Positions 1-64,000 are shown, counted from the stretch's first letter. The stretch: 64,000 nucleotides of DNA from Gammaproteobacteria bacterium (GCA_030429735.1 JAUIET010000006.1:1-64000), one strand, 5' to 3'. Notes: generated by a model not told the origin, from the sequence alone. Made by a program: numbers and translations.

Positions 1-56
1 ATTCAAAATCCCTTGTCCGTGAGGACGTGCCGGTTCGAGTCCGGCCTCTGGTACCA
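1..56 (+). tRNA. tRNA-Leu(CAA), 3' part only
   Basis: The window opens inside a tRNA. It shows the anticodon loop TTCAAAA (anticodon CAA), the 3' side of the anticodon stem, a long class II variable arm (TGTCCGTGAGGACGT), a T arm with GGTTCGAGTCC, and the acceptor end CTCTGGT-A-CCA with an encoded CCA. The long variable arm plus the CAA anticodon identifies leucine. The 5' half lies outside the window. Confidence 0.93.
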
Positions 57-69
57 ACTCTTTACATGT

Positions 70-474
70 TCACGCGTATGCGCCATCGCGCTGTGAACGA
101 TGATCGTCAATTCCGACCAGAGTATCGAACAAGCGGTCTGAACTAAACGGCTTCTCGATCAGATCTGTAGCACCACATTCGTAGGCTTTTTCGCGCAAAC
201 CCGGTTTTTTGCTGGCTGTGATAAATACCTTATCAATCCGTTTGTCCGCGAGTCGGTCAAGTGTTTTTGCCAATTCAAAACCATCTCCGCCAGGCATATT
301 TATATCCAGCAAGGCGATGTCCGGCATGGATCGCTTTGCCTGCACGCAAGCGCTGCTGCTATCACGAGCCACCATTACAGTGTAACCCGCATGCTCGAGG
401 CGCAACTTAAGCGCGGCGAGTATGGGGCCGTCGTCGTCAACAACCAATATTTTTGTTTCGCTACGGTCTTTCAT
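70..474 (-). CDS. Single-domain response regulator (CheY-like)
   Basis: This 134-residue protein is only a receiver domain. The acidic pocket is D13-D14-D15, the phospho-acceptor is D57 in the context LLDINMP, and T86 and K108 (IEKPF) complete the active site. The start is the ATG at 474, preceded by AAGGAG; the frame stays open further upstream but has no comparable ribosome site. It follows a hybrid kinase on the same strand (38 bp gap), its likely phosphodonor. It aligns without gaps to the regulator at 5159-5563, so the two kinase/regulator pairs are duplicates. No output domain is present, so it probably signals by protein contact. Confidence 0.93.
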   Translation of the reverse strand: MKDRSETKILVVDDDGPILAALKLRLEHAGYTVMVARDSSSACVQAKRSMPDIALLDINMPGGDGFELAKTLDRLADKRIDKVFITASKKPGLREKAYECGATDLIEKPFSSDRLFDTLVGIDDHRSQRDGAYA

Positions 475-511
475 AATGAACTCCTTATCAAGCTCTGAGT
501 AAGTATTGAAG

Positions 512-1720
512 TTATGGTCCGTGGTTATTCGGTATTTGAGCGGTAAACACGCAACCTTCACCCGGCGTGCTTTGCAAGGTCAGTTTGCCACCGTGCAAAC
601 AGGCAATCGAGCGACACAGGAACAGGCCAACACCCATCCCTTCATGGTGCTCAAATTCGTCTTCGTTGGCCTGTTTGATTTGATAGAACTTGTCAAACAC
701 TCGTTGCCGGTGAGCTTGTTCGATGCCTGGCCCTGAATCAGCTACTGACAGCGAAACAAATGTTTTGTCTGTTGTGTTAAGCGTGACCCGTATATCACCT
801 GAGGCGCAGCTGTGTTTGATTGCATTACTCAACAGGTGAGACAAGAGTTGCGAGATTCTAAATTCATCGCAGCAAATCGATCGTGGCCGACCCTGAATAT
901 CGATGTCAATCGAGATGCCTTGCCGTCTGGCAACCGCACTGTGACGGGCAACTACATTTCTAACCAGCTGCTCCAGGTCACATGGTTTGTTGCGCAAAAC
1001 CAGCATGCCATTTTCCATAGCAGCGGTATCAAGCAGATCATGTATCAAGTCGCGAAGTGAATCACAGCACTCAATTGCGTGGGTCAACAGCTCTTTTTGA
1101 GACGGGCTGGCTTCGCCACAGACGCCATCCAGCACCAATGAGACATATTCCCTTGCTCCTGCAAGCGGCGATTTAAGCTCATGTGAAACAGCCTCATAAA
1201 ACGAACCTATGTGTTGCTTCTGTATTGCCAGCTCACGATTGTTCTGCTGAATAACAACGTCTTTTGTTGCATTGTCCCTCTGCAGCTTGCTCTTCTCAAG
1301 CGCATGGCTAATACAGCGATACATTGCTGCTGTGGACAGATCGGCAATCGCGAGAGCGTCCGTTACGCCACAACGATTTAGCGTTTCCAAGCGCTGTCGG
1401 TCGTATTCTTTGCACAGTGCGATGATCGGTAAGTGATCATCACGTGCCACGGAACGGATTGAGCCAATACAGTCGGCGGGCGATGGCGAATTATCTGGCG
1501 TCAGTGCAACAAAAATAATATCCGGAACACGTGCCGATATCATCGCCAGCGCGCCCTGCAGTTGATCAGCACCACGAACGGAAACCGTTTCGAAAGCGTC
1601 TTTACAGCAATCTATAAACCTTTGCCGGCCCACTCTATCCGGATCAATGAGCAGCAACTCAACTGGCGTGCACTGCGTAAGTGAAGCATTCGCGCCAGAA
1701 AAGCCTACCAGCGACGTCAT
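512..1720 (-). CDS. Hybrid histidine kinase with degenerate N-terminal receiver
   Basis: This is a soluble kinase of about 402 residues: an N-terminal receiver-like domain (about 20-140), a coiled linker, HisKA with H180 in VSHELKSPLAG, and HATPase_c with N, G1 (DSGPGI) and G2 (GMGVGLFL) boxes. It is a clear paralogue of the kinase at 3806-5104. Unlike that copy, its receiver has Ala (A72) at the phospho-acceptor site, Cys (C103) for the conserved Thr and Ile (I125) for the conserved Lys, so it should not be phosphorylated. The kinase core looks intact. The ATG at 1720 is the first ATG; the open frame reaches a TTG at 1852. It is probably co-transcribed with the downstream response regulator. 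No transmembrane segment is seen. Confidence 0.9.
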   Translation of the reverse strand: MTSLVGFSGANASLTQCTPVELLLIDPDRVGRQRFIDCCKDAFETVSVRGADQLQGALAMISARVPDIIFVALTPDNSPSPADCIGSIRSVARDDHLPIIALCKEYDRQRLETLNRCGVTDALAIADLSTAAMYRCISHALEKSKLQRDNATKDVVIQQNNRELAIQKQHIGSFYEAVSHELKSPLAGAREYVSLVLDGVCGEASPSQKELLTHAIECCDSLRDLIHDLLDTAAMENGMLVLRNKPCDLEQLVRNVVARHSAVARRQGISIDIDIQGRPRSICCDEFRISQLLSHLLSNAIKHSCASGDIRVTLNTTDKTFVSLSVADSGPGIEQAHRQRVFDKFYQIKQANEDEFEHHEGMGVGLFLCRSIACLHGGKLTLQSTPGEGCVFTAQIPNNHGP

Positions 1721-2059
1721 TGAGACACGTACATCAAGGCAGCAACGACCAATAATTGCACAGCTAGCTGGCACTGAGCCTGGATCGTTGGGTGAATGGC
1801 GGCGTCGACAGGTTTCATTACCTATGTATAGATAATGACCTCTAATCAGCAAAGGTGATTCGTCGATACAGCTGTGACCCGATCTACAATTCGCGAGGTT
1901 GCCTATTTTTCAACCTATCGCGTACAAACGGGCTCAGCAGACCTTTCAATTGCGCATTACACTGAAAACAGGTGCAGTTCTAAATTTAACGAAACCATTG
2001 GCGCGCATGGCTGCTGTCAGTAAACCAGCAACCCGCCGAAGTGCATAACCGCAAAAACG
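1721..2059. other. Divergent intergenic region, likely promoters
   Basis: A 339-bp gap between divergently transcribed kinase genes. I see no credible ORF, tRNA or strong hairpin. It should hold the promoters of both signalling units, but no sigma-70 pair stands out. Confidence 0.4.
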
Positions 2060-3520
2060 ATGCATAGATTCCCAAGAACTCGAACCCGTTACTTGTGTGC
2101 CGCACTAGCAGCGGTAATTTGTGCGCTTGATATATGGTTGCGATTGGGCGTGGCCGTGGGCGTGTGCTATATCGCTGTGATCTGGCTGGCAGCCCGCGAT
2201 GTGTATCCGCGATACCTGTTAGTAACGTCCGGAATTTGCATGTTGTTGATTTTGCTCGGAGCCTATTTTTCACCTGCCGGTAGTGATCCGCTGGATGCAT
2301 TTATTAACCGCGGTCTATCGCTCGGCGCAGTAGGTCTGATTACGTATATCCTGCTAAACCAGCAACGCACCAACAAGTTGCAAGCCAGGCTGGCGAGTAT
2401 CATTGAAACCACGGACGACGCGATTTCGGCGATGGATACCTTGGGTCGTATTACCGACTGGAACCCCAGCGCAGAAAAGCTCTATGGGTATACAGCCGCA
2501 GAGGTGATTGGCACCGGTGCAGACTTCACGGTACCTGCCGAGCTTCAGCATGAAAGAGACTATATCGCGCTGCAATTGGAAAAATACGGTGCGGTCAATA
2601 ATTTTGAAACCGAGCGACTCCATAAAGATGGCCACCGTATTCCGGTATCAATTACCGTATCTTACATGCGCGATTCCTATGGTTCGGTCGTCGGGGTGTC
2701 TTCTCTAATACGCAACTTAAGCAATCTGCAGGAATTGATAAATTATCAGGATAAACTGAACAACGAGCTAACACACACAAATGATGCACTGCAGCAGAGT
2801 AATATGGATCTGCAACAGTTTGCCTATACCGCATCACACGATCTTCAGGCGCCACTGCGGCGCATCCGCAGTTTCATTCAGATTCTGCAATCAGATCATA
2901 GTGACAACCTGGATGAGCTGGGCAAACAATGGTTGCAACGAACGGTTGACGGCGTGGGTGAGATGCACACTCTGATAGAAGATCTGTTGTCCTTTTCAAG
3001 GGTGGAATCAGAGCATCGTCCACTGATTGACGTTAATCTCAACGACATCATGGACAAGGTACGCAGCCTTCAAGATGAAAGAACCGACAGCAACAACGTC
3101 ATTATTACATCCGACGAGCTACCCGTAATAAGCGCAGACCCAACTCAAATGCTGCAGCTGTTCAGCAATTTGATATCAAATGGACTCAAGTACAACGACA
3201 ATGAAACGCCAACCGTTCACGTATCGTCACAAACCTACGCCGGACAAACAGTACTGAGTTTCCGTGACAATGGCATTGGCATTAAGCCCGAACATCACGA
3301 TCGCATATTTGAGATATTCAATCGGCTGCACAGCGCACAAGATTACTCCGGCACTGGTATTGGTCTGGCGATCTGCCGGCGAATTGCCATCAAGCACGGA
3401 GGAAATCTGTGGCTGGAATCAGAATTGGGCAAGGGCAGCGTGTTTTATTGCGCCATCCCGCAGCCAGTCACCAACAAACACTCGCCGAGTGGACCTGTAG
3501 ACATCGCGACCCCTGCTTAA
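2060..3520 (+). CDS. Membrane PAS sensor histidine kinase
   Basis: The 486-residue protein has an N-terminal membrane region of about four hydrophobic segments (residues about 10-100, MASE-like, no family named). A PAS domain follows (about 110-225, with ITDWNPSAEKLYGY), then a short coiled coil, HisKA with the phospho-His in TASHDLQAPLRRIRSF, and HATPase_c with NLISNGLKYN, DNGIGI and GTGIGLAI. The DHp type (SHDL-x-PLR) matches phytochrome-class kinases and the kinase at 6140-7915. It differs from the SHELKSPLAG pair on either side. It has no receiver of its own. The ATG at 2060 is the first in frame, with a weak ribosome site. Confidence 0.92.
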   Translation: MHRFPRTRTRYLCAALAAVICALDIWLRLGVAVGVCYIAVIWLAARDVYPRYLLVTSGICMLLILLGAYFSPAGSDPLDAFINRGLSLGAVGLITYILLNQQRTNKLQARLASIIETTDDAISAMDTLGRITDWNPSAEKLYGYTAAEVIGTGADFTVPAELQHERDYIALQLEKYGAVNNFETERLHKDGHRIPVSITVSYMRDSYGSVVGVSSLIRNLSNLQELINYQDKLNNELTHTNDALQQSNMDLQQFAYTASHDLQAPLRRIRSFIQILQSDHSDNLDELGKQWLQRTVDGVGEMHTLIEDLLSFSRVESEHRPLIDVNLNDIMDKVRSLQDERTDSNNVIITSDELPVISADPTQMLQLFSNLISNGLKYNDNETPTVHVSSQTYAGQTVLSFRDNGIGIKPEHHDRIFEIFNRLHSAQDYSGTGIGLAICRRIAIKHGGNLWLESELGKGSVFYCAIPQPVTNKHSPSGPVDIATPA

Positions 3521-3805
3521 CAAGCCAGATCCTTACGCACACCCGGCGCTTCTGACTATATTTTAACCTGATTAATTCTTGCGTGAATCCTGTGATCCAG
3601 CGCACGACAATTCCTTACGAATTCAGTGTATTTTCGCCTGTATGGGCTATAAATAAAGTATGAATAGAGAAATTAGAAGCCACTAACAGGCGTCGTTATG
3701 AGCTGCTTGATCTCGCGAAATGCGGGAAGCAATGCCACACCAACAATAATTCTTGAAAGTGCAACGGGCAGATTTCGGCTGCATAGATCTCTGGAGAAAT
3801 AGCCT

Positions 3806-5104
3806 ATGGAATTTACAGAGCTGATGGAAATGGTGTCCACTCGCGACAGCGACGCGACAGACTTTGAGCATGACATTGAATTAGCAACGCCGAACACGCA
3901 CACCGCATACTTCAGCGGTGAACGAGATCCGAACGATCCGATACTTGCATTGATTGTCGATGACAGTGAGGCAGACAGAGTATTGCTGCAGCACTACATA
4001 AACCAAACGGGTGAAGCCATTCATGTTATTCAGAGTCGAGACCTGGAAGACGCCTTTGAGCAGCTGAGCCAGCAGCCCATCGACATAGTACTTCTGGACT
4101 ATTTATTACCTGAAGGGGTGCTCGGACCAGAGCACATTCCTGAAATTCGCAGCGTCGCCAGGAATAGACACTTACCAATTGTGGTGCTCACCGGCTACGG
4201 CGATGAAAGGAAAGCAGCTGATGCGTTTAAAGACGGTGCCTCTGATTACCTCAGCAAAAACGATATTTCTCCCGGCAGTATTTATCGGTCAATCTCAAAT
4301 GCCCTGGACAAAGCCAACCTGGAAAGACAGGTGGAGCACAATCGTGCTGTCATCATGCAAACCAACCGCAAGTTGCGGCAACAAAATGCCCAGATACGCT
4401 CGTTCTACCAGACCGTGTCGCATGAACTGAAATCGCCACTTGCGGGTGCGAAGGAATTTACCTCGCTGGTGTTGGATGGCATTGGCGGCGACATCAACGA
4501 AAAACAGGAAACCTGGTTAAAGTACGCAAATCAATGCTGGGATACGCTGAACAAACTGATTGACGATCTTCTGGACTCAGCGGCCATAGAGAATGGCAAG
4601 CTGCGAATTGAACCCGAATACAGTGACGTCGACGACATAGCCCGGCAATGTCTGCGCCGCTATCAGATCACTGCGAAAAGAAAAGATATTGAGCTCAGTT
4701 ACCAGTGCACGGCGAAGAACACCAAGCTGATGTGCGACCCGTTACGCATTGAGCAGTTAATGTCTAATTTGCTCAGCAATGCGATAAAGGCAACACCAGA
4801 AGGCGGAAGCATAGCGTTTAATCTTGAAAGTGACGCCAGCGGCAAAATGATGAGCATTGCCGTGAAAGACACGGGCTGCGGAATACCAAAGGACAAATTG
4901 CTGGATGTATTCGAGAAGTTTCACCAGCTCGACTCAGAAGCTGGAACAGGTGGCAAACAACCCGGTATGGGGCTGGGCCTGTTCCTGTGTAAAACGATTG
5001 TTGAACTACATGGAGGTGAAATCGTTGTTCGCAGCGAGCCAGGAAAAGGCAGTGAGTTCAGAGCAATGCTGCCTGTTAAACCAACTAATGAAGTGACTGA
5101 ATAA
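3806..5104 (+). CDS. Receiver-histidine kinase hybrid
   Basis: The 432-residue protein has an N-terminal receiver domain with a full active site (D52/D53, D98 in VLLDYLLP, T129, K151). A helical linker leads to HisKA with H206 in VSHELKSPLAG and HATPase_c with NLLSNAIKA, DTGCGI and GMGLGLFL. The start ATG is preceded by GGAGAA. With the regulator at 5159-5563 it forms a pair duplicated from, or parental to, the pair at 70-1720. The N-terminal receiver probably lets an upstream kinase tune this kinase. No membrane segments are seen. Confidence 0.93.
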   Translation: MEFTELMEMVSTRDSDATDFEHDIELATPNTHTAYFSGERDPNDPILALIVDDSEADRVLLQHYINQTGEAIHVIQSRDLEDAFEQLSQQPIDIVLLDYLLPEGVLGPEHIPEIRSVARNRHLPIVVLTGYGDERKAADAFKDGASDYLSKNDISPGSIYRSISNALDKANLERQVEHNRAVIMQTNRKLRQQNAQIRSFYQTVSHELKSPLAGAKEFTSLVLDGIGGDINEKQETWLKYANQCWDTLNKLIDDLLDSAAIENGKLRIEPEYSDVDDIARQCLRRYQITAKRKDIELSYQCTAKNTKLMCDPLRIEQLMSNLLSNAIKATPEGGSIAFNLESDASGKMMSIAVKDTGCGIPKDKLLDVFEKFHQLDSEAGTGGKQPGMGLGLFLCKTIVELHGGEIVVRSEPGKGSEFRAMLPVKPTNEVTE

Positions 5105-5158
5105 ATCAGGCCTTCAACACATTTTTAATGACAATCTGAGTGGTACAGGAGAACTGTC

Positions 5159-5563
5159 ATGAAATCCGCAAAAAATACTACAATACTTATCGTCGATGAT
5201 GAATCACCCATACTCCAGGCCCTCAGAATCCGCCTGGAACACGCAAGATACGAAGTAATAGCAGCCAGAGACGTTGCAACAGCGTGCCAACTGGCACGGG
5301 AGAATGTGCCTGATATTGCATTGCTTGACGTCAACCTGCCTGGCGGTACAGGTTTTGAGCTTGCCGATAAGCTGGACAGGTTGTCACAGAAAACAATCTA
5401 TAAAGTGTTCATCTCCGCAAGTCGAAATAAGGAAAACCACGATCGCGCCTGGAAATGCGGCGCGGTTGCGTATCTTGAAAAGCCGTTCAGTACTGACCAG
5501 CTGTTCGATGCCTTGACTGAAATCGATGAAAGGCGCTTTTCCTTACCTGATGCATTCGCCTGA
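5159..5563 (+). CDS. Single-domain response regulator (CheY-like)
   Basis: A 134-residue stand-alone receiver with D13/D14, phospho-acceptor D57 (ALLDVNLPGG), Ser at 86 for the usual Thr, and K108 (LEKPF). It lies 54 bp after the hybrid kinase. It is the same length as the regulator at 70-474 and aligns to it without gaps, including the run RLEHA and the C-terminal IDE/D-containing tail. The partner kinase is almost certainly the gene upstream. Confidence 0.93.
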   Translation: MKSAKNTTILIVDDESPILQALRIRLEHARYEVIAARDVATACQLARENVPDIALLDVNLPGGTGFELADKLDRLSQKTIYKVFISASRNKENHDRAWKCGAVAYLEKPFSTDQLFDALTEIDERRFSLPDAFA

Positions 5564-5697
5564 TTGCGAGGACAGCAACTGGATTATCCCGAGCGATACA
5601 ACTAAGCTTTTTTAAAGACCTGGCAGCTAAGCAACTCTCCACAGCTGGATCCAGACTTTAGTCCAACAATAACAAGCGGTATTCAAGAGGACACGAT

Positions 5698-6150
5698 TTG
5701 AGAAACCGAAGGCTCGATCGAGGTGTTGCGGAGATTCTCCTCGTGGAGGATAACCCAGGAGATGTGTTTCTCGCAAAAGAAGCATTTCGTCTGGGCCAAC
5801 TGCAGCCCAATATCAGCGTTGCAGAAGACGGCATGAAAGCACTGCAAATGCTGAAGAAAGTGGGCCCATACTCAGAGCAACCTCGCCCTGATTTGATCTT
5901 ACTCGACCTGAATTTACCGCGAAAGGACGGCCGTGAGTTACTCGAAGACGTAAAATGTGACCCTGCATTGCAACGCATACCGATCGTAGTGCTGACCAGC
6001 TCATGCGCCGAAGATGATGTATCTGATGCCTATGACCTGCATGCAAATGGTTACCTGGTCAAGCCACCGGATATGACAAGCTTCGTCGATATGGTAGCAG
6101 CCATAGAGAATTTCTGGTTGCGCGCAGTTGAACTCGCGGATGCCTGCTAG
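5698..6150 (+). CDS. Rcp1-type response regulator
   Basis: A 150-residue receiver of the Rcp1 class, which typically serves phytochrome-like kinases. It has LLVEDNPGD, the phospho-acceptor in LILLDLNLPRKDG, VVLTSSCAEDD and the lysine in LVKPPDM. The start appears to be TTG at 5698, with AGAGGA seven bases upstream; I see no good ATG nearby. Its end overlaps the next kinase gene, so the two are translationally coupled and probably a cognate pair. Confidence 0.9.
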   Translation: MRNRRLDRGVAEILLVEDNPGDVFLAKEAFRLGQLQPNISVAEDGMKALQMLKKVGPYSEQPRPDLILLDLNLPRKDGRELLEDVKCDPALQRIPIVVLTSSCAEDDVSDAYDLHANGYLVKPPDMTSFVDMVAAIENFWLRAVELADAC

Positions 6151-7915
6151 AAAAAACTCCTTGTTACGACTGCTCTACCACCCGGCCTCAGCCTGGGTGG
6201 CTTTGGCGATAGGATGCGTGCTAAGTCTGGCCATATCCAAGGCGTACCTTCTTTCTGTAGAAAAGAACTTCGAACATCGCTTCGCCGCGCAATCGGACCG
6301 GCTTGCCGGGCAAACGCATGATCGTATTCAAGGTGTTGCTTTCGAATTGCGAAGAATTGCCAGCGCCTACGCAGCATTTTCAGAACAAGGCGGTTTCGCG
6401 TGGCATAAGTACATCGACTCCTTGCAAGAATTGGCCAAAGATACGGCCGTTGTTGATCTGCGATTTGCGCGGCTGCAAGCAGAGCTTGTCAATAAGTCGG
6501 ATTATCTAGCCCACCCGGTAGTACACGACTGGCTCAGGAATTCACTCCCTGAAATCTGGACCAAGAACGGAGAACTTAACGCCGTATCAATTTCGCCTGC
6601 CTTTCGGTGGAATGATGCACTTACACGGGGCGACGAGGCACATTTCGCAATGATTGCGCCCGTGCTTGATCAACAGGGTCAGCACGCCGGTTGGTTGCTT
6701 GCACGCGTTAGCAGCCGAAAACTAGTGAATTACGCGGCACCATCAGATGGCTCAATTATCGATCTACAGTTGTTTCACGGGCAATCCACGGAGCAAAGTG
6801 CATTGCTGTATGGTACTAACAGGGTAAATCAAATCGCTGCTGCAGATGACCCACAAGACGTACTGACCTTATCAAGACCACTTCTCGTCGAAGGTCATCC
6901 CTGGACTCTGCGTCTGCATTCCACGGCCAGAGTTGGCTCGGCGCTGCCCTCGCTGCTGATTGGTGCCAATCTGTTCGTTCACTTGTTATTGGTGGTGATT
7001 ATTTTTGGAATCTTGTATTCGCACAAATTCGTCAGACTCAAAGGTGAACAAACTGCAGAAAAATTGCGGCAAAGTAAGCGCGGGCTGGAAAAAGAAATTG
7101 AGAAGCGCACAGAGCAATTACAGGATAAGGTAGATGAAGCCGAAGAACTTGTAGCGCAGCTCACCAATATGAATGACGAGTTACGGCAGTTTACCTACGT
7201 AGCATCACATGACCTGAACGAACCGTTGCGCATGATCGTCAGCTTTACCGATTTGCTCTATCAAAAATATTCTGACAATCTGGACGACACAGCTAAGCAG
7301 TACATGAGCATTTCCGCCGAGAGTGCGCGCAGAATGCAAGCCATGCTGGGAGACCTGCTCGACTACACCAAGCTTGAGAACAATACCGAACGCTATACTC
7401 ACGTGCAATGTGGTGCTGAGCTTGAGTGCGTACTGATAGAGTTTTGCCTGGAAATCGAAAACAATGCGATCGAGATAGTACACGACAAGCTGCCCGTGAT
7501 TGTTTGTAATCGTGCACGGTTCGTGGCATTGATCAAAAACTTGATCGGCAATGCATTGCGCTACCGCAGAACCGATTGTCGCACCCTCATACAAATTAGT
7601 GTTGAGCAGGAGGATGACCATTGGGTGTTTTCAGTCAAAGACAATGGCATCGGTATCGAGGAGCGCTACTTTGACAGAATTTTTGAGCCGTTCAAACGTT
7701 TGCATGCTTACCATGAATTCGCGGGTACCGGCCTGGGGCTGGCAATTTGTCGAAAGGTTGCTGAGAGCTGGGGGGGTGAGTTGTGGCTTGAATCCCAGCT
7801 TGGGCAAGGCAGCACGTTCTACTTCACAATTCCTAAGAATCTGAACCCGGCACTGCACCATGACGACGCCGCAAACGACAAGGCACAACTGCATTCCTCG
7901 ATCGCAGCTGCGTGA
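6140..7915 (+). CDS. Transmembrane sensor histidine kinase
   Basis: A kinase of about 591 residues. One N-terminal transmembrane helix is followed by a large periplasmic sensor region (about 40-275, CHASE-like by layout), a second transmembrane helix (about 275-300) and a coiled coil. HisKA has its phospho-His in YVASHDLNEPLRM, and HATPase_c has NLIGNALRYR, DNGIGI and GTGLGLAI. The ATG at 6140 overlaps the Rcp1-like regulator by 11 bp; a TTG at 6128 in the same frame is possible. The architecture fits a surface sensor passing phosphate to the regulator just upstream. Confidence 0.92.
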   Translation: MPARKNSLLRLLYHPASAWVALAIGCVLSLAISKAYLLSVEKNFEHRFAAQSDRLAGQTHDRIQGVAFELRRIASAYAAFSEQGGFAWHKYIDSLQELAKDTAVVDLRFARLQAELVNKSDYLAHPVVHDWLRNSLPEIWTKNGELNAVSISPAFRWNDALTRGDEAHFAMIAPVLDQQGQHAGWLLARVSSRKLVNYAAPSDGSIIDLQLFHGQSTEQSALLYGTNRVNQIAAADDPQDVLTLSRPLLVEGHPWTLRLHSTARVGSALPSLLIGANLFVHLLLVVIIFGILYSHKFVRLKGEQTAEKLRQSKRGLEKEIEKRTEQLQDKVDEAEELVAQLTNMNDELRQFTYVASHDLNEPLRMIVSFTDLLYQKYSDNLDDTAKQYMSISAESARRMQAMLGDLLDYTKLENNTERYTHVQCGAELECVLIEFCLEIENNAIEIVHDKLPVIVCNRARFVALIKNLIGNALRYRRTDCRTLIQISVEQEDDHWVFSVKDNGIGIEERYFDRIFEPFKRLHAYHEFAGTGLGLAICRKVAESWGGELWLESQLGQGSTFYFTIPKNLNPALHHDDAANDKAQLHSSIAAA

Positions 7916-7921
7916 ACAGAA

Positions 7922-8317
7922 TTAGTTTTTGAGGCCCAGGTCTTGGCGTCTAAAGGTCCGCCCCAAACGCCGTTGCTGAACCTGCTGTTCCATCTGACTG
8001 CGCATTGTTGTGTCTGTAAGCAACACCCACACTGAGCCATCGGCAACAAATACATCAACACTTGCGTACTGCGCCCTCAGCAATTGAACTCGTTCGAAAT
8101 GCAACTGCTGTTGATTCTGCTCTAACACGCCTTCCAGCATTGGGAACTGCTGAGTGACTGAGTCACCTATGGTCAAGGTATCCAATGAGTAACGCGCCAA
8201 AGCGCCACCCAGGGAGACCAGATTGTGCCGGGCATTCACTTGCAGATACGCTGGGCTATTGGCACTGCTAAGGCCTTCAACAAACGCTAGTACTGGAGTG
8301 GGCAAAACAGGTGTCAT
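7922..8317 (-). CDS. PAS-like small protein of the GTPase operon
   Basis: A 131-residue protein resembling the small PAS-like proteins found beside bacterial small GTPases and cyclases. It has a Leu/Val-rich start, GGALARYSLDTLTIGD, FPMLEGVL, and a late strand SVWVLLTDTT followed by a basic Gln-rich tail. I recognise the fold from this pattern only; the ligand is unknown. It is the last gene of a four-gene minus-strand unit, 20 bp after the small GTPase. Its 3' end faces the kinase at 6140-7915 with only 6 bp between the stops. Confidence 0.7.
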   Translation of the reverse strand: MTPVLPTPVLAFVEGLSSANSPAYLQVNARHNLVSLGGALARYSLDTLTIGDSVTQQFPMLEGVLEQNQQQLHFERVQLLRAQYASVDVFVADGSVWVLLTDTTMRSQMEQQVQQRRLGRTFRRQDLGLKN

Positions 8318-8337
8318 TGAGCTATTAGCCTCTGAAT

Positions 8338-8832
8338 TTACTGCTGCAGCCTGGTGGCCAGGCTGACGAACATTTGTTCTACATTCTGTCCAGTCTTGGC
8401 ACTGGTCTCGAAGGTTGCCAAAGCACCTGACTTGAGGGTCTCCAATCCGTCAGAGGTAAGTACCCATTGCTCTCTTAAGTCTGCTTTGTTGATCGCCAAA
8501 ACGTAGTCAAGCGCGCCATGTTTCTGCTCGATCAGTTTCTGCATTTGACTCGCGTGCTGCAAGGTATGCGCCCGAGTTGGATCAAGCACCAATATGTAAG
8601 CGGCCATGCCCTTCAAATACACTGGCAGCGCTATCTCGCCGCCTTCGTCACCCTGCACATCCCAGATCACCAGGGAGACCGAATTGTCACGCAAGGTAAC
8701 AACTTTTTTGTCTATTTTCACACCGAGCGTCGTCTGGTATTGCTCGGAAAAAATACTGTCGACGTACTGTCTGACAAGACTTGTCTTGCCAACAGCAAAG
8801 GTTCCCAGCATACAAATTTTTCTCTGAATCAT
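8338..8832 (-). CDS. Ras/Rab-like small GTPase
   Basis: A 164-residue single-domain GTPase. The P-loop is GTFAVGKTSL, switch I carries TTLGVKI, G3 is WDVQGDE, G4 is NKAD and G5 is TSAKTG. Prokaryotic Ras/Rab-like GTPases are known (the MglA family is one example), and this one is closer in look to the Rab type. The position of Ras Gln61 is Asp here (DVQGD), which may mean low intrinsic hydrolysis or a different GAP mechanism. Partners are probably the PAS-like protein downstream and the membrane DUF protein upstream. Confidence 0.9.
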   Translation of the reverse strand: MIQRKICMLGTFAVGKTSLVRQYVDSIFSEQYQTTLGVKIDKKVVTLRDNSVSLVIWDVQGDEGGEIALPVYLKGMAAYILVLDPTRAHTLQHASQMQKLIEQKHGALDYVLAINKADLREQWVLTSDGLETLKSGALATFETSAKTGQNVEQMFVSLATRLQQ

Positions 8833-8861
8833 CCGTAATATCCGTCTCGGTCAACAGCCCG

Positions 8862-10136
8862 CTATTCGTATAACACTATGTGTTCGCTATTGACGATGTT
8901 TATCCCTGGAAGCTCAAGAGCGCGCGCGGTCGCACTGTTAACCCAGTCGCTGCCTGCTCTACCGAGCATATTCAAGGTCTGCCCTGCCATGGTCAGAATC
9001 ACCGTATCAGGTGGCTGCAAGGTTTGCGTGGCACGCTTGAGAACAATTTCAGGCTCCAGAGAGGCCATAGGCACCCAGCTGGCATGCAGGCGCGCCGGGT
9101 TCAGGGAGGTGGACGCTAGCAGCGCGGATGGAGCCACTGACAAGGGGTCGCGGAGGCCATTAATCTCGTAGCCGGTCAGCCCGCGTTCGCTGCTGATTAG
9201 CACAATACCTGGTTCATGTTCCAATTTCTCCAGATAGGCTTGCCAACGCCAGGAATCGATTAGCGTCCAGCCAAGAAATGCGATGCCAAGTGCAGCTGCA
9301 CCCAGCACGTAGCGCCGCTGTCTTGAATCCAGATCTGCCTTCTTACTGCGCCCAAAGTTCCTATGCAACTCGGTCATGCGCTCCTGAAGCGGTGCGCAGG
9401 TGTCGAGGTCGCCGTCGTAATTGCTGATCAATCCGTGCTGTTCTACATGCAGCGTTTCAAGCTCTACTTGCATGGCTTCGCGCAACTTGTCCGGCCCGAT
9501 GCCACGTATCACAGCGGCAATCACTGCCTTTGGTCCAGTTTCAATCCAGATTGAAAGGTCACCAACCTGCAACTGATCCAGCCCGTCTCGTTCATCAGCG
9601 TCGAACGCATCTTCCACAAACGACTTGATCGCAGCGAGCATACCGCTGACCATATCGGCATCCTGGGTTGGTGCGTTGGGTGCACAGACATGGGCCATGG
9701 GTAAGCCGCTGTTCCTCTCCAGCAGAAAAATCTGCTCTACTGAATGGGCCGCTCCCTCTTTGCTTGGCCTCAACATATTAGTAATCATTTTACGCACGGC
9801 CGGACCAATGATTGGGAAGAAGGCCTCAGCCATGTCATCCAGATTATCGCGCACTGAGCGGTGTAATTGAGTTTCAATGCTAGGCGCCAGGGCTTCGCGA
9901 ATGTCATCATCCCTGTTCATACGCAGCGCCATCGCCTCGGCGAGCACACCGGCAACATCTTTCGTACGCTGATCCATGCTGGCGTAGCTTTGCTCCAGCG
10001 TTAACAGTCGATGCTCAAGATCGTCGACAAAACCCTGATCAGGACTCGCCAATAAGTTGCGCAGAGATTCAAGGCCTCGCTCGCGCGTGCCTTCAATCGA
10101 TTCCAGCGTCGCGCTGTCAGGCACTCTGGGCCTCAT
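8862..10136 (-). CDS. Membrane-anchored protein of an OmpA-associated family, lacking the OmpA domain
   Basis: A protein of about 424 residues starting at the ATG at 10136. The N-terminal half carries a block typical of a family often annotated as OmpA-family cell-envelope proteins: LAEAMALR, FFPIIGPAVRKMI, a GLPMAHVC-like segment, DADMVSGML and VIRGIGP. A basic stretch precedes one transmembrane helix (about 290-310, LGAAALGIAFLGWTLI). The C-terminal part (GIVLISSERG, GLRDPLS) would be extracytoplasmic. Relatives usually continue into an OmpA peptidoglycan-binding domain; this one stops before it. It overlaps the upstream coiled-coil gene by 20 bp, so the two are coupled. Function unknown; possibly a membrane platform for the GTPase. 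Confidence 0.75.
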   Translation of the reverse strand: MRPRVPDSATLESIEGTRERGLESLRNLLASPDQGFVDDLEHRLLTLEQSYASMDQRTKDVAGVLAEAMALRMNRDDDIREALAPSIETQLHRSVRDNLDDMAEAFFPIIGPAVRKMITNMLRPSKEGAAHSVEQIFLLERNSGLPMAHVCAPNAPTQDADMVSGMLAAIKSFVEDAFDADERDGLDQLQVGDLSIWIETGPKAVIAAVIRGIGPDKLREAMQVELETLHVEQHGLISNYDGDLDTCAPLQERMTELHRNFGRSKKADLDSRQRRYVLGAAALGIAFLGWTLIDSWRWQAYLEKLEHEPGIVLISSERGLTGYEINGLRDPLSVAPSALLASTSLNPARLHASWVPMASLEPEIVLKRATQTLQPPDTVILTMAGQTLNMLGRAGSDWVNSATARALELPGINIVNSEHIVLYE

Positions 10137-10653
10137 CAAGGTCGGCTTCTTCGGACTCAATCTGCATTGCGATCCCACCGAGCAGTCCAGACAGAGCCTT
10201 GCGGTCTACCTTCTGAGTAGCCAGTTTGGCGGTTGCTGCGGCAAGCTTGTGTTCGAGGGAGTCGCGGGTTTCTGATAAGGAGTTGTCCAGCTGGTTTACC
10301 GCGGTATTGAGCGCCTGCTGAAGTGTTGCGTCAGCCTTTTCGGATTGACGCCGGTACTCGTTCATCATTGCAGACAGATCGGCGTTACCCGCTTCGGATT
10401 GCTTCGCCAACTCGTCAAGTACGCGCTCACGCGATGCCGTTTCCTGATCGCAGCGATCGTTCAATTGCCGAATATCTCGGCTGACGGTTCTCTCCAGGCT
10501 TAGGAGCTGTTCGTTCACTCGCTGAATCTCATCCATCAGTCGATTGATCGGCTCTGCAAACAGAAATTTCTGTACATTGCCCAACTCACCATCAGCGAAC
10601 GGCGCTTCAAGATCCAAATCTCTATTCTTACGCGCACCAGTGGGTTTGCTCAT
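10117..10653 (-). CDS. Coiled-coil protein at the head of the GTPase operon
   Basis: A 178-residue, highly charged, largely alpha-helical protein with heptad-like Leu/Ile spacing from about residue 35 to 150 and no membrane segment. The start is the ATG at 10653 after GAGGGG. The frame extends upstream to 10707 without a better site. No named domain is recognised. Its 20-bp overlap with the membrane DUF gene suggests a scaffold or partner role in the same complex. Confidence 0.75.
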   Translation of the reverse strand: MSKPTGARKNRDLDLEAPFADGELGNVQKFLFAEPINRLMDEIQRVNEQLLSLERTVSRDIRQLNDRCDQETASRERVLDELAKQSEAGNADLSAMMNEYRRQSEKADATLQQALNTAVNQLDNSLSETRDSLEHKLAAATAKLATQKVDRKALSGLLGGIAMQIESEEADLDEAQSA

Positions 10654-10869
10654 AGGCCCCTCGTTTAATGTTATGACTGGAGAAATGTAATGACTGGGTT
10701 TGACCACTAACGCACGCTTATACGCTACTGTGCGGCTTCATTTTAAGCATAGAAGTGCGCCACCTGTTGTCAATCTTTTGGCGCGCCCATAACTGTAAAA
10801 TCACACGCCTTGCGCGTGCTGCTTATGGAAGAATTGAGACAGGGAAAGCTGCTTAAAAATCAGGCTTTC

Positions 10870-11127
10870 CTACTGATGTTTCTTTGCAGTTTGTTGTTGC
10901 TTTACTTGCTCTATCATCGAGTACAGGTAAGCAGAACTGGCCTGCTCCAGTGTCATGCATGTTTGCAAGCCTTCACGCACTTCTGCGGGCAGTTCCTCGC
11001 GGAGCATCGCCTCCCAGGCACGGGCGCCCTGCAACTACTCAGCCCACTCGCGGTAACGTTGCGCAGCCCCTCTTTCCAACAAGGCCAAGAAGTTAGGCAC
11101 CGCCTGTTCAGTGAGTTTATTAGCCAA
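10870..11127 (-). pseudogene. Small helical ORF interrupted by an amber codon
   Basis: The minus strand from 11127 reads about 30 residues with coding-like character (from TTG: LTEQAVPNF, LLERGAAQRYREWAE). It meets TAG at 11035-11037 and then continues in the same frame for 54 more residues (ARAWEAML, EELPAEVREGL, ASSAYLYSMIEQ) to a TAG at 10870. It starts inside the last codons of the acyl-CoA ligase. The continuity of sensible helical sequence across the stop suggests a recently broken gene of about 85 residues. No family is recognised. It could also be two short peptides. Confidence 0.4.
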
Positions 11128-12673
11128 TCTCTCGATCTTTGCCGTCCCAGTAGGGCTGACGTAAAATCTTCTTGAGAATTTTTCCCGACGGATTGCGCGG
11201 CAATTCATCAATAATTTCCATCAACCTGGGGATCTTGTATCCGGCAATCTTGTCACGACAAAAGTCCACAAGCTCCTCAAGCGTCAGTTGGGTATCGGGT
11301 TTTAGCACAACAAAGGCTAACAAGGCTTCTCCAAACTTCTCGTCAGGCACGCCAATAACAGCCACATCACGCACTGACGCATGTTTGGCAATCGCGTTTT
11401 CCACCTCCACGGGATAAATATTCTCTGCGCCACTGACCACCATGTCTTTAATTCGATCTTTGAGATACAGGTAGCCTTCTTCATCCATATAACCGGCATC
11501 GCCAGTGTGAACCCAACCATCCGTTAGGCTACTGGCGGTTGCTTCCGGTAAATTATGGTAGCCCAGCATATTGGTTGGTGAATGCAGCCAGATTTCGCCT
11601 ATCTCGTTTCTGGGCACTTCATTGCCCTCCACGTCCATGACCTTTGCTTCAGCGCCAACCGACGGTCGCCCACAGGAGAGCAGCAAACCAGGGTGGCCAT
11701 TCAACGCACGCTGGTGATCCGCAGGCGTCAGTGCAACAACGGTACCGGTAGTTTCTGTCATTCCATACAGTTGCGTGAAGTCGCACTGGAAGACGTCCAT
11801 CGCTTCACACAAAACCGTTTCGGAAATGGGGGAGGCGCCGTAACTTATCTGCTTCAGTGATGAGTAATCTCTATCGCGTATTCCAGGCATTTGCAACACA
11901 GCCGCAATCATCGCTGGCACCATGAAAATATTGCTCACAGCGTTCGCTTCCATATCATCCAAAATTCGAACCGGGTCAAAGGCCTCATGCAATAAAGTGT
12001 GCTGGCCTGAGTACACAGAAAGGATGATGGACGCTATGCCGGCAATATGAAAAAGAGGCGCGCAAACCATCGCACAATCACCGGCATTCGGTCGGTGTGC
12101 AGTGGCGATTGTGTTCATGTTACACAATGAAATCAGGTTGTAGCTGGAGATCACCACACCCTTGGGATAGCCCGTCGTACCGCTGGTATACAGCTGCAAA
12201 TAGGGGTCGTGCTCATCCGTCTCAACACTTGGAGCGCTGTCGGCAAAGCTGTCCACCCATTGCTCCCAGTGTATGCAGTCCTCCAAACCGTCACTCATTA
12301 GAATGATATCGTCCGGTAAAAGGTTTCTGACCGCCGTGAGGGTTTGCCCCATACCCGACAAAGCCATCAATAAGCGGGCGCCAGAATCACCCACAACATA
12401 CTCCAGCTCGGTCGCTGCCAAACGATAATTAAAGGGCACCAGAATCGCACCAATCTTGGCCGCAGCGAATGCCATCACTACGTGGGCCAGATTGTTTTCG
12501 CCAATAACCGCCACCCGCTCACCTCTGGAAATGCCCAGATCCAGCAAGCCATTGGCAAACTGGTTGGCCATGACTTCCATTTCGCGGTAACTTTTGGTTT
12601 CGCCAGCAAAGGTAATACAGGGAAAATCAGGATTGTTGCGGGCGTAGTAACCCAGTAGGTGTTGAATTAGCAT
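11120..12673 (-). CDS. Acyl-CoA synthetase (class I adenylate-forming)
   Basis: This 517-residue enzyme activates a carboxylic acid to its CoA thioester via an acyl-AMP. The P-loop is YTSGTTGYPKG, A5 is LYGMTETTG, A7 is HTGD, A8 is DRIKDMVVSGAENIYP and the A10 lysine is in NPSGKILKK. The length is normal for fatty- or aryl-acid CoA ligases; the substrate cannot be read. It is divergent from the SDR gene at 12749 with a 75-bp shared promoter region, so the two may share regulation. Confidence 0.9.
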   Translation of the reverse strand: MLIQHLLGYYARNNPDFPCITFAGETKSYREMEVMANQFANGLLDLGISRGERVAVIGENNLAHVVMAFAAAKIGAILVPFNYRLAATELEYVVGDSGARLLMALSGMGQTLTAVRNLLPDDIILMSDGLEDCIHWEQWVDSFADSAPSVETDEHDPYLQLYTSGTTGYPKGVVISSYNLISLCNMNTIATAHRPNAGDCAMVCAPLFHIAGIASIILSVYSGQHTLLHEAFDPVRILDDMEANAVSNIFMVPAMIAAVLQMPGIRDRDYSSLKQISYGASPISETVLCEAMDVFQCDFTQLYGMTETTGTVVALTPADHQRALNGHPGLLLSCGRPSVGAEAKVMDVEGNEVPRNEIGEIWLHSPTNMLGYHNLPEATASSLTDGWVHTGDAGYMDEEGYLYLKDRIKDMVVSGAENIYPVEVENAIAKHASVRDVAVIGVPDEKFGEALLAFVVLKPDTQLTLEELVDFCRDKIAGYKIPRLMEIIDELPRNPSGKILKKILRQPYWDGKDREIG

Positions 12674-12748
12674 CTGTCTCTCTATTCTTGTTTGCTGGAT
12701 GGGTAAATCACACGTAGCATAGCGACTATATCAAACTCGGAGTGTTGT

Positions 12749-13567
12749 ATGAAAAATCTGTTCTCTATCGAAGGCAAAACAGCGGTCGTAACCGGCGGAT
12801 CACGCGGTATCGGTGAAATGATTGCAGCGGGCTTTCTCGCCAACGGCGCCAAAGTGTATATCAGCTCACGAAAAGCTGAGGTATGTGATGCCACAGCGAA
12901 GCGGCTGCAGGCGGAATACGGCAGTAGCTGCGTATCCTTGCCCGCAGACTTGTCTACCCTGGACGGAATCGAGCAGTTTGTAGCAGCGCTGTCGGCGCGT
13001 GAAGACCACGTTGATATTCTGGTAAACAATGCGGGTGTTTCCTGGGGAGCGCCACTGGAGGAATTCCCGGAGAAAGGCTGGGACAAAGTCATGGATACTA
13101 ACGTTAAAGGCGTGTTCTTCCTTACCCAGAAACTACTGCCTATGCTCGAGCATAATGCGAACGCCGAGGATCCGTCGCGGGTGATCAATATTGGCTCGGT
13201 GGATGGCTTGCAGTCGCCCGCGTTCGAAACCTTTTCATATGGGCCATCCAAGGCGGCGGTTCACCATCTGACCCGCAACCTGGCAACCCACCTGACCAAA
13301 CGCCATATTCTGTGCAATGCAATTGCACCAGGCCCCTTTCCTACCTGGATGCTGAGCACTGGCGTCGGTGGTGGTGGTGACACCGATATCGACTGGCAAA
13401 AGGTGGGCGACAGCAACCCTCGCGGACGGGTTGGCACGCCGGAAGATATAGCCGGTCTGGCCATATTCCTGAGCTCAAGAGCTGGCGCGTACACCGTGGG
13501 GGAAGTCATCACCTGTGATGGCGGTGCCGTGTATTGCGCATCGTCGTTTCCAGGCGCCAATATCTGA
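12749..13567 (+). CDS. Short-chain dehydrogenase/reductase
   Basis: A classical SDR of 272 residues with the cofactor site TGGSRGIG, the structural NNAG motif, and the active site Ser in NIGSVDG plus YGPSK (Tyr/Lys). The arginine after the glycine motif and SSRKAE point to NADP(H). The C-terminal DGG motif is also typical. Substrate unknown. It is divergent from the acyl-CoA ligase and is followed by a strong hairpin. Confidence 0.93.
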   Translation: MKNLFSIEGKTAVVTGGSRGIGEMIAAGFLANGAKVYISSRKAEVCDATAKRLQAEYGSSCVSLPADLSTLDGIEQFVAALSAREDHVDILVNNAGVSWGAPLEEFPEKGWDKVMDTNVKGVFFLTQKLLPMLEHNANAEDPSRVINIGSVDGLQSPAFETFSYGPSKAAVHHLTRNLATHLTKRHILCNAIAPGPFPTWMLSTGVGGGGDTDIDWQKVGDSNPRGRVGTPEDIAGLAIFLSSRAGAYTVGEVITCDGGAVYCASSFPGANI

Positions 13568-13610
13568 ATAAAAGCATTCAATTGACATTGTTGACCGACT
13601 GGCCCGGCCG

Positions 13611-13645
13611 AAAACAAGGCGCAAAGAAAACTGACGCCTTGTTTT
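13611..13645 (+). terminator. Rho-independent terminator after the SDR gene
   Basis: A perfect 11-bp inverted repeat (AAAACAAGGCG and CGCCTTGTTTT) with a 13-nt loop, ending in a short T run, 44 bp after the SDR stop. The A/T flanks make it potentially bidirectional. Confidence 0.75.
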
Positions 13646-13768
13646 CAATGGTCGGGTGCACCGCACAGTGTTCCGGTTTGGACTGCTCCAAGCCCCCATA
13701 CTTGATATCCGGAATCAGGCGCACGTTCGCAACCTGGCTCGTGCCCCTATAACCGAGTAGCAACGAGC

Positions 13769-14941
13769 ATGATTAAACCCTTCGAAAAAAACAAGTTTGA
13801 TCGTTGGCCCTCAATAGGTGTCGCCATTTTTATGGCTCTGGTGGGCTATACCGTAATGGTGTCCGTTCCGGTATTGAGTACGGCCCTGGTGCAAAAGGCA
13901 GGCTTTTCAGCTGAGCAAGTCGGCCGCATTTGGGGGGCTGATCTTGGCGGTCTGTCGTTAGGTGCTGTAATTTCTGCTCTTCTCGTTGCCAGAATCAATC
14001 GCTGGTATCTGGTTTGGGGCGGTGTGTTGCTGTCAGTTACCGCTAATTCACTATGCATGGTGTTTAACTCATACGAGGCTTTGTTGTTACTGAGAGTCGC
14101 AGCTGGCGTCGGCAGTGGAATTTTCACCGCTGTAGCTGTCGTGACGCTAGGGGGAACCACTAAACCCATCATCGCATTTAACCTGGAGCTGGTTGGCTTC
14201 GCATTTTCTACGGCGCTGCAGTTGCACTACCTGCCGCAGTTGACCATGAATCAGATCTATCTGTTTTTCATAACCCTAAGCGTGCTTTGCGCCGTTTTGG
14301 TTTTCTTTATTCCAAACCGACCATCCTCGAAGAAAGAACTTGCGGCACAGGAAGCGCTGATACCCGATGCGGAGACATGGCACGTCCCAAGAGTGCTGCC
14401 CTTACTTTGCCTGGTGGCCATATGTTTTACCTATATTAATATCGGCGGCTACTTCACCTATATTGAGCTTGCCGCGCTGGAAGACGGTGTAGCGGAGGAC
14501 TGGGTGGGTACTGTGCTGACCTGGTCTTCATTTCTTGGTATCGCCGGTTGCGTCCTTGCGTTTTGTGCCGCGCGATTTGGCTTGTTCAAACCACTGATGG
14601 TGTCTTTGATATCGCTGGTGGCAATAGTCGCAATGCTCAGTGCCGGTATTAATCATTCGAATATTGCTATCAGCCTGTTTGGATTTATGACGATTTGGAC
14701 TTTCGCTGATATCTATCAGTCATCCATTCTCGCCCATATGGACCGAAGTGGATCCTTGGTCGCACTACTACCCAGCGTTCAGGGGTTCGGTCAGTTTATT
14801 GGCCCGAATATTGCCGCCTCGATTCTGGGTGCGGGGCTGGGCTATGGACTAATGTTCGCCGTTAGCGCCGCCATGGCTGGAGTGGCGCTTGCGCTGTATA
14901 TCGGTATTGCATGGTATGTGCACACGCATAATCAGCCTTAG
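13769..14941 (+). CDS. MFS transporter
   Basis: A 390-residue integral membrane protein with about 12 hydrophobic segments and a central cytoplasmic loop rich in charged residues (about 185-205). The N-terminal half has the pattern GFSAEQVGRIWGADLGG and the TM4-5 signature LLRVAAGVGSGI. This resembles the MFS carrier at 46393-47574 in the agmatine operon, so the two are distant relatives. The substrate cannot be assigned. It is flanked by a terminator upstream and a glycan locus downstream. Confidence 0.88.
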   Translation: MIKPFEKNKFDRWPSIGVAIFMALVGYTVMVSVPVLSTALVQKAGFSAEQVGRIWGADLGGLSLGAVISALLVARINRWYLVWGGVLLSVTANSLCMVFNSYEALLLLRVAAGVGSGIFTAVAVVTLGGTTKPIIAFNLELVGFAFSTALQLHYLPQLTMNQIYLFFITLSVLCAVLVFFIPNRPSSKKELAAQEALIPDAETWHVPRVLPLLCLVAICFTYINIGGYFTYIELAALEDGVAEDWVGTVLTWSSFLGIAGCVLAFCAARFGLFKPLMVSLISLVAIVAMLSAGINHSNIAISLFGFMTIWTFADIYQSSILAHMDRSGSLVALLPSVQGFGQFIGPNIAASILGAGLGYGLMFAVSAAMAGVALALYIGIAWYVHTHNQP

Positions 14942-15134
14942 CAGCTCATGTTAAAACTACTCAGGGATTGAACATGGCAGCTAAAAATGTGGCCTTTCTG
15001 CTCATGCCACTGGTGTAGGAAAATCACTAAGTGGTCTAGACTTAGGGGTGTGGCTCAGTTTGTCAACTGGTAAAAATCTGCATTTGCAAAATACGTGAAT
15101 GCGTCAAAATCCATCGAATCAGCAACGTTTCAGA

Positions 15135-16004
15135 ATGATGACCAAAACAGTTGTAATCATTTCATACTACGATCGCCGACCGATCACCAATCTTATTGGC
15201 TTGCTCAACAGCCTGCAGGCATTTGATGCCGGCGCACCGTACGACATCTGTGTTGTTGTTAACAGAACTAGTGACAAGCTACTTTCGTTGGCCGAGGCCT
15301 CAGAACCCATCAAGCTGCTGTACCGACACAATACCGGTATGAATATTGGTGCCTGGGATCACGCCTGGCGGGCCTGCCCTGATTACGATAACTTCGTTTT
15401 TTTGCAAGACGACTGCTATGTAACAAAAAAAAACTGGTTGCAAGCTATCGTTTCCAAGCTGGCCTGCGAAAATGTTGGGTTGTTAGGCGAAGCGCCCAAT
15501 AACGGGTGGGATATACCCTGGGCACAGTTACGAACGCGTGAAATGAACGTGGCCCTACCGGAACATCTGCTCAACAGCCAGCCGGCGAATCGAGTGGATG
15601 TGTACATGGATTACTTTAAACGCCATAACATCCCGAAGGGCGAGACCGGCTATCACATGCGTTCACTAGTATGGGCTTGCAAGAAGGCGGTAATGGAGCA
15701 AATCGATGGGTTCCCGCACGGGCTAAACTATGGCGAGTGCATTGCCGCAGAAATCGCGGTGACAAAAAAAGTGCAAGCGCTCGGCTTGCGCGTTGAGAAA
15801 ATCGAAAACAATGACTTCTCCTATATTCGCCACCTGGAATGGAACCAGGATTACCCTGGTGGCCCGTTCAGCAAACAACCCACACTTGCTCAGCAGCTGG
15901 CCAAGTTGCAGCAGGAAAACGCGCACCTGACCGAACAAATTGAAGCGCAGAGGAAACCTGTGACTCACTTGGTGAGGAAGCTCACTCGTCAAACTGAGCG
16001 ATAG
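15135..16004 (+). CDS. GT-A type glycosyltransferase
   Basis: A protein of about 289 residues with a GT-A-like N-terminal strand (TVVIISYYDRRP), a nucleotide-sugar-fold pattern (NTGMNIGAWD) and an acidic metal motif in FLQDDCYV. A C-terminal heptad region (about 255-285) may mediate oligomerisation. The start is taken at ATG 15135 (15138 also possible), where family sequence begins; the frame extends to 15099. It is the only plus-strand gene of the glycan locus and converges on the FkbM gene. Donor and acceptor unknown. Confidence 0.75.
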   Translation: MMTKTVVIISYYDRRPITNLIGLLNSLQAFDAGAPYDICVVVNRTSDKLLSLAEASEPIKLLYRHNTGMNIGAWDHAWRACPDYDNFVFLQDDCYVTKKNWLQAIVSKLACENVGLLGEAPNNGWDIPWAQLRTREMNVALPEHLLNSQPANRVDVYMDYFKRHNIPKGETGYHMRSLVWACKKAVMEQIDGFPHGLNYGECIAAEIAVTKKVQALGLRVEKIENNDFSYIRHLEWNQDYPGGPFSKQPTLAQQLAKLQQENAHLTEQIEAQRKPVTHLVRKLTRQTER

Positions 16005-16011
16005 GGCATCT

Positions 16012-17175
16012 CTACGCGGCAGAAAGTGCTTTGTCGTGAAGATTCTGCCCAACTTTGCTCGCCGGCCAGTATTCTTCCGCAGTTTCGATCTTGGTAATTT
16101 GATTGATACCGTTCAGCAATTGAAACGCAGCACTCTTCTCAGCTGGAATAGCGATCACATTAAGAGAGCAGTTTTCACTTTCTACCTTGCTGAGCCTTGC
16201 GGGCGTAACCGCGTTGACCAAAGGTGAGTGCCAATAGAGCGAGTAATTCAGATCAAACAACAGTGACAGAATGGCTTCTGAGTGTTGGCTAACATTGCAT
16301 TCAAAATACAGAAATGGCCGCTGCGATTCAAGTGTTTGCAGCGCGCCTCTGAGAATTTCCAATTCCGCGCCTTCACAATCAATCTTTATTACGCCAACCT
16401 GGTTACCCGTGGCCCAGCTATCCAGCGTTTCGACAGGTGCGGCGTAACGGCTGGTATGGCCTGGAAGTGCCCTCGCCCCGCCACTTGAACCAAGCCAGAG
16501 CGGGTCTACTAATTCAATCTCAACGTCCGCACCAGCTTGCGACCACAGCAGTGATCTAATCGGTAGCGCGTTATGAATATTATTAATTGCCAGATTTGCG
16601 CAAAGTCTTTTAAACACCGAGTCTTGTGGCTCAAAGGAAAAAATACGGCGATCGGGCGACATGTGCTTCGAACCAGCCACGGAGCAGTAACCCAGGTTTG
16701 CGCCTATATCAAAAAAATCCCCTTCTGATGCGTCCAGGAACTTGCCCAAAACAGTTTGCTCATCCGGGCTCCAGCATTTGTTGCTTATGATCTTGGCGTC
16801 CAGGGTAATGTCATTCTTGTTCAGCAGCAGTTGGCCAACGTCAGTATCGTATATGCGATACAGGCTATTGTATGCCTGTCGATCAGGCCTGGAGGGTGCA
16901 ACAAGCGCCCCTACTTTTGCCTCGCTGCCCTCAATTCGCAGGGCGATAACAGCGCCCCAATCGAGCTTTTGATCCAGACTGACCCGAAAACCACATTGGC
17001 CGTTGCCGCCGAAAGCCTTAGCCACATCTGGTCTGTGCAAATTGGGTATCACTTTCCCGGCAAGCTCATCATCTACATATAGATTAAGCGATAACGCGCC
17101 ATCAATGGCCTCAGTGTCCAGGGCCCAGCCTTCTATCGTATATTGATCAAATATCTTGAGCCCCGTTTTAATCAT
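16012..17175 (-). CDS. FkbM-family methyltransferase
   Basis: A 387-residue protein. The N-terminal 105 residues are an accessory beta-rich domain (GWALDTE, GFRVSL). A SAM-dependent methyltransferase core follows, with FFDIGANLGYCSVAGSKH (SAM-binding glycine motif), FEPQ, and the FkbM signature VIKIDCEGAELEILRGA. Family members methylate sugar hydroxyls. The start is the ATG at 17175 after GGAGG, overlapping the sulfotransferase-like gene by 8 bp. It probably decorates the glycan made by this locus. Confidence 0.88.
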   Translation of the reverse strand: MIKTGLKIFDQYTIEGWALDTEAIDGALSLNLYVDDELAGKVIPNLHRPDVAKAFGGNGQCGFRVSLDQKLDWGAVIALRIEGSEAKVGALVAPSRPDRQAYNSLYRIYDTDVGQLLLNKNDITLDAKIISNKCWSPDEQTVLGKFLDASEGDFFDIGANLGYCSVAGSKHMSPDRRIFSFEPQDSVFKRLCANLAINNIHNALPIRSLLWSQAGADVEIELVDPLWLGSSGGARALPGHTSRYAAPVETLDSWATGNQVGVIKIDCEGAELEILRGALQTLESQRPFLYFECNVSQHSEAILSLLFDLNYSLYWHSPLVNAVTPARLSKVESENCSLNVIAIPAEKSAAFQLLNGINQITKIETAEEYWPASKVGQNLHDKALSAA

Positions 17176-18109
17176 TGACAACCTCCAGTGCGCGCTCATC
17201 GTGAAGCTCATCAATTACGTTGAGCAACACTCGCATATATTCGGTACCTTGCTTAGTGTGTTGTTCAGTGCACGATACAATGTTTGGGATGCGCATCAAT
17301 TCATCTTTAAAGTCAGCTAATTTCGGGTGATCGAAACAGCCTTCAGGTGGCGTAATCGACGCCTTGAGATTGTGATCCAGAGTCCTCAACACGCTGGTGT
17401 CAATATGCCGAGTTCGTTCGCCTAGTCTCTTGATCACCTTAAGTCTTTCAAGCGGAGTAAAATCTGTGGCTAACATCGAGGTCAGTGAAGATGCGCCAAA
17501 TGGCAGGGAGGCATTTATTGTTGGATAGTTATTTGTCGCCAGTCCTTCCACGGCCAGCATTGCCTTGAAGGCATTGGTAACCAGATTTTGCTTCAGATCG
17601 TTAAAATTAAGAGCGTTTACCGCCTCCGCTCCAAAGGCACTTGAGAACACATCAATAATTGACGAGTAATTGAGTTTTACGACTTGATTCATTGCGTCAA
17701 AGAATAAAAAACCTGGCACAAAATTACTCTGGTATCGAATCTGCGAGGAAAACCACTCAGCGTAGTTTCTAAACGTCAGGAATACTGTGACTGGTGCAAA
17801 ACACATCGAGTTAAACTTGCTTAGCAGTTCTGCATTAACGTCGCAAAACTCTTCACCGCTCAGCAATATCTTATCGCAGCCCAGCTCTTCGGCGGTTGCT
17901 TCAATTTCCTTGAGTCTCTGAATAACCTTGTCATCATCTCCGCTCTTGAGATCAAAGGCGATGCTTGAGTGTTGATCAGGATAGAGATTACACCCCTTCG
18001 GAAACAGCACACCCCTCTTTACAAGTTCGCCGCGGCTTTCCGACGCCGCGTTCTGTAGCGCCGTGGTCCCGGTCCGATGCAAACCGGCATGCAGTATTAT
18101 TTTTTTCAC
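17168..18109 (-). CDS. Sulfotransferase-like P-loop protein
   Basis: A 313-residue protein with an N-terminal P-loop-like PAPS motif, HAGLHRTGTTALQ, and a later VFLTFRNYAEWFSSQIR resembling the 3'-phosphate binding region (Arg and Ser). This layout is typical of bacterial carbohydrate sulfotransferases. It is coupled to the FkbM gene and lies 70 bp downstream of the large glycosyltransferase. It is predicted to sulfate a glycan; PAPS use is inferred from motifs only. Confidence 0.75.
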   Translation of the reverse strand: MKKIILHAGLHRTGTTALQNAASESRGELVKRGVLFPKGCNLYPDQHSSIAFDLKSGDDDKVIQRLKEIEATAEELGCDKILLSGEEFCDVNAELLSKFNSMCFAPVTVFLTFRNYAEWFSSQIRYQSNFVPGFLFFDAMNQVVKLNYSSIIDVFSSAFGAEAVNALNFNDLKQNLVTNAFKAMLAVEGLATNNYPTINASLPFGASSLTSMLATDFTPLERLKVIKRLGERTRHIDTSVLRTLDHNLKASITPPEGCFDHPKLADFKDELMRIPNIVSCTEQHTKQGTEYMRVLLNVIDELHDERALEVVND

Positions 18110-18179
18110 ATTAGTCTCACACTTGATTCCGCTTAAGCGGCCTGCTTACTGCAACGTTGTATGTTGCACTGAACATGTC

Positions 18180-21100
18180 TTAGACGGCTTCATGAAGTAC
18201 CTTCGTGCTGGTATTTTCTGGTAAACCTTCTGTGTCTTCAGAGGCAACAGCAAAGTACTTCCTGAAGATAACCCCGGCGTCCAGATCATTGAATGCCGTG
18301 GTACGCTTCTTCCGTCGGCGCGAGTTGTCGAACACGTCGCGCATCAATTGACTTGCGTGCGATACGTCTGGATCTCCCCACAAACTGCCTTTCTGATAAG
18401 GACCAATGTTTTTCTGCAGCGGAATCACGGTGGTGTTGCATAGGCGGCAGTTATCTTCGTTGGTAAATTCCATGTTGCCAGAGTATGCCGACGCAATAGT
18501 GGGTTTACCCAAAGCCATTGCCTCTGCAATTGACAAGCCGAACCCTTCAGACCTGTGCAGCGATACATAGGAGTCCACAGAAGCCATCAGCGAGTTGCAT
18601 TCGTCTCTGCTCAGGGTTTCTTCAAACCAAATCACGTTCTTGTTTTTTGAGACCGATTTAAGTTGCTGATATTCAAGATCTCCTATCAGAGGCGTGCTCA
18701 CTTTAACCAACAAACATACGTCTTTGCGGCTGCCAAATGCCATATCAAAGGCGCGTAGCAGAGCTTCAGGGTTCTTTCGTTCGACAAAGCTTTTTTGGTC
18801 AAAGAAGAAGGAAAAGATGAACACGTCGTCCGGCAGACCGAATCGCGCTCGGGCGGGCCGCGCTCGTCTTAGTGCAGGCATATCCAGAGAACAGGGCACA
18901 ACTCTGACAGATCGATTAATAGCTGCTTCGATGGCATCAGCAGCGTACTGCGATGATGACCATATTTCGTCGAAGTAGTCTGCATTTTCAACCCACTTGT
19001 TAGGGAAGGTCTCTGTTTCCCATAGCCAGTAGGCGACTTTTCTACTGGCCAGCTGCTCCAGTGCGATGGTTTGATTGACGTTATCAACTGAGTCAGCGTT
19101 TGCCACAATAATGGACTCCCGCGCCAGGCAGTTGATCTGCCCGAATAAATTCCCATTCTCCGGAATATCCAGATTCGACTCACTGCAAAAAACGCTTGGC
19201 AGAACGATACGCTGTGTGTCTTGCCGCCCGGCACTCATTATGCGCTGCATGGAACGAGCTGCTTCACCCATTCCAGTTGAGGCCTCGTGATAGCCCACCA
19301 GATTAACTGTGTGTCGATAGCGGTCGAACAACTCAATGTCCTGCCTGGCGTTGTCCAGCCATTTGTGATCAATTAGAGGCGACAGCCCATCTGCGGATAC
19401 CAGATGCTCGAACAAGCGAACGAACTCACTTTTCTCCACCAACGCATTGGGGTATTTGCGATTGAGTACGACGCTGTTCATGTAATGCCTGGCAACATGT
19501 TGGACCGGTGAGATATCCGCGTCATGAAGCAGCCAGTCGGCAATATCGCCGGCCGTGAAATCGATGCCCACCAATTCGCACAGGTTGGTGATTTTGTCTA
19601 GCGCGAAAACGTTCGGGTACGCGCCCAATTGTTCCCTAACCCAGACATTGTGCAGCAAATTCGCCTTCTTCAAGGAGTCCTGATTATTAAGCGCCCAGAC
19701 GTAGAAATACTCCACTTCGTCTTCAGTCAGGTTTTTAAGCCGGTCCAGGGACCCTAGCGCCCACCGTCGGAAGTCTCTTATGCCACTATCACTACCGATG
19801 TTGCGGAAAGCTGACTGCAGATCCGGGCTGCCAAAAAACACATGCAGCATCTTGATGACACCGGCCTTTGCGGCGATAAATGCATCAATGACCTCATCAC
19901 ATATTTCTTCATACTCATTGCCACCATGTACTTCCAACCAATGGACAAACTCCTTGAACCCTCGCGTGCTTGTGAACGCCTCTGGGTAGACCTGCATAAG
20001 ATCCACTCTCGACCGGTAAATATCCGCAACGGCAATGACAGGGTTCTTGATGCTCAGTTTTGGCAACCATTCCAGCAAGCCATCCAGACCCAGTTCTGAC
20101 GGACCACTATTGCTGATCCAGTTCACCATTGCGCGATCATGCTTGTTAAGGCGCGCATTGGGGAAAGCTCTTGCTACGTCTTCTCTACACGAGATAATTC
20201 CGTCAATGATTGGCGCCACTTCAGTGCCAAACAGGTTGCGGTTCGGTGTCATCAGGAACGCACAGAATGCGTCGGGCTCATGTTCTGGAGATGGGAAACT
20301 AATGTGCTTGTCGAGACATTCTCTGACAACATAATGAATTGGGTCGGAGAGCTGAACACCATTAGGAAGCGTTTTAAACGCGAATGGCCAGTTTTTGGTT
20401 TCAACCAGATCGGCCTCAAACAAACGTTCTGAATACTCAGCGAAAACGGCTGTTAATGCTTCAGAGTCGCGGATGGTATGCCTGTCCTGGTGCTTGGACA
20501 ACACGTTCGGATTTCTTGGGTCAAAGCCGCTGAAATGGAAGAAAGCCAGTGGCTCTCCGTCAACATAGAACTGCTTATCCGTGACACTGATTTGGCGTTC
20601 ATGCAAATTCCAATACGCAATATTGTACTGCGGCGCATGCAAAATATGCACGTTCTGGAAGTAAGTTGGCACAAGATCTATCCATTTCTGGTCGGTGAAA
20701 AGACCTCTTGGCACATCAACAACACAATTCAGGTACAGGCGCGATGCCCACCATTTCAGCAACTTGTCCGCTTCGGTGCCATTTCTTAGCCCGATAAATC
20801 CAAGGTTGTATGTTCCACTTTGAAGTATCGATAGTTCGCTGGGATTACGGTCGTCGTCAAAGGGCTCTCTCATATGCGGTGTCAAAACCACATCGTCGTT
20901 GTCCAGTCCATCCCATACACCAGACAGGCGATCGAAGATCATGATGTCCGGGTCAATGTAAGTCAGCTTTTGAAAACCGTATTCCTTGAAAAGATGGCGT
21001 AATGCAAAAGGTTTTACCGCCGTGTTGAGTTCCAGAATATTGTACTGGTAAGGGAAGACATCCGGGAACGGCAAGTCAATATCAGTTAATTCAAGAAGCG

Positions 21101-21266
21101 TAAAGTTCTCGCTCTTTGGGTCAATGTAGCCATCATTGCGATCCACAAGTAGCACAAAAAAACTTGCCCCGGGGTGATGTTCAAGAAACGAATTACAAAG
21201 CACTCTGGCGCACGCCAGATAGTTCTTCGAAACAATCGTCAAACAAGCAATTTCTTTATTTTCCAT
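18180..21266 (-). CDS. Bimodular glycosyltransferase (GT8-like plus GT4-like)
   Basis: A protein of about 1028 residues. Residues about 5-285 are GT-A-like with a DPDIMIF metal motif and an LGFIGL segment. Residues about 290-640 are helical, with a repeated pattern (GPSELGLDGLLEWLPKL and similar segments). Residues about 655-1020 are GT-B/GT4-like, opening with NLVGYHEASTGMGEAARS and carrying EGFGLSIAEAMALGKPTIA, the EX7E donor-binding motif. Two transferase activities in one chain suit assembly of a repeat unit. The start is the ATG at 21266; a TTG lies four codons upstream. A 38-bp gap separates it from the next gene upstream. Confidence 0.85.
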   Translation of the reverse strand: MENKEIACLTIVSKNYLACARVLCNSFLEHHPGASFFVLLVDRNDGYIDPKSENFTLLELTDIDLPFPDVFPYQYNILELNTAVKPFALRHLFKEYGFQKLTYIDPDIMIFDRLSGVWDGLDNDDVVLTPHMREPFDDDRNPSELSILQSGTYNLGFIGLRNGTEADKLLKWWASRLYLNCVVDVPRGLFTDQKWIDLVPTYFQNVHILHAPQYNIAYWNLHERQISVTDKQFYVDGEPLAFFHFSGFDPRNPNVLSKHQDRHTIRDSEALTAVFAEYSERLFEADLVETKNWPFAFKTLPNGVQLSDPIHYVVRECLDKHISFPSPEHEPDAFCAFLMTPNRNLFGTEVAPIIDGIISCREDVARAFPNARLNKHDRAMVNWISNSGPSELGLDGLLEWLPKLSIKNPVIAVADIYRSRVDLMQVYPEAFTSTRGFKEFVHWLEVHGGNEYEEICDEVIDAFIAAKAGVIKMLHVFFGSPDLQSAFRNIGSDSGIRDFRRWALGSLDRLKNLTEDEVEYFYVWALNNQDSLKKANLLHNVWVREQLGAYPNVFALDKITNLCELVGIDFTAGDIADWLLHDADISPVQHVARHYMNSVVLNRKYPNALVEKSEFVRLFEHLVSADGLSPLIDHKWLDNARQDIELFDRYRHTVNLVGYHEASTGMGEAARSMQRIMSAGRQDTQRIVLPSVFCSESNLDIPENGNLFGQINCLARESIIVANADSVDNVNQTIALEQLASRKVAYWLWETETFPNKWVENADYFDEIWSSSQYAADAIEAAINRSVRVVPCSLDMPALRRARPARARFGLPDDVFIFSFFFDQKSFVERKNPEALLRAFDMAFGSRKDVCLLVKVSTPLIGDLEYQQLKSVSKNKNVIWFEETLSRDECNSLMASVDSYVSLHRSEGFGLSIAEAMALGKPTIASAYSGNMEFTNEDNCRLCNTTVIPLQKNIGPYQKGSLWGDPDVSHASQLMRDVFDNSRRRKKRTTAFNDLDAGVIFRKYFAVASEDTEGLPENTSTKVLHEAV

Positions 21267-21304
21267 GTTTTTTTCCAATATTCCTTTATTGTATTTTCGT
21301 TTGT

Positions 21305-22120
21305 TTAGGCCAGACCAACCAATCGCTTCACGTAAGCCGAGTTTGACTCACACTGTACTTTTGGCTGGCCATTCAATAGCCAGTCTTCGTACCCCATACG
21401 TTCAAGCACTGGCTTATACAGCGGTTGCAGCTGCTTGACATCTTGCTCTGTGAAGTACGATTTCCAGTTATCAAATGCCGCCGTTCGCAAGGTGCGAGAA
21501 AGATCTCCCACGCATCTGTTATCACTGAGCTCAAAACCGAGATAATCCTGCAACGCGTCAAGCTTGCCTGCCATGAAATCCTCATAACGTATTACAAATG
21601 ACTGCGCTTGATTGACCTTGAGAACCTCTAGATAGTTGTTGTGTTCAATGGGATGCATTATTTGATTCATCATGCGAGTGGCAAAAATATCATCAAATAT
21701 AGACACCATCTCCAGAAACGAAACTGATGTTGGGTTTTGCTCTTTTCTTTCAAGGGCTTCAAGCCACAGCTTGGTTTTCTCCAGATTGAGTCCGTGCGCA
21801 TCTACCCACGGCTTGATTATGTACAGCAGTCTGGATATATGCTCATCGCGCGGATCGCGCACAATGCTAACCACTCGATCAAACTTTAGCGGCGATTCAT
21901 TATGCAACAGACCATTTCGAAATCTGGGCGTGCCGTTCCAGTGTTCGAATATGATTTTGACTATTTGGTTGTCTACCTCAGGAAAATTGCGTTGATCATA
22001 GAAATAGCCTATGTCTTTCGGTTCGAGAGAATAGTGACTGGTTCCCGACAACGAGTTTTCTATCGTCTTGGAAATGACAGTAGTGCCGGTTTTCGCGCGG
22101 CCCATGACCAGAATGTTCAC
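21305..22120 (-). CDS. Sulfotransferase-like protein
   Basis: A 271-residue protein with the 5'-phosphosulfate motif MGRAKTGTTVISK at the very N terminus and the 3'-phosphate motif VVSIVRDPRDEHISRLL. Both support PAPS-dependent sulfotransfer. FIRYEDF-like text (SFVIRYEDFM) is also typical. It overlaps the tandem GT2 gene by 4 bp (ATGA). A second sulfotransferase-like gene lies in the same locus (17168-18109), so the polymer may be sulfated at two positions. Confidence 0.82.
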   Translation of the reverse strand: MNILVMGRAKTGTTVISKTIENSLSGTSHYSLEPKDIGYFYDQRNFPEVDNQIVKIIFEHWNGTPRFRNGLLHNESPLKFDRVVSIVRDPRDEHISRLLYIIKPWVDAHGLNLEKTKLWLEALERKEQNPTSVSFLEMVSIFDDIFATRMMNQIMHPIEHNNYLEVLKVNQAQSFVIRYEDFMAGKLDALQDYLGFELSDNRCVGDLSRTLRTAAFDNWKSYFTEQDVKQLQPLYKPVLERMGYEDWLLNGQPKVQCESNSAYVKRLVGLA

Positions 22121-24051
22121 TGAGCCTCCGCTATCGAAAAGTCTTCATGTGCCAAAGACAGATTCTGATTGTAATATGGGTCGCGAGCTAGCTCCTGAAA
22201 CCATTTTGAACGCATCCAATCAGCCTCTTTGTTAAACCGCTCTACTTTTTCTGGCGTATCTTCTTTGCCACGCGACATTGATTCGTGATGGTACAGCTCA
22301 GCATAGGGTGTCCAGGTGTTCAGGTATCCTGCCGATTTAACTCGGAGGCAAAAATCAACATCATTAAAAGCAATTTTGAGCGCGTTCTCTTCCAATCCAT
22401 TAACCTGTTGATAGACTGATCTCCTGACCAACATGCACGCACCGGTAACCGCCGATAAATTCTGTGCCAGACGCAGTCTTGAGAAATACCCATGGTGCTG
22501 TTTTGGAAAATATTTGTGCGAATGGCCAGCGACACCACCGATACCCAAAATCACACCTGCGTGCTGGACCTTGCCTTCTGCGTAATAGAGCTTTGCTCCG
22601 ATACAGCCGTTTTCCGGTCGCACGGCAAGTGACACCATTTCTGTCAGCCAATTTTCGTTGATAACTTCAACGTCATTGTTGATCAGCCCAATAACGTCCG
22701 CATCTGTGTGCGCGACTGCAAAATTGTTTATCGCTGAATAGTTAAAGGGCTTGGCGTATTTGAGTACACGAACATTGTCGTATGACGCGAGGCTATCAAA
22801 ATACGCCAGCGCGTCAGGTTCCGTTGAGCCATTGTCCACCAGAACGATTTCGTAGTTCTGATATTCAGTTTTGCGTAAAATGCTGTTTATCGCTTGCTCG
22901 GTAATCGCTTTTTGATTTCGCGTGGGAATGATCAGACTGACCTTGGGCAGTTGTCTGGGTAACGGGTATCGCACCCTATATGCATTCGGCACATCTGCTG
23001 GTACAACCCTGCAGCCCTGAGAAACCGAATCTAGGTACTGTTGCACGGCACGTTGGCCTGCCTGGCTGGCGTAGGGTTTGTGGTTGCTTGCCAGTGACGT
23101 GGAGCCTTCAATGGCACGCCAATGGTAGAGCACTTCCGGAATGTGACGAATCTGATCGGCGTGTAGCGCTCCCGTGCACCGCAAAAACAGATCATGATCC
23201 TGGCTGCCCTCAAATCCCTCCCTGAAACCGCCGCAGTTCAGAGCAAGTTCGCGTTCAAAAACCGCGAGATGGCAGATGTAATTTTGCGCAAGGAGCAGTT
23301 GCGGGTTCCAGTCGGATTTAAAGTGCGGGTCATGGCGCTCGCCTGTAGCACTGATTTTGTCTTCGTCGGAATAAAAGAATTTTGCGTTCGGGTATTCTTC
23401 TATTTCTTTAGCTACTCTGGCAAGCGCTCTAACAGGTAACAGGTCGTCGTGATCAAGCAGCGCGACGAATTCACCACTGGCGGCATCAAGACCTGTCTGC
23501 GAGGCAGCGGAAATATGGCCGTTTGTCAGTCTTGAGATGCTAATGATTCGCTCATCTGCCGCGCCAAACAACGTCAGTAATTCATTCGCTTCCGGAGTAG
23601 TCGACTTGTCATTCACCAGGATCAACTCCCAGTTCTGGTAGCTCTGCGACATGACCGATTCGATGCCGTCCACCAGCAGATCAACCGGTGGGTTATAGAT
23701 AGGTAGAATGATTGACAGTAACGGTCCCTGCACAGGCAATGGTGCGGTTTTTTGTTGCTGTTCAACCTCGTCTATCCAGCGTTGGTATCGCTGCCGTGGA
23801 TTTGGTTCCTGTGATTGTTTTTTCTGAGCGGCTGGTTTGACGGTTGACGTGGTTTGTTCCACATTCACCGCAGATGGCTTCAAGCCGGAGCGAACAATGC
23901 GCTTGAAGCCATATTGTAATGCGTCAGGCAGACTATGGCCGAGCTTTTGTTGGAACTCAACCCAGGCGAGCATGCGCTTCAAGTATTCCAGGCTTCTACT
24001 AGGTTTGCGGGTGTTGGTCGGGCTCAGCCGCTTGCGGGTATATTCGTTCAT
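22117..24051 (-). CDS. Tandem GT2 glycosyltransferase
   Basis: A 644-residue protein with two GT2 domains. Domain 1 is at about 105-330 (LSIILPIYNPP, VNDKSTTPEANE, ALLDHDDLLP, FYSDEDK). Domain 2 is at about 365-600 (VSLIIPTRNQ, LVDNGSTEPDA, GLINNDVEVI, VQHAGVILG). This architecture is common in O-antigen and rhamnan-type synthesis. The N terminus is basic and helical with no membrane segment. It sits 9 bp downstream of the ABC ATPase, in one operon with it. Confidence 0.9.
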   Translation of the reverse strand: MNEYTRKRLSPTNTRKPSRSLEYLKRMLAWVEFQQKLGHSLPDALQYGFKRIVRSGLKPSAVNVEQTTSTVKPAAQKKQSQEPNPRQRYQRWIDEVEQQQKTAPLPVQGPLLSIILPIYNPPVDLLVDGIESVMSQSYQNWELILVNDKSTTPEANELLTLFGAADERIISISRLTNGHISAASQTGLDAASGEFVALLDHDDLLPVRALARVAKEIEEYPNAKFFYSDEDKISATGERHDPHFKSDWNPQLLLAQNYICHLAVFERELALNCGGFREGFEGSQDHDLFLRCTGALHADQIRHIPEVLYHWRAIEGSTSLASNHKPYASQAGQRAVQQYLDSVSQGCRVVPADVPNAYRVRYPLPRQLPKVSLIIPTRNQKAITEQAINSILRKTEYQNYEIVLVDNGSTEPDALAYFDSLASYDNVRVLKYAKPFNYSAINNFAVAHTDADVIGLINNDVEVINENWLTEMVSLAVRPENGCIGAKLYYAEGKVQHAGVILGIGGVAGHSHKYFPKQHHGYFSRLRLAQNLSAVTGACMLVRRSVYQQVNGLEENALKIAFNDVDFCLRVKSAGYLNTWTPYAELYHHESMSRGKEDTPEKVERFNKEADWMRSKWFQELARDPYYNQNLSLAHEDFSIAEAQ

Positions 24052-24060
24052 GATGGGGAA

Positions 24061-24750
24061 TCAGGCCGCTGCAAGATCGTATTCGTCCAGCACCACTGCA
24101 GGTGCGCCCTGTCGGATGACACGGCCGCTTTCTATCCAGACCACCTGATTGCACACGCGTTTCAGAAATTCCACTTCATGCGACACAATAATCGCCGTTG
24201 TATCTTTACGAATCATCGCGCGCAGCGATTCACTTGATTTTTTGCGGAAGTCTCTATCGCCAACACCGAGAGCTTCATCGATCAACAGCAAATCTGGATC
24301 GGAATGCAAGGAAATGGAAAATGCAAGGCGCGACTGCATGCCGGCCGAATAGCTGGCCACCTGATCACTAATGGAATCACCAATGTCTGCATAGCTAATG
24401 ATTTCGCTGATCTTGCTATCCACTTGCTGTTCATTCATTCCCAGCAGCAGACCCGTCAAATAGATATTTTCGATGCCCGTCATGAATGGCACGAATCCGG
24501 AATTTACGCCGATGAACGTAGACCGTAGTCCAGGCTTGCGCCAGATTGTGCCCGTGTCCGGTTGCAGGATACCGGCAATCATTTTTAGCAGTGATGTTTT
24601 GCCCACCCCGTTTCGCCCGATAATGCCAACATTTTCACCCGAAACGATAGTCAGGTTGAGGTCTTCAATAACCGCATTTTTTTTGCGACTAAATAATGAG
24701 CGACTCGCGGGGTACGATAAAGAAACCCCGTCGATGGAAACTATCTTCAC
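24061..24750 (-). CDS. Polysaccharide ABC exporter, ATPase subunit (Wzt/KpsT-like)
   Basis: A 229-residue ATPase with Walker A GRNGVGKTSLLK, signature YSAGMQSRLAFS, Walker B LLLIDEALGVGD and the switch His in VSHEVEF. It lacks the extra C-terminal carbohydrate-binding domain of long Wzt proteins, so it is the short KpsT/TagH-like form. It overlaps the permease gene by 4 bp. With the permease it should export the lipid-linked glycan across the inner membrane. Confidence 0.92.
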   Translation of the reverse strand: MKIVSIDGVSLSYPASRSLFSRKKNAVIEDLNLTIVSGENVGIIGRNGVGKTSLLKMIAGILQPDTGTIWRKPGLRSTFIGVNSGFVPFMTGIENIYLTGLLLGMNEQQVDSKISEIISYADIGDSISDQVASYSAGMQSRLAFSISLHSDPDLLLIDEALGVGDRDFRKKSSESLRAMIRKDTTAIIVSHEVEFLKRVCNQVVWIESGRVIRQGAPAVVLDEYDLAAA

Positions 24751-25517
24751 AGCAAAACTCGTTTAGGTATGTCAGTGGCTAACTTAAGCGAAGCAATAGC
24801 TATGCCAACTACAAGCACCGCTGAAAACAGCAACACAAGAGAAAGTTCATCGTAGGGGAGTTCACCTTGCGATTCACCCATCAGGACAAATCGAGCACCC
24901 TCAATAATGTGAACAAAGGGATTAAATTGCAAAATCGCACGCAGCTCTTCACTGACGCCATCAATCGGAAAGATCACACCGGACACAAACATCAACAGCA
25001 TCAGGGCCTGGGAGATAGGCACTCTAAGGTCGGGTATGTACACAACAAGGAACGCCACACCAAGCGCACAGGCCAACACACAAGTCAGCGTACTTGCGAA
25101 CCAAAAGAGCATCCATTCCAGCCCTGCGAATTTCAGTTGCCCGGAAAACTCAAGCAGCGCGCAAACGCACCCCAGAATGACAAAGTACTTCAGTAGCTGA
25201 GTGATCAGCGAAGAGAGGGTAAAAATCGCTGGATTAACCGAAAAGTGACCGATAATTCGCTTTTTGGTGACGATGGAGTTTGTCGCCAGGTTGATACTGC
25301 CGGCCAACCAACGCCATGTTGTAACGCCTACGATCAAAAAGTAGATGTACTGCTCGTCGTTAGATCGAAAGTGCGAAAACGCTGTGTAAAACACAGCTAC
25401 ATACATCAAGGGTTCAGCTATCCACCAGAAGAACCCGAGGAAGTAGCGGTTGATGTCTGATTTAAAATCGGCAACGACCAGATATTTAAGCAATGAGGGA
25501 TAGCTTACCCGCGACAA
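24747..25517 (-). CDS. Polysaccharide ABC exporter, permease subunit (Wzm/KpsM-like)
   Basis: An ABC-2 type permease with six hydrophobic segments. Family sequence begins at SYPSLLKYLVVADFKSD, followed by RYFLGFFWWIAEP. The frame stays open to 25733, but that extension looks non-coding and has only distant ATG codons. I choose TTG at 25517, preceded by AGGA at about -11, giving 256 residues, the normal length for the family. The start is an inference. It is coupled to the ATPase by a 4-bp overlap. Confidence 0.85.
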   Translation of the reverse strand: MSRVSYPSLLKYLVVADFKSDINRYFLGFFWWIAEPLMYVAVFYTAFSHFRSNDEQYIYFLIVGVTTWRWLAGSINLATNSIVTKKRIIGHFSVNPAIFTLSSLITQLLKYFVILGCVCALLEFSGQLKFAGLEWMLFWFASTLTCVLACALGVAFLVVYIPDLRVPISQALMLLMFVSGVIFPIDGVSEELRAILQFNPFVHIIEGARFVLMGESQGELPYDELSLVLLFSAVLVVGIAIASLKLATDIPKRVLL

Positions 25518-25771
25518 GGTGACGTCCTGTGCATTTGTTGTGAGTCTCTCAAGATTAGTCAAATCTCGACAGTTTCCAAGTTCAGTGTTGCCGACAACTG
25601 CAGTTGTGACTGACGAGATAACTGCAGGGCAAACCAAACGCAAGACAATCGACGGAGCGATGGGTGCTATACAGATCATATAGCACGCAATAACAGTCAA
25701 TAATTTGTCATCTGCCGGATATCTGACGCACAAATGCCGTATTTGTGCGGCGGGCCAGGTAACGTTTTTTC

Positions 25772-27775
25772 CTACAGGACGACCACGTCTACCTGAGTGT
25801 CGTTATAGCACGCGCCATCACCCATATCGGCCTTGCTCCCGGGTATCAACGCGTTAATGCTCAAATTAGACTCGCTGTCGGCGCACCAGGCACCTTTAGG
25901 TACGTACAGGATACCCGGCTTGACGGCGTCGGAAATTGACAACTGCAATACGACTTCGGCCTGTTCATTCACAAGCTTGACTCGCTGCTTATCACGCAGA
26001 CCTTTGTTGCTGGCGTCCTGTGGATGCATTTCAACACAGTACGGCGTTTTGTTCGCAACGGTGCCGCCAAATGTTGAATTGGTGCGCTTGTCTGAACTTG
26101 GGCTCACCAGGGTAAACTCTCGCGTTTCAGCGAGCTCCTGGTAGGCGGGCAGGGTCAACCCACTTCTGTGTCCTTCCTGCGGATCATACAATTGCGCTTT
26201 GCCAGTAGCTGTATCCGGAGGCAGATCTCGAAATACTGATGCGCTGTCAGCTGCCTTGCTGCGGTCAACTGTTTCGTCAACGGCAATCAAATCGGGTACG
26301 GCTGCCGAAAGCATGTCGGCATCAGTCTCGCTGAATTCCGGCTCAATAAAACCAAACAATGATGCCAGTTCGCGAAATACCTGCGTGTTTGGCCGGCTTT
26401 CTCCTACCGGCTTGATGACAGCTTCTGTACGCTGCAAGTATGCATGCCCGTAGGCTTTGTACAGGTCACCGTACTCCATTGCACTGCACGCCGGCAGCAC
26501 CACGTCGGCATAGCGCATTGAATCGGTCATATTGAGGTCAAAGCCCACGACAAACAAATCCTCTCGCTGAAGTGCTTCGATCAATAGTTTTTGCTGCGGG
26601 TGCACGGCCACAGGATTATGATTAAAAATAAACAGGCTTTTAATCGGCACATCCAGGTCGTCTTGCACAATGTGCTGCCCCACATCGGGAATATTGATCT
26701 CCCGCGCCGGCGCGTATCTCAAATGTGGACTGCGCAACTTGCTGCTATCAATAGTAAAGTACGCCGACGGATCGCATAGGCCCGCGCCTGTTGGACCAAA
26801 ATTACCTGTCAGCAACGGCAAGGCCATTGCCGCACGAATGCTCGAACCTCCATTGCGGGTGCGCTCCAATCCCACGCCCATTGTCATGGCCGCGGGGTTT
26901 TGCGTAGCCCACAAATCTGCCAACGCCTGAATACAATGTTCGGAGACACCGCAAATACTGGCTGCTCTTGCCGGATCCCATCTGCTTGCTTCCGCCAAAA
27001 ACTCGGTTGCACCACTGGTGTTTTCGGCGATGAAGTCCTGATCCAGACCATTATTACTCTGCAACAGATTGGCCACAGCATAGGCCAGCACAACATCTGT
27101 GCCTGGGTTTAACTGTACAAACAAATCCGCCTCTTCAGCGATTCGAGTACGCTTTGGGTCAATAACGACCAGATTTGCACCTGACTTTCTTGCGTTGCGA
27201 ATCGTTTTGATCAGATGCAAGTGACCGATCGTGATGTTATTGGCCCAGATCACGATAAGCTTTGAATGCGCCATTTCGGCAAAATCGATGCCGCCAACAT
27301 CCCCGAGAACCGACGTCCATGCCGCCGTGCTGGTTGCCGTGCACAATGGTGTTCGATTAATTATGGAAGCACCCAGCCGTGCAAAAAAACGCTCGTCCAT
27401 CGAGTGCCCACTCAACACGCCCATTGGCCCGCCATAGTTGAGCGGTAGAATAGCTTGCGCACCGTGTGCAGAGATTATTCGATCAAAGTTCTTCTTGATT
27501 TCCTGATAGGCTTTTTCCCAGGTCACAGCCACAAATTGCCCGCTACCTTTTTCACCTGCTCTCATCAGAGGGCGCGTTAGGCGTTTGTCACCATGCACCC
27601 ACTCAACCATGCCGGTGCTTACTTTGGCGCACACCTTGCCAGCGGTGAATGGGTTTTTGCCAGAACCACGAACTCGTACAATCCGTTCGCCCGCAATATC
27701 CACCTTAAGAGAACAGGTGTCGGCGCAATCCAGCGGACACACTGTGTCGGCCGTCCTAACTGTTTCAGCATTCAT
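25772..27775 (-). CDS. Molybdopterin oxidoreductase with N-terminal Fe-S cluster
   Basis: A 667-residue protein of the DMSO-reductase superfamily. The N-terminal 4Fe-4S site is CPLDCADTC with the fourth Cys in KVCAK. The bis-MGD catalytic domain follows, with MGVGLERTRNGGSS, LPLLTGNFGPTGAG and FIFNHNPVAVHP, then the C-terminal dinucleotide-binding domain. The usual molybdenum-ligand region reads TPLCTATSTAAW here, with no CGGxCG motif, so the ligand residue is uncertain. No Tat signal, membrane anchor or Fe-S subunit gene is adjacent. It is probably a cytoplasmic oxidoreductase; substrate unknown. Confidence 0.88.
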   Translation of the reverse strand: MNAETVRTADTVCPLDCADTCSLKVDIAGERIVRVRGSGKNPFTAGKVCAKVSTGMVEWVHGDKRLTRPLMRAGEKGSGQFVAVTWEKAYQEIKKNFDRIISAHGAQAILPLNYGGPMGVLSGHSMDERFFARLGASIINRTPLCTATSTAAWTSVLGDVGGIDFAEMAHSKLIVIWANNITIGHLHLIKTIRNARKSGANLVVIDPKRTRIAEEADLFVQLNPGTDVVLAYAVANLLQSNNGLDQDFIAENTSGATEFLAEASRWDPARAASICGVSEHCIQALADLWATQNPAAMTMGVGLERTRNGGSSIRAAMALPLLTGNFGPTGAGLCDPSAYFTIDSSKLRSPHLRYAPAREINIPDVGQHIVQDDLDVPIKSLFIFNHNPVAVHPQQKLLIEALQREDLFVVGFDLNMTDSMRYADVVLPACSAMEYGDLYKAYGHAYLQRTEAVIKPVGESRPNTQVFRELASLFGFIEPEFSETDADMLSAAVPDLIAVDETVDRSKAADSASVFRDLPPDTATGKAQLYDPQEGHRSGLTLPAYQELAETREFTLVSPSSDKRTNSTFGGTVANKTPYCVEMHPQDASNKGLRDKQRVKLVNEQAEVVLQLSISDAVKPGILYVPKGAWCADSESNLSINALIPGSKADMGDGACYNDTQVDVVVL

Positions 27776-27923
27776 AGGACACTCCGCGCGGGTATTAAGC
27801 AGTCAAGCAACAATACCATCGAATTCAATCGCATCCAATTTGTATGGGGCAGATATTTATTACAGCGAAGACCGATCACATGGAATACACTGTCGCCAGC
27901 ACCCATGATTTACAAACCATTAA

Positions 27924-28823
27924 ATGATCGAGACTCCCATCGTGTCCGACCCGACCCTGGCCGACTTTCTCGCGAAGCACCAATTACCCGATACCTTCCG
28001 TACCACCGCTGTCGACTACTATCTGCCACTGGTTCACCAGCTGCCTGCGCTTCGTGGGCAACAACACCCTTTTCTTCTTGGCATTAACGGCGCGCAGGGA
28101 ACTGGCAAGTCCACCTTAGCGGATTTCCTTTGTTTTTTCGCGCATTCACTGCATAGCTGGAACGTAGCAACCTTATCAATTGATGATTTCTACCTCACCC
28201 TTGAACAACGTGCCGATTTAGCACACACCATACATCCCCTGCTGAAAACCCGTGGAGTACCAGGCACGCATGACCTACAGATGCTTAGCTGTTCTTTGAA
28301 CGAACTGCGCAACGCAAAAGCTGGTGATTCTGTGCCACTACCACGTTTCAACAAAGCCACTGATGACCGTGCAGATCCGTCAGATTGGCCCAGCGTTGAC
28401 GGCCCGGTAGATATGATCATTCTGGAAGGCTGGTGTGTGGGCACCGAGGCGCAAACTAAAGCGGAACTTGCTTCCCCGGTCAATGCATTGGAAGAGAAAG
28501 AAGACCCGCACGGCACATGGCGAACTTATGTTAATACGAAACTACAGAGCGACTATGCCAATGTATTTGCACAAATTGATACGCTGGTATTTCTGAAGGC
28601 ACCGAGCTTCGACGCAATCCGCCGCTGGCGCACGGAACAAGAACAAAAGCTCGCAGCCACCAAACCCAGCGGTACGCAAGGGCTTATGTCTGAACAGGAA
28701 ATTGTACGGTTTATCCAGTTCTATGAACGCTTAACCCGGGCAAACTTGTCACGTCTTCCTGATCTGGCCAACATAGTATTCCATCTGAATGAAGCGCACC
28801 GGGTCTGGCAGAGAGCAGACTAG
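27924..28823 (+). CDS. P-loop kinase, D-glycerate 3-kinase-like
   Basis: A 299-residue kinase with Walker A GAQGTGKSTLADF, a DDFY motif (SIDDFYLT), HP-rich MLKTRGVPGTHD, and EGWCVG. The pattern matches the glycerate kinase/Tda10-type family related to phosphoribulokinase and uridine kinase. It probably phosphorylates D-glycerate to 3-phosphoglycerate. The start is the ATG at 27924; a GTG six codons later is possible. It is divergent from the molybdopterin gene by 148 bp and converges on the adenylation gene. Confidence 0.8.
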   Translation: MIETPIVSDPTLADFLAKHQLPDTFRTTAVDYYLPLVHQLPALRGQQHPFLLGINGAQGTGKSTLADFLCFFAHSLHSWNVATLSIDDFYLTLEQRADLAHTIHPLLKTRGVPGTHDLQMLSCSLNELRNAKAGDSVPLPRFNKATDDRADPSDWPSVDGPVDMIILEGWCVGTEAQTKAELASPVNALEEKEDPHGTWRTYVNTKLQSDYANVFAQIDTLVFLKAPSFDAIRRWRTEQEQKLAATKPSGTQGLMSEQEIVRFIQFYERLTRANLSRLPDLANIVFHLNEAHRVWQRAD

Positions 28824-28830
28824 CGCAGTA

Positions 28831-30399
28831 TCAGGCACTCAATTCACGTTTGAGCTCTTCCTTGTTGATCTGGTTCTTATCACTTTGAACCAGAGGCAAA
28901 GATTTTTTATACACAATTCTGGCTGGCAACATGTATGACGCCAGATGCGACTTTAGCTCAAACAGTATTTCTTTCTCGCTAAGCTCGCTGGGAGCGGAGT
29001 ACACCAATACAATTTCTTCTTCAATTGCTTCATTTTCGATTCCCAGCACAGCACACTGTGATATTTGTGGAAGGTTGTCACGAACAACGGATTCCACCTC
29101 GAATGGTGAGACGCGAAAGCCCCTGGTTTTGATCATGTCGTCTCTGCGAGATACAAAGTAGAAGTACCCTTCCTCGTCTTTGTACACGTAGTCACCTGTG
29201 GCTACGACAATCTCGTCGCACAGTTGCCCTTCGAGATTCACGACATCTTTTAGAATACTGACCGATTTGAAACGCTCGGCATTTTGCTCAGGCGCATTCC
29301 AAAAACCACGATAGATATAGCCGCCGCGATGGATCAGTTCACCAACCTCTCTGGGGGCGCACTCTTTACCCTCTTCATTCAGCACGTAAAGTTCTACGTC
29401 CGGAATAGGTTTCCCAATTGAGTTGGGCCTGATTTTTACCTGGGATGGGTCTAAATACGTGGAGCGAAACGCTTCGGTAAGTCCGTGCATGGAGTAAAAC
29501 TCTGCGTTTCGAAATGTTCGCTTGCAGTCATCAATCATGCGCGCAGTAACATTGCCACCCGATGAGGTAATCGTTTTCACCCCGTCAAACAGCTCGGCAC
29601 TGGGTATCCGCTGCACGTCGTCTTCGAACATTTGCGCGATGTTGACTGGCATCAATGGTATGACCGTTACCTGATCATCTATCAGGTGATTGAAAAAGTC
29701 TTCTGCCAAAATGAAGCGATGTAATGCCAGCGTCGCTTTGTTATACAGCGTACAAAAAATCTGATTCAGACCATAATCAAGATTGAAAATCAGAATACCC
29801 GAGATTACATCGTCGTAGCGCAAATTCAGGTATTGCGACACCACGCGAGCGGAATCAATCAGATTACGATGCGATATCACAATGCCTTTAGGTCGCCCAG
29901 ACAGGCCGAACGAATAGGTAATCACTGCGTTATTGTGGCCGTTTACGTCGCATTTGTAAGGCGTTTTATAATACTTATAAATCTCATCGAACGAGGCGAC
30001 GTCTTTGCCAGACGTTTCATAGGAAATCGTATGCCCACTGAATTCGATTTCCTCAATACTCTCGAGCTTGATTCGGTCGGTAATGATGCAACGTATGTCA
30101 CAGTCATTAATGATGTATTCCACTTGCTCGGGCTTAAGCAATCGTGTCAATGGAACCAGTACATAATTGGTGGATAAAATAGCCAGAATCGCGATAACCT
30201 GATCGATTCCTTTACTTGAGTAAACACCAATACGAGTGTTATCCGGCAGATCCAGCTCACTCAAATAACACGCAACCTGGTTTACTTTGGTAAACAGTTC
30301 ACCGTAGCTGATGCGGTTTTCATCATGAATGACCGCCACCTTGTCGCTATCGGTTTCAACCGCTTCTTCCAATAACATCCGAATGCAGTTTATTGACAT
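28831..30399 (-). CDS. Adenylate-forming enzyme coupled to glutamate mutase
   Basis: A 522-residue ANL-superfamily enzyme closer to amino-acid adenylation domains and ACP ligases than to fatty acyl-CoA ligases. A5 is HGLTEA, A7 is VATGD and A8 is RRDDMIKTRGFRVSPFEVE. The P-loop is unusual (YSFGLSGRPKG), and A10 reads QSDKNQINKEEL rather than PSGKID, so the catalytic Lys placement needs an alignment. It overlaps the GlmL-like gene by 10 bp and closes a four-gene operon. In vicenistatin-type pathways a similar enzyme loads 3-methylaspartate onto a carrier protein. That role is inferred here, and no carrier protein is seen. Confidence 0.85.
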   Translation of the reverse strand: MSINCIRMLLEEAVETDSDKVAVIHDENRISYGELFTKVNQVACYLSELDLPDNTRIGVYSSKGIDQVIAILAILSTNYVLVPLTRLLKPEQVEYIINDCDIRCIITDRIKLESIEEIEFSGHTISYETSGKDVASFDEIYKYYKTPYKCDVNGHNNAVITYSFGLSGRPKGIVISHRNLIDSARVVSQYLNLRYDDVISGILIFNLDYGLNQIFCTLYNKATLALHRFILAEDFFNHLIDDQVTVIPLMPVNIAQMFEDDVQRIPSAELFDGVKTITSSGGNVTARMIDDCKRTFRNAEFYSMHGLTEAFRSTYLDPSQVKIRPNSIGKPIPDVELYVLNEEGKECAPREVGELIHRGGYIYRGFWNAPEQNAERFKSVSILKDVVNLEGQLCDEIVVATGDYVYKDEEGYFYFVSRRDDMIKTRGFRVSPFEVESVVRDNLPQISQCAVLGIENEAIEEEIVLVYSAPSELSEKEILFELKSHLASYMLPARIVYKKSLPLVQSDKNQINKEELKRELSA

Positions 30400-31595
30400 G
30401 AATCGTCTCCCCGGGCGCCTAACGTCCAGATATCATAGTCAGTATCAAGTATTGTTACTGGCCTATGGTCAGAGTTTAATATTTTCCGGTAGAAAAACAG
30501 GGTGATTGCCTCGATCTCATCAGAGCTCAGCATCTTGGTAATGCCACCGGTAAATACAATAGAATTGATTGCCAGCAATTTCAATTTCACGTAAGACTCT
30601 CCATACCTGGAGATTTTATACAACACCAGAAAAATCGCGAGCTGCATCAATATTCGCGTTGCTTTATCACTGTGCTCGTTGAAGATGTTTTCTGTCACTT
30701 TCAGGTAGCTTAACAGCTCATACACAAATTCATTGGCGTGCGCAGCGAGTATCAGTGATTGTCTCGACCGATACACACCCAGCCTTTTAAATACAAGCCG
30801 GTCGTATTCGTTCTCGGTAACCATATTGTCTTCAACAAGGTCTTTTGAATAATGAATGTCGGTCGTGGCACCGCCAATGTCGAGCAAAATAAATGGGTTA
30901 GCTACTGCGAACTTCGAACCTATGAATGGCAACGCTCTGTTGACAATATAGGGTGTGGAATAGATTTGATTAGACGTTATCTGGTAAAGGTTTTTGATAT
31001 CTTCTTTACCTTCAATGTCCTGCTGATACAGATTCACCAGGTAGTCTTTCAGATGTTGCTCAACAATATGTAAGCGATCATCCACAATATTGGGTAACAC
31101 CACCAGATCATCTATGTGATTTTTTAACAGCGGTGCATCCTGCTCACTGCCAGCGAATACAATATTGGAATACTCCAGATCCGCCAGATAGTTGAACAAG
31201 CTATCCGAGAACAAAGCGCTGTGCGAGTTTATACCACCTACAATAATAACGACGTCAATCCGCTCGCTGGGCAGTGAGTATTCATCAATATTCTGATACA
31301 GAATTGTATCGATAATATTGATACCGGAATTGAACGCAATATTCGTTGCATACTTCAGAGAAAAAGTATTACTAACACCGATAATCAGAGTGCTTAAGCC
31401 GCCATTCGCTGACGAGCAGATATACACATTATGCTTCTCAAATTGCGATACAGTTGCACCGCATTTGCTAAGCAGGTCATCAAGAATATCGGCGTTAAAA
31501 TCTCGAAAATGTTGTTCAATGGAGTTTGCAGTACTTACTTTAATGTAGGTACTGCCCACATCAATCAAGCAATGGCCCTTGGCTTCTATTACCAT
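30390..31595 (-). CDS. GlmL/MutL-like ATPase of glutamate mutase
   Basis: A 401-residue ASKHA-fold protein with phosphate loops CLIDVGSTYIKV and FILLDIGGATTDIHY and a late adenosine-site pattern IVFTGGITKML. Known GlmL/MutL proteins are encoded with B12-dependent glutamate mutase and are thought to be chaperone or reactivating ATPases. It overlaps glmE-like by 7 bp and the adenylation gene by 10 bp. At 401 residues it is shorter than clostridial MutL. Confidence 0.85.
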   Translation of the reverse strand: MVIEAKGHCLIDVGSTYIKVSTANSIEQHFRDFNADILDDLLSKCGATVSQFEKHNVYICSSANGGLSTLIIGVSNTFSLKYATNIAFNSGINIIDTILYQNIDEYSLPSERIDVVIIVGGINSHSALFSDSLFNYLADLEYSNIVFAGSEQDAPLLKNHIDDLVVLPNIVDDRLHIVEQHLKDYLVNLYQQDIEGKEDIKNLYQITSNQIYSTPYIVNRALPFIGSKFAVANPFILLDIGGATTDIHYSKDLVEDNMVTENEYDRLVFKRLGVYRSRQSLILAAHANEFVYELLSYLKVTENIFNEHSDKATRILMQLAIFLVLYKISRYGESYVKLKLLAINSIVFTGGITKMLSSDEIEAITLFFYRKILNSDHRPVTILDTDYDIWTLGARGDDSCQ

Positions 31596-32956
31596 TGCAT
31601 AATACCTATGTCATGAATAATGTCGTTGACAATGCCGGTAGTATCTTTGCTCAAATCACATTGAGCGCGTTCAAACTCATAGCACCGGTCTGAAATCGGT
31701 ACATTGCCTCGCTCCAGAATTCGAATATTTTTTTGCGCATCACGAATTGTGATCATTTTATTTTGATTAATAATGTGAGGTGAAAACGGCACGTCAATGA
31801 CACCGCTCTTGATGCAATTGAATACTTTACGCCACAAGGTATCTGCGGGGTCATTGAATACAGCTTCCATAATCGACATCACTTCCAGCGTGAGTATTTC
31901 TTCTTCCTGCTCATCACTAACCTCGGGCAATCCATTCAATATGCGCAGGCAATACTGCGTATCGGCAACCGTTTTTGCATTCGCTTCCTTGGTTGGAATA
32001 CCAGTGGCCTCCTCCCTCGTTTTTGTGATGATCTTATCTGCGCCAACCATGGAGGCAATCACTGTGGACAGATTGATTAACTGCTCGGCAAAATTCTGAT
32101 TGGTTGGGAATGCTCCCATCCACTGGTGATAAACCAGGTTTATAGTGGCTTCTTCGCAATTGAAATCGGCGGCGTATTTTGCAGCCAGCTTTTTCAACAC
32201 CTTACCCGTTACAATGTCTTGCAACATTGAGCCCTGCTGAGCAAAGGATACGGAAAACGACGTTACCCCCTCCTCCAGTGAAAGCAGCATTTCAAGCAGC
32301 TGGATAACGCAGGTAATTGAGGGTGGCACCAATGTAGCCGTCAGTGGCCCAAATGATTCACGGTTGATCGGTTCATTGAGCTCGGAGTAGTTCGCGCACA
32401 CTTTCTCTACGTACTTCCAGTAAAGAAACGCTTTATCCAACGGGAAATTCTTTGAATACGGTAACAGATACGTGATTGGCCCGCCTTCAATTTCAAAAAT
32501 ACCTGAAGCGATCGCTGTTTCGATCAGCAGTCTTGCATCGGGTGTACCGTGGCGCAAGCTGACTGGCTTGTCGAAATGCGTGATCATTTTTCGGGTTGTA
32601 CGGTAGCCATGCGTGACCAGTGGGTAGCCATTGAGCATGTCTTTGTCATTCTCTTCGCTAAGACGCAACATTTTTTGCGCCGTACCATAATCATTGAGCC
32701 GAGTATTCGAATCGACGGTCAGCGGCAGCACGTCTACGTCGGCGTCTACGAAGAATTCGTACAGTGCATACTGTTGCTTGTACGTGGGAAATCCGCCACG
32801 CGGTTGCACCAGCATTTTTTGCTTGTTCTTGAAATGATGTGAAATAAACAGTTCTTTGCTGGCTGAACGAACAAACTCAGTCACTTCGTCAAAATCAAAC
32901 TGGTCAACGTATTCGTTGCTCAGAATAACCTCACGCTCTTCCTGCAACAGGCTCAT
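31589..32956 (-). CDS. Glutamate mutase (methylaspartate mutase) epsilon-like subunit
   Basis: A 455-residue TIM-barrel subunit. Conserved substrate-binding arginines of the family appear in VQPRGGFPTY, VDSNTRLNDY and SLRHGTPDARLL, with EGGPITYLLPYSK as the active-site Glu region. Glutamate mutase interconverts L-glutamate and (2S,3S)-3-methylaspartate by an adenosylcobalamin radical. It overlaps the S subunit by 4 bp and the GlmL-like gene by 7 bp. It is slightly shorter than the roughly 480 residues of clostridial GlmE. No methylaspartate ammonia-lyase is nearby, arguing against fermentation. Confidence 0.9.
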   Translation of the reverse strand: MSLLQEEREVILSNEYVDQFDFDEVTEFVRSASKELFISHHFKNKQKMLVQPRGGFPTYKQQYALYEFFVDADVDVLPLTVDSNTRLNDYGTAQKMLRLSEENDKDMLNGYPLVTHGYRTTRKMITHFDKPVSLRHGTPDARLLIETAIASGIFEIEGGPITYLLPYSKNFPLDKAFLYWKYVEKVCANYSELNEPINRESFGPLTATLVPPSITCVIQLLEMLLSLEEGVTSFSVSFAQQGSMLQDIVTGKVLKKLAAKYAADFNCEEATINLVYHQWMGAFPTNQNFAEQLINLSTVIASMVGADKIITKTREEATGIPTKEANAKTVADTQYCLRILNGLPEVSDEQEEEILTLEVMSIMEAVFNDPADTLWRKVFNCIKSGVIDVPFSPHIINQNKMITIRDAQKNIRILERGNVPISDRCYEFERAQCDLSKDTTGIVNDIIHDIGIMQW

Positions 32957-33381
32957 GAGGCAGACCTTTTTTGAATAAACTCTTCCAGCAGGTCCAGCCC
33001 GGTGTTTAGGTCGGTTTGATGGCAGACCAAATCGAAGCCGTACTTCTTGTAGCGGGCAATGATGTCTTCGGTGTTGCCACTACCGACCACGAGATTGCCG
33101 CCGATCATCATGATCAATTCATCCAGACCTTTGTACTTGGCTTTCAACAGTTTTACTTCGCGACCCCAACCTTCTGCCTCGCCATTTAGCGAGGAGATCA
33201 TCAGTACTTCGGCACCGGTTTCTACAGCGGCGTCAAAAAATTCCGCCAGGTGCGTATTCACACCCAGATTAAACACCTCATAGCCTCTGGCCTGCAGTGA
33301 CAGGTCAATCAATCGGTTGGCAACTACGTGGATATCATTCCCCACGACGCCGGTAACTACCTTCATAGGTTTCGCGCCCAT
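32953..33381 (-). CDS. Glutamate mutase sigma-like subunit (B12-binding)
   Basis: A 142-residue Rossmann-like cobalamin-binding subunit. The base-off motif DxHxxG reads D16-I-H18-V-V-A21: the cobalt-ligating His is kept but the Gly is Ala. Later motifs ISSLNGEAEGWG and MIGGNLVVG match the SLxG and GGN motifs. It is the first gene of the operon, start ATG at 33381 after GGCGGA; the divergent RraA gene begins 99 bp away. Confidence 0.9.
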   Translation of the reverse strand: MGAKPMKVVTGVVGNDIHVVANRLIDLSLQARGYEVFNLGVNTHLAEFFDAAVETGAEVLMISSLNGEAEGWGREVKLLKAKYKGLDELIMMIGGNLVVGSGNTEDIIARYKKYGFDLVCHQTDLNTGLDLLEEFIQKRSAS

Positions 33382-33480
33382 TGTTATTCCGCCATGCCCA
33401 CGTCGGGCGCGACAATAAATGCAAGGATATCAAATGTTTATGCTAAAATCGCGAGCCTATCTTTATGACTCAGAGCAGCA

Positions 33481-33960
33481 ATGACTTTTTTTACAGCAGA
33501 TATCTGTGACGAGCACTACGACAAGGTGTCTGTGCTGGGCGCAGGGTATAAGAATTATGGTGGCGCCGACAAGTGCCAAGGTGAAATCCTGACGCTTAAA
33601 TTGGACAAAAATAATGCCGATCTGGTTGCTCTGCTCAGAGATCAGGACGGCGCAGGGAAAGTGGTGGTGGTGGACGTTGAGCAGGCCTATTTTGCTGTGG
33701 TAGGCGAAAACCTGATGAACTTCGCTGCCAACAACCATTACGCCGGCATCATCGTGAATGGCTACGTTCGCGACACAGCCCAAATCGACGAGATTCCGGT
33801 GGCACTGTTTGCATTGGGTACTTGCCCGCGCAAGAGCATTCCGGTCACCAGGGGCAACTTGAATATCGCGCTCAATTTTGGTGGCATTGCGTTCAACCCC
33901 GGCGACTATCTCTACGCAGATAGAGACGGTGTCATCGTGAGCGCTGACAAAATAGTGTGA
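33481..33960 (+). CDS. rraA: RraA-family protein
   Basis: A 159-residue RraA/HMG-aldolase-fold protein with ADICDEH, the GxLA-like GENLMNFAANN helix, and the core motif AGIIVNGYVRDTAQIDE. RraA binds and inhibits RNase E; close relatives are class II HMG/CHA aldolases. The sequence and length fit RraA best, but aldolase activity cannot be excluded, and an aminotransferase gene converges on it with 5 bp between stops. A TGCTAAAAT extended -10 lies about 32 bp before the ATG. Confidence 0.85.
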   Translation: MTFFTADICDEHYDKVSVLGAGYKNYGGADKCQGEILTLKLDKNNADLVALLRDQDGAGKVVVVDVEQAYFAVVGENLMNFAANNHYAGIIVNGYVRDTAQIDEIPVALFALGTCPRKSIPVTRGNLNIALNFGGIAFNPGDYLYADRDGVIVSADKIV

Positions 33961-33965
33961 TCAGG

Positions 33966-35159
33966 CTAGCCGTTCAACACTGAGGCTATTGACCGCGTCA
34001 GATATTCGACATTATCGCTTGATACAGCTGCCACATTGATGCGGCTGGAACCCACGATATACACGCTGTACTCGTCCATCAAGCGCTGAACCTGTTCGGG
34101 GCTGATTCCCAGAAACGAAAACATGCCATTCTGGCGGGTGATAAACCCAAAGTCTTGCGTTACACCTTGCTGCTTGAGCTTCTCGACCAACAGCTGCCGC
34201 ATATCGCTTATACGGTCGCGCATCATGGCTAACTCGGAATGCCAGGCCAGGGTAAGTTCCTCAGAACTCAGAATGGTCTCGACAATGGCAGCGCCATGTG
34301 CAGGTGGCATTGAGTAATTCACTCTGACTGTAGGCATTAACACGGATGCCACTCGGTCAGCTGCTTCTGAATCGCAGGCGATCACTGAGCAGGCACCAAT
34401 GCGCTCGCGATACAGCCCAAAGTTTTTAGAGCACGAACTGCAGTAGATCATTTCATCAACCACATCAGCCATCAAGCGTAAGCCATAGGCATCTTCATCC
34501 AAACCGCTGCCAAATCCCTGATAAGCCATATCGATCACCGGTAAAAAACCAATATCTTTGGCCAATTCAGCGATTTGCTGCCATTGCTGTGCATTCAGGT
34601 CCATGCCACTGGGGTTGTGGCAGCATGCATGAAACAGCACCGCGTCGCTACCAGGCACCTGCTTCAATACTGCCAGCATGCCTTCGAAATCCAGGCACTT
34701 GTTGTCGTAGTCATAGTAGGGGTAAGTCTTCACATTGAGACCGGCCGCAGTAAACACGCCCTGGTGATTCGCCCAGGTGGGGTTGCTCACCCAAATGGTG
34801 GTACCAGCTCGAGCGGTATTGATCAATTCACCCGCTATTCGTAAGGCACCCGTTCCACCTGGCGTGGACACAGTACGAACTCGATTCTGCTCAATCACGC
34901 GATGTTCAGCCAGGTTTAACTGCTCTATTTTTTGATTAAACAGCGCAGACCCGGCAGAGCTGATATACGTTTTGCTTGTTTCAGTATCGAGGCGGTGTTT
35001 TTCTGCGGCCTTTACACAGGCCAGAACAGGCGTGTTGCCATGCTCATCTTTGTAAATGCCGGGGCCGAGATCGATTTTTTGTGGATTATCGTCCGCTTTG
35101 AATTTGACCGACAAACCCAGAATCGGGTCAGGTGGCCGTTGTTGAAGTTCTGATAACAT
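33966..35159 (-). CDS. Aspartate/aromatic amino acid aminotransferase
   Basis: A 397-residue PLP enzyme of class I aminotransferase (AspC/TyrB type). It opens with DPILGLSVKFKAD and has NPTWANH, the HACCHNPSGMDL motif, PVIDMAYQGFG and the PLP lysine in SSCSKNFGLYRERIG. Late SRINVAA carries the substrate-binding Arg. TyrB versus AspC cannot be settled by eye. It could supply glutamate/aspartate-type amino acids to the neighbouring mutase operon, but it lies across the RraA gene and is not obviously co-regulated. Confidence 0.92.
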   Translation of the reverse strand: MLSELQQRPPDPILGLSVKFKADDNPQKIDLGPGIYKDEHGNTPVLACVKAAEKHRLDTETSKTYISSAGSALFNQKIEQLNLAEHRVIEQNRVRTVSTPGGTGALRIAGELINTARAGTTIWVSNPTWANHQGVFTAAGLNVKTYPYYDYDNKCLDFEGMLAVLKQVPGSDAVLFHACCHNPSGMDLNAQQWQQIAELAKDIGFLPVIDMAYQGFGSGLDEDAYGLRLMADVVDEMIYCSSCSKNFGLYRERIGACSVIACDSEAADRVASVLMPTVRVNYSMPPAHGAAIVETILSSEELTLAWHSELAMMRDRISDMRQLLVEKLKQQGVTQDFGFITRQNGMFSFLGISPEQVQRLMDEYSVYIVGSSRINVAAVSSDNVEYLTRSIASVLNG

Positions 35160-35466
35160 GTCACTAAGTCCTTACTGCAGCGTGCCAGACTATTGCTACG
35201 CCACCCATCAAATTACCGGTCAGAAGCCAGCCTATGTACCTTGGCTGAAACATCACAGTGGTATTGATATCTTATCAGATTCAGCACGATCATCCGACCG
35301 TATACATCAGCAAAAGCTGCGGCCGATGCTTTCGCCGATGGGCCACTTGCTCGTCGCCTGGCAATGATTGCAAGGACACCGACAGCAAAATCATAGACAA
35401 TAACGGGGCGCCAAATCGCGCTCGGTGCAGCAATACCACGAACCACGCGACAAACAAGGGTATTCA
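35160..35466. other. Divergent intergenic region
   Basis: A 307-bp gap between the aminotransferase (minus) and HMG-CoA reductase (plus) genes. Short open frames here have no recognisable family sequence. The final bases hold AAGGG, the ribosome site of the reductase. Otherwise I see only presumed promoters. Confidence 0.4.
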
Positions 35467-36651
35467 ATGACTTCCAAAATTCCTCGCAATAAAGAAAATG
35501 ATTTCAGCAGCGACATCATTGCCGAACGCCAGCACTTTCTTGAACAGAAATGCGACGTGTCGCTGAATCATACCCGCCAATTTTCCTTTGATCCGGAATC
35601 CATGGATGGAAATTGCGAGCATTTGTTTGGTGTTGCGCAAGTACCAATTGGAGTTGCCGGGCCACTATTGGTTAATGGCGAGCACGCACAAGGGGAATTC
35701 TATGTACCGATGGCTACAATTGAGGGTACCCTGATTGCCAGTTACAACCGCGGCATGCGCGTTATTCGCGAAAGTGGTGGTGTAACCACCACCATTATGA
35801 GCGAATCCATGCAGCGTGCCCCTATGTTCATGTTTAAAGATGCCAGGGATACGCGCGATTTTTGCCAATGGCTAAAAGACAATTTCGATAACATAAAGGC
35901 ACAAGCAGAATCCACCACCTCCGTAGGCAAGTTGTTGGAGATAGAACAATACCCGGTGCACAACATGGTCTACACCCGTTTTGATTACAGCACAGGTGAC
36001 GCCGCTGGCCAGAACATGACTGGCCGTGCCACCTTCGTGGCCTGCGAATGGATTCGTGCCAACTATCCGAAACTGCGCACCTATGGGCTGTCTGGCGGGC
36101 TGGATACAGAGAAAAAAACGTCTTTTGTTAACTCACTCAAAGGCCGCGGGCGCAAAGTGACTGCTGAAATCACTGTACCCAAAGAGGTGCTGCAAGATGT
36201 TCTGCGCACCACGCCAAAGCAGCTACAAAATGGAAACAGCATTAATACGCTGGCTGCGTACATGAGCGGTGCGTCTAATAATGCTGCGCACCCGGCCAAC
36301 GGACTCGCCGCCATGTACCTTGCTACCGGGCAAGACATTGCCAATATTGGTGAGGCTAATCAATGCAGCGTGTACAGTTATGTGACCAATTCGGGTGATT
36401 ATTACTACTCCATCACGTTGCCGGCATTGATTATGGCCACCTACGGCGGTGGTACCGGCTTGTCTACCCAACGCGAATGCCTGGAATTGATGGGCTGCTA
36501 CGGCAAAGGCAAAGCGTTCAAGCTTTTGGAAATCGCCGCCGCAACCGTGGTGGCCGGCGAACTGTCGCTGGTATCGGCTGCCAGAACCGACAAGAAAACC
36601 GGCAAAAACGAATGGGTAGATGCGCACGAAACACTTGGCCGCAATCGTTGA
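35467..36651 (+). CDS. Hydroxymethylglutaryl-CoA reductase
   Basis: A 394-residue HMG-CoA reductase, which makes mevalonate from HMG-CoA. The catalytic Glu is in ATIEGTLIASYNRG, cofactor-site sequence is DYSTGDAAGQNMTGRATF, the Lys is in LDTEKKTSFVN, the Asp is in YLATGQDIAN, and the C-terminal catalytic His is probably in DAHETLGRNR. The start ATG at 35467 follows AAGGG. No other mevalonate-pathway gene is in the window, so its role (isoprenoids or another HMG use) is open. Confidence 0.9.
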   Translation: MTSKIPRNKENDFSSDIIAERQHFLEQKCDVSLNHTRQFSFDPESMDGNCEHLFGVAQVPIGVAGPLLVNGEHAQGEFYVPMATIEGTLIASYNRGMRVIRESGGVTTTIMSESMQRAPMFMFKDARDTRDFCQWLKDNFDNIKAQAESTTSVGKLLEIEQYPVHNMVYTRFDYSTGDAAGQNMTGRATFVACEWIRANYPKLRTYGLSGGLDTEKKTSFVNSLKGRGRKVTAEITVPKEVLQDVLRTTPKQLQNGNSINTLAAYMSGASNNAAHPANGLAAMYLATGQDIANIGEANQCSVYSYVTNSGDYYYSITLPALIMATYGGGTGLSTQRECLELMGCYGKGKAFKLLEIAAATVVAGELSLVSAARTDKKTGKNEWVDAHETLGRNR

Positions 36652-36677
36652 CTAACCAGAGATATCAGAAACCACCT

Positions 36678-36827
36678 ATGATTATCTTGCACGGCTTTGC
36701 ATCCAGCAACTTCTACAACGCAGTGAAACATGTGTTGATGCACAAAGGCATTGCCTTCAACCATCTGCGACGCCTGCACTGTAAGCTTGATACCAGGGAT
36801 ATTGTTGGCCCTGCCGCTGGTGTTTAA
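36678..36827 (+). pseudogene. Glutathione S-transferase N-terminal remnant
   Basis: The ATG at 36678 opens a frame reading MIILHGFASSNFYNAVKH then VLMHKGIAFNH, a typical GST thioredoxin-fold N terminus (beta1-alpha1 with Ser). Similarity fades after about 27 residues and a stop follows at 49. The next 190 bp hold no intact continuation. The HMG-CoA reductase stop lies just upstream. This is a decayed gene rather than a functional short protein. Confidence 0.65.
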
Positions 36828-37017
36828 AAGGCGCCTTGCATCAATAATGCCCTGGAAGCTGATCGACAGCCCAGAAACGCCTAAGCAGCCGGACACCGTA
36901 CCGCATCACAGCTGATAAAGGCACCGGCCAACGTAGTTTAAGAGAGTGGCGGTGATCCCCTGCGTGAGCTAATGCGTAACCACTGTTCGTATTCAAGGGT
37001 TTAACTGAATAAATTTA

Positions 37018-37161
37018 TTGTTTGATCGGGCCTGGCTGCTTGCACCTTTGCTGACGGTCGCAACATTGCTTAGTTCCGGCGCACTGGCTCAAAATGCGAC
37101 ACCGTTAGCTCTAAAGCTCTCTGCCGGTACCACTTGCGAGAGCGGCAGAACTGGGACTTAG
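37018..37161 (+). pseudogene. Signal-peptide fragment of a lost exported protein
   Basis: A 47-residue frame from TTG at 37018 has a classic Sec signal: a hydrophobic run (WLLAPLLTVATLLSSG) and the cleavage site ALA before QNATPLALKL. It ends at a TAG seven bases before the facing glpQ stop. The mature part is only about 20 residues, so I read it as the 5' remnant of a deleted exported protein. The intervening 36828-37017 holds nothing I can name. Confidence 0.4.
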
Positions 37162-37167
37162 CCGGAG

Positions 37168-38271
37168 TCAATTACTCGTCTGCGGCCGAGTATTTTTCAG
37201 GAACGCAAGCGCTCGGTCCGGGAAGTCTGTAAACACACCGTCAACACCCAACTCAAACAAAAAAATCTCCAGCAAATGCTCGAAGTCTCGCGCGTAAGCG
37301 GGAACTCTGCCGGAATCCAGTCGAAAGGTGAAAGGGTGAACCTGTAATCCTGCCGCATGCGCGTCCCTCAACATGCTGGTAAATTCCATTTTCCCCAGTT
37401 TCGATTCGTCTGATACCAGCAGTGACTTCCAAGGCCCTATTCCATCCACGTAGTGAGCCAGGGCTTTCATGGCATCAGGCTGAAACAACCATGTACTGTC
37501 GTATGGCTGCCATTTCGCGTCAATCAAACGAAGCGTTTCACCCCAGTTCATCGGTGCAATCAGTTGAATCAGTTTCAGGTCTACGCCAAGTTCAGGGTAA
37601 AGCGCGTCATGAATACGGCGCACTTCTTCGGCGTCAAAACACTGTACGTAAGCCTTGTCTTTTTTACTGCTGTAACCGTATTCTTTCAGTGTTTTCAAAA
37701 CCGCTTTACTGATGTCTTTGCCCTCGTTCAAATGCAACCAGGGTGCTTTGATTTCAACGTAAATGCCAACATTTTTGCCAGTGGAGTGGTTCATGCCTTG
37801 AATCAGCTCTATTTCTTCACTTAGCGTAGGCACAGTAAAGCCCGATTTAAAAATGGGAAAGCGGTTTGGATAATCCGCAACCGGGCGGCTTCTGTCAGCG
37901 CCTTCAAAATGAAAGCCCTGGGTTGCAGATAATGATTTGATCTCACTGAGGGTAAAATCGATGGCTAACCATCGCTTGCTTCCATTTATTGAACGGGCAC
38001 GATCGGGAAACTTGTCCATAACATTGGTTACGCGATCAAGGTAGGGATCGTGCAGTACAACAAGGTGATCATCCTTCGTCATCACCACATCCTGCTCGAT
38101 GTAATCCGCGCCCATAACATGCGCTGCCGCTTTGGCGGCCAGGGTATGCTCGGGCAGGTAGCCACTGGCACCTCGATGGGCGATGATTATCTTGTCCTTC
38201 TCTTCCATAGCATTCGCCACTTCAATGCAACATAGATTGGCCAACAGCGATAACAACAAGCTTCTGATCAT
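37168..38271 (-). CDS. glpQ: Periplasmic glycerophosphodiester phosphodiesterase
   Basis: A 367-residue enzyme with a cleavable signal (LLLSLLANLCCIEVANA). The GDPD core motifs are IIAHRGASGYLPEHT (catalytic His and Glu), YIEQDVVMTKDDHLVVLHDPYLDRVT (second His) and the Glu of IYVEIKAPWL. It hydrolyses glycerophosphodiesters to sn-glycerol-3-phosphate and an alcohol in the periplasm. The length is normal for GlpQ. It overlaps a SnoaL-like remnant by 4 bp. No glpT is adjacent. Confidence 0.93.
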   Translation of the reverse strand: MIRSLLLSLLANLCCIEVANAMEEKDKIIIAHRGASGYLPEHTLAAKAAAHVMGADYIEQDVVMTKDDHLVVLHDPYLDRVTNVMDKFPDRARSINGSKRWLAIDFTLSEIKSLSATQGFHFEGADRSRPVADYPNRFPIFKSGFTVPTLSEEIELIQGMNHSTGKNVGIYVEIKAPWLHLNEGKDISKAVLKTLKEYGYSSKKDKAYVQCFDAEEVRRIHDALYPELGVDLKLIQLIAPMNWGETLRLIDAKWQPYDSTWLFQPDAMKALAHYVDGIGPWKSLLVSDESKLGKMEFTSMLRDAHAAGLQVHPFTFRLDSGRVPAYARDFEHLLEIFLFELGVDGVFTDFPDRALAFLKNTRPQTSN

Positions 38272-38555
38272 TGCACTACCGTTCCTCGCAGCTGTAATTC
38301 ATGCCGCTGAATTTTCCACCCACCGTCTATTCGACGCATTATTGTGTGATAGCTGACTCCTACTGTAAAACGTTCCGGCCTCCCCTGCTCTGCCTGCACC
38401 AAGCGATTCAAGGCTTGCACATCTGAACGCGTACTGGCGGTGTCACCGGTTAGCGCGGCCAGCATCGGCGAAAGCAGGTGCTGCGTGAACTGATATTTTG
38501 CGAGCTCACCCCAAAAAAAATGCTTATTTCTAATTATTAACCGCCGCATAATCAA
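38268..38555 (-). pseudogene. Truncated SnoaL/NTF2-like protein
   Basis: The frame carries the C-terminal half of a SnoaL-like domain: TQHLLSPMLAAL, GDTASTRSDVQALN, FTVGVSYHTIMRRIDGGWKI, RHELQLRG. The N-terminal half of the fold is missing, and the 5' end is replaced by the end of the M20 gene (26-bp overlap). It is joined to glpQ by a 4-bp overlap. It is probably a deletion remnant, but expression as a 95-residue protein is possible. Confidence 0.55.
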
Positions 38556-39828
38556 AGGCGAAACCTACCAGCGCACGAACGCCTGTCATCAGCGCGGCTT
38601 CATTCGGGCTGAAAAACGGCGAATGATTCGATGGCGAGTCTTCGGGAGCCACGCCCGGATCATTCGTACCGAGCATTAAAAACAGGCCGGGTATTTTCTC
38701 CTGGTAGCGAGAAAAATCTTCGGCGCCGGTAATCAGCCTTGATTCAAGCACGTTCTCTTCACCAGCCGCCCATTGCAGAGTAGGCATCATTTTGCGCAGA
38801 AGCGCAGGATCATTGCCGGTTACTGGCGTATAGCCGTGGGTTTCAATCGTTACTTTAGCGCCGGCGGCATCGGCTATACCTTGAACAGCTTTGTGCATCT
38901 TGTCGTGCAATACGTCACGCACTTCTGCATTGAAGGTTCGAATCGTACCCATCATTTCCACTTTGTCCGGAATGATATTGCCCCGCACACCACCGTGAAT
39001 GCTGCCTATCGTGATCACCGCAGGCCCTTTTGTGATATCGAGAAACCGTGACGGTATGCCCTGCAGCGCTGTCATAATCTGACTGCTTACATAGATTGGG
39101 TCGACGCCACCCCACGGTGAGGAGCCATGTGTTTGCACGCCTTCAACGCTAATAAACAGGCTTTCAGCGGCGGCCATTAATGCGCCAGACCGATAGTACA
39201 ATGCGCCCGTTTTTCCTGGCCATGCGTGTAATCCGATTATGGCTTCCGGCGCGTTTGGGCCCGATAACACCCCCTCATCAATCATCAGTTTCGCACCACC
39301 CTCCTCACCAACCGGCGGGCCTTCCTCGGCAGGCTGGAATATAAATTTCACCGTACCTGCAAGTTCTGCTCTATTATCTGCAAGCACCTGCGCGGCACCA
39401 AGTAACATCGCCATGTGGGTATCATGCCCACAGGCATGCATGACGTTGACCGGGTTGCCGTTAAACTCACCTTTTGCTTTGGATGCAAATGGCAGACCCG
39501 TCTTCTCTTCAACAGGCAAGCCGTCCATATCAGCCCGCAGTGCAATAACCGGGCCCGGTTTGCCGCCTACCAGGGTGCCAACAACACCAGTATGGGCCAC
39601 CTTGGTCTTAACCGAGTCAAAATCCAGGCTGTTCAGGATCTTGGCTATTTTCGCTGCGGTTTCAAACTCGCGGTTCGAAAGCTCCGGATTTTCATGCAAC
39701 TCTCTTCGCCATTGAATGACTTTCTGCTCTACGTTTGCCAGAGATTTGTCTAATGGCGCTTTGTGTCCGTCGGCGTATGACCAGGTGGAAACAAGCACTA
39801 ACATTAGGCTCCAGATGAGGCTCTTCAT
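38530..39828 (-). CDS. Exported M20 amidohydrolase (hippurate hydrolase-like)
   Basis: A 432-residue M20D metallopeptidase with a Sec signal (LIWSLMLVLVSTWSYADG). Metal and catalytic motifs are RRELHENPELS, LRADMDGLPVEE, HACGHDTHMAML and QPAEEGPP with GEEGGAK; the dimerisation-domain His is in GVQTHGSSPW. It cleaves an acyl or aminoacyl amide, probably in the periplasm. The start is the ATG at 39828 after GGAG. The frame extends upstream without good starts. It is divergent from the selenocysteine glutathione peroxidase. Confidence 0.92.
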   Translation of the reverse strand: MKSLIWSLMLVLVSTWSYADGHKAPLDKSLANVEQKVIQWRRELHENPELSNREFETAAKIAKILNSLDFDSVKTKVAHTGVVGTLVGGKPGPVIALRADMDGLPVEEKTGLPFASKAKGEFNGNPVNVMHACGHDTHMAMLLGAAQVLADNRAELAGTVKFIFQPAEEGPPVGEEGGAKLMIDEGVLSGPNAPEAIIGLHAWPGKTGALYYRSGALMAAAESLFISVEGVQTHGSSPWGGVDPIYVSSQIMTALQGIPSRFLDITKGPAVITIGSIHGGVRGNIIPDKVEMMGTIRTFNAEVRDVLHDKMHKAVQGIADAAGAKVTIETHGYTPVTGNDPALLRKMMPTLQWAAGEENVLESRLITGAEDFSRYQEKIPGLFLMLGTNDPGVAPEDSPSNHSPFFSPNEAALMTGVRALVGFAFDYAAVNN

Positions 39829-39902
39829 TGTGATCTTCTCCAGTGTTGTGTGCAGGGCGTGCACGCGTTGCCTAGACCACAGTGTGACAAACTTCTGGAC
39901 AT

Positions 39903-39923
39903 GTGAACACCGTGTTTTCACAT
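39903..39923. promoter_or_regulatory. Dyad between divergent M20 and GPx genes
   Basis: TGTGAA and TTCACA are separated by nine bases, a 21-bp dyad in the 145-bp region between two divergent genes, near a TATGCT that could be the -10 of the peroxidase promoter. The spacing does not fit CRP. It is a candidate operator only. Confidence 0.25.
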
Positions 39924-39973
39924 TCGAACGATGGTATGCTATGGGCACCTTTTAACGCTCAAAGGAGCTCGCT

Positions 39974-40444
39974 ATGACTCACTTTCACGACATTGAGATG
40001 CGCTCAATTACCGGGCAGTCCTTATCATTCAAAGAATACAAAGGTCAAATTTGCCTGGTGGTAAACGTCGCCAGTCAATGAGGCCTCACCCCTCAGTACG
40101 CAGGTCTGCGTACACTGCATGAAGAAAACGAAGGGTTAACCGTACTTGGTTTCCCCTGCAACCAGTTTGGCGCTCAAGAGCCCGGTACCGATGCCGAGAT
40201 ACTTGAATTTGCCCGATCAAACTATGATGTGAATTTTCCGATGTTCTCAAAAATTGAGGTCAACGGAGACGGCGCGTGCGAGCTCTATCAAATGCTGACG
40301 TCGACGAAACCTGATGAAGAAGGGAACTCTGACATTGCCTGGAACTTCACCAAGTTTCTTATTGATCGCAACGGTAATGTGTTAGATCGATTTTCGCCAA
40401 TGGTCACACCTGAAGAAATTGGAGAGAAGTTAAAAACCCTATGA
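39974..40444 (+). CDS. Selenocysteine glutathione peroxidase
   Basis: The frame from ATG 39974 (AAGGAG upstream) runs 156 residues with one internal TGA (40079-40081), codon 36, exactly at the peroxidatic residue: NVASQ-U-GLTPQY. The rest of the family is intact: the Gln of FPCNQFGAQEPG, the Trp of IAWNFTKFL and a normal C terminus. A hairpin with loop GGTC lies 21 nt after the TGA (see the SECIS entry). It should reduce hydrogen or lipid peroxides. It overlaps the M20 gene at 40441 by 4 bp. A standard gene caller would report only a C-terminal fragment from 40229 or a pseudogene. A Cys-to-stop mutation is the alternative, but the SECIS argues against it. Confidence 0.9.
40096..40113 (+). promoter_or_regulatory. 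Bacterial SECIS hairpin of the GPx gene
   Basis: A perfect 7-bp stem, GTACGCA and TGCGTAC, closes a four-base loop GGTC. The apical sequence GCAGGTCTGC is the same as in the E. coli fdhF SECIS. The loop starts 21 nt after the TGA, close to the 18 nt in fdhF. SelB binding is expected here. Confidence 0.85.
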
Positions 40445-41874
40445 AACGCTTTTTTATTATTGCTTTTGCATTAGCGGGAGCAACACATGTTGCTGCTGAT
40501 CCTTCACTCGATGCCGTTAGCGCTGGTGTTGAAAAGCAACGTGACGCTTATATCGACATGGCCCAGCAAATTTGGGATTGGGCTGAGGTTGGATACCAGG
40601 AAACGCGCAGCAGTGAATTGTTGCAATCGCAATTGAAAAACTCAGGGTTCAGCATTGAAACAGGTGTTGCCAATATCCCAACCTCGTTTGTGGCCAGTTA
40701 TGGCTCAGGCGAGCCTGTTATTGCAATATTGGCTGAGTACGATGCTCTCCCTGGTGTGTCACAGCAGGCCATTCCAGAACGAAAACCCGTGGAGGGCGGT
40801 GATGCCGGTCATGCCTGTGGGCACCATTTATTCGGTGTAGGCTCTGTAGCTGCTGCCATTGCCGCACGTGATTGGCTAGCGGATTCGGGCGCCAAAGGCA
40901 CGGTAAGGCTTTACGGCACCCCCGCTGAGGAAGGCGGGTCCGGTAAGGTGTATATGGTGCGCGAAGGCTTGTTTGATGATGTGGATGTCGTTATTCATTG
41001 GCATGCTGACGACGAGAACGGTGCACTTCCAGGCACCACGCTGGCCAACAGATCCGCCAAGTTTCGCTTTACCGGCGTTGCCTCACACGCAGCCGCAGCG
41101 CCTGAACGCGGTCGCTCGGGTCTGGACGGTATTGAAGCCATGAACCATATGGTGAATATGCTGCGCGAACATGTACCGACTACGACGCGCCTGCATTACG
41201 TGATTACCCAGGGTGGGCTTGCACCAAACGTTGTGCCAGAGTTTGCAGAATCGTTCTACTACGTGCGCGCACCCAGCCCTCAGGAACTGTTGCCTATTTG
41301 GGAACGCGTTGAAAATGCTGCTCGCGGCGCCGCACTAGGCACCGGCACCAAGGTTGAATGGGAAGTGATTCATGGCAATTACAATATTCTGCCAAACGTC
41401 ACACTGGCTCGAGTGATGGACGAAAGCCTGCGTTCAATCGGTGGTATCGAGTACAGCAAGAAAGAACAACGCTTTGCTGAGCAAATTGTGAAAACATTTA
41501 CCGGTAAGCCTAAACTTGAATTGGGCTCCGAGAAGGAAATCACTGAGTTTACCGAAGAGATTCATAAGGGCACAGGTTCTTCAGACGTTGGTGACGTCAG
41601 CTGGATGGCGCCAACCGTCGGTTTGAAAACCGCTACCTGGGTTCCCGGAACATCGGCTCACACCTGGCAGGCGGTAGCCGCCGGTGGCATGAGCATTGGC
41701 CATAAGGGCATGATGCTGGCTGCTAACAGCATGGCCTTAACCGCGGTTAAGCTGTTTCAGAGTCCGGACATAATCAAGCAGGCGAAGCAAGAATGGCTGG
41801 AACGCCGTGGTGATGACTTTGATTACCAACCCTTACTGGGTGACAGACCTCCACCTTTGGATTATCGCCGTTAG
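40441..41874 (+). CDS. Exported M20 amidohydrolase (AbgB-like)
   Basis: A 477-residue M20 enzyme with a signal peptide (FFIIAFALAGATHVAA). Motifs are WDWAEVGYQE, ILAEYDALPGVSQ, GHACGHHLFGVGS and GTPAEEGGSGK, plus the lid-domain His in GVASHAAAAPERGRSG. It resembles p-aminobenzoyl-glutamate hydrolase subunit B-type proteins; the substrate is an N-acyl amino acid or similar. It is coupled to the selenoprotein GPx by a 4-bp overlap. It is related in family but not closely to the M20 enzyme at 38530-39828. Confidence 0.9.
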   Translation: MKRFFIIAFALAGATHVAADPSLDAVSAGVEKQRDAYIDMAQQIWDWAEVGYQETRSSELLQSQLKNSGFSIETGVANIPTSFVASYGSGEPVIAILAEYDALPGVSQQAIPERKPVEGGDAGHACGHHLFGVGSVAAAIAARDWLADSGAKGTVRLYGTPAEEGGSGKVYMVREGLFDDVDVVIHWHADDENGALPGTTLANRSAKFRFTGVASHAAAAPERGRSGLDGIEAMNHMVNMLREHVPTTTRLHYVITQGGLAPNVVPEFAESFYYVRAPSPQELLPIWERVENAARGAALGTGTKVEWEVIHGNYNILPNVTLARVMDESLRSIGGIEYSKKEQRFAEQIVKTFTGKPKLELGSEKEITEFTEEIHKGTGSSDVGDVSWMAPTVGLKTATWVPGTSAHTWQAVAAGGMSIGHKGMMLAANSMALTAVKLFQSPDIIKQAKQEWLERRGDDFDYQPLLGDRPPPLDYRR

Positions 41875-41888
41875 AAACAGGTTTCTAA
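41871..41888. terminator. Convergent hairpin spanning two stop codons
   Basis: TTAGAAAC-AG-GTTTCTAA is an 8-bp perfect repeat that contains the stop codons of both convergent genes (M20 on plus, amidase on minus). It is AU-rich with a two-base gap, so it is a weak bidirectional terminator candidate. Confidence 0.4.
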
Positions 41889-43282
41889 TTGACGGGGTTG
41901 ATCGGCGTGCGGCTTTCATAGGCGGCTTCGATCGTTGCTGCAGCGTCAAGGCATAAATGATCGCTAAAACGCGCACCTGTCAGCATAACGCCAACCGGCA
42001 ATCCATCCACCACGCCTACTGGCACACAAGCCGACGGAAGACCCAGCGCATTGCCAGGCAACACACACCTGGCCTGCATTATTGTTTCCATCGCGCGACC
42101 CGGCTTCTCTATGTCCCAACCCACTTTATAAGGTAACTGCGCCCAGGTTGGCGTCAGCAAAACATCGTAGTCCGAATAGAAGTTAGCCCAGCTCCGGGCC
42201 ATGGACATTCGCCGCGTCAGCGTCGATGCGTAGTCTTCTGTTGACGGATTGCTGCGACCAGTACGAAAATCCTCGATAAAGGTCATCGCATCGGCAGACA
42301 TAAGCCCAGCAACCAAAGGCATGACCAGTGAGAAATCGTTGTCAAGAAGATCAAACCAAAGCTCGATCGCGCCACTGAAACCGGGCGGTTCTGTCTCGTT
42401 CACGATGCAACCAGCCGCTTCAAGTATCTTTGCAGCGTCACGAGTCAACGCAGCTATTCGAGGGTTGACACTGCCACCTGAAGGTTCTGCCATAACGGCA
42501 ATACGCAGCGGACCTTGCTGAGTATTTTGTACCGCGTTCACACTATTGGGATCTCGCGGGTGGTAACCATGCAGTACATTCAGCCCCAGACGTACATCCG
42601 CTACTGTGCGCGCCATTGGGCCATCCGTGAGCATTAGCTGATAACTGATCGGCTCATCTTCAAACGGTATTGTCACAGCGTGCGGTACCAGGCCTTGTGT
42701 TGGTTTGATCGACGCGATACCACAGCAGGTTGCGGGATTTCTTAGTGAACCTCCAATGTCATTGCCCAAACCAAGAGCTGACATGCCTGTTGCAAGCGCG
42801 ACAGCTTCTCCGCCTGAAGACCCACCGCTTGTATGCCCCGCATTCCATGGGTTTATGGTTGCTCCATGCAGCACGTTATCGGTATGTAAGCGCAAGCCCA
42901 TCTCAGGTAAATTGGTTCGCCCTACAGGCAAAGCACCGGCTGCCAACACCCGGTCAACAATCGGCGAGTTCGTCGCAGGTATCGCGTCCGCAAGCGCTTC
43001 CACTCCTTGGGTGGTTGCTGAACCGATTACATCTATATTTTCCTTGATTGTTACAGGAACACCAGCCAGAGGACCTAAAGCTTCTCCCGCTGCAACCGCG
43101 CGATCAACCTCGGCCGCCGCAGTGTACGCCATGTCTTCAAGAACTCTCACCACCGCATTCAGACCGGGATTAACGTCTGCAATTCTCTGCAGGTGCGCAC
43201 CAGCCACTTCTTTAGCGGAGAAGGCTTTATTCGCAACACCGCTCGCCAGTTCAACAGCACTCATTTTTATCAGATCGTTCAT
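41885..43282 (-). CDS. Amidase signature enzyme
   Basis: A 465-residue amidase with the Ser-cisSer-Lys triad: Lys in VTIKENIDVIG, cis-Ser in HTSGGSSGGEAVALATG, and the nucleophile Ser in GNDIGGSLRNPATCCG. It hydrolyses a carboxamide to acid plus ammonia or amine. It lies 4 bp downstream of the acyl-CoA ligase gene, so the acid could be taken on to a CoA thioester by the partner. No signal peptide. Substrate unknown. Confidence 0.92.
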   Translation of the reverse strand: MNDLIKMSAVELASGVANKAFSAKEVAGAHLQRIADVNPGLNAVVRVLEDMAYTAAAEVDRAVAAGEALGPLAGVPVTIKENIDVIGSATTQGVEALADAIPATNSPIVDRVLAAGALPVGRTNLPEMGLRLHTDNVLHGATINPWNAGHTSGGSSGGEAVALATGMSALGLGNDIGGSLRNPATCCGIASIKPTQGLVPHAVTIPFEDEPISYQLMLTDGPMARTVADVRLGLNVLHGYHPRDPNSVNAVQNTQQGPLRIAVMAEPSGGSVNPRIAALTRDAAKILEAAGCIVNETEPPGFSGAIELWFDLLDNDFSLVMPLVAGLMSADAMTFIEDFRTGRSNPSTEDYASTLTRRMSMARSWANFYSDYDVLLTPTWAQLPYKVGWDIEKPGRAMETIMQARCVLPGNALGLPSACVPVGVVDGLPVGVMLTGARFSDHLCLDAAATIEAAYESRTPINPVN

Positions 43283-43286
43283 GCGC

Positions 43287-44849
43287 TCAGCTCACCATTT
43301 CCCGAAGCTCTGTCTTTAATATTTTGCCAATATGGCTGCGAGGTAACTCTTCTATCAACCGTACTTCTGACAACCTCTGTGTTTTACCAAGCTCACTGTT
43401 GGCGCTTTCCATCACTGCCTGCACATCTAATTCAACGCCTTTCTCAGCAACCACAAACCCAAGCGGCGTTTCACCCCACTGACGCGACTCCACACCGATC
43501 ACAGCCGCATCAACAACACCAGCCTGTTTCAGTAATGCTTCCTCCAGGTCGCGCGGGTAAATATTAAAACCACCCGATATGATCATGTCTTTCGCACGAC
43601 CCATAATGGTTACGAAACCGTCTTCATCAACGCGGCCTATGTCACCCATGCGCTGCCATCGATCGCCATTTTCATCATACCAGGCGGCTTCTTCGGTTTT
43701 TTCTGGCTGGTTCTGGTAGCCAGACATCATCGTGCCAGAACGGCCCACCAGCTCGCCCATTTCACCGATAGGTAAGCGTTGCAGGTTTTCGTCAATGGTA
43801 ATCACCTCACTGCCACCGTGCGGAACGCCTACCGTATGCAACTTGTCAGGATGCGCATGTGCAATCAAAACACATACTACGCCACCCTCGGTCATACCAT
43901 ACGCTTCAACCAATCCGCCTGGCATGCGTTTCAGTACCTCTGCCTTTAGCTCGGCAGAAAAAGGGGCACTGGTACAGTTTTTGACGATCATACTACTCAG
44001 GTCATACTCATCAAAGTGCTCGTAATCCATCAGTCGCTGGTACTGCACCGGCACCAGCATGGTGTGCGTTACCTTATGCTTCTGGGCCAACGTTAGCCAA
44101 CCTTTGCAATCAAATTTACGCATTAACAGCGCTGTGCCGCCATACGCTACGGTCGCAAGAAAAGGCGCCAGTGTGGTGTTGGAATACAAAGGAGTAGATA
44201 AAAGCGTTACCTGCCCGGGTTTGCCATAGCCCGTTGGCTCTCCAACGCCCATCTGTCGCCACCGCATCAAGTGGCTGTGCACAATGCCTTTTGGCGTGCC
44301 CGTGGTTCCGCTGGAGTAAATGATATTGAAAGGATCTTCGGGCTTGGCTTCTGGCGCATTGGAGAGTGCACCCTCAGCCGCCATCCAATCGCCTATGTAC
44401 GGCGCACCGGCATCGGCCTTGTCCATCATCACATGCTGCAAATCAGGCAAGTCAACACCGCTGTCGGCAAGCTCGGCTCGCTTTGTTGTGTCGATAAATA
44501 GATGACTTGCACCACTATCAGACATCATCGCAGAAAGCTGCGCCGGCGTTGCCGATGTCGTTAATGGAGCGGCACATCCTCCGGCAAGAATAGCCCCAAG
44601 ATAGGCGCAGGCATACTGCACCGAATTTGCACCAAGCAAGGAAACCGCCTGCCCTGCTTGCAGCCCTTCGGTTCGCAGCTGAGCGGCAATTCTATTCGCG
44701 ATGGCTGCTGTTTCTGACCACGTCAGTTTTTCATCACCTTCTTGCAGCGCTATCCTGTCCGGCTGGTTCTCGGCGTGCGCATTGATCAGGCCTGCAAACT
44801 GGCCAAAAGATTCTTCCAGGTAGCGTGCGGGCTGTGTTATGGCGGTCAT
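43287..44849 (-). CDS. Acyl-CoA synthetase (class I adenylate-forming)
   Basis: A 520-residue ligase with P-loop IIYSSGTTGTPKG, A5 EAYGMTEGG, A7 MGDIGRVDEDG, A8 GRAKDMIISGGFNIYP and the A10 Lys in SHIGKILKTEL, all intact. It is co-transcribed with the amidase 4 bp downstream and divergent from the prolyl-tRNA editing gene. It is related to but not a close copy of the ligase at 11120-12673. Substrate unknown; an acid released by the amidase is a reasonable guess. Confidence 0.9.
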   Translation of the reverse strand: MTAITQPARYLEESFGQFAGLINAHAENQPDRIALQEGDEKLTWSETAAIANRIAAQLRTEGLQAGQAVSLLGANSVQYACAYLGAILAGGCAAPLTTSATPAQLSAMMSDSGASHLFIDTTKRAELADSGVDLPDLQHVMMDKADAGAPYIGDWMAAEGALSNAPEAKPEDPFNIIYSSGTTGTPKGIVHSHLMRWRQMGVGEPTGYGKPGQVTLLSTPLYSNTTLAPFLATVAYGGTALLMRKFDCKGWLTLAQKHKVTHTMLVPVQYQRLMDYEHFDEYDLSSMIVKNCTSAPFSAELKAEVLKRMPGGLVEAYGMTEGGVVCVLIAHAHPDKLHTVGVPHGGSEVITIDENLQRLPIGEMGELVGRSGTMMSGYQNQPEKTEEAAWYDENGDRWQRMGDIGRVDEDGFVTIMGRAKDMIISGGFNIYPRDLEEALLKQAGVVDAAVIGVESRQWGETPLGFVVAEKGVELDVQAVMESANSELGKTQRLSEVRLIEELPRSHIGKILKTELREMVS

Positions 44850-44959
44850 ATTTTATTTCTCTATCCCAAATCATTATCATACTGCCTGGTGCTTCTCCCG
44901 TCTTGTTTGCTGCCGGTTTTGCCCTGATATTCAGCAATTTATAAGGAGCATACTCACTC

Positions 44960-45445
44960 ATGAAGGCTATCGAATTTCTAGACACGCACGGCATACGCTA
45001 CCAGCGCTTTGACCACGAAGCCGTGTTCACCTGCGATGAAGCCAATGAAGTTATTCCTGAATTGGGCGGTGCCAGAACTAAAAACCTGTTCTTGCGCAAT
45101 AAGAAAGGAAAACGCTATTTCCTGCTGGTTATTTGTGAAGACAAAGCCATCGATTTTACCGAGTTGTCAAAGCAACTGGATTCCAGTCGTTTCTCATTTG
45201 GCACACCGGAACAGCTCAATGAATTTTTAGGTGTGGAGCCGGGATCAGTATCGCTTCTGTCGGTGTTGAATGATACCGAAAAGAAAGTGGAGTTGATTGT
45301 TGATGCTGATGTGTGGAATGCCTCTGCAGTGTTGTGCCATCCATTAGTAAATACGTCTACTCTGATCATGCCAATGGATCAGTTACAAGCATTTATGGCG
45401 CTGTTGGACAGAGACGTCAAGGTTATGGACATGCCGCTGAAGTGA
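44960..45445 (+). CDS. Prolyl-tRNA editing protein (YbaK/ProX family)
   Basis: A 161-residue single-domain trans-editing protein with FDHEAVFTCDEAN, ARTKNLFLRNKKGKRYFL (Lys-Asn core) and the late PLVNTSTLIM, which matches the substrate loop of Ala-tRNA(Pro) deacylases (PrdX/ProXp-ala). It hydrolyses mischarged tRNA(Pro). ATG at 44960 follows AAGGAG. It stands alone, upstream of the agmatine operon. Confidence 0.9.
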   Translation: MKAIEFLDTHGIRYQRFDHEAVFTCDEANEVIPELGGARTKNLFLRNKKGKRYFLLVICEDKAIDFTELSKQLDSSRFSFGTPEQLNEFLGVEPGSVSLLSVLNDTEKKVELIVDADVWNASAVLCHPLVNTSTLIMPMDQLQAFMALLDRDVKVMDMPLK

Positions 45446-45523
45446 CACGCACTGGCAAAAGTGACCAGAAATCGCTGGCTAAGCTATGATAGGCCTCATG
45501 ACACTATGCTCCTGGAGGAGAAT

Positions 45524-46396
45524 ATGAAGGTTACGGTGGCGGCAACGCAGATGGCCTGCAGTTGGAATCTGGAATCCAATGTGGATAAAGCCTGCGAGCT
45601 GATACACAAAGCGGCGGACGCCGGCGCTCAGATTATTTTGATTCAGGAACTGTTCGAGACACCTTATTTCTGCATTGATGAACAAGATAAACATTTTGAT
45701 CTCGCACACAGCATTGAAGAACAAGCAACCATCAAGCGAATGCAGGCGGTGGCGCGCGAGCGAGAGGTGGTGTTACCTGTGTCGTATTTCGAGCGCGCTG
45801 GCCAGGCCTTCTTTAATTCGATCGCGGTCGTAGATGCTGACGGCAGCATTGTCGGGCACTATCGAAAAAGCCACATTCCAGACAGTCCGGCCTACGAAGA
45901 GAAGTTTTATTTCAGCCCAGGTGATACCGGTTTCAAAGCCATTAAAACGCGCTATGCGACCATAGGCGTGGCGGTATGTTGGGACCAGTGGTTTCCAGAG
46001 GCTGCCCGTGCCATGGTTTTGCAGGGCGCGCAGATTCTTTTCTACCCAACCGCCATAGGTTCTGAAATTGCCACACCAGAACTGGACAGCAAAGACCATT
46101 GGCAAACCACCATGCGCGGCCACTCTGCAGCGAATATGGTGCCAGTGGTTGCCTCTAACCGAATTGGCACAGAAGAGAGCCGCGGCGTGGAAATGACCTT
46201 CTACGGGTCTTCATTTATCACTGATCATCTGGGCGCTTTCGTTGAATCAGCCGATAGAACCACCGAAACCGTGCTGACTGCCAGCTTCGACCTGGACTAC
46301 CAACGCGAGTATCGACGCTCCTGGGGTGTTTTCAGAGACCGCCGCCCTGACCTTTACGGCGCCCTGCTCACACTCGACGGCAAAGCCGGCGAATGA
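45524..46396 (+). CDS. aguB: N-carbamoylputrescine amidohydrolase
   Basis: A 290-residue nitrilase-fold enzyme with the Glu-Lys-Cys triad: Glu in LIQELFET, Lys in GHYRKSHIPD and Cys in VAVCWDQWFPEAAR. It cleaves N-carbamoylputrescine to putrescine, CO2 and ammonia. The start is the ATG at 45524 after GGAGGAG; the open frame begins upstream at 45461 without a site. It overlaps the MFS gene by 4 bp, and with aguA two genes on forms the agmatine-to-putrescine route. Confidence 0.94.
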   Translation: MKVTVAATQMACSWNLESNVDKACELIHKAADAGAQIILIQELFETPYFCIDEQDKHFDLAHSIEEQATIKRMQAVAREREVVLPVSYFERAGQAFFNSIAVVDADGSIVGHYRKSHIPDSPAYEEKFYFSPGDTGFKAIKTRYATIGVAVCWDQWFPEAARAMVLQGAQILFYPTAIGSEIATPELDSKDHWQTTMRGHSAANMVPVVASNRIGTEESRGVEMTFYGSSFITDHLGAFVESADRTTETVLTASFDLDYQREYRRSWGVFRDRRPDLYGALLTLDGKAGE

Positions 46397-47574
46397 CCTC
46401 CGCCCATGAGCTGGCAAAGCATCTGAGCCTGGCCATACTCGGCACTGTGTCTTTGATGCAGTTGCTGGTATTACCCGGCATGGTTGGTGTGCTGGTTGAT
46501 GGCTCGAATATTAGCGAGCAACAAGCCGGTATTGCCGCATCCGCTAATTTTTTTGGTGGCGCTTTAATTGCATTGCTGATGGCATTTCAGATGCAAGGGC
46601 TACCACTAAGAGCTATTTCTATCGGTGCACTGTTGTTCGCCGCAACCGCGGATTTCGTATCCGCGTTTTCAGCTAATAATTTTGAGCTGTTCCTGATTGC
46701 ACGATTTGCTGCTGGTGTTGGCAGCGGCATCGTGTATGTATCAACGCTGGCCGCTTATGCGCGCTCAAGTGATCCCGAGCGTGGCTTCGGTGTATTTGTG
46801 ACTCTTCAGTTTATTGTGAGTGGCCTTGCGCTCTATGTATTGCCGGTGTACTCAGGCGACCTTGGCGTGAAGGGTATGTTTTTGATGATCGCGGGGCTGG
46901 ATCTCGCCGCCGTGATGTTCTGCGTTTCACTGCCTGCGTTGTCCGCGGTTAAAGAGCACACTACCGACCACTTGCACGGCATCATTGTGTCTGGCTCCTC
47001 TCTAAAGGCCTTAGCAACCGCGGCTGCAGTGTTTGGTGCGATAGCATTCGGTTTGTATGAAGCCGCTAACACAGCCCAGTTCACTTATGTGGAACGGCTT
47101 GGCGTGTCTATGGCTCTGAGTGAGCATGAAATCGGACGCGCCTTACTGATTGCTTCGTTCATAGGCATACCTGGAGCGTTCTCAGTGATTATTGTGGGCA
47201 ATCGATTTGGTCACGTGATGCCGATTATTCTCGGTGTTGCTAAGGCTATTGCTGGCCTGCTTCTGCTGATCAATGCCGAATCTTACCTGGACTATTTTCT
47301 AGGCTCTTGCCTGCTCGGCTTTAGCTGGGCATTTTGCCTGCCCTTTATTCAAGGCTTGCTAGCCGGCCTGGACAGAAGCGGAGGCGTGTTGGCAGCAGGC
47401 TCTTTCTGCACAACACTGGGCAGCACTTTGGGACCCTACGCTGCCGCTACTCTCATTCTTGATGGCGACTACGATCGCGTGTTTGTTATGGCAATAGGCT
47501 TGTTTATTGTTGCCGCAGTACTTTTCTATCTGGCAAGACCAAAGCCTTCCCATACGGAGACTCACCATGTCTGA
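46393..47574 (+). CDS. MFS transporter of the agmatine operon
   Basis: A 393-residue carrier with about 12 membrane segments, carrying NISEQQAGIAASANFFGGAL and the motif LIARFAAGVGSGIVYVST. It is coupled by overlap to aguB upstream (4 bp) and aguA downstream (8 bp), so it is made with the agmatine enzymes. Agmatine, putrescine or a precursor is the natural guess for its substrate. It resembles the MFS protein at 13769-14941. Polyamine carriers in agu operons are usually APC-type, so an MFS here is notable. Confidence 0.85.
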   Translation: MTSAHELAKHLSLAILGTVSLMQLLVLPGMVGVLVDGSNISEQQAGIAASANFFGGALIALLMAFQMQGLPLRAISIGALLFAATADFVSAFSANNFELFLIARFAAGVGSGIVYVSTLAAYARSSDPERGFGVFVTLQFIVSGLALYVLPVYSGDLGVKGMFLMIAGLDLAAVMFCVSLPALSAVKEHTTDHLHGIIVSGSSLKALATAAAVFGAIAFGLYEAANTAQFTYVERLGVSMALSEHEIGRALLIASFIGIPGAFSVIIVGNRFGHVMPIILGVAKAIAGLLLLINAESYLDYFLGSCLLGFSWAFCLPFIQGLLAGLDRSGGVLAAGSFCTTLGSTLGPYAAATLILDGDYDRVFVMAIGLFIVAAVLFYLARPKPSHTETHHV

Positions 47575-48589
47575 AACAAAAAACCCAGCAGATTTTGGTT
47601 TTTACATGCCCGCAGAATGGGCCCCACATACATGCACCTGGATGGCTTGGCCCTGCAGGGATGGCTTATGGCCGGACTACGGTGCTGCGCAGCAGGGCTA
47701 TGCAGACGTTGCGAATGCCATTGCCGCCTTCGAGCCCGTAAGAATGTTGGTACCTGCCGAAAAGCGAGCCATGGCACAAGCCTTTTTGACCGAGAACGTT
47801 GAGCTAATTGAAATGCCAATCGACGACTCCTGGGCACGTGATTCCGGACCGAACTTTTTGGTGAACGATAACGGTGAACTGGCCGGCAGTGTTTGGCAGT
47901 TTAATGCCTGGGGCGGCAAGTATTCACCCTATGATCAAGACGCGCTAATGGGTGAGCGTATTCTGGAATTAACCGGCGCGCGTCAATTTCATTCCACACT
48001 GTTTGCAGAGGGTGGTGGCATTAGTGTAGATGGCGAAGGCACCGTGTTGACCACCGAATCCTGTTTCCCGAATGCAAACCGCAATCCCGATTGGTCGAGG
48101 GAACAAATAGAAAACGAACTCTGCCGCACGCTCGGTGCTGAGAAAGTGATATGGCTTCCCGGCGATATTGATGAGACCGAAACAGACGGTCATGTTGATG
48201 GTGTAGCCGCGTTTGTGAAGCCAGGTCTGGTGCTTGTGGAAGTCAATCCTGACCCCACCGATCCACATTATGATGTAGCGCAAGATAACCTGGCAGCCAT
48301 GCGCGAAAAAGTCGACGCAAAGGGTCGCCCTATCGAAATCGAACTTATTAATGAAGCCAGCTATAAACCCGGCGAGTGGAATGGCGGCTGCGCGAGTTAT
48401 GTGAACTCATATCTGTGTAACGGCGCTGTGATTGTGCCCGGTTACGATTATCAGCGCGACGAAGAAGCGGTTACTACCTACCAGCGCTTGTATCCCGACA
48501 GAGAGATTGTGCAGGTTCAGATTAACTCGATCGCCGTTGGCGGAGGTGGCGTGCATTGTATTACTCAGCAGCAGCCTAAGGTGCAGTAG
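47567..48589 (+). CDS. aguA: Agmatine deiminase
   Basis: A 340-residue guanidino-modifying enzyme with CTWMAWP, the DSWARDSGPNF substrate motif, EGGGISVDGEGTVLTTE, the HVDG catalytic His motif and the Cys near VGGGGVHCITQQ. It converts agmatine to N-carbamoylputrescine plus ammonia. The start is the ATG at 47567 after CGGAGA, overlapping the MFS stop by 8 bp. It completes the pathway with aguB. Confidence 0.95.
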   Translation: MSETKNPADFGFYMPAEWAPHTCTWMAWPCRDGLWPDYGAAQQGYADVANAIAAFEPVRMLVPAEKRAMAQAFLTENVELIEMPIDDSWARDSGPNFLVNDNGELAGSVWQFNAWGGKYSPYDQDALMGERILELTGARQFHSTLFAEGGGISVDGEGTVLTTESCFPNANRNPDWSREQIENELCRTLGAEKVIWLPGDIDETETDGHVDGVAAFVKPGLVLVEVNPDPTDPHYDVAQDNLAAMREKVDAKGRPIEIELINEASYKPGEWNGGCASYVNSYLCNGAVIVPGYDYQRDEEAVTTYQRLYPDREIVQVQINSIAVGGGGVHCITQQQPKVQ

Positions 48590-48620
48590 TGCACAGCTGT
48601 ATTCCCCCAATCGCATAGAT

Positions 48621-48972
48621 TTAAGTTGTTTGGAAGAGGCGACGCATAACGCGAAAACATGGGGTCAATCAGTATTCGCTTGCCGCCGATATCTAGGGCA
48701 GCTCTGAAAAATACCCGATGCCTCTGGCTTACAGGCGAATCTCTGGCAGTTTTTGATCGGGTCGCCTGTCGTTTTTCAGAAAGAAGAAATCCCACATGCT
48801 CGTCAGTGACGAGGTCTCGGCCGTGCTGATAGAGGTAGGCGGTGAGTTTTCAAAACGCGCCGATTCCCTATTCCACTGCTTCGAATCCAGAGCTTCTTTT
48901 GGCGGGGTTGGAGCACAACTGACCAGCGTCCAAACTAAAAGTATTAAAGCGCTGTAAAGCGGTTTATATATC
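48621..48972 (-). pseudogene. Broken MBL-fold hydrolase lipoprotein
   Basis: The minus strand after the thiolase stop first reads a lipoprotein signal without a start codon (ALILLVWTLVSC-APTPP). A mature stretch (ESARFENSPPTS, MWDFFFLKNDRRPD, LPEIRL) follows and ends at a stop (48729-48731). In another frame the strand then shows IGGKRILIDPMFSRYASP, the hallmark of UlaG-like metallo-hydrolases that follows exactly such lipoprotein leaders. The His-motif body is gone. This is one decayed gene with a frameshift and a 3' deletion. Confidence 0.6.
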
Positions 48973-50499
48973 TGGCTTAAATAGATTTTTAGTGCCCCCT
49001 GATTCTACTCTGCCCGACACGCCTATCATTTCCTGCTGCATCATTGCCTGCAGGGTATCGCTGTCATCCGGTGTCTCTGCAATAAAACGCGTACCGTCTT
49101 CCAATAAGCCTATCACCAGACCCCGTTCCACCCCTTGCCGGCCGTGGAGCACGGTATAGGTTTCTACCACTGCTTTGCCATTAGGTATTTCAGTAAAAGG
49201 CGGGTGCGGTACATCAAGAACTGTCTGCTGATAACTCGCAGGACTTTGTCTTCGCCACTGCCCTTCAACAGGCTGGGTTGAATAAATGCCCAATGAATGC
49301 TTGGTAATGAACCAGCCGTTGCCGTTCAGCAAACCGAACTTGCCTGGGTTGGCGCGCAATACATTCATCATTGTCGCGATCGAATGAGTCACGTAGTTGT
49401 TACCAGGCCCGCCGAAGTATGGCAGTCCACCAGTAAGTGTTAAGCCTCGCTCATCATCGTGTGCTATGCCTAGCTCATCACAGGCAATCTGCACAGCCGA
49501 AGGGAAGCAGCTGTAAATATCAAAGTAATCCATATCTTCGATGGTTTTGCCCGACATTTTGAACGCTTGCTCGCCCATGGTTCGAATAGCGGGTGACGAA
49601 TAATAGTTAGCTCTATCACTCACGTTCCAAATATCATTGGCGTCTGCACAACCGTGCAGGTAAACCATTTGGTCTTCTGCTACCCCCAGTTCCCTGGCCT
49701 TCGCGACCGAGGTCATAATCAGTGCGGCCCCCATGTTGACCTGTATCACCGAGTTAAGGTATTTGGTGTAAGGAAAACCAACATAGCGGTTACTCTCGCT
49801 AACTGTTGATATTTCTGCCGCCGTTCTAGGTGTAGGAAACCACGACAATGGATTCTGACTGGCGACGGCATTAAACCTTTGGTACAACTCGCCAAGCTTC
49901 TTCTGATGCGTTTGTAAGCTCAAACCATATTTAACCCGCAGTGCATTTTCAAACAGCGGGTAGCTGACCGAGGGCGTTTGTATTGAATACTGCATTTCGT
50001 GATCACTGGCTGCGGGTCTATCGTCACCCAGCATATGTGGATCACCACCGCTGTCGTCCATCCACGCGTCCAGGTCCATGCCATTTTTTAGTCTGCTCAG
50101 CATGGTGCTTAATGCTTCGGCGCCAACAATCATCACCGCTGAACTTTCACCATTGGCAATGTGCTCAGCGTAGCGATTCACCAGCATTTGCGGAGTATTG
50201 CCACCTGTACGTGTATAGAGTTTTTGGTCTGGGTTAATGCCAAGTGCAGAACTTACTGCATGCGGGACATTACGCACCATGCCACTCGCGCCACTGGCGG
50301 CTTCTGGTGCATCGACGGTTAAGCCAAGCGCTATCAAGGTATCTATGCTGTTTAGCGTGGCTTCTGCTGAACCCGCATCAGCCGCCGCTTTTTTGGCGAC
50401 TTCAACCATTAATTGTATAACAGTGCTGGCTTCCTCGGGAGAACGCTTGTCGGTCGCTTGTCCGCAGCCGATTAATACGGGAGTATTTTCATGGATCAT
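48964..50499 (-). CDS. Thiolase-like protein lacking the nucleophilic cysteine
   Basis: A 511-residue thiolase-fold protein of the SCPx/acetyl-CoA acetyltransferase-like group. At the place of the usual nucleophile Cys (CxSG) it reads TRTGGNTPQMLVN, so the residue is Gly. Other family parts are present: MIVGAEAL, FDIYSCFPSAVQIA, GGLPYFGGPGNNYVTHSIATM with the active-site His. A C-terminal domain (about 430-511) looks OB-like. Without the Cys it probably does not run a standard thiolase reaction. It is 14 bp downstream of the RND permease but may be independent. Confidence 0.85.
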   Translation of the reverse strand: MIHENTPVLIGCGQATDKRSPEEASTVIQLMVEVAKKAAADAGSAEATLNSIDTLIALGLTVDAPEAASGASGMVRNVPHAVSSALGINPDQKLYTRTGGNTPQMLVNRYAEHIANGESSAVMIVGAEALSTMLSRLKNGMDLDAWMDDSGGDPHMLGDDRPAASDHEMQYSIQTPSVSYPLFENALRVKYGLSLQTHQKKLGELYQRFNAVASQNPLSWFPTPRTAAEISTVSESNRYVGFPYTKYLNSVIQVNMGAALIMTSVAKARELGVAEDQMVYLHGCADANDIWNVSDRANYYSSPAIRTMGEQAFKMSGKTIEDMDYFDIYSCFPSAVQIACDELGIAHDDERGLTLTGGLPYFGGPGNNYVTHSIATMMNVLRANPGKFGLLNGNGWFITKHSLGIYSTQPVEGQWRRQSPASYQQTVLDVPHPPFTEIPNGKAVVETYTVLHGRQGVERGLVIGLLEDGTRFIAETPDDSDTLQAMMQQEMIGVSGRVESGGTKNLFKPDI

Positions 50500-50513
50500 T
50501 GATTCAGATATTC

Positions 50514-53500
50514 CTAATGTTTATTCCCAACGTGCAGACCAGGAGAAATCCTGGACAGCTTATGATTGACGTCTCTGGCAAACGAATAAAGAACGGGTAC
50601 CACAAACAGCGTGACAAACGTTGAGAACACCAAGCCCCACCCTATTGCCATAGACATTGGGCTGAGCATGGGGTCATAACCACCCAAACCATAAGCCGTT
50701 GGCAAAACACCACCCAGAGTAGTCAATGTGGTCACCAATATTGGGCGCAGGCGTTCAACAACAGTCTCAATGATAATGGCATCTTCCTCGTCATCGCCGC
50801 GCTTAATGTTGTTTGCGTTCAAACGCCGGTGCACCGCGTCAACCATTACAATCGCACCATTCACAACAACGCCGGCCAAACCTATGGACCCCAGCATTGC
50901 AAACATAGACAAACTCATGCCATGCACAAAAAAAGTAAAGATCACGCCCGCAATTGCAAACGGAATAACGATTAAAATAAACAGCGCCTCGATAATTGAA
51001 CCAAGCATCAGCCAGACCACCAGCGCAATTCCACTCACGGCAATCAGAGCGGCCTGGGCCATGCCCCCCGCCGTGTCTTGAGTACTGACAGATTCACCGT
51101 CTACCTCCAAAATCAAGCCCGGTATGTTCTCGTACCTGGTAAGCAGTTCTTTTCTCATGCGATCCGCAAATGGAAGCGCGGTAAGTCCACTTTCAGGCGT
51201 GAAGCTGGCGCGTACAGTAGAAGAGCGGTAGCCATTGCGATGATAAATTCGTGTTAACGCAGGTCGCTCAACCGCGGTGACTACGTCTCGCAACGGGATG
51301 TTGCGCCCGTCATTTGATCGAACCGGTACATCAAGAATACCGGACACATCTGATCTACCCGCTGCGTCAAACTGCACGCGCAACTTAGTAACATCATCGA
51401 GTGTGCGATGCTCACTGGCTTCCACACCATAAAACGCAATACTCAAGGCGCGACCAACGGCTGCCGCGTCCAAGCCGCGTAGCGCCAGTTTTTCGTAATC
51501 CAGCTCCAGATCGATCTGCGGCGTACCCGGCCTTTCATCCACATCTATTTCTATCACGCCGGGTATGGCCTTCAAATAATTGGCAACCTCCAACGCAACA
51601 CTGCGACGTACAGAATCGTCATTGGATAACACGTGTAAGGTAACGGGCTGATCCGTGGGAGGGCCAAAGTAATCAGACAGATACACTGCGCGCATAGACT
51701 CTGGCAATACCAGTTCCTTGTGAATGACCTGAATCCATTCCGCATTGGTATACCGGCGATCGGTTTGTTCAAACTGCAAAATCATCAAGGCTTCATGACT
51801 GGCCTCTCCCCTGTTTTTATCCGCTTGCTTGTCGTTCTGATGGCCGATGCGGGAACTCACCAATTCAAGATCAGCCTCAGTGATGGACATTATCTGGCGT
51901 TCGATACCCGCTACCATTGCCTCCGTTTGCTCCAGCGGTGTACCCATGGGCGCACTCAACTTAACATACAGTCTGTCGGCATCATCCTGGGGAAATAAAA
52001 TAAAGGGTACCAGTGGTCTGATGACGGCCATGATCAGTAAAAACAACGTGACACTTGTTAAGATAATTACAAGCCTGTGTTGAAATGCCCAGATGAGTAC
52101 ATTCTTATAGTGCTGCTCAAGCACTTTCAGAAGCTTGCGTTTTTCCAACTGGCTACCGGGCTTGACGGTAGACATGTGCGCCGGCAACACGAAAAAAGAT
52201 TCGAAGACAGAAACCAGCAATGCCAGCACAACAACAGCAGGAATTTGCCAGGTTATCTTACCGGGTATACCGCCGATTGATAGCATGGGTGAAAAAGCAA
52301 GTATAGTGGTTAGTGAGGCTGCAACCACGGCAGGCATCATTTCCAGGGTTCCTTCGATAGCCGCGCTTTTCGAATCGAAGCCTTGCGCTTGCTTGAAAGC
52401 GATGCGCTCAGACACGACAACGGCGTCATCTACAACCATGCCCAGAACGATCACAAAGCCACCCAGTGACATCATGTTCAGCGACATTCCGGTTTGACCA
52501 AACAGCGCGATCGAACCCAGGAATACAATAGGGATACCAATCATTATCCAGATCGCCGGCTGTAAGCGTACGAAGTAAATCAATACGATAGAAACCAGTA
52601 CAATGCCCATCAGACCATTGTTTGCGATCAGGTTTAGTCGATTGCTGATAATGTACGATTCATCTTTGACCAGCTGATACTGAACGCCTTCCAGAATATC
52701 CGCATTCGCCACCAGCTCTTTCACATCATCTGTTGCGTCAATAATGTCGGCTTGAGCTCGTTTGCGCACCGTTAAGGTCAGACCACGCTCACCATTATTG
52801 CGAACAATCAGGTTGCCATCTTCTCGAGTTGCCTCCACCCTGGCGATATCCCGGATTCGTAAAACGCCTCCGGTTGCGCTGGTTTTGAGTATAGTATCAG
52901 CGACTTCCTCAGGGCGGTCGAAGCGACTCCACATCACCACCTGGCGTTGTTCGTAGGCATTCTCTATAAAACCACCGGTGCTGGACACGTTGCGTTTATC
53001 AATTGCGGCTACAATGCTTTCCAGACTGACGTCATGTGCAATCGCTTTGACCGGGTCGACCTGAATGCGAACTTCCGGGTCTTGCAGCCCTACGATATCG
53101 ACCTTCGAAATCGTATCCAAGGACTCAATTCTTTCTTCCAGGGTTTCAGCAATATCAACCAGCTGTTGCATTGAACCTTGAAGTGACAGCTCAATGACAA
53201 CATCGCGCGCAGGATTGAGTCGCTCAATGCCTGGCTCCTCATCCATCTCAGGTGGAAAATCGGTAATTGCATCAATGGCATCTCGAATTTCTTTCTCCGC
53301 CTCAATCAACTGTGGCGTTTCGAAATCTTCGTACAGCTCTACGGTTGTGAAAGAGGTATTGTCAGAAATGACCGTGTGATAGTCGTCAATCCCTTCAACT
53401 TCTTCCAGTGCTTCCTGAATTGGAATAGCAACCTTGGTTTCAATATCCTGCGCGGAGGCACCCGGCAATCGAGCTGTAAGCCATATAATAGGGGTATCAA

Positions 53501-53621
53501 AGTTGGGTAAGAACTCGCGTTTCAGGTTTGTTGTAGCGAGTAAACCCAAGCCAACCATAGCGAAGGCCATGATATTGACCAGCAAATGTCGCTCGATAAA
53601 AAAGGCTATTATTTGGCGCAT
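50514..53621 (-). CDS. RND efflux permease
   Basis: A 1035-residue inner-membrane pump with 12 membrane segments and two large periplasmic loops. It opens with FFIERHLLVNIMAFAMVGLG. The proton-relay Asp pair is in TM4, LGMVVDDAVVVSERIA, and the mirror half carries LAGVVVNGAIVMVDAVHR and RPILVTTLTTLGGVLP. It pairs with the periplasmic adaptor just upstream (1-bp overlap). No outer-membrane channel gene is in the window, so it should use TolC or similar. Drug versus metal class is not clear; it looks like the HAE group. Confidence 0.93.
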   Translation of the reverse strand: MRQIIAFFIERHLLVNIMAFAMVGLGLLATTNLKREFLPNFDTPIIWLTARLPGASAQDIETKVAIPIQEALEEVEGIDDYHTVISDNTSFTTVELYEDFETPQLIEAEKEIRDAIDAITDFPPEMDEEPGIERLNPARDVVIELSLQGSMQQLVDIAETLEERIESLDTISKVDIVGLQDPEVRIQVDPVKAIAHDVSLESIVAAIDKRNVSSTGGFIENAYEQRQVVMWSRFDRPEEVADTILKTSATGGVLRIRDIARVEATREDGNLIVRNNGERGLTLTVRKRAQADIIDATDDVKELVANADILEGVQYQLVKDESYIISNRLNLIANNGLMGIVLVSIVLIYFVRLQPAIWIMIGIPIVFLGSIALFGQTGMSLNMMSLGGFVIVLGMVVDDAVVVSERIAFKQAQGFDSKSAAIEGTLEMMPAVVAASLTTILAFSPMLSIGGIPGKITWQIPAVVVLALLVSVFESFFVLPAHMSTVKPGSQLEKRKLLKVLEQHYKNVLIWAFQHRLVIILTSVTLFLLIMAVIRPLVPFILFPQDDADRLYVKLSAPMGTPLEQTEAMVAGIERQIMSITEADLELVSSRIGHQNDKQADKNRGEASHEALMILQFEQTDRRYTNAEWIQVIHKELVLPESMRAVYLSDYFGPPTDQPVTLHVLSNDDSVRRSVALEVANYLKAIPGVIEIDVDERPGTPQIDLELDYEKLALRGLDAAAVGRALSIAFYGVEASEHRTLDDVTKLRVQFDAAGRSDVSGILDVPVRSNDGRNIPLRDVVTAVERPALTRIYHRNGYRSSTVRASFTPESGLTALPFADRMRKELLTRYENIPGLILEVDGESVSTQDTAGGMAQAALIAVSGIALVVWLMLGSIIEALFILIVIPFAIAGVIFTFFVHGMSLSMFAMLGSIGLAGVVVNGAIVMVDAVHRRLNANNIKRGDDEEDAIIIETVVERLRPILVTTLTTLGGVLPTAYGLGGYDPMLSPMSMAIGWGLVFSTFVTLFVVPVLYSFARDVNHKLSRISPGLHVGNKH

Positions 53622-54766
53622 TAATGGGTAACGCTGGCACCGTCGCGGAGCGCAAATTGACCGTCAACCACAACCAGTTCGCCCGCGTTCAATCCAGATA
53701 CAACCTGGGTAAACTGATTTGTTCGTCGGCCCGCTCTTATCGATCGTAACTGCGCTTGCGGCCCTGTATCAGTGTCGACCACAACAAATACGCGGTGCTC
53801 CCCATCTCGCCTGAACACCGCTGCCGAAGGGACCATCAGCACTTCCTGTTCCGTGGTTTCCACGACAGTGATGTTTGCGACCATACCATCGCGCAACGAA
53901 TTTACTTGTTCTCCATCAAGCCATATCTCCATTGGGTAGGTACCCGTTGCCGGATCAGCAATGCGACCAACGCTGTGTACCTTGCCAACGTATTCATCAC
54001 CATAAGCATCTTCAATGGCCAGGCGCGATTCAGCGCCAATCACAAATTGCTGAGCTTGTGACGCTGTCACACCTGCTCTGACGCGCATACGTGAAAAGTC
54101 TGCAACGGTTGCAACAGGACTACCAGGGTTTATGTAATCGCCTTGTTGAACGTGAACACCTTCGACCAAACCGTCAAATGGCGCTGATACTTTTGTATCG
54201 CGCAGTGATTCACTGGCCGACGCCCTGGCAGCCAACGCTGCCTGTAACTGTGCCTCAGCATTCTGGACCGCGAATTCCAGATTCTCCAGCTCGTCTTTAC
54301 TTATGAAGGCTTTCTCAACCAAATCTCGGCCACGCTTCAACTCATTTTTCGCCGATGCCAATGCCACCTCGCGTGACGCGACGTTTGCCTGCATTTCGCG
54401 ATCGCGCTGACGCAACAGCTTGGGATCGATAGTTACCAAGGCGTCACCTTTGCTAACACTATCGCCTGCCTCCACATGCCGGTGAAGAATCCGGCCCGTC
54501 ACTTCCGCCGCTACTGTTGCCTTCTTAAACGCCTCCAGCACGCCGGTGACGGTTATCGGCTCATTCAGTACGCGGCTTTGCGCCTCGGCTACCGTTACGG
54601 CGATGGCCTGAATCGCGTTTTGCTGTGCTACCGAGTTTTCTGAAGAGTCATCCGTTTTTTGACATGCCGATACAATGATCGACAGTACAAAAAATGCAAT
54701 CGCTCTAAAAAAAGGGCTTGAAACAGTGGTGCTGTGAAAACCGATCAAAATGTGTTCCAGAAACAA
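53621..54766 (-). CDS. RND periplasmic adaptor lipoprotein
   Basis: A protein of about 381 residues with a lipoprotein signal (AFFVLSIIVSAC). The membrane-fusion layout follows: lipoyl half (GRILHRHVEAGDSVSKGDALVTI), a coiled-coil hairpin (REMQANVASREVALASAKNELKR region, 130-190), the second lipoyl half (VSAPFDGLVEGVHVQQGDYI), then beta-barrel and membrane-proximal domains. There is no ATG; the frame opens with TTG at 54766, and another TTG six codons later is possible. It joins the permease to an outer-membrane channel. Confidence 0.9.
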   Translation of the reverse strand: MFLEHILIGFHSTTVSSPFFRAIAFFVLSIIVSACQKTDDSSENSVAQQNAIQAIAVTVAEAQSRVLNEPITVTGVLEAFKKATVAAEVTGRILHRHVEAGDSVSKGDALVTIDPKLLRQRDREMQANVASREVALASAKNELKRGRDLVEKAFISKDELENLEFAVQNAEAQLQAALAARASASESLRDTKVSAPFDGLVEGVHVQQGDYINPGSPVATVADFSRMRVRAGVTASQAQQFVIGAESRLAIEDAYGDEYVGKVHSVGRIADPATGTYPMEIWLDGEQVNSLRDGMVANITVVETTEQEVLMVPSAAVFRRDGEHRVFVVVDTDTGPQAQLRSIRAGRRTNQFTQVVSGLNAGELVVVDGQFALRDGASVTH

Positions 54767-54907
54767 ACCTAGCTAATGCAAAACAGGCTGTGGTAGCTGT
54801 GAGGTGGGCGCTGATCGCGCCAACCTCGCATGATACCAGAATGCACTGTATTTAGCGGTGTGCAAGAACGCCCTTTTGGCGTGCAGGTCTGCACGTAAGC
54901 GTAGATA

Positions 54908-56254
54908 TTAGCCAGCAGGCATTGAGAGCACTGCACGCTCGTGAGAAAGCTCTTTGAACCCATGGACGCTATGGTAGCGCCCCATACCGCTGTTATTTAC
55001 GCCACCAAAAGGCAGGTTGGGCTCGGCGCAATGCATGATGCAGCCGTTAACCGTGACGCCACCGGAGCTGGTGTTGGCAAGCACATCATTGACGAACGCC
55101 TCATCATTGGAAAACACATACAGCGCCAGCGGCTTCGGCTGGCTGTGCAAGGCCTGGTAAACCTCGCCGATGTCCTTGTAGGTAAATACGGACAATATCG
55201 GACCGAACACTTCTTCTGCAAGAATAGTCGCGTTCTCAGGAACACCGGTCAGAATGGTTGGGTGAACTGACAATGTGTTTTGATCAACCTCGCCACCGCA
55301 CACTACGTTCGCACCTTTCTCTTTTGCGTCATCAAGATAACCCTTAATACGCGCCAGGTTACGCTCATCAATAATCTTGCCGTGCACATCGGTCTTAAGT
55401 GCCCCCTCTTCATAGAACATGGCCTGATAAGTACCTTGTGCAACCGCTATAAACTCGTCTTTGCACTCTTCATGTACCCAAATGTTTTCCGGGCACAGAC
55501 ATACCTGGCCGCTGTTCATATTGCGAAAGAACGCGACATTTCCGGCAGCGGCCTGAATATCTGCGTTCTTGTCGACAATCACAGGGTTTTTTCCGCCTAA
55601 CTCCAGGGTTACCGACGTCAGATTTTTGGCCGCGGCCGACATAACAATTTTCCCAACCGCCGGGCTGCCCGTGAAAAAAATATGATCAACTGGCAACTCC
55701 AACATTTCATTGGCCAGATCAACGCCGCCTTCAAACACTGCTACTTCTGCAGGATCAAATGTCTCACGAATAATAGTGGCACTGACAATACTGATATTCG
55801 CAGCCATTTCATTGGGCTTGAGAATGGCGCAGTTACCAGCCGCTATGGCCGACACCAATGGCTGAAACAACAAACTGAATGGAAAATTCCACGGACCAAA
55901 AATCAAAATAATACCGCGCGCTTCGTAAATCATTTTTGCATTTGCTTCAGCAAATGCTGGCGATGTTTGCACCTCAACTGGTTTGGTCCAGTTCGCCAGA
56001 TTGGCAACCGCATCGTCTATCTCGTGATAGCAAGCGTCAAGCTCCGTTCTGGCGCCGGCTTCATCTTTCCTAAGGTCGGCATACAGGGCCTCCTTCACGG
56101 CCTGCTCTTGCGATTGTATCGCCGACTTCAGGCTCTGGAGTTTTGCAATTCGTTGCTCTACGGTGCTCTTGCGCACATCCCATTGCCTGGCTGATTGCAT
56201 TTCAAAGACGCCCTGCAAATCTGCATTGCTCGATATTGGGGCTGTTGCATTCAT
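54908..56254 (-). CDS. Aldehyde dehydrogenase (class 3/coniferyl type)
   Basis: A 448-residue NAD(P)-dependent aldehyde dehydrogenase of the short class 3 type, which ends near SHERAVL without the longer C-terminal arm. It has IFGPWNFPFSLL, the oxyanion Asn, FFTGSPAVGK, ELGGKNPV and the catalytic Cys in NSGQVCLCPENI; the Glu is in ELGG. The substrate is an aromatic or fatty aldehyde. It is on the same strand as the RND pump, but a 141-bp gap separates them. Confidence 0.92.
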   Translation of the reverse strand: MNATAPISSNADLQGVFEMQSARQWDVRKSTVEQRIAKLQSLKSAIQSQEQAVKEALYADLRKDEAGARTELDACYHEIDDAVANLANWTKPVEVQTSPAFAEANAKMIYEARGIILIFGPWNFPFSLLFQPLVSAIAAGNCAILKPNEMAANISIVSATIIRETFDPAEVAVFEGGVDLANEMLELPVDHIFFTGSPAVGKIVMSAAAKNLTSVTLELGGKNPVIVDKNADIQAAAGNVAFFRNMNSGQVCLCPENIWVHEECKDEFIAVAQGTYQAMFYEEGALKTDVHGKIIDERNLARIKGYLDDAKEKGANVVCGGEVDQNTLSVHPTILTGVPENATILAEEVFGPILSVFTYKDIGEVYQALHSQPKPLALYVFSNDEAFVNDVLANTSSGGVTVNGCIMHCAEPNLPFGGVNNSGMGRYHSVHGFKELSHERAVLSMPAG

Positions 56255-56345
56255 TATTTAATCCTCATTAACAGGGTTGTTTAAAAAAAACTATTTACTC
56301 AGTCATACAATGATCGGGTGGGCAAACGTAGCGCGTTTTGACCGG

Positions 56346-56666
56346 TCACTCATTCAGAAACACGAACAAAATGCCATCTTCAACATGTGTTTCAAACGTT
56401 TTTATTGGCTTCGATGCCGGTCGCGACAAGGCACTACCGTCTCGCACGTCGAAAGCTGCGCCGTGCAAAGGGCAAAGTAGCCGCATGCCTTTAAGCTTGC
56501 CGTCACTTAATCTCGCAGCGGCGTGTGAACACAGATTGCTGACCGCAAAAAATCCTTCTTTGGTATGGCAAAGCAAAACATCTTCGCCTTCCAGCTCAAC
56601 GGCCAGTGTTTTACCTTGGGAAATTTCGGCGCACTGTGCCGCCTTGAGGGGTATTCGCTTGCTCAT
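56346..56666 (-). CDS. Rieske [2Fe-2S] ferredoxin
   Basis: A 106-residue soluble Rieske protein of the NirD/BphF type. The cluster ligands are in NLCSHAAARL (Cys-x-His) and LCPLHGAAFD (Cys-x2-His). It transfers electrons to an oxygenase or reductase, none of which is intact nearby. Its ATG overlaps the stop of a 31-residue upstream frame (56663-56758), possibly the tail of a lost partner gene. Confidence 0.9.
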   Translation of the reverse strand: MSKRIPLKAAQCAEISQGKTLAVELEGEDVLLCHTKEGFFAVSNLCSHAAARLSDGKLKGMRLLCPLHGAAFDVRDGSALSRPASKPIKTFETHVEDGILFVFLNE

Positions 56667-56847
56667 GAGACAGTCGGGCCGCTATGTTCGGCAAGCAACT
56701 CCTCCACAGTCGTGTAAATGCGGCGAATTCGTGCTTGCTGATAATTACCCAGTGTCACCCCCGGCTTACGACTTGTTTTATAGCGCTAGTACCCATGATG
56801 CAGCCAATGGTACCAACAATGCCGGCATTGTTCACCATACCGGTTAG

Positions 56848-57121
56848 CGGCGCAAATGCCTGCTGCGCACCGAACCCAATGCGCCCAAACATAAGGGTAT
56901 CTCGTATCTGTTATTTTCAATGGACACACCAGGTATTGAAGTGCGGCCACTGGCGACCATGACGGGGCATGCTGAGTTTAATGAGGTGTTCTTCACGGAT
57001 GTTCGCGTACCAAAAAGCAGCATTGCCGGGCCGCGCGGGGCTGGCTGGTTGCCAATGCCTCGTTGACGCATGAGCGCGGTATGCTTGGCGATCCCAACTT
57101 AGCAAGCAGCGCAAACTGCCG
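56848..57121 (+). pseudogene. Acyl-CoA dehydrogenase remnant
   Basis: The plus strand reads middle-domain acyl-CoA dehydrogenase sequence: LLRTEPNAPKHKGISYLLF, MDTPGIEVRPLATMTGH, FNEVFFTDVRVPKSS, GPRGAGW. A frameshift near 57040 follows, after which another frame continues with WLVANASLTHERGMLGDP. N- and C-terminal parts are missing. About 180 bp after it (57122-57303) is AT-rich and holds only the leader of the next gene. Confidence 0.75.
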
Positions 57122-57303
57122 ATTAATAAGAGATAAAGTTGAAACCCAAAACATGACCAACGGTCGATTTCAGAAGAATTTCGATACTTTGTTCACATTT
57201 CGATCAATTTATCGCTTTAATAGCATGCCGCAGAGCGGAAACTGGTATTGATCAAAAATTGTCTACTAGGCTGAATAATAAACAACAAGATTATTATTTG
57301 ACC

Positions 57304-58311
57304 ATGGAACAAACCGGACACAGCCAAGTCACAGGCTTGGGAAGCTACCTCCCAGAGCAAGTTGTACGATCGGAGGAGCTAATGGATGCCTTTGACTCTG
57401 AGCTCCGTTTTGGCATTCCCAAACGATACCTGTCTGCACTTGTAGGTATTCAGGAGCGCCGATTTGCGCCCGACGGCAGCGCACCTTCTGACCTGGCTAT
57501 CGAGGCAAGTCTGAATGCTATCGAAAGCTCTGGTGTAGATCCGGCTGATATAGATTACGTAATTTATTGCGGCATTGATCGCGACTGGATAGAACCTGCT
57601 ACGGCTCATCGTGTACAGCACGAAGTGGGTGCGAAGAATGCGGCGTGTTTTGACGTCACCAATGCCTGCCACGGGATGATGAATGGTCTGGCGATTGGTG
57701 ATGCGTTCATAGGCGCTAAGGGTGCGAGCACGATTCTTGTTTGCACCGCAGAACTAGGATCTACTACGACCAAATCGGCACTTGAGCTACTGAACAAACC
57801 CGACATTAGTAAGGAGCGGGTAAAATCGTTGCTAGGTGGCTTAACCTTGGGGGATGCGGGCGGCGCCATGATCATCCGCGCTTCTGAAAACCACCGTGGC
57901 TTCCGTCGTTTTGTGTTTGGCAGTGCTGGCAAACATACTGGTCTTTGCCAAATGAATAAGGATGAAAATGGCCTGAAAGAGGGCCACGTTGACATGCAGG
58001 CAATTTGCACTGAAGCGATCAGTTATCACCAGCAGTTAATTGAGAATACGTACGAGAAGCTCAATTGGTCGCCAAAAGACGTTAACTCTCTTGTTCTGCA
58101 TCAAGCGGGGTTGAAGCCGCACAAACAATTATCGCGCGTGGCCGATATTGACCCTGGTCGTGCCCCGGAAACAATCTCCAAATTGGGCAATTTAGCCAGC
58201 GCAACCATTCCCGTCGTACTCGACTTGAATCGGCCTGCGGCAAATGATAATGTGCTGATTCTAAGTACGGGAAGTGGGCTTTCCGTGGGTCAGACTGGGT
58301 TAGTTTTCTAG
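57304..58311 (+). CDS. 3-oxoacyl-ACP synthase III-like condensing enzyme
   Basis: A 335-residue thiolase-fold KAS III/OleA-like enzyme. The triad is Cys122 (DVTNACHGMMNG), His in LVLHQAGLKPHK and Asn in LGNLASATIPVVL. It begins with GLGSYLPEQVV as in FabH. Start ATG 57304; the frame extends to 57259. It condenses acyl thioesters; whether it starts fatty acid synthesis or joins two acyl chains is open. No acyl carrier or partner enzyme is adjacent. Confidence 0.87.
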   Translation: MEQTGHSQVTGLGSYLPEQVVRSEELMDAFDSELRFGIPKRYLSALVGIQERRFAPDGSAPSDLAIEASLNAIESSGVDPADIDYVIYCGIDRDWIEPATAHRVQHEVGAKNAACFDVTNACHGMMNGLAIGDAFIGAKGASTILVCTAELGSTTTKSALELLNKPDISKERVKSLLGGLTLGDAGGAMIIRASENHRGFRRFVFGSAGKHTGLCQMNKDENGLKEGHVDMQAICTEAISYHQQLIENTYEKLNWSPKDVNSLVLHQAGLKPHKQLSRVADIDPGRAPETISKLGNLASATIPVVLDLNRPAANDNVLILSTGSGLSVGQTGLVF

Positions 58312-58377
58312 CTTTCAGCCATTCTCTTTGAGCCCCGAAAAGCAATAAAACCCGTTCAAACGAGTTAGGGGATATGC

Positions 58378-59253
58378 ATGAGTTGGTGGATTGGAACGTC
58401 TCTTTTGGCCATCTGTATCAAGCTGTGGCTGTTTTTCGCGAAGCGAATCCAATTGCGTGAAAACGGCGCATTGGAACTGCTGCTAATCGGCTTTCTTGGA
58501 ATGAATGTTATTGAGTTTGGCGGCTTCTTTTCAATGGAAAACGAGCCTTTGCTGTTCTCGCTCCTCACCCTTTATTACATGTTCACAACACTCACTGTTG
58601 CTGCAATGCTCAATCTTTTCATGAGCATGAATGGCGGTAGTTCAGTAATGCTGAAATTAAATTGGCTCCTTGCTGCTCTAATGGCTGGCTCTTTCATGGT
58701 TCCAGGCTTAATGCTTTTGGGCGTTCAGCAACTTGGCTTCAGTGCAACGCGGATTCCCGGGCCGCTTTACTTGTACTGGGTTGTTTACATTATCTCAACT
58801 CTGATTTTTGCGATGATTCAACTCGGTTCGGTTTACTACAAGCATCGCACAGAAGAAAAAGGCAAGCAGGTTTTGGTCATCTTGTTAGGTCTGTCACCAG
58901 CTGTGCTGACGTCAATTGTGATCGTCGTAATGATGCAGCTTGGTTTCAAAATTAACCTGGGCGCGATAATCTCATTGATGATCTGTACCTTTCTGTTAAG
59001 TTTGATTTGGGCAGAGAACAAGCACAGCGTATTCAAAGTTCTGGCGCGCGTACCTAATACTGAAGAGCACCGAATTCGAACTCAGTTGCATGCAGCATTT
59101 GCAAACATTGAAATGAATGCTTATGCGCAGGAAGCAAGCCAGGCAGGATTTGCAGATTCTGTTCGCGATCTCGAGAGAAGCTACCGTGAGCTGACTGGTG
59201 AGAAGAATCGTCCTTCGCAAAGCCAGGGCAACAACAGCTGGTTGATGTACTAA
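58378..59253 (+). CDS. Multi-spanning membrane protein with cytoplasmic tail
   Basis: A 291-residue protein with about seven hydrophobic segments in residues 1-215, in the manner of sensor N-terminal membrane modules. A charged cytoplasmic tail of about 75 residues is predicted helical (HRIRTQLHAAFANIE, SVRDLERSYRELTGE). No catalytic domain is recognised. It lies 66 bp after the KAS III-like gene on the same strand. It could be a sensor missing its output or a family of unknown function. Confidence 0.7.
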   Translation: MSWWIGTSLLAICIKLWLFFAKRIQLRENGALELLLIGFLGMNVIEFGGFFSMENEPLLFSLLTLYYMFTTLTVAAMLNLFMSMNGGSSVMLKLNWLLAALMAGSFMVPGLMLLGVQQLGFSATRIPGPLYLYWVVYIISTLIFAMIQLGSVYYKHRTEEKGKQVLVILLGLSPAVLTSIVIVVMMQLGFKINLGAIISLMICTFLLSLIWAENKHSVFKVLARVPNTEEHRIRTQLHAAFANIEMNAYAQEASQAGFADSVRDLERSYRELTGEKNRPSQSQGNNSWLMY

Positions 59254-59355
59254 GAAGTTCCGACGCTCACGCATTACCGAGCGGCAATGGCGTACTTGCT
59301 TACGGCTGTCTAGAATCGTTTTCTTCTCCTTACTCGCAGAAGGAACGGTTCGCAC

Positions 59356-59746
59356 ATGACCACCCCATCATTATTAATAAACAACGGCACCGTTGTCGAC
59401 GGTACCGGTAACCCCCCCTTTTCTGCCGATGTGCGACTGCGAGGCGGCCTGATTTACAAAGTGGCTGCCGATCCTGAGCCCATATGACGAGGATTCCGTC
59501 ATTGACGCCTCTCAGGCTGGTAAGCGTGCTGACGTCACTGTGTTCGCCCTGGATGAAATTGAGCGGCGGGAAAAGTATAAAACAACAGACGTGCCTGACG
59601 GTAAGGGCGGACTAACCTGGCGCTGGACCAGAGATCCGGCACCTGTGCGGGTGACTATTGTGAATGGGGAAGTTACGTTTGATGGCCAGCAATCGACTGG
59701 GGCAATGCCGGGAATGATGGTGTCACATCGGGAAGGTGTCGCCTAG
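59356..59746 (+). pseudogene. D-aminoacylase-like amidohydrolase, internally deleted
   Basis: The ATG at 59356 (AAGGA upstream) reads a typical amidohydrolase N terminus (LLINNGTVVDGTGNPPF, SADVRLRGGLIYKV). After a one-base frameshift near 59475 it jumps from the first strand (SVIDAS) straight into the C-terminal part (KRADVTVFALDEIE, KGGLTWRWTRDP, VTIVNGEVTFDGQ). Most of the metal-binding barrel, several hundred residues, is missing. It is clearly a pseudogene of an N-acyl-D-amino-acid deacylase or relative. Confidence 0.75.
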
Positions 59747-59767
59747 CCTTGAAGTCCTGCAGCAGCT

Positions 59768-60850
59768 TCAAGCCAACCCGGGAATCTCGCAAAAGAAATC
59801 GGCTTCTATCTTCACGCTGGATGGCGAATTATTGTGTTCGCCGGCGCTCCACGACGGCATCACCATGGAATACAAGCCATTTCCACCGGCCATTACTATC
59901 AGAAGTTGATCCGGACTGCTAAAGGCGTATTTCTTTTCCGGATTTGGCCCAGCCATCGCGCCAAGCAAATTTTTCACTTTGTCCGGTGACATGAAACAAA
60001 TTTCGCATAACTCGTTAGCTATGTTGGCGCGCGTTAAACCGGCCGCGTGCAACACATTGGCGTGGTCAGGATTTAACACAACGGCGGCTGTTCCGCTGCC
60101 AAGAATTGCGTTGTTGGTAGCGGTGTTTGCTAAGGCAGCCGCCAATTGTGAAAGCAACAGTTTGTAGTGCTCTTTATCATCAGCGTCCGGAATGTAAATT
60201 ACTGAATGCGGAGCTTCCGCACCCAACACGGTAACCACGCTGTCTTCTGCCTGAAAACCTAAATCAACGTGCAGAGGGACAAACGGACTGTTTTCTTCAT
60301 CTTCGGCAAGGCAGTAAGTGAACTTGCCTGGGTGGCCAAGCAAGGCCATGTCAGAACTGCCCGGGCGGCCTTTGCCAATATTGATCATTGCTAAACGCAA
60401 GGCTCGGCCGATAGAGGCATTGGCACGATGACCTGGCCCGAGTGCGCCATAGCCAGAGGCGATTGGACCGCAGTTATGTCGCGCTGGCCCGTTCACAATA
60501 ATCAGTGGCGCCGTACAGTGAGTAGTGGCCTGCATCTCGGTTAAGTCAAACACCGGGTCGATCACTGCTTTCGCCGCTGCGACAACAACCGGCATATAGT
60601 CCGTCAGGCAACCGGCCATCACGGCCGATACAGCTATCTTTTCGATGGTGGCCACTCCACCGCCCGGACCCATTGTTCCCAGTATCATGTCAGGTTCCAT
60701 GCCAGAGGCCAGCACCATGCGCCTAACCCTTTCCGCTGTGGGGATTACAACCGGAAGACCATCGGTACAACCCCGCGCGTGCAAATCTTCAAGTGCGGCT
60801 TCTTCCGAGCTGGCTGAAAGCAGTTCAGGCACGTATTCCCTCCAGTGCAT
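59768..60850 (-). CDS. Conserved protein paired with the UGSC selenoprotein
   Basis: A protein of about 360 residues with no domain I can name. It is cytoplasmic (no signal or membrane segment) and rich in Gly and Cys, with conserved-looking blocks: ARGCTDGLPVVIPTAERV, MGPGGGVATIEKIAVSAV, NGPARHNCGPIASGYGALG, GRPGSSDMALLGHPGKF and IVMAGGNGLYSMVM. It starts at ATG 60850 inside the end of the UGSC gene (26-bp overlap), so the two are made together and may act as one enzyme. Confidence 0.75.
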   Translation of the reverse strand: MHWREYVPELLSASSEEAALEDLHARGCTDGLPVVIPTAERVRRMVLASGMEPDMILGTMGPGGGVATIEKIAVSAVMAGCLTDYMPVVVAAAKAVIDPVFDLTEMQATTHCTAPLIIVNGPARHNCGPIASGYGALGPGHRANASIGRALRLAMINIGKGRPGSSDMALLGHPGKFTYCLAEDEENSPFVPLHVDLGFQAEDSVVTVLGAEAPHSVIYIPDADDKEHYKLLLSQLAAALANTATNNAILGSGTAAVVLNPDHANVLHAAGLTRANIANELCEICFMSPDKVKNLLGAMAGPNPEKKYAFSSPDQLLIVMAGGNGLYSMVMPSWSAGEHNNSPSSVKIEADFFCEIPGLA

Positions 60851-61361
60851 CAACAATTTGTGCGGCGATATCGTGCGCCACTTTGCGCATGTTTTCCACG
60901 CCGCTGCCCGCCACAGGGTGGGGTAGCCTTATTCGTGGCGCATCTGGCATACCCAGAGATTCGGCCACAAAATCGCCTTGCGGCCAAAATTCATCGGTTA
61001 CAAGTGATACAGCAGGTATTCCAAGCTTTGCTAAATTGATTCCGTCACGCACGGTGCCGGTGGTGCAAGAGCCTCAGTGCCCGTAGGCAGCAACCGCCGC
61101 GGTACAGTGCTCTTGTATCTCGGCCAGCATGTCGTCATTGGCCGGGAACGTAGGGTTACCTTTGTTGAAGTCAAAGACAGTGATCGAAGGTTCTACCTCT
61201 TGCATCGCTTTCGCAACTTCGCGCAGAAAATTCTCGGAATCGGGAAAGCCATTGGCCAGAAAGGCTACGTTAACACCTTTGCTGCCGCGAACTGAGGTAG
61301 ATAAATTATACGGAATGCGCTCAACACCGACTTTTGCATCCGGATTATGGTATTCGATCAT
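60825..61361 (-). CDS. UGSC-motif selenoprotein
   Basis: The frame from ATG 61361 (perfect AGGAGG upstream) is open for 178 residues apart from one TGA (61074-61076), codon 96. The residues around it are AAYGH-U-GSCTTGTVRDG, the UGSC motif of a described seleno/Cys protein family, where U is selenocysteine. Flanks are intact on both sides (FLANGFPDSENFLREV before, KLGIPAVSLVTDEFW after). This is therefore read-through, not two short ORFs. The U-x2-C motif suggests a redox site. It overlaps the partner gene downstream and lies 131 bp after the V4R-like gene. Confidence 0.85.
61049..61066 (-). promoter_or_regulatory. Candidate SECIS of the UGSC gene
   Basis: Seven bases after the TGA on the minus strand, GCAC and GTGC can pair around a 10-nt loop (CACCGGCACC). 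It is shorter and less canonical than the GPx SECIS, and alternative pairings exist. The assignment rests mainly on the need for a SECIS here. Confidence 0.3.
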
Positions 61362-61492
61362 AAGTCCTCCTGATTAAATGTGGAGAGGGAAGAGTTGCGC
61401 TCTCGAGAGAAATGCCCTCTTTCGTCATAAACTCTATTCGATAATGACAGTTGACGCAACGCCTCATTCCGTCGCGCATGTGCTGGTTCTTG

Positions 61493-62314
61493 CTAAGTTG
61501 CCCAGGTCATCCGGACTGTGCACGAAGTTTCGGGCAGATGCGGTTCAAACTCCATCTTCAAGCCGCCATTTTCGCCTTTAAACAGTGCTTCAAATGGTCC
61601 CTTACAAATATTGAGGCAGCCTTCTTCCGGCAATGCATCAGGATTCGGCAATGAGCTTTGCTTGGCGCACACGTGCCAACCGCATTCGGGTATTTCAATA
61701 ACGGTGCGGCCGTTGGCAGGATCCAGTTCTGTGATGGTTGCTGGCCCTGTCAACCAGCCGGCGGGATTGAACATTTCAAACATCATTTTGGTGATTCTGC
61801 CCGGCTTATTGGAACCTGGTTTGGACCCCTTGCCGTTGTTGCTTTTCTTCTTGCGATTTTTTTCCGGCATGCTGTTCATCATTGCCAGAAAATCAGCAGA
61901 TGTTTCGCGTGACGTTGCAACACTTGTTCCAATAACAATATCCTCGTATTGCGCTTGTGAATAGTATTTGCGTAATTCCAGTAATGCCCACTCAACTTCA
62001 CGAACAAAGTTGCCATAGCGCTTACGCCATTTCTCACGAGGCGAGTCAAAAAAACTGACGATTTCGCGGTGGGTGCGAATAGACTGGTAGTCTTGTTCGA
62101 GTTGCTCCCGGTCATCACAAGTCAAACGAAGAATAGGCAGCAGCGTGTGACTGACAATGAGCGAGGCTTTTTTTACCAGCATCCTGTCAGACATCCACAT
62201 ATCAATCCACGCTTGTGGACCCCATTGATGGATAAAACCGGACCGCCTCCTGGCGCTGCTTTGGCGCCCATTAGTATCCCGACGATCTGACGCGATAATA
62301 GATGAGTCCTTCAT
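61493..62314 (-). CDS. V4R/ATC-hydrolase-like protein
   Basis: A 273-residue protein. The N-terminal half is helical (about 30-150). A Lys/Gly/Ser-rich linker follows (KKKSNNGKGSKPGSNK). The C-terminal part carries ECGWHVCA, EEGCLNICKGPFEALF and HLPETSCTVRM, like the Cys-rich domain of L-2-amino-thiazoline-4-carboxylate hydrolases and V4R proteins. The exact reaction is unknown. It starts inside the TonB receptor stop codon (ATGA overlap), so the receptor, this protein and the UGSC gene appear to be one unit. Confidence 0.65.
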   Translation of the reverse strand: MKDSSIIASDRRDTNGRQSSARRRSGFIHQWGPQAWIDMWMSDRMLVKKASLIVSHTLLPILRLTCDDREQLEQDYQSIRTHREIVSFFDSPREKWRKRYGNFVREVEWALLELRKYYSQAQYEDIVIGTSVATSRETSADFLAMMNSMPEKNRKKKSNNGKGSKPGSNKPGRITKMMFEMFNPAGWLTGPATITELDPANGRTVIEIPECGWHVCAKQSSLPNPDALPEEGCLNICKGPFEALFKGENGGLKMEFEPHLPETSCTVRMTWAT

Positions 62315-64000
62315 TTGAAGTCTCGTCGAAACGTCAGACCATAGGTTGTTTGCGGTGCAACAATACCGGCATACCCACCAACCGTAGGTATATCAAGCCC
62401 GAATACGAAATACTCTTCGTCCAGCAAGTTTCTGCCCCACAGTGCAAGCTCCCAATCATTTTTCAGATGTCTCAGCGAAAGCCGCAGGTTAATAAGATGC
62501 GTTGCGTCATTCTTCAAATTCTCATCCAGGTCTTGCTCGAGAAAAAAACCATCGGTGTAGTTATGCTCAAAACGGCTAACGGATAACAAATCATCAGACA
62601 ACAACTTCTCATATTGCATGTAAGAGCTAACGGTTATTTCAGGTGCGTTGTCCAATGGCTCCCCTTTTAAGTTCTGCAAACAAGGGGGATTCGAAAAACC
62701 GGGAGACAAGCCAACATTCCCATTCGTCACGTAATACTCGGTAAAAGTCTGCTCAATAGTGCACTGTCCATTGAGGAAATTCGAGTACTTAGCTTTGTTG
62801 AAACCGATGGCACTGCCAAAGTCGATGCTCTCTGAAACCACATAGGCGATATCCAGTTCCATACCCATGCTTTCCAGAGAGCCGGCGTTTGTCACTTTAA
62901 TGCTGGAACCGTCAAACCCCTGCGCTTGAAAATCTTCGTAGTCTACAAAGTACAATGAACCATTCACTTGCAGCCTGCGGTCCAGCCAGGTGCCTTTCCA
63001 GCCGAGCTCATAATTGGTGGCAATTTCCTCATCAAATTCGCCGTCTGAATCTGCTACTTCGCGACGCTGATTAAAGCCACCCGACTTAAAACCTCGGCTG
63101 ACACTGGCATAGGCCATTAAGTCCTGATTAATGAAATAGCGAAGGTTAATGGTTGGAGACAGGTCCAAATCGCTTCGTTTGTTATCGTAGATAATGTTCG
63201 GCCCCGCAACAGGGGGAATATCGATAATGTTGTTGGGCGCATCAATAAAGTAGCCTTCTGTAATCTGGGAGCCCTGCCGCTCTTTCTTTTCATAGGTAAG
63301 ACGCACACCGAAGGTAGCATTCCATTTGTCATTAATAGTCCAGCTAAGCTGACCAAATGCGGCGAAACTGGTGGTTGTGTACAAGTTAACATCGGTATTC
63401 AATGAGCCGATGGGGAAAAAAAAACCCAAACCTATATTGTTGACCAGCGGCACGCCCATATTGAATGTGCCTATGGAGTCAAATTCAGAGTAATACGCAA
63501 ACACACCTGCCTGGTACTCCAGTGTTTGACCGCTGACCGAGGCAAACCTCAATTCGGATGAATACTGGTCTAGCGAAACTGCCGTACTGGCTGTAACAGC
63601 GCCATAGGCAGTGAAATCGCCGTCGAAGGCACTGTCTGATTCGTAGTGTCGCCATGCATTGATAAACGTCAGGGAATGTTCTCCGGCAAGATCACGATTC
63701 CACTCAAGGCCAAGCCCGCCGACTTCGACTTTATTGCGGGTGTCACTATCCAGCCAATAATCATCTGCGAACGGGTTAGCAGGGGGTGGTGAAAACCCTT
63801 CCGTGTTTTCAAACGCCATAAAATCAAACACAGGTAGCCCAAAGCGCGGGCCGGGCGTGGTTACCGGGCCAAGTTCGGCGAGAAATTCCTCAGAACGCTG
63901 TGCCGTCAGTGGTGCGTTCAGTGTCGACAGGCCATCGTACGATATTGCTGCCAGTGCACAGCAATCGGTATCTTCTTTGGAGTAATCCAGTGTCAGTATT
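62311..64000 (-). CDS. TonB-dependent receptor, C-terminal part
   Basis: The frame is open from 62311 to the window edge (about 563 residues seen), so the N-terminal plug lies outside. It is a beta-barrel of the ferric-siderophore/vitamin receptor type: GLEWNRDLAGEHSLTFINAWR, the barrel strand SRGFKSGGFNQR, YELGWKGTWLDRRLQVNGSLYF, LWGRNLLDEEYFVFG and the C-terminal strand YGLTFRRDFK. The substrate is not evident. It heads the minus-strand unit with the V4R-like and UGSC proteins. Confidence 0.92.
   Translation of the reverse strand, partial: ILTLDYSKEDTDCCALAAISYDGLSTLNAPLTAQRSEEFLAELGPVTTPGPRFGLPVFDFMAFENTEGFSPPPANPFADDYWLDSDTRNKVEVGGLGLEWNRDLAGEHSLTFINAWRHYESDSAFDGDFTAYGAVTASTAVSLDQYSSELRFASVSGQTLEYQAGVFAYYSEFDSIGTFNMGVPLVNNIGLGFFFPIGSLNTDVNLYTTTSFAAFGQLSWTINDKWNATFGVRLTYEKKERQGSQITEGYFIDAPNNIIDIPPVAGPNIIYDNKRSDLDLSPTINLRYFINQDLMAYASVSRGFKSGGFNQRREVADSDGEFDEEIATNYELGWKGTWLDRRLQVNGSLYFVDYEDFQAQGFDGSSIKVTNAGSLESMGMELDIAYVVSESIDFGSAIGFNKAKYSNFLNGQCTIEQTFTEYYVTNGNVGLSPGFSNPPCLQNLKGEPLDNAPEITVSSYMQYEKLLSDDLLSVSRFEHNYTDGFFLEQDLDENLKNDATHLINLRLSLRHLKNDWELALWGRNLLDEEYFVFGLDIPTVGGYAGIVAPQTTYGLTFRRDFK

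Follow-up and report, generated by a model that had tools for sequence, protein, structure and literature searches.

A predicted UGSC-family selenoprotein and its obligate partner gene at a gammaproteobacterial locus

The window, a stretch of 64,000 nucleotides from a Gammaproteobacteria bacterium (GCA_030429735.1, JAUIET010000006.1:1-64000), ends in four genes that the original prediction had read as one uptake operon. The four reading frames do lie on a single strand, the minus strand, in the order predicted, and the features discussed below are the following:

59768..60832, minus strand: unnamed partner, 354 aa from GTG 60832, pairing with UGSC
60825..61361, minus strand: UGSC-family selenoprotein gene, 178 aa, ATG 61361, stop TGA 60827-60825
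61042..61060, minus strand: candidate bacterial SECIS hairpin, covering nt 17-35 when the T of the TGA is taken as nt 1
61074..61076, minus strand: TGA read, on comparative evidence, as selenocysteine, residue 96 (U96-G-S-C99)
61493..62314, minus strand: gene for a 273-aa protein, part of a separate module and not of the UGSC pair
62311..64000, minus strand: TonB-dependent receptor (PF00593, E=7.4e-37), the gene being cut by the window end

The UGSC gene starts at an ATG at 61361, just preceded by AGGAGG, and its frame (61361-60828), interrupted solely by the TGA at 61076-61074, yields the product of 178 residues that had been predicted. This product matches PF24696 (UGSC) with E=1.9e-42 and 145.8 bits, against a Pfam cut-off of 25; the match spans the TGA codon, and 82 conserved residues follow it. 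The score against NF041046 is 109.6 bits, below the NCBIfam cut-off of 125. The source genome carries one UGSC copy. The family itself is already known (PF24696 / NF041046) and was reported by Zhang and Gladyshev in 2008 (PMC2398784), and the window copy belongs to a Halieaceae/marine gammaproteobacterial subfamily. In agreement with that report (PMC2398784), the window copy has Sec in a U-G-S-C motif, a similar length, the invariant D106 and the HP motif, and Sec forms outnumber Cys forms here as well; moreover, the same paper describes an occasional fusion with another conserved domain (‘Unknown_1’), which is also seen here. The window subfamily differs from the rest of the family in its UGSCTTG motif, which lacks the third Cys of the UGSCxxC found in most other subfamilies, in the gene order (UGSC, then partner) and in having a partner without a thioredoxin domain. 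Across 34 diverse UGSC members, position 96 (Sec/Cys), G97, S98, C99, D106 and P149 are invariant.

The in-frame TGA was compared in two sets of relatives. In the order-level set of 391 genomes, 38 carry 53 over-cut-off UGSC matches, 52 of which have exactly one internal TGA, with Cys in the remaining one. The close-relative set consists of 80 public relatives of the partner, 62-79% identical, mostly from Halieaceae, OM182, K189A and other marine gammaproteobacterial assemblies, and in all 79 readable members, window included, TGA occupies the Sec codon. Codon 96 of the homologues, proposed as a check in the original prediction, was found to be TGA or Cys (Cys in UGSC loci L086 and L195) and never a random residue. 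Sec appears to be preferred in the family, because ocean data hold 255 Sec against 21 Cys forms (PMC2398784).

The candidate SECIS hairpin (stem CCG.CAC/GUG.CGG, loop CGUGC) lies close downstream of the TGA, as it should in a bacterial selenoprotein gene. Its 19 nt (nt 17-35) show one synonymous difference among 79 close relatives, and when entropy is computed for fourfold sites at conserved residues, codons +5 to +8 downstream of Sec give 0-0.1 versus a mean of 1.72 bits elsewhere; synonymous sites are frozen within the hairpin and nowhere else in the UGSC gene. More distant subfamilies keep the hairpin, nearly all relatives having the loop start 19-21 nt downstream of the TGA, and in one distant group two hairpin pairs are changed on both sides, that is, in a compensatory manner. 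When the hairpin register was slid in the distant subfamilies, none of the alternatives equaled the actual one on pairing or covariation. Single-sequence folding of the region gave z of about 0 to 0.8, an energy that is not exceptional; it was the comparative tests that gave the signal.

The genes for selenocysteine insertion, whose absence from the genome had been named as an argument against the read-through, are all present: the source genome has tRNA-Sec (selC, 76.7 bits, with ARAGORN in agreement), SelA (582 bits) adjoining the tRNA-Sec gene, SelB (347 bits) and SelD (226 bits, at G000:C22:282275-283192, locus L200). SelB also turned up in every one of the 21 further TGA-type genomes searched in the order; it was not found in two Cys-type genomes, one of which is only 75% complete, nor, at a strict threshold, in G673, a TGA-type genome outside the order. 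Because the profile match across the TGA, the relatives, the conservation of the SECIS region, the Sec genes and the distribution of SelB all agree, the TGA is best read as Sec, and we consider it almost certain, judging from these comparisons, that the UGSC gene is a true selenoprotein gene, as originally predicted. With respect to SelD, its coding sequence lies within a 757-aa open frame, long enough for an Ndh-SelD fusion, a kind of fusion described in marine bacteria.

The gene downstream of UGSC encodes the unnamed partner. The predicted 26-bp overlap between the two genes rests on ATG 60850, and the start used most often by relatives gives an overlap of 8 nt at the UGSC stop (28 with ATG, 16 with GTG and 2 with TTG), which in the window corresponds to GTG 60832, with GGAGGG just upstream. 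On this comparison GTG 60832 is the most likely start and ATG 60850 the less likely one, and the 26-bp overlap was abandoned. Regarding linkage, the partner is adjacent to or fused with UGSC in all 41 loci of the order (one single-chain fusion, L059; one convergent pair, L051; all others on the same strand), and UGSC adjoins the partner in 79/79 readable close relatives. Moreover, a profile search with the partner core found 32 of 352 genomes, exactly the same 32 that have UGSC, with neither gene alone anywhere; two independent genes would share identical 32-genome sets with a chance of about 10^-45, a figure that leaves relatedness out of account. Given the 41/41 adjacent or fused loci and these identical genome sets, UGSC and its partner constitute an obligate two-gene module, and very probably a functional unit. 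The cultured marine gammaproteobacterium HTCC2143 is among the carriers of the pair (L158). A third conserved gene was sought in the 41 and the 80 neighborhoods, and none was universal; the most frequent neighbors were a short-chain dehydrogenase/reductase (SDR; 26 loci, 15 members within 1.5 kb) and a fumarase (12 loci, 11 of them close), and an aldo/keto-reductase-like gene lies near the pair in 10 loci.

Sequence searches of Pfam, NCBIfam and the PDB gave no match to the partner core; in Pfam not a single family was matched at E up to 10, for which reason no pyruvoyl subunit could be recognized; likewise, none of 36 partner proteins matched a PrdA/GrdE-type family. Most of the longer partner relatives carry an N-terminal domain with C-x-x-C (CPTC in most) that is matched by thioredoxin-family models, a domain that the window partner lacks. 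Residues conserved in the partner are D21, C72, T101, G112-P113, R140, E174 and H254, numbered as in the comparison that showed the CPTC domain. A UGSC fusion with an unknown domain was already reported in 2008 (PMC2398784), and this domain, ‘Unknown_1’, is likely to be our partner. What is new here is that the partner is obligate and uncatalogued in Pfam/NCBIfam, although recent literature may already describe it; new, too, are the thioredoxin-like domain that the partner sometimes carries itself and a UGSC fold that is probably not thioredoxin.

That fold comes from structure prediction. The AF2 model of UGSC (pLDDT 94.9) has five strands alternating with five helices, a predicted flavodoxin/Rossmann-like arrangement in which U96 sits between strand 88-94 and helix 97-112, after strand 3; its structural matches are generic for this fold. 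A thioredoxin-like fold, in line with the Trx-like redox protein guessed in 2008 (PMC2398784), was considered and set aside, the predicted model not having the beta-alpha-beta-alpha-beta-beta-alpha topology. The partner core was modeled with a pLDDT of 83.8 and gave only weak structural matches (class I fumarase, E=8e-4; Toblerone-fold hydrolases, about 1e-2; best VIA-align Z of 6.3), and no fold was therefore assigned to it. PDB sequence searches with the partner, UGSC and 273-aa profiles returned nothing credible. No GRDB structure appeared in the PDB match lists, which is not evidence of a different fold.

The remaining two genes, separated from UGSC and its partner by a gap of 131 nt, tell a different story. 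The upstream one is a TonB-dependent receptor, as had been proposed, whose full length is 804 aa, running to about contig position 64725 (L002), and the ATGA overlap predicted at its junction with the 273-aa gene is present at 62314-62311. The 273-aa protein has several invariant Cys/His; it had been described as V4R/ATC-hydrolase-like, an identification that found no support, as neither Pfam family was matched and the only Pfam signal was D27-like_C at the C-terminus, with E=0.0035, below the cut-off. Among relatives of this protein (seven loci, L204-L210), a TonB receptor adjoins in 7/7 and an RPE65-family oxygenase in 6/7, L205 having two oxygenase copies. The oxygenase of the source genome (PF03055, RPE65 family, E=8e-129) is divergent and lies just outside the window, at C21:64856-66307 (L002:9856-11307), and its closest solved relative is lignostilbene dioxygenase. 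Receptor, 273-aa gene and divergent carotenoid-oxygenase-family gene are thus a separate conserved module, which looks as if it took up a substrate resembling stilbenes or carotenoids and cleaved it oxidatively. This likeness to TonB receptor plus RPE65/lignostilbene dioxygenase modules accounts for the two genes upstream of the UGSC pair, and the module is independent of UGSC in every relative examined.

In the uptake-operon reading that followed from the original prediction, the receptor would import a substrate to be processed by the 273-aa protein and the UGSC/partner enzyme. Since the genes share a strand, with the ATGA at the receptor/273-aa junction, and no terminator-like site lies in the 131-nt gap, read-through transcription is possible at this locus. 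Nevertheless, the linkage is not conserved: none of the 80 close-relative loci has the 273-aa gene next to the UGSC pair, a similar TonB receptor occurs in the same fetched stretch as the pair in 4 of 80, and UGSC or its partner is found beside the 273-aa relatives in 0 of 7 loci. Both modules being conserved separately, we regard a four-gene uptake operon as very improbable. It had also been stated that no described pathway links these four genes, which is true as it stands; however, such a pathway is lacking because the four are not a unit, UGSC and its partner being one. On this comparative evidence, what abut at the locus are two unrelated conserved modules, as each was kept without the other in the relatives examined.

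How might the UGSC pair work? We propose that the two products form one selenoenzyme of two subunits, in which the partner core would bind and position the substrate and the flavodoxin/Rossmann-like UGSC protein would present Sec96, at a helix start, as a strong nucleophile. Sec would attack an electrophilic center, at a C-X or S-X bond in the substrate, Cys99 would resolve the intermediate to a selenenylsulfide, and a dithiol would recycle the enzyme; in longer relatives this dithiol is probably the CPTC thioredoxin-like domain fused to the partner, and here it would be thioredoxin or another thiol acting in trans. The working mode would be like that of D-proline/glycine reductase, with a different subunit set and in marine gammaproteobacteria. 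We give this reading, Sec-dependent bond cleavage by the mechanism just outlined, a probability of roughly 45%. The thioredoxin-like fusion, the UxxC motif (invariant among UGSC members, with U or Cys at 96) and the rarity of Cys forms favor a chemistry that needs Sec, and a physical contact between UGSC and partner may be inferred from the fusion and the constant pairing of their genes.

The closest functional analogs of the pair would be D-proline and glycine reductase, enzymes that break Se-C bonds forming a selenenylsulfide (PMC10298544); in addition, C-F cleavage has been proposed for a GrdB-like pair (PMC10838667). D-proline reductase (PrdA/PrdB) and glycine reductase protein B are two-gene systems like the UGSC pair, in which a Sec-containing subunit with UxxC is joined by another subunit, and a dithiol recycles them (PMC10298544), as proposed for the UGSC pair. 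Nonetheless, the UGSC pair has no significant sequence similarity to PrdA/PrdB or GRDB and no recognized pyruvoyl subunit, and is found in marine gammaproteobacteria, whereas these reductases belong to amino-acid-fermenting anaerobes. A more far-reaching version of the proposal, which we hold with less conviction than the mechanism itself, is that the pair represents a new two-component selenoenzyme class unrelated to proline/glycine reductase, performing Sec-dependent reductive bond cleavage in marine-bacterial catabolism; the fold of its substrate-binding subunit would be new or strongly diverged, and many lineages would have a thioredoxin domain built in.

Two other explanations were weighed against Sec-dependent bond cleavage. 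The pair could be a Se-dependent thiol/peroxide oxidoreductase (a peroxidase, or a disulfide or sulfoxide reductase) serving in stress defense and not a bond-cleaving catabolic enzyme, which would agree with the UxxC motif and the thioredoxin-like domain of the long partners, with the glutathione transferases that neighbor the pair in three loci of the window type (L068, L073, L074) and with the 2008 guess (PMC2398784). We find this unlikely, as UGSC is predicted to fold in a flavodoxin/Rossmann-like manner and not like thioredoxin, with Sec following strand 3, a small oxidoreductase would not need an obligate 350-aa partner, and most neighbors of the pair are catabolic: CoA transferase III, thiolase, acyl-CoA dehydrogenase and enoyl-CoA hydratase, together with RraA-like proteins, proline racemase, glutathione transferases, class I fumarase and, at one locus, a GRDB-like selenoprotein. 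These neighbors suggest catabolism, without naming any substrate.

The second explanation, that UGSC and partner are true homologs of PrdB/GrdB and a pyruvoyl subunit, diverged past sequence recognition, and thus an ordinary member of the reductase superfamily, seems to us more doubtful still. A local profile-profile alignment of UGSC with GRDB/PrdB (PF07355) does place Sec on Sec over about 80 residues, and a GRDB-like selenoprotein (L073) and a proline racemase (L065) each stand beside the pair at one locus. However, that alignment, run with 34 and with 118 UGSC sequences, has E of about 0.054 and a probability of 1%, which is not significant, reversed sequences giving 0.14, and which makes UGSC and GRDB no more than possible homologs; none of the 34 UGSC members matched PF07355 at E up to 10, and the partner is without Pfam match, its weak structural resemblances being to class I fumarase and Toblerone-fold hydrolases. 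Whichever reading of the pair is preferred, the obligate partner, and the thioredoxin-like domain with which it is fused in many relatives, show what to co-express for activity, and UGSC expressed alone is likely to show nothing; with the co-expression needs named, the question of UGSC function therefore becomes directly testable.

Several individual loci deserve mention. In L065, a gene of the proline racemase family (7844-8833; PF05544, E=4e-86) lies directly downstream of the pair, an arrangement shared with proline reductase clusters. In L073, the pair has beside it a second selenoprotein gene with an internal TGA (5019-7607), matching GRDB (PF07355) with E=1.6e-5 and followed by two glutathione-transferase-like genes; L068 and L074, too, have glutathione transferases flanking the pair. 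In 11-12 of the 80 close relatives (L164, L068 and about ten others), the partner is followed at about 30 nt by the start of a class I fumarase gene, and the coincidence with the weak class I fumarase structural match of the partner is possibly fortuitous. Downstream of the UGSC pair, L087-L089 have a ketoacyl-synthase III-like gene, and another gene of the KAS III family is present in the window (57259-58311), about 1.5 kb from the pair and on the opposite strand.

Finally, SelB, UGSC, partner and 273-aa gene are patchily distributed even within the genus, since G001, the only same-genus genome compared, lacks all four. SelA and/or SelB were observed in the neighborhood of the UGSC pair in five loci (L071, L079, L081, L087 and L088), with Sec machinery genes directly downstream of the pair in L079 and L081 and after one gene in L088, which suggests that joint inheritance of the pair with the Sec machinery is possible.
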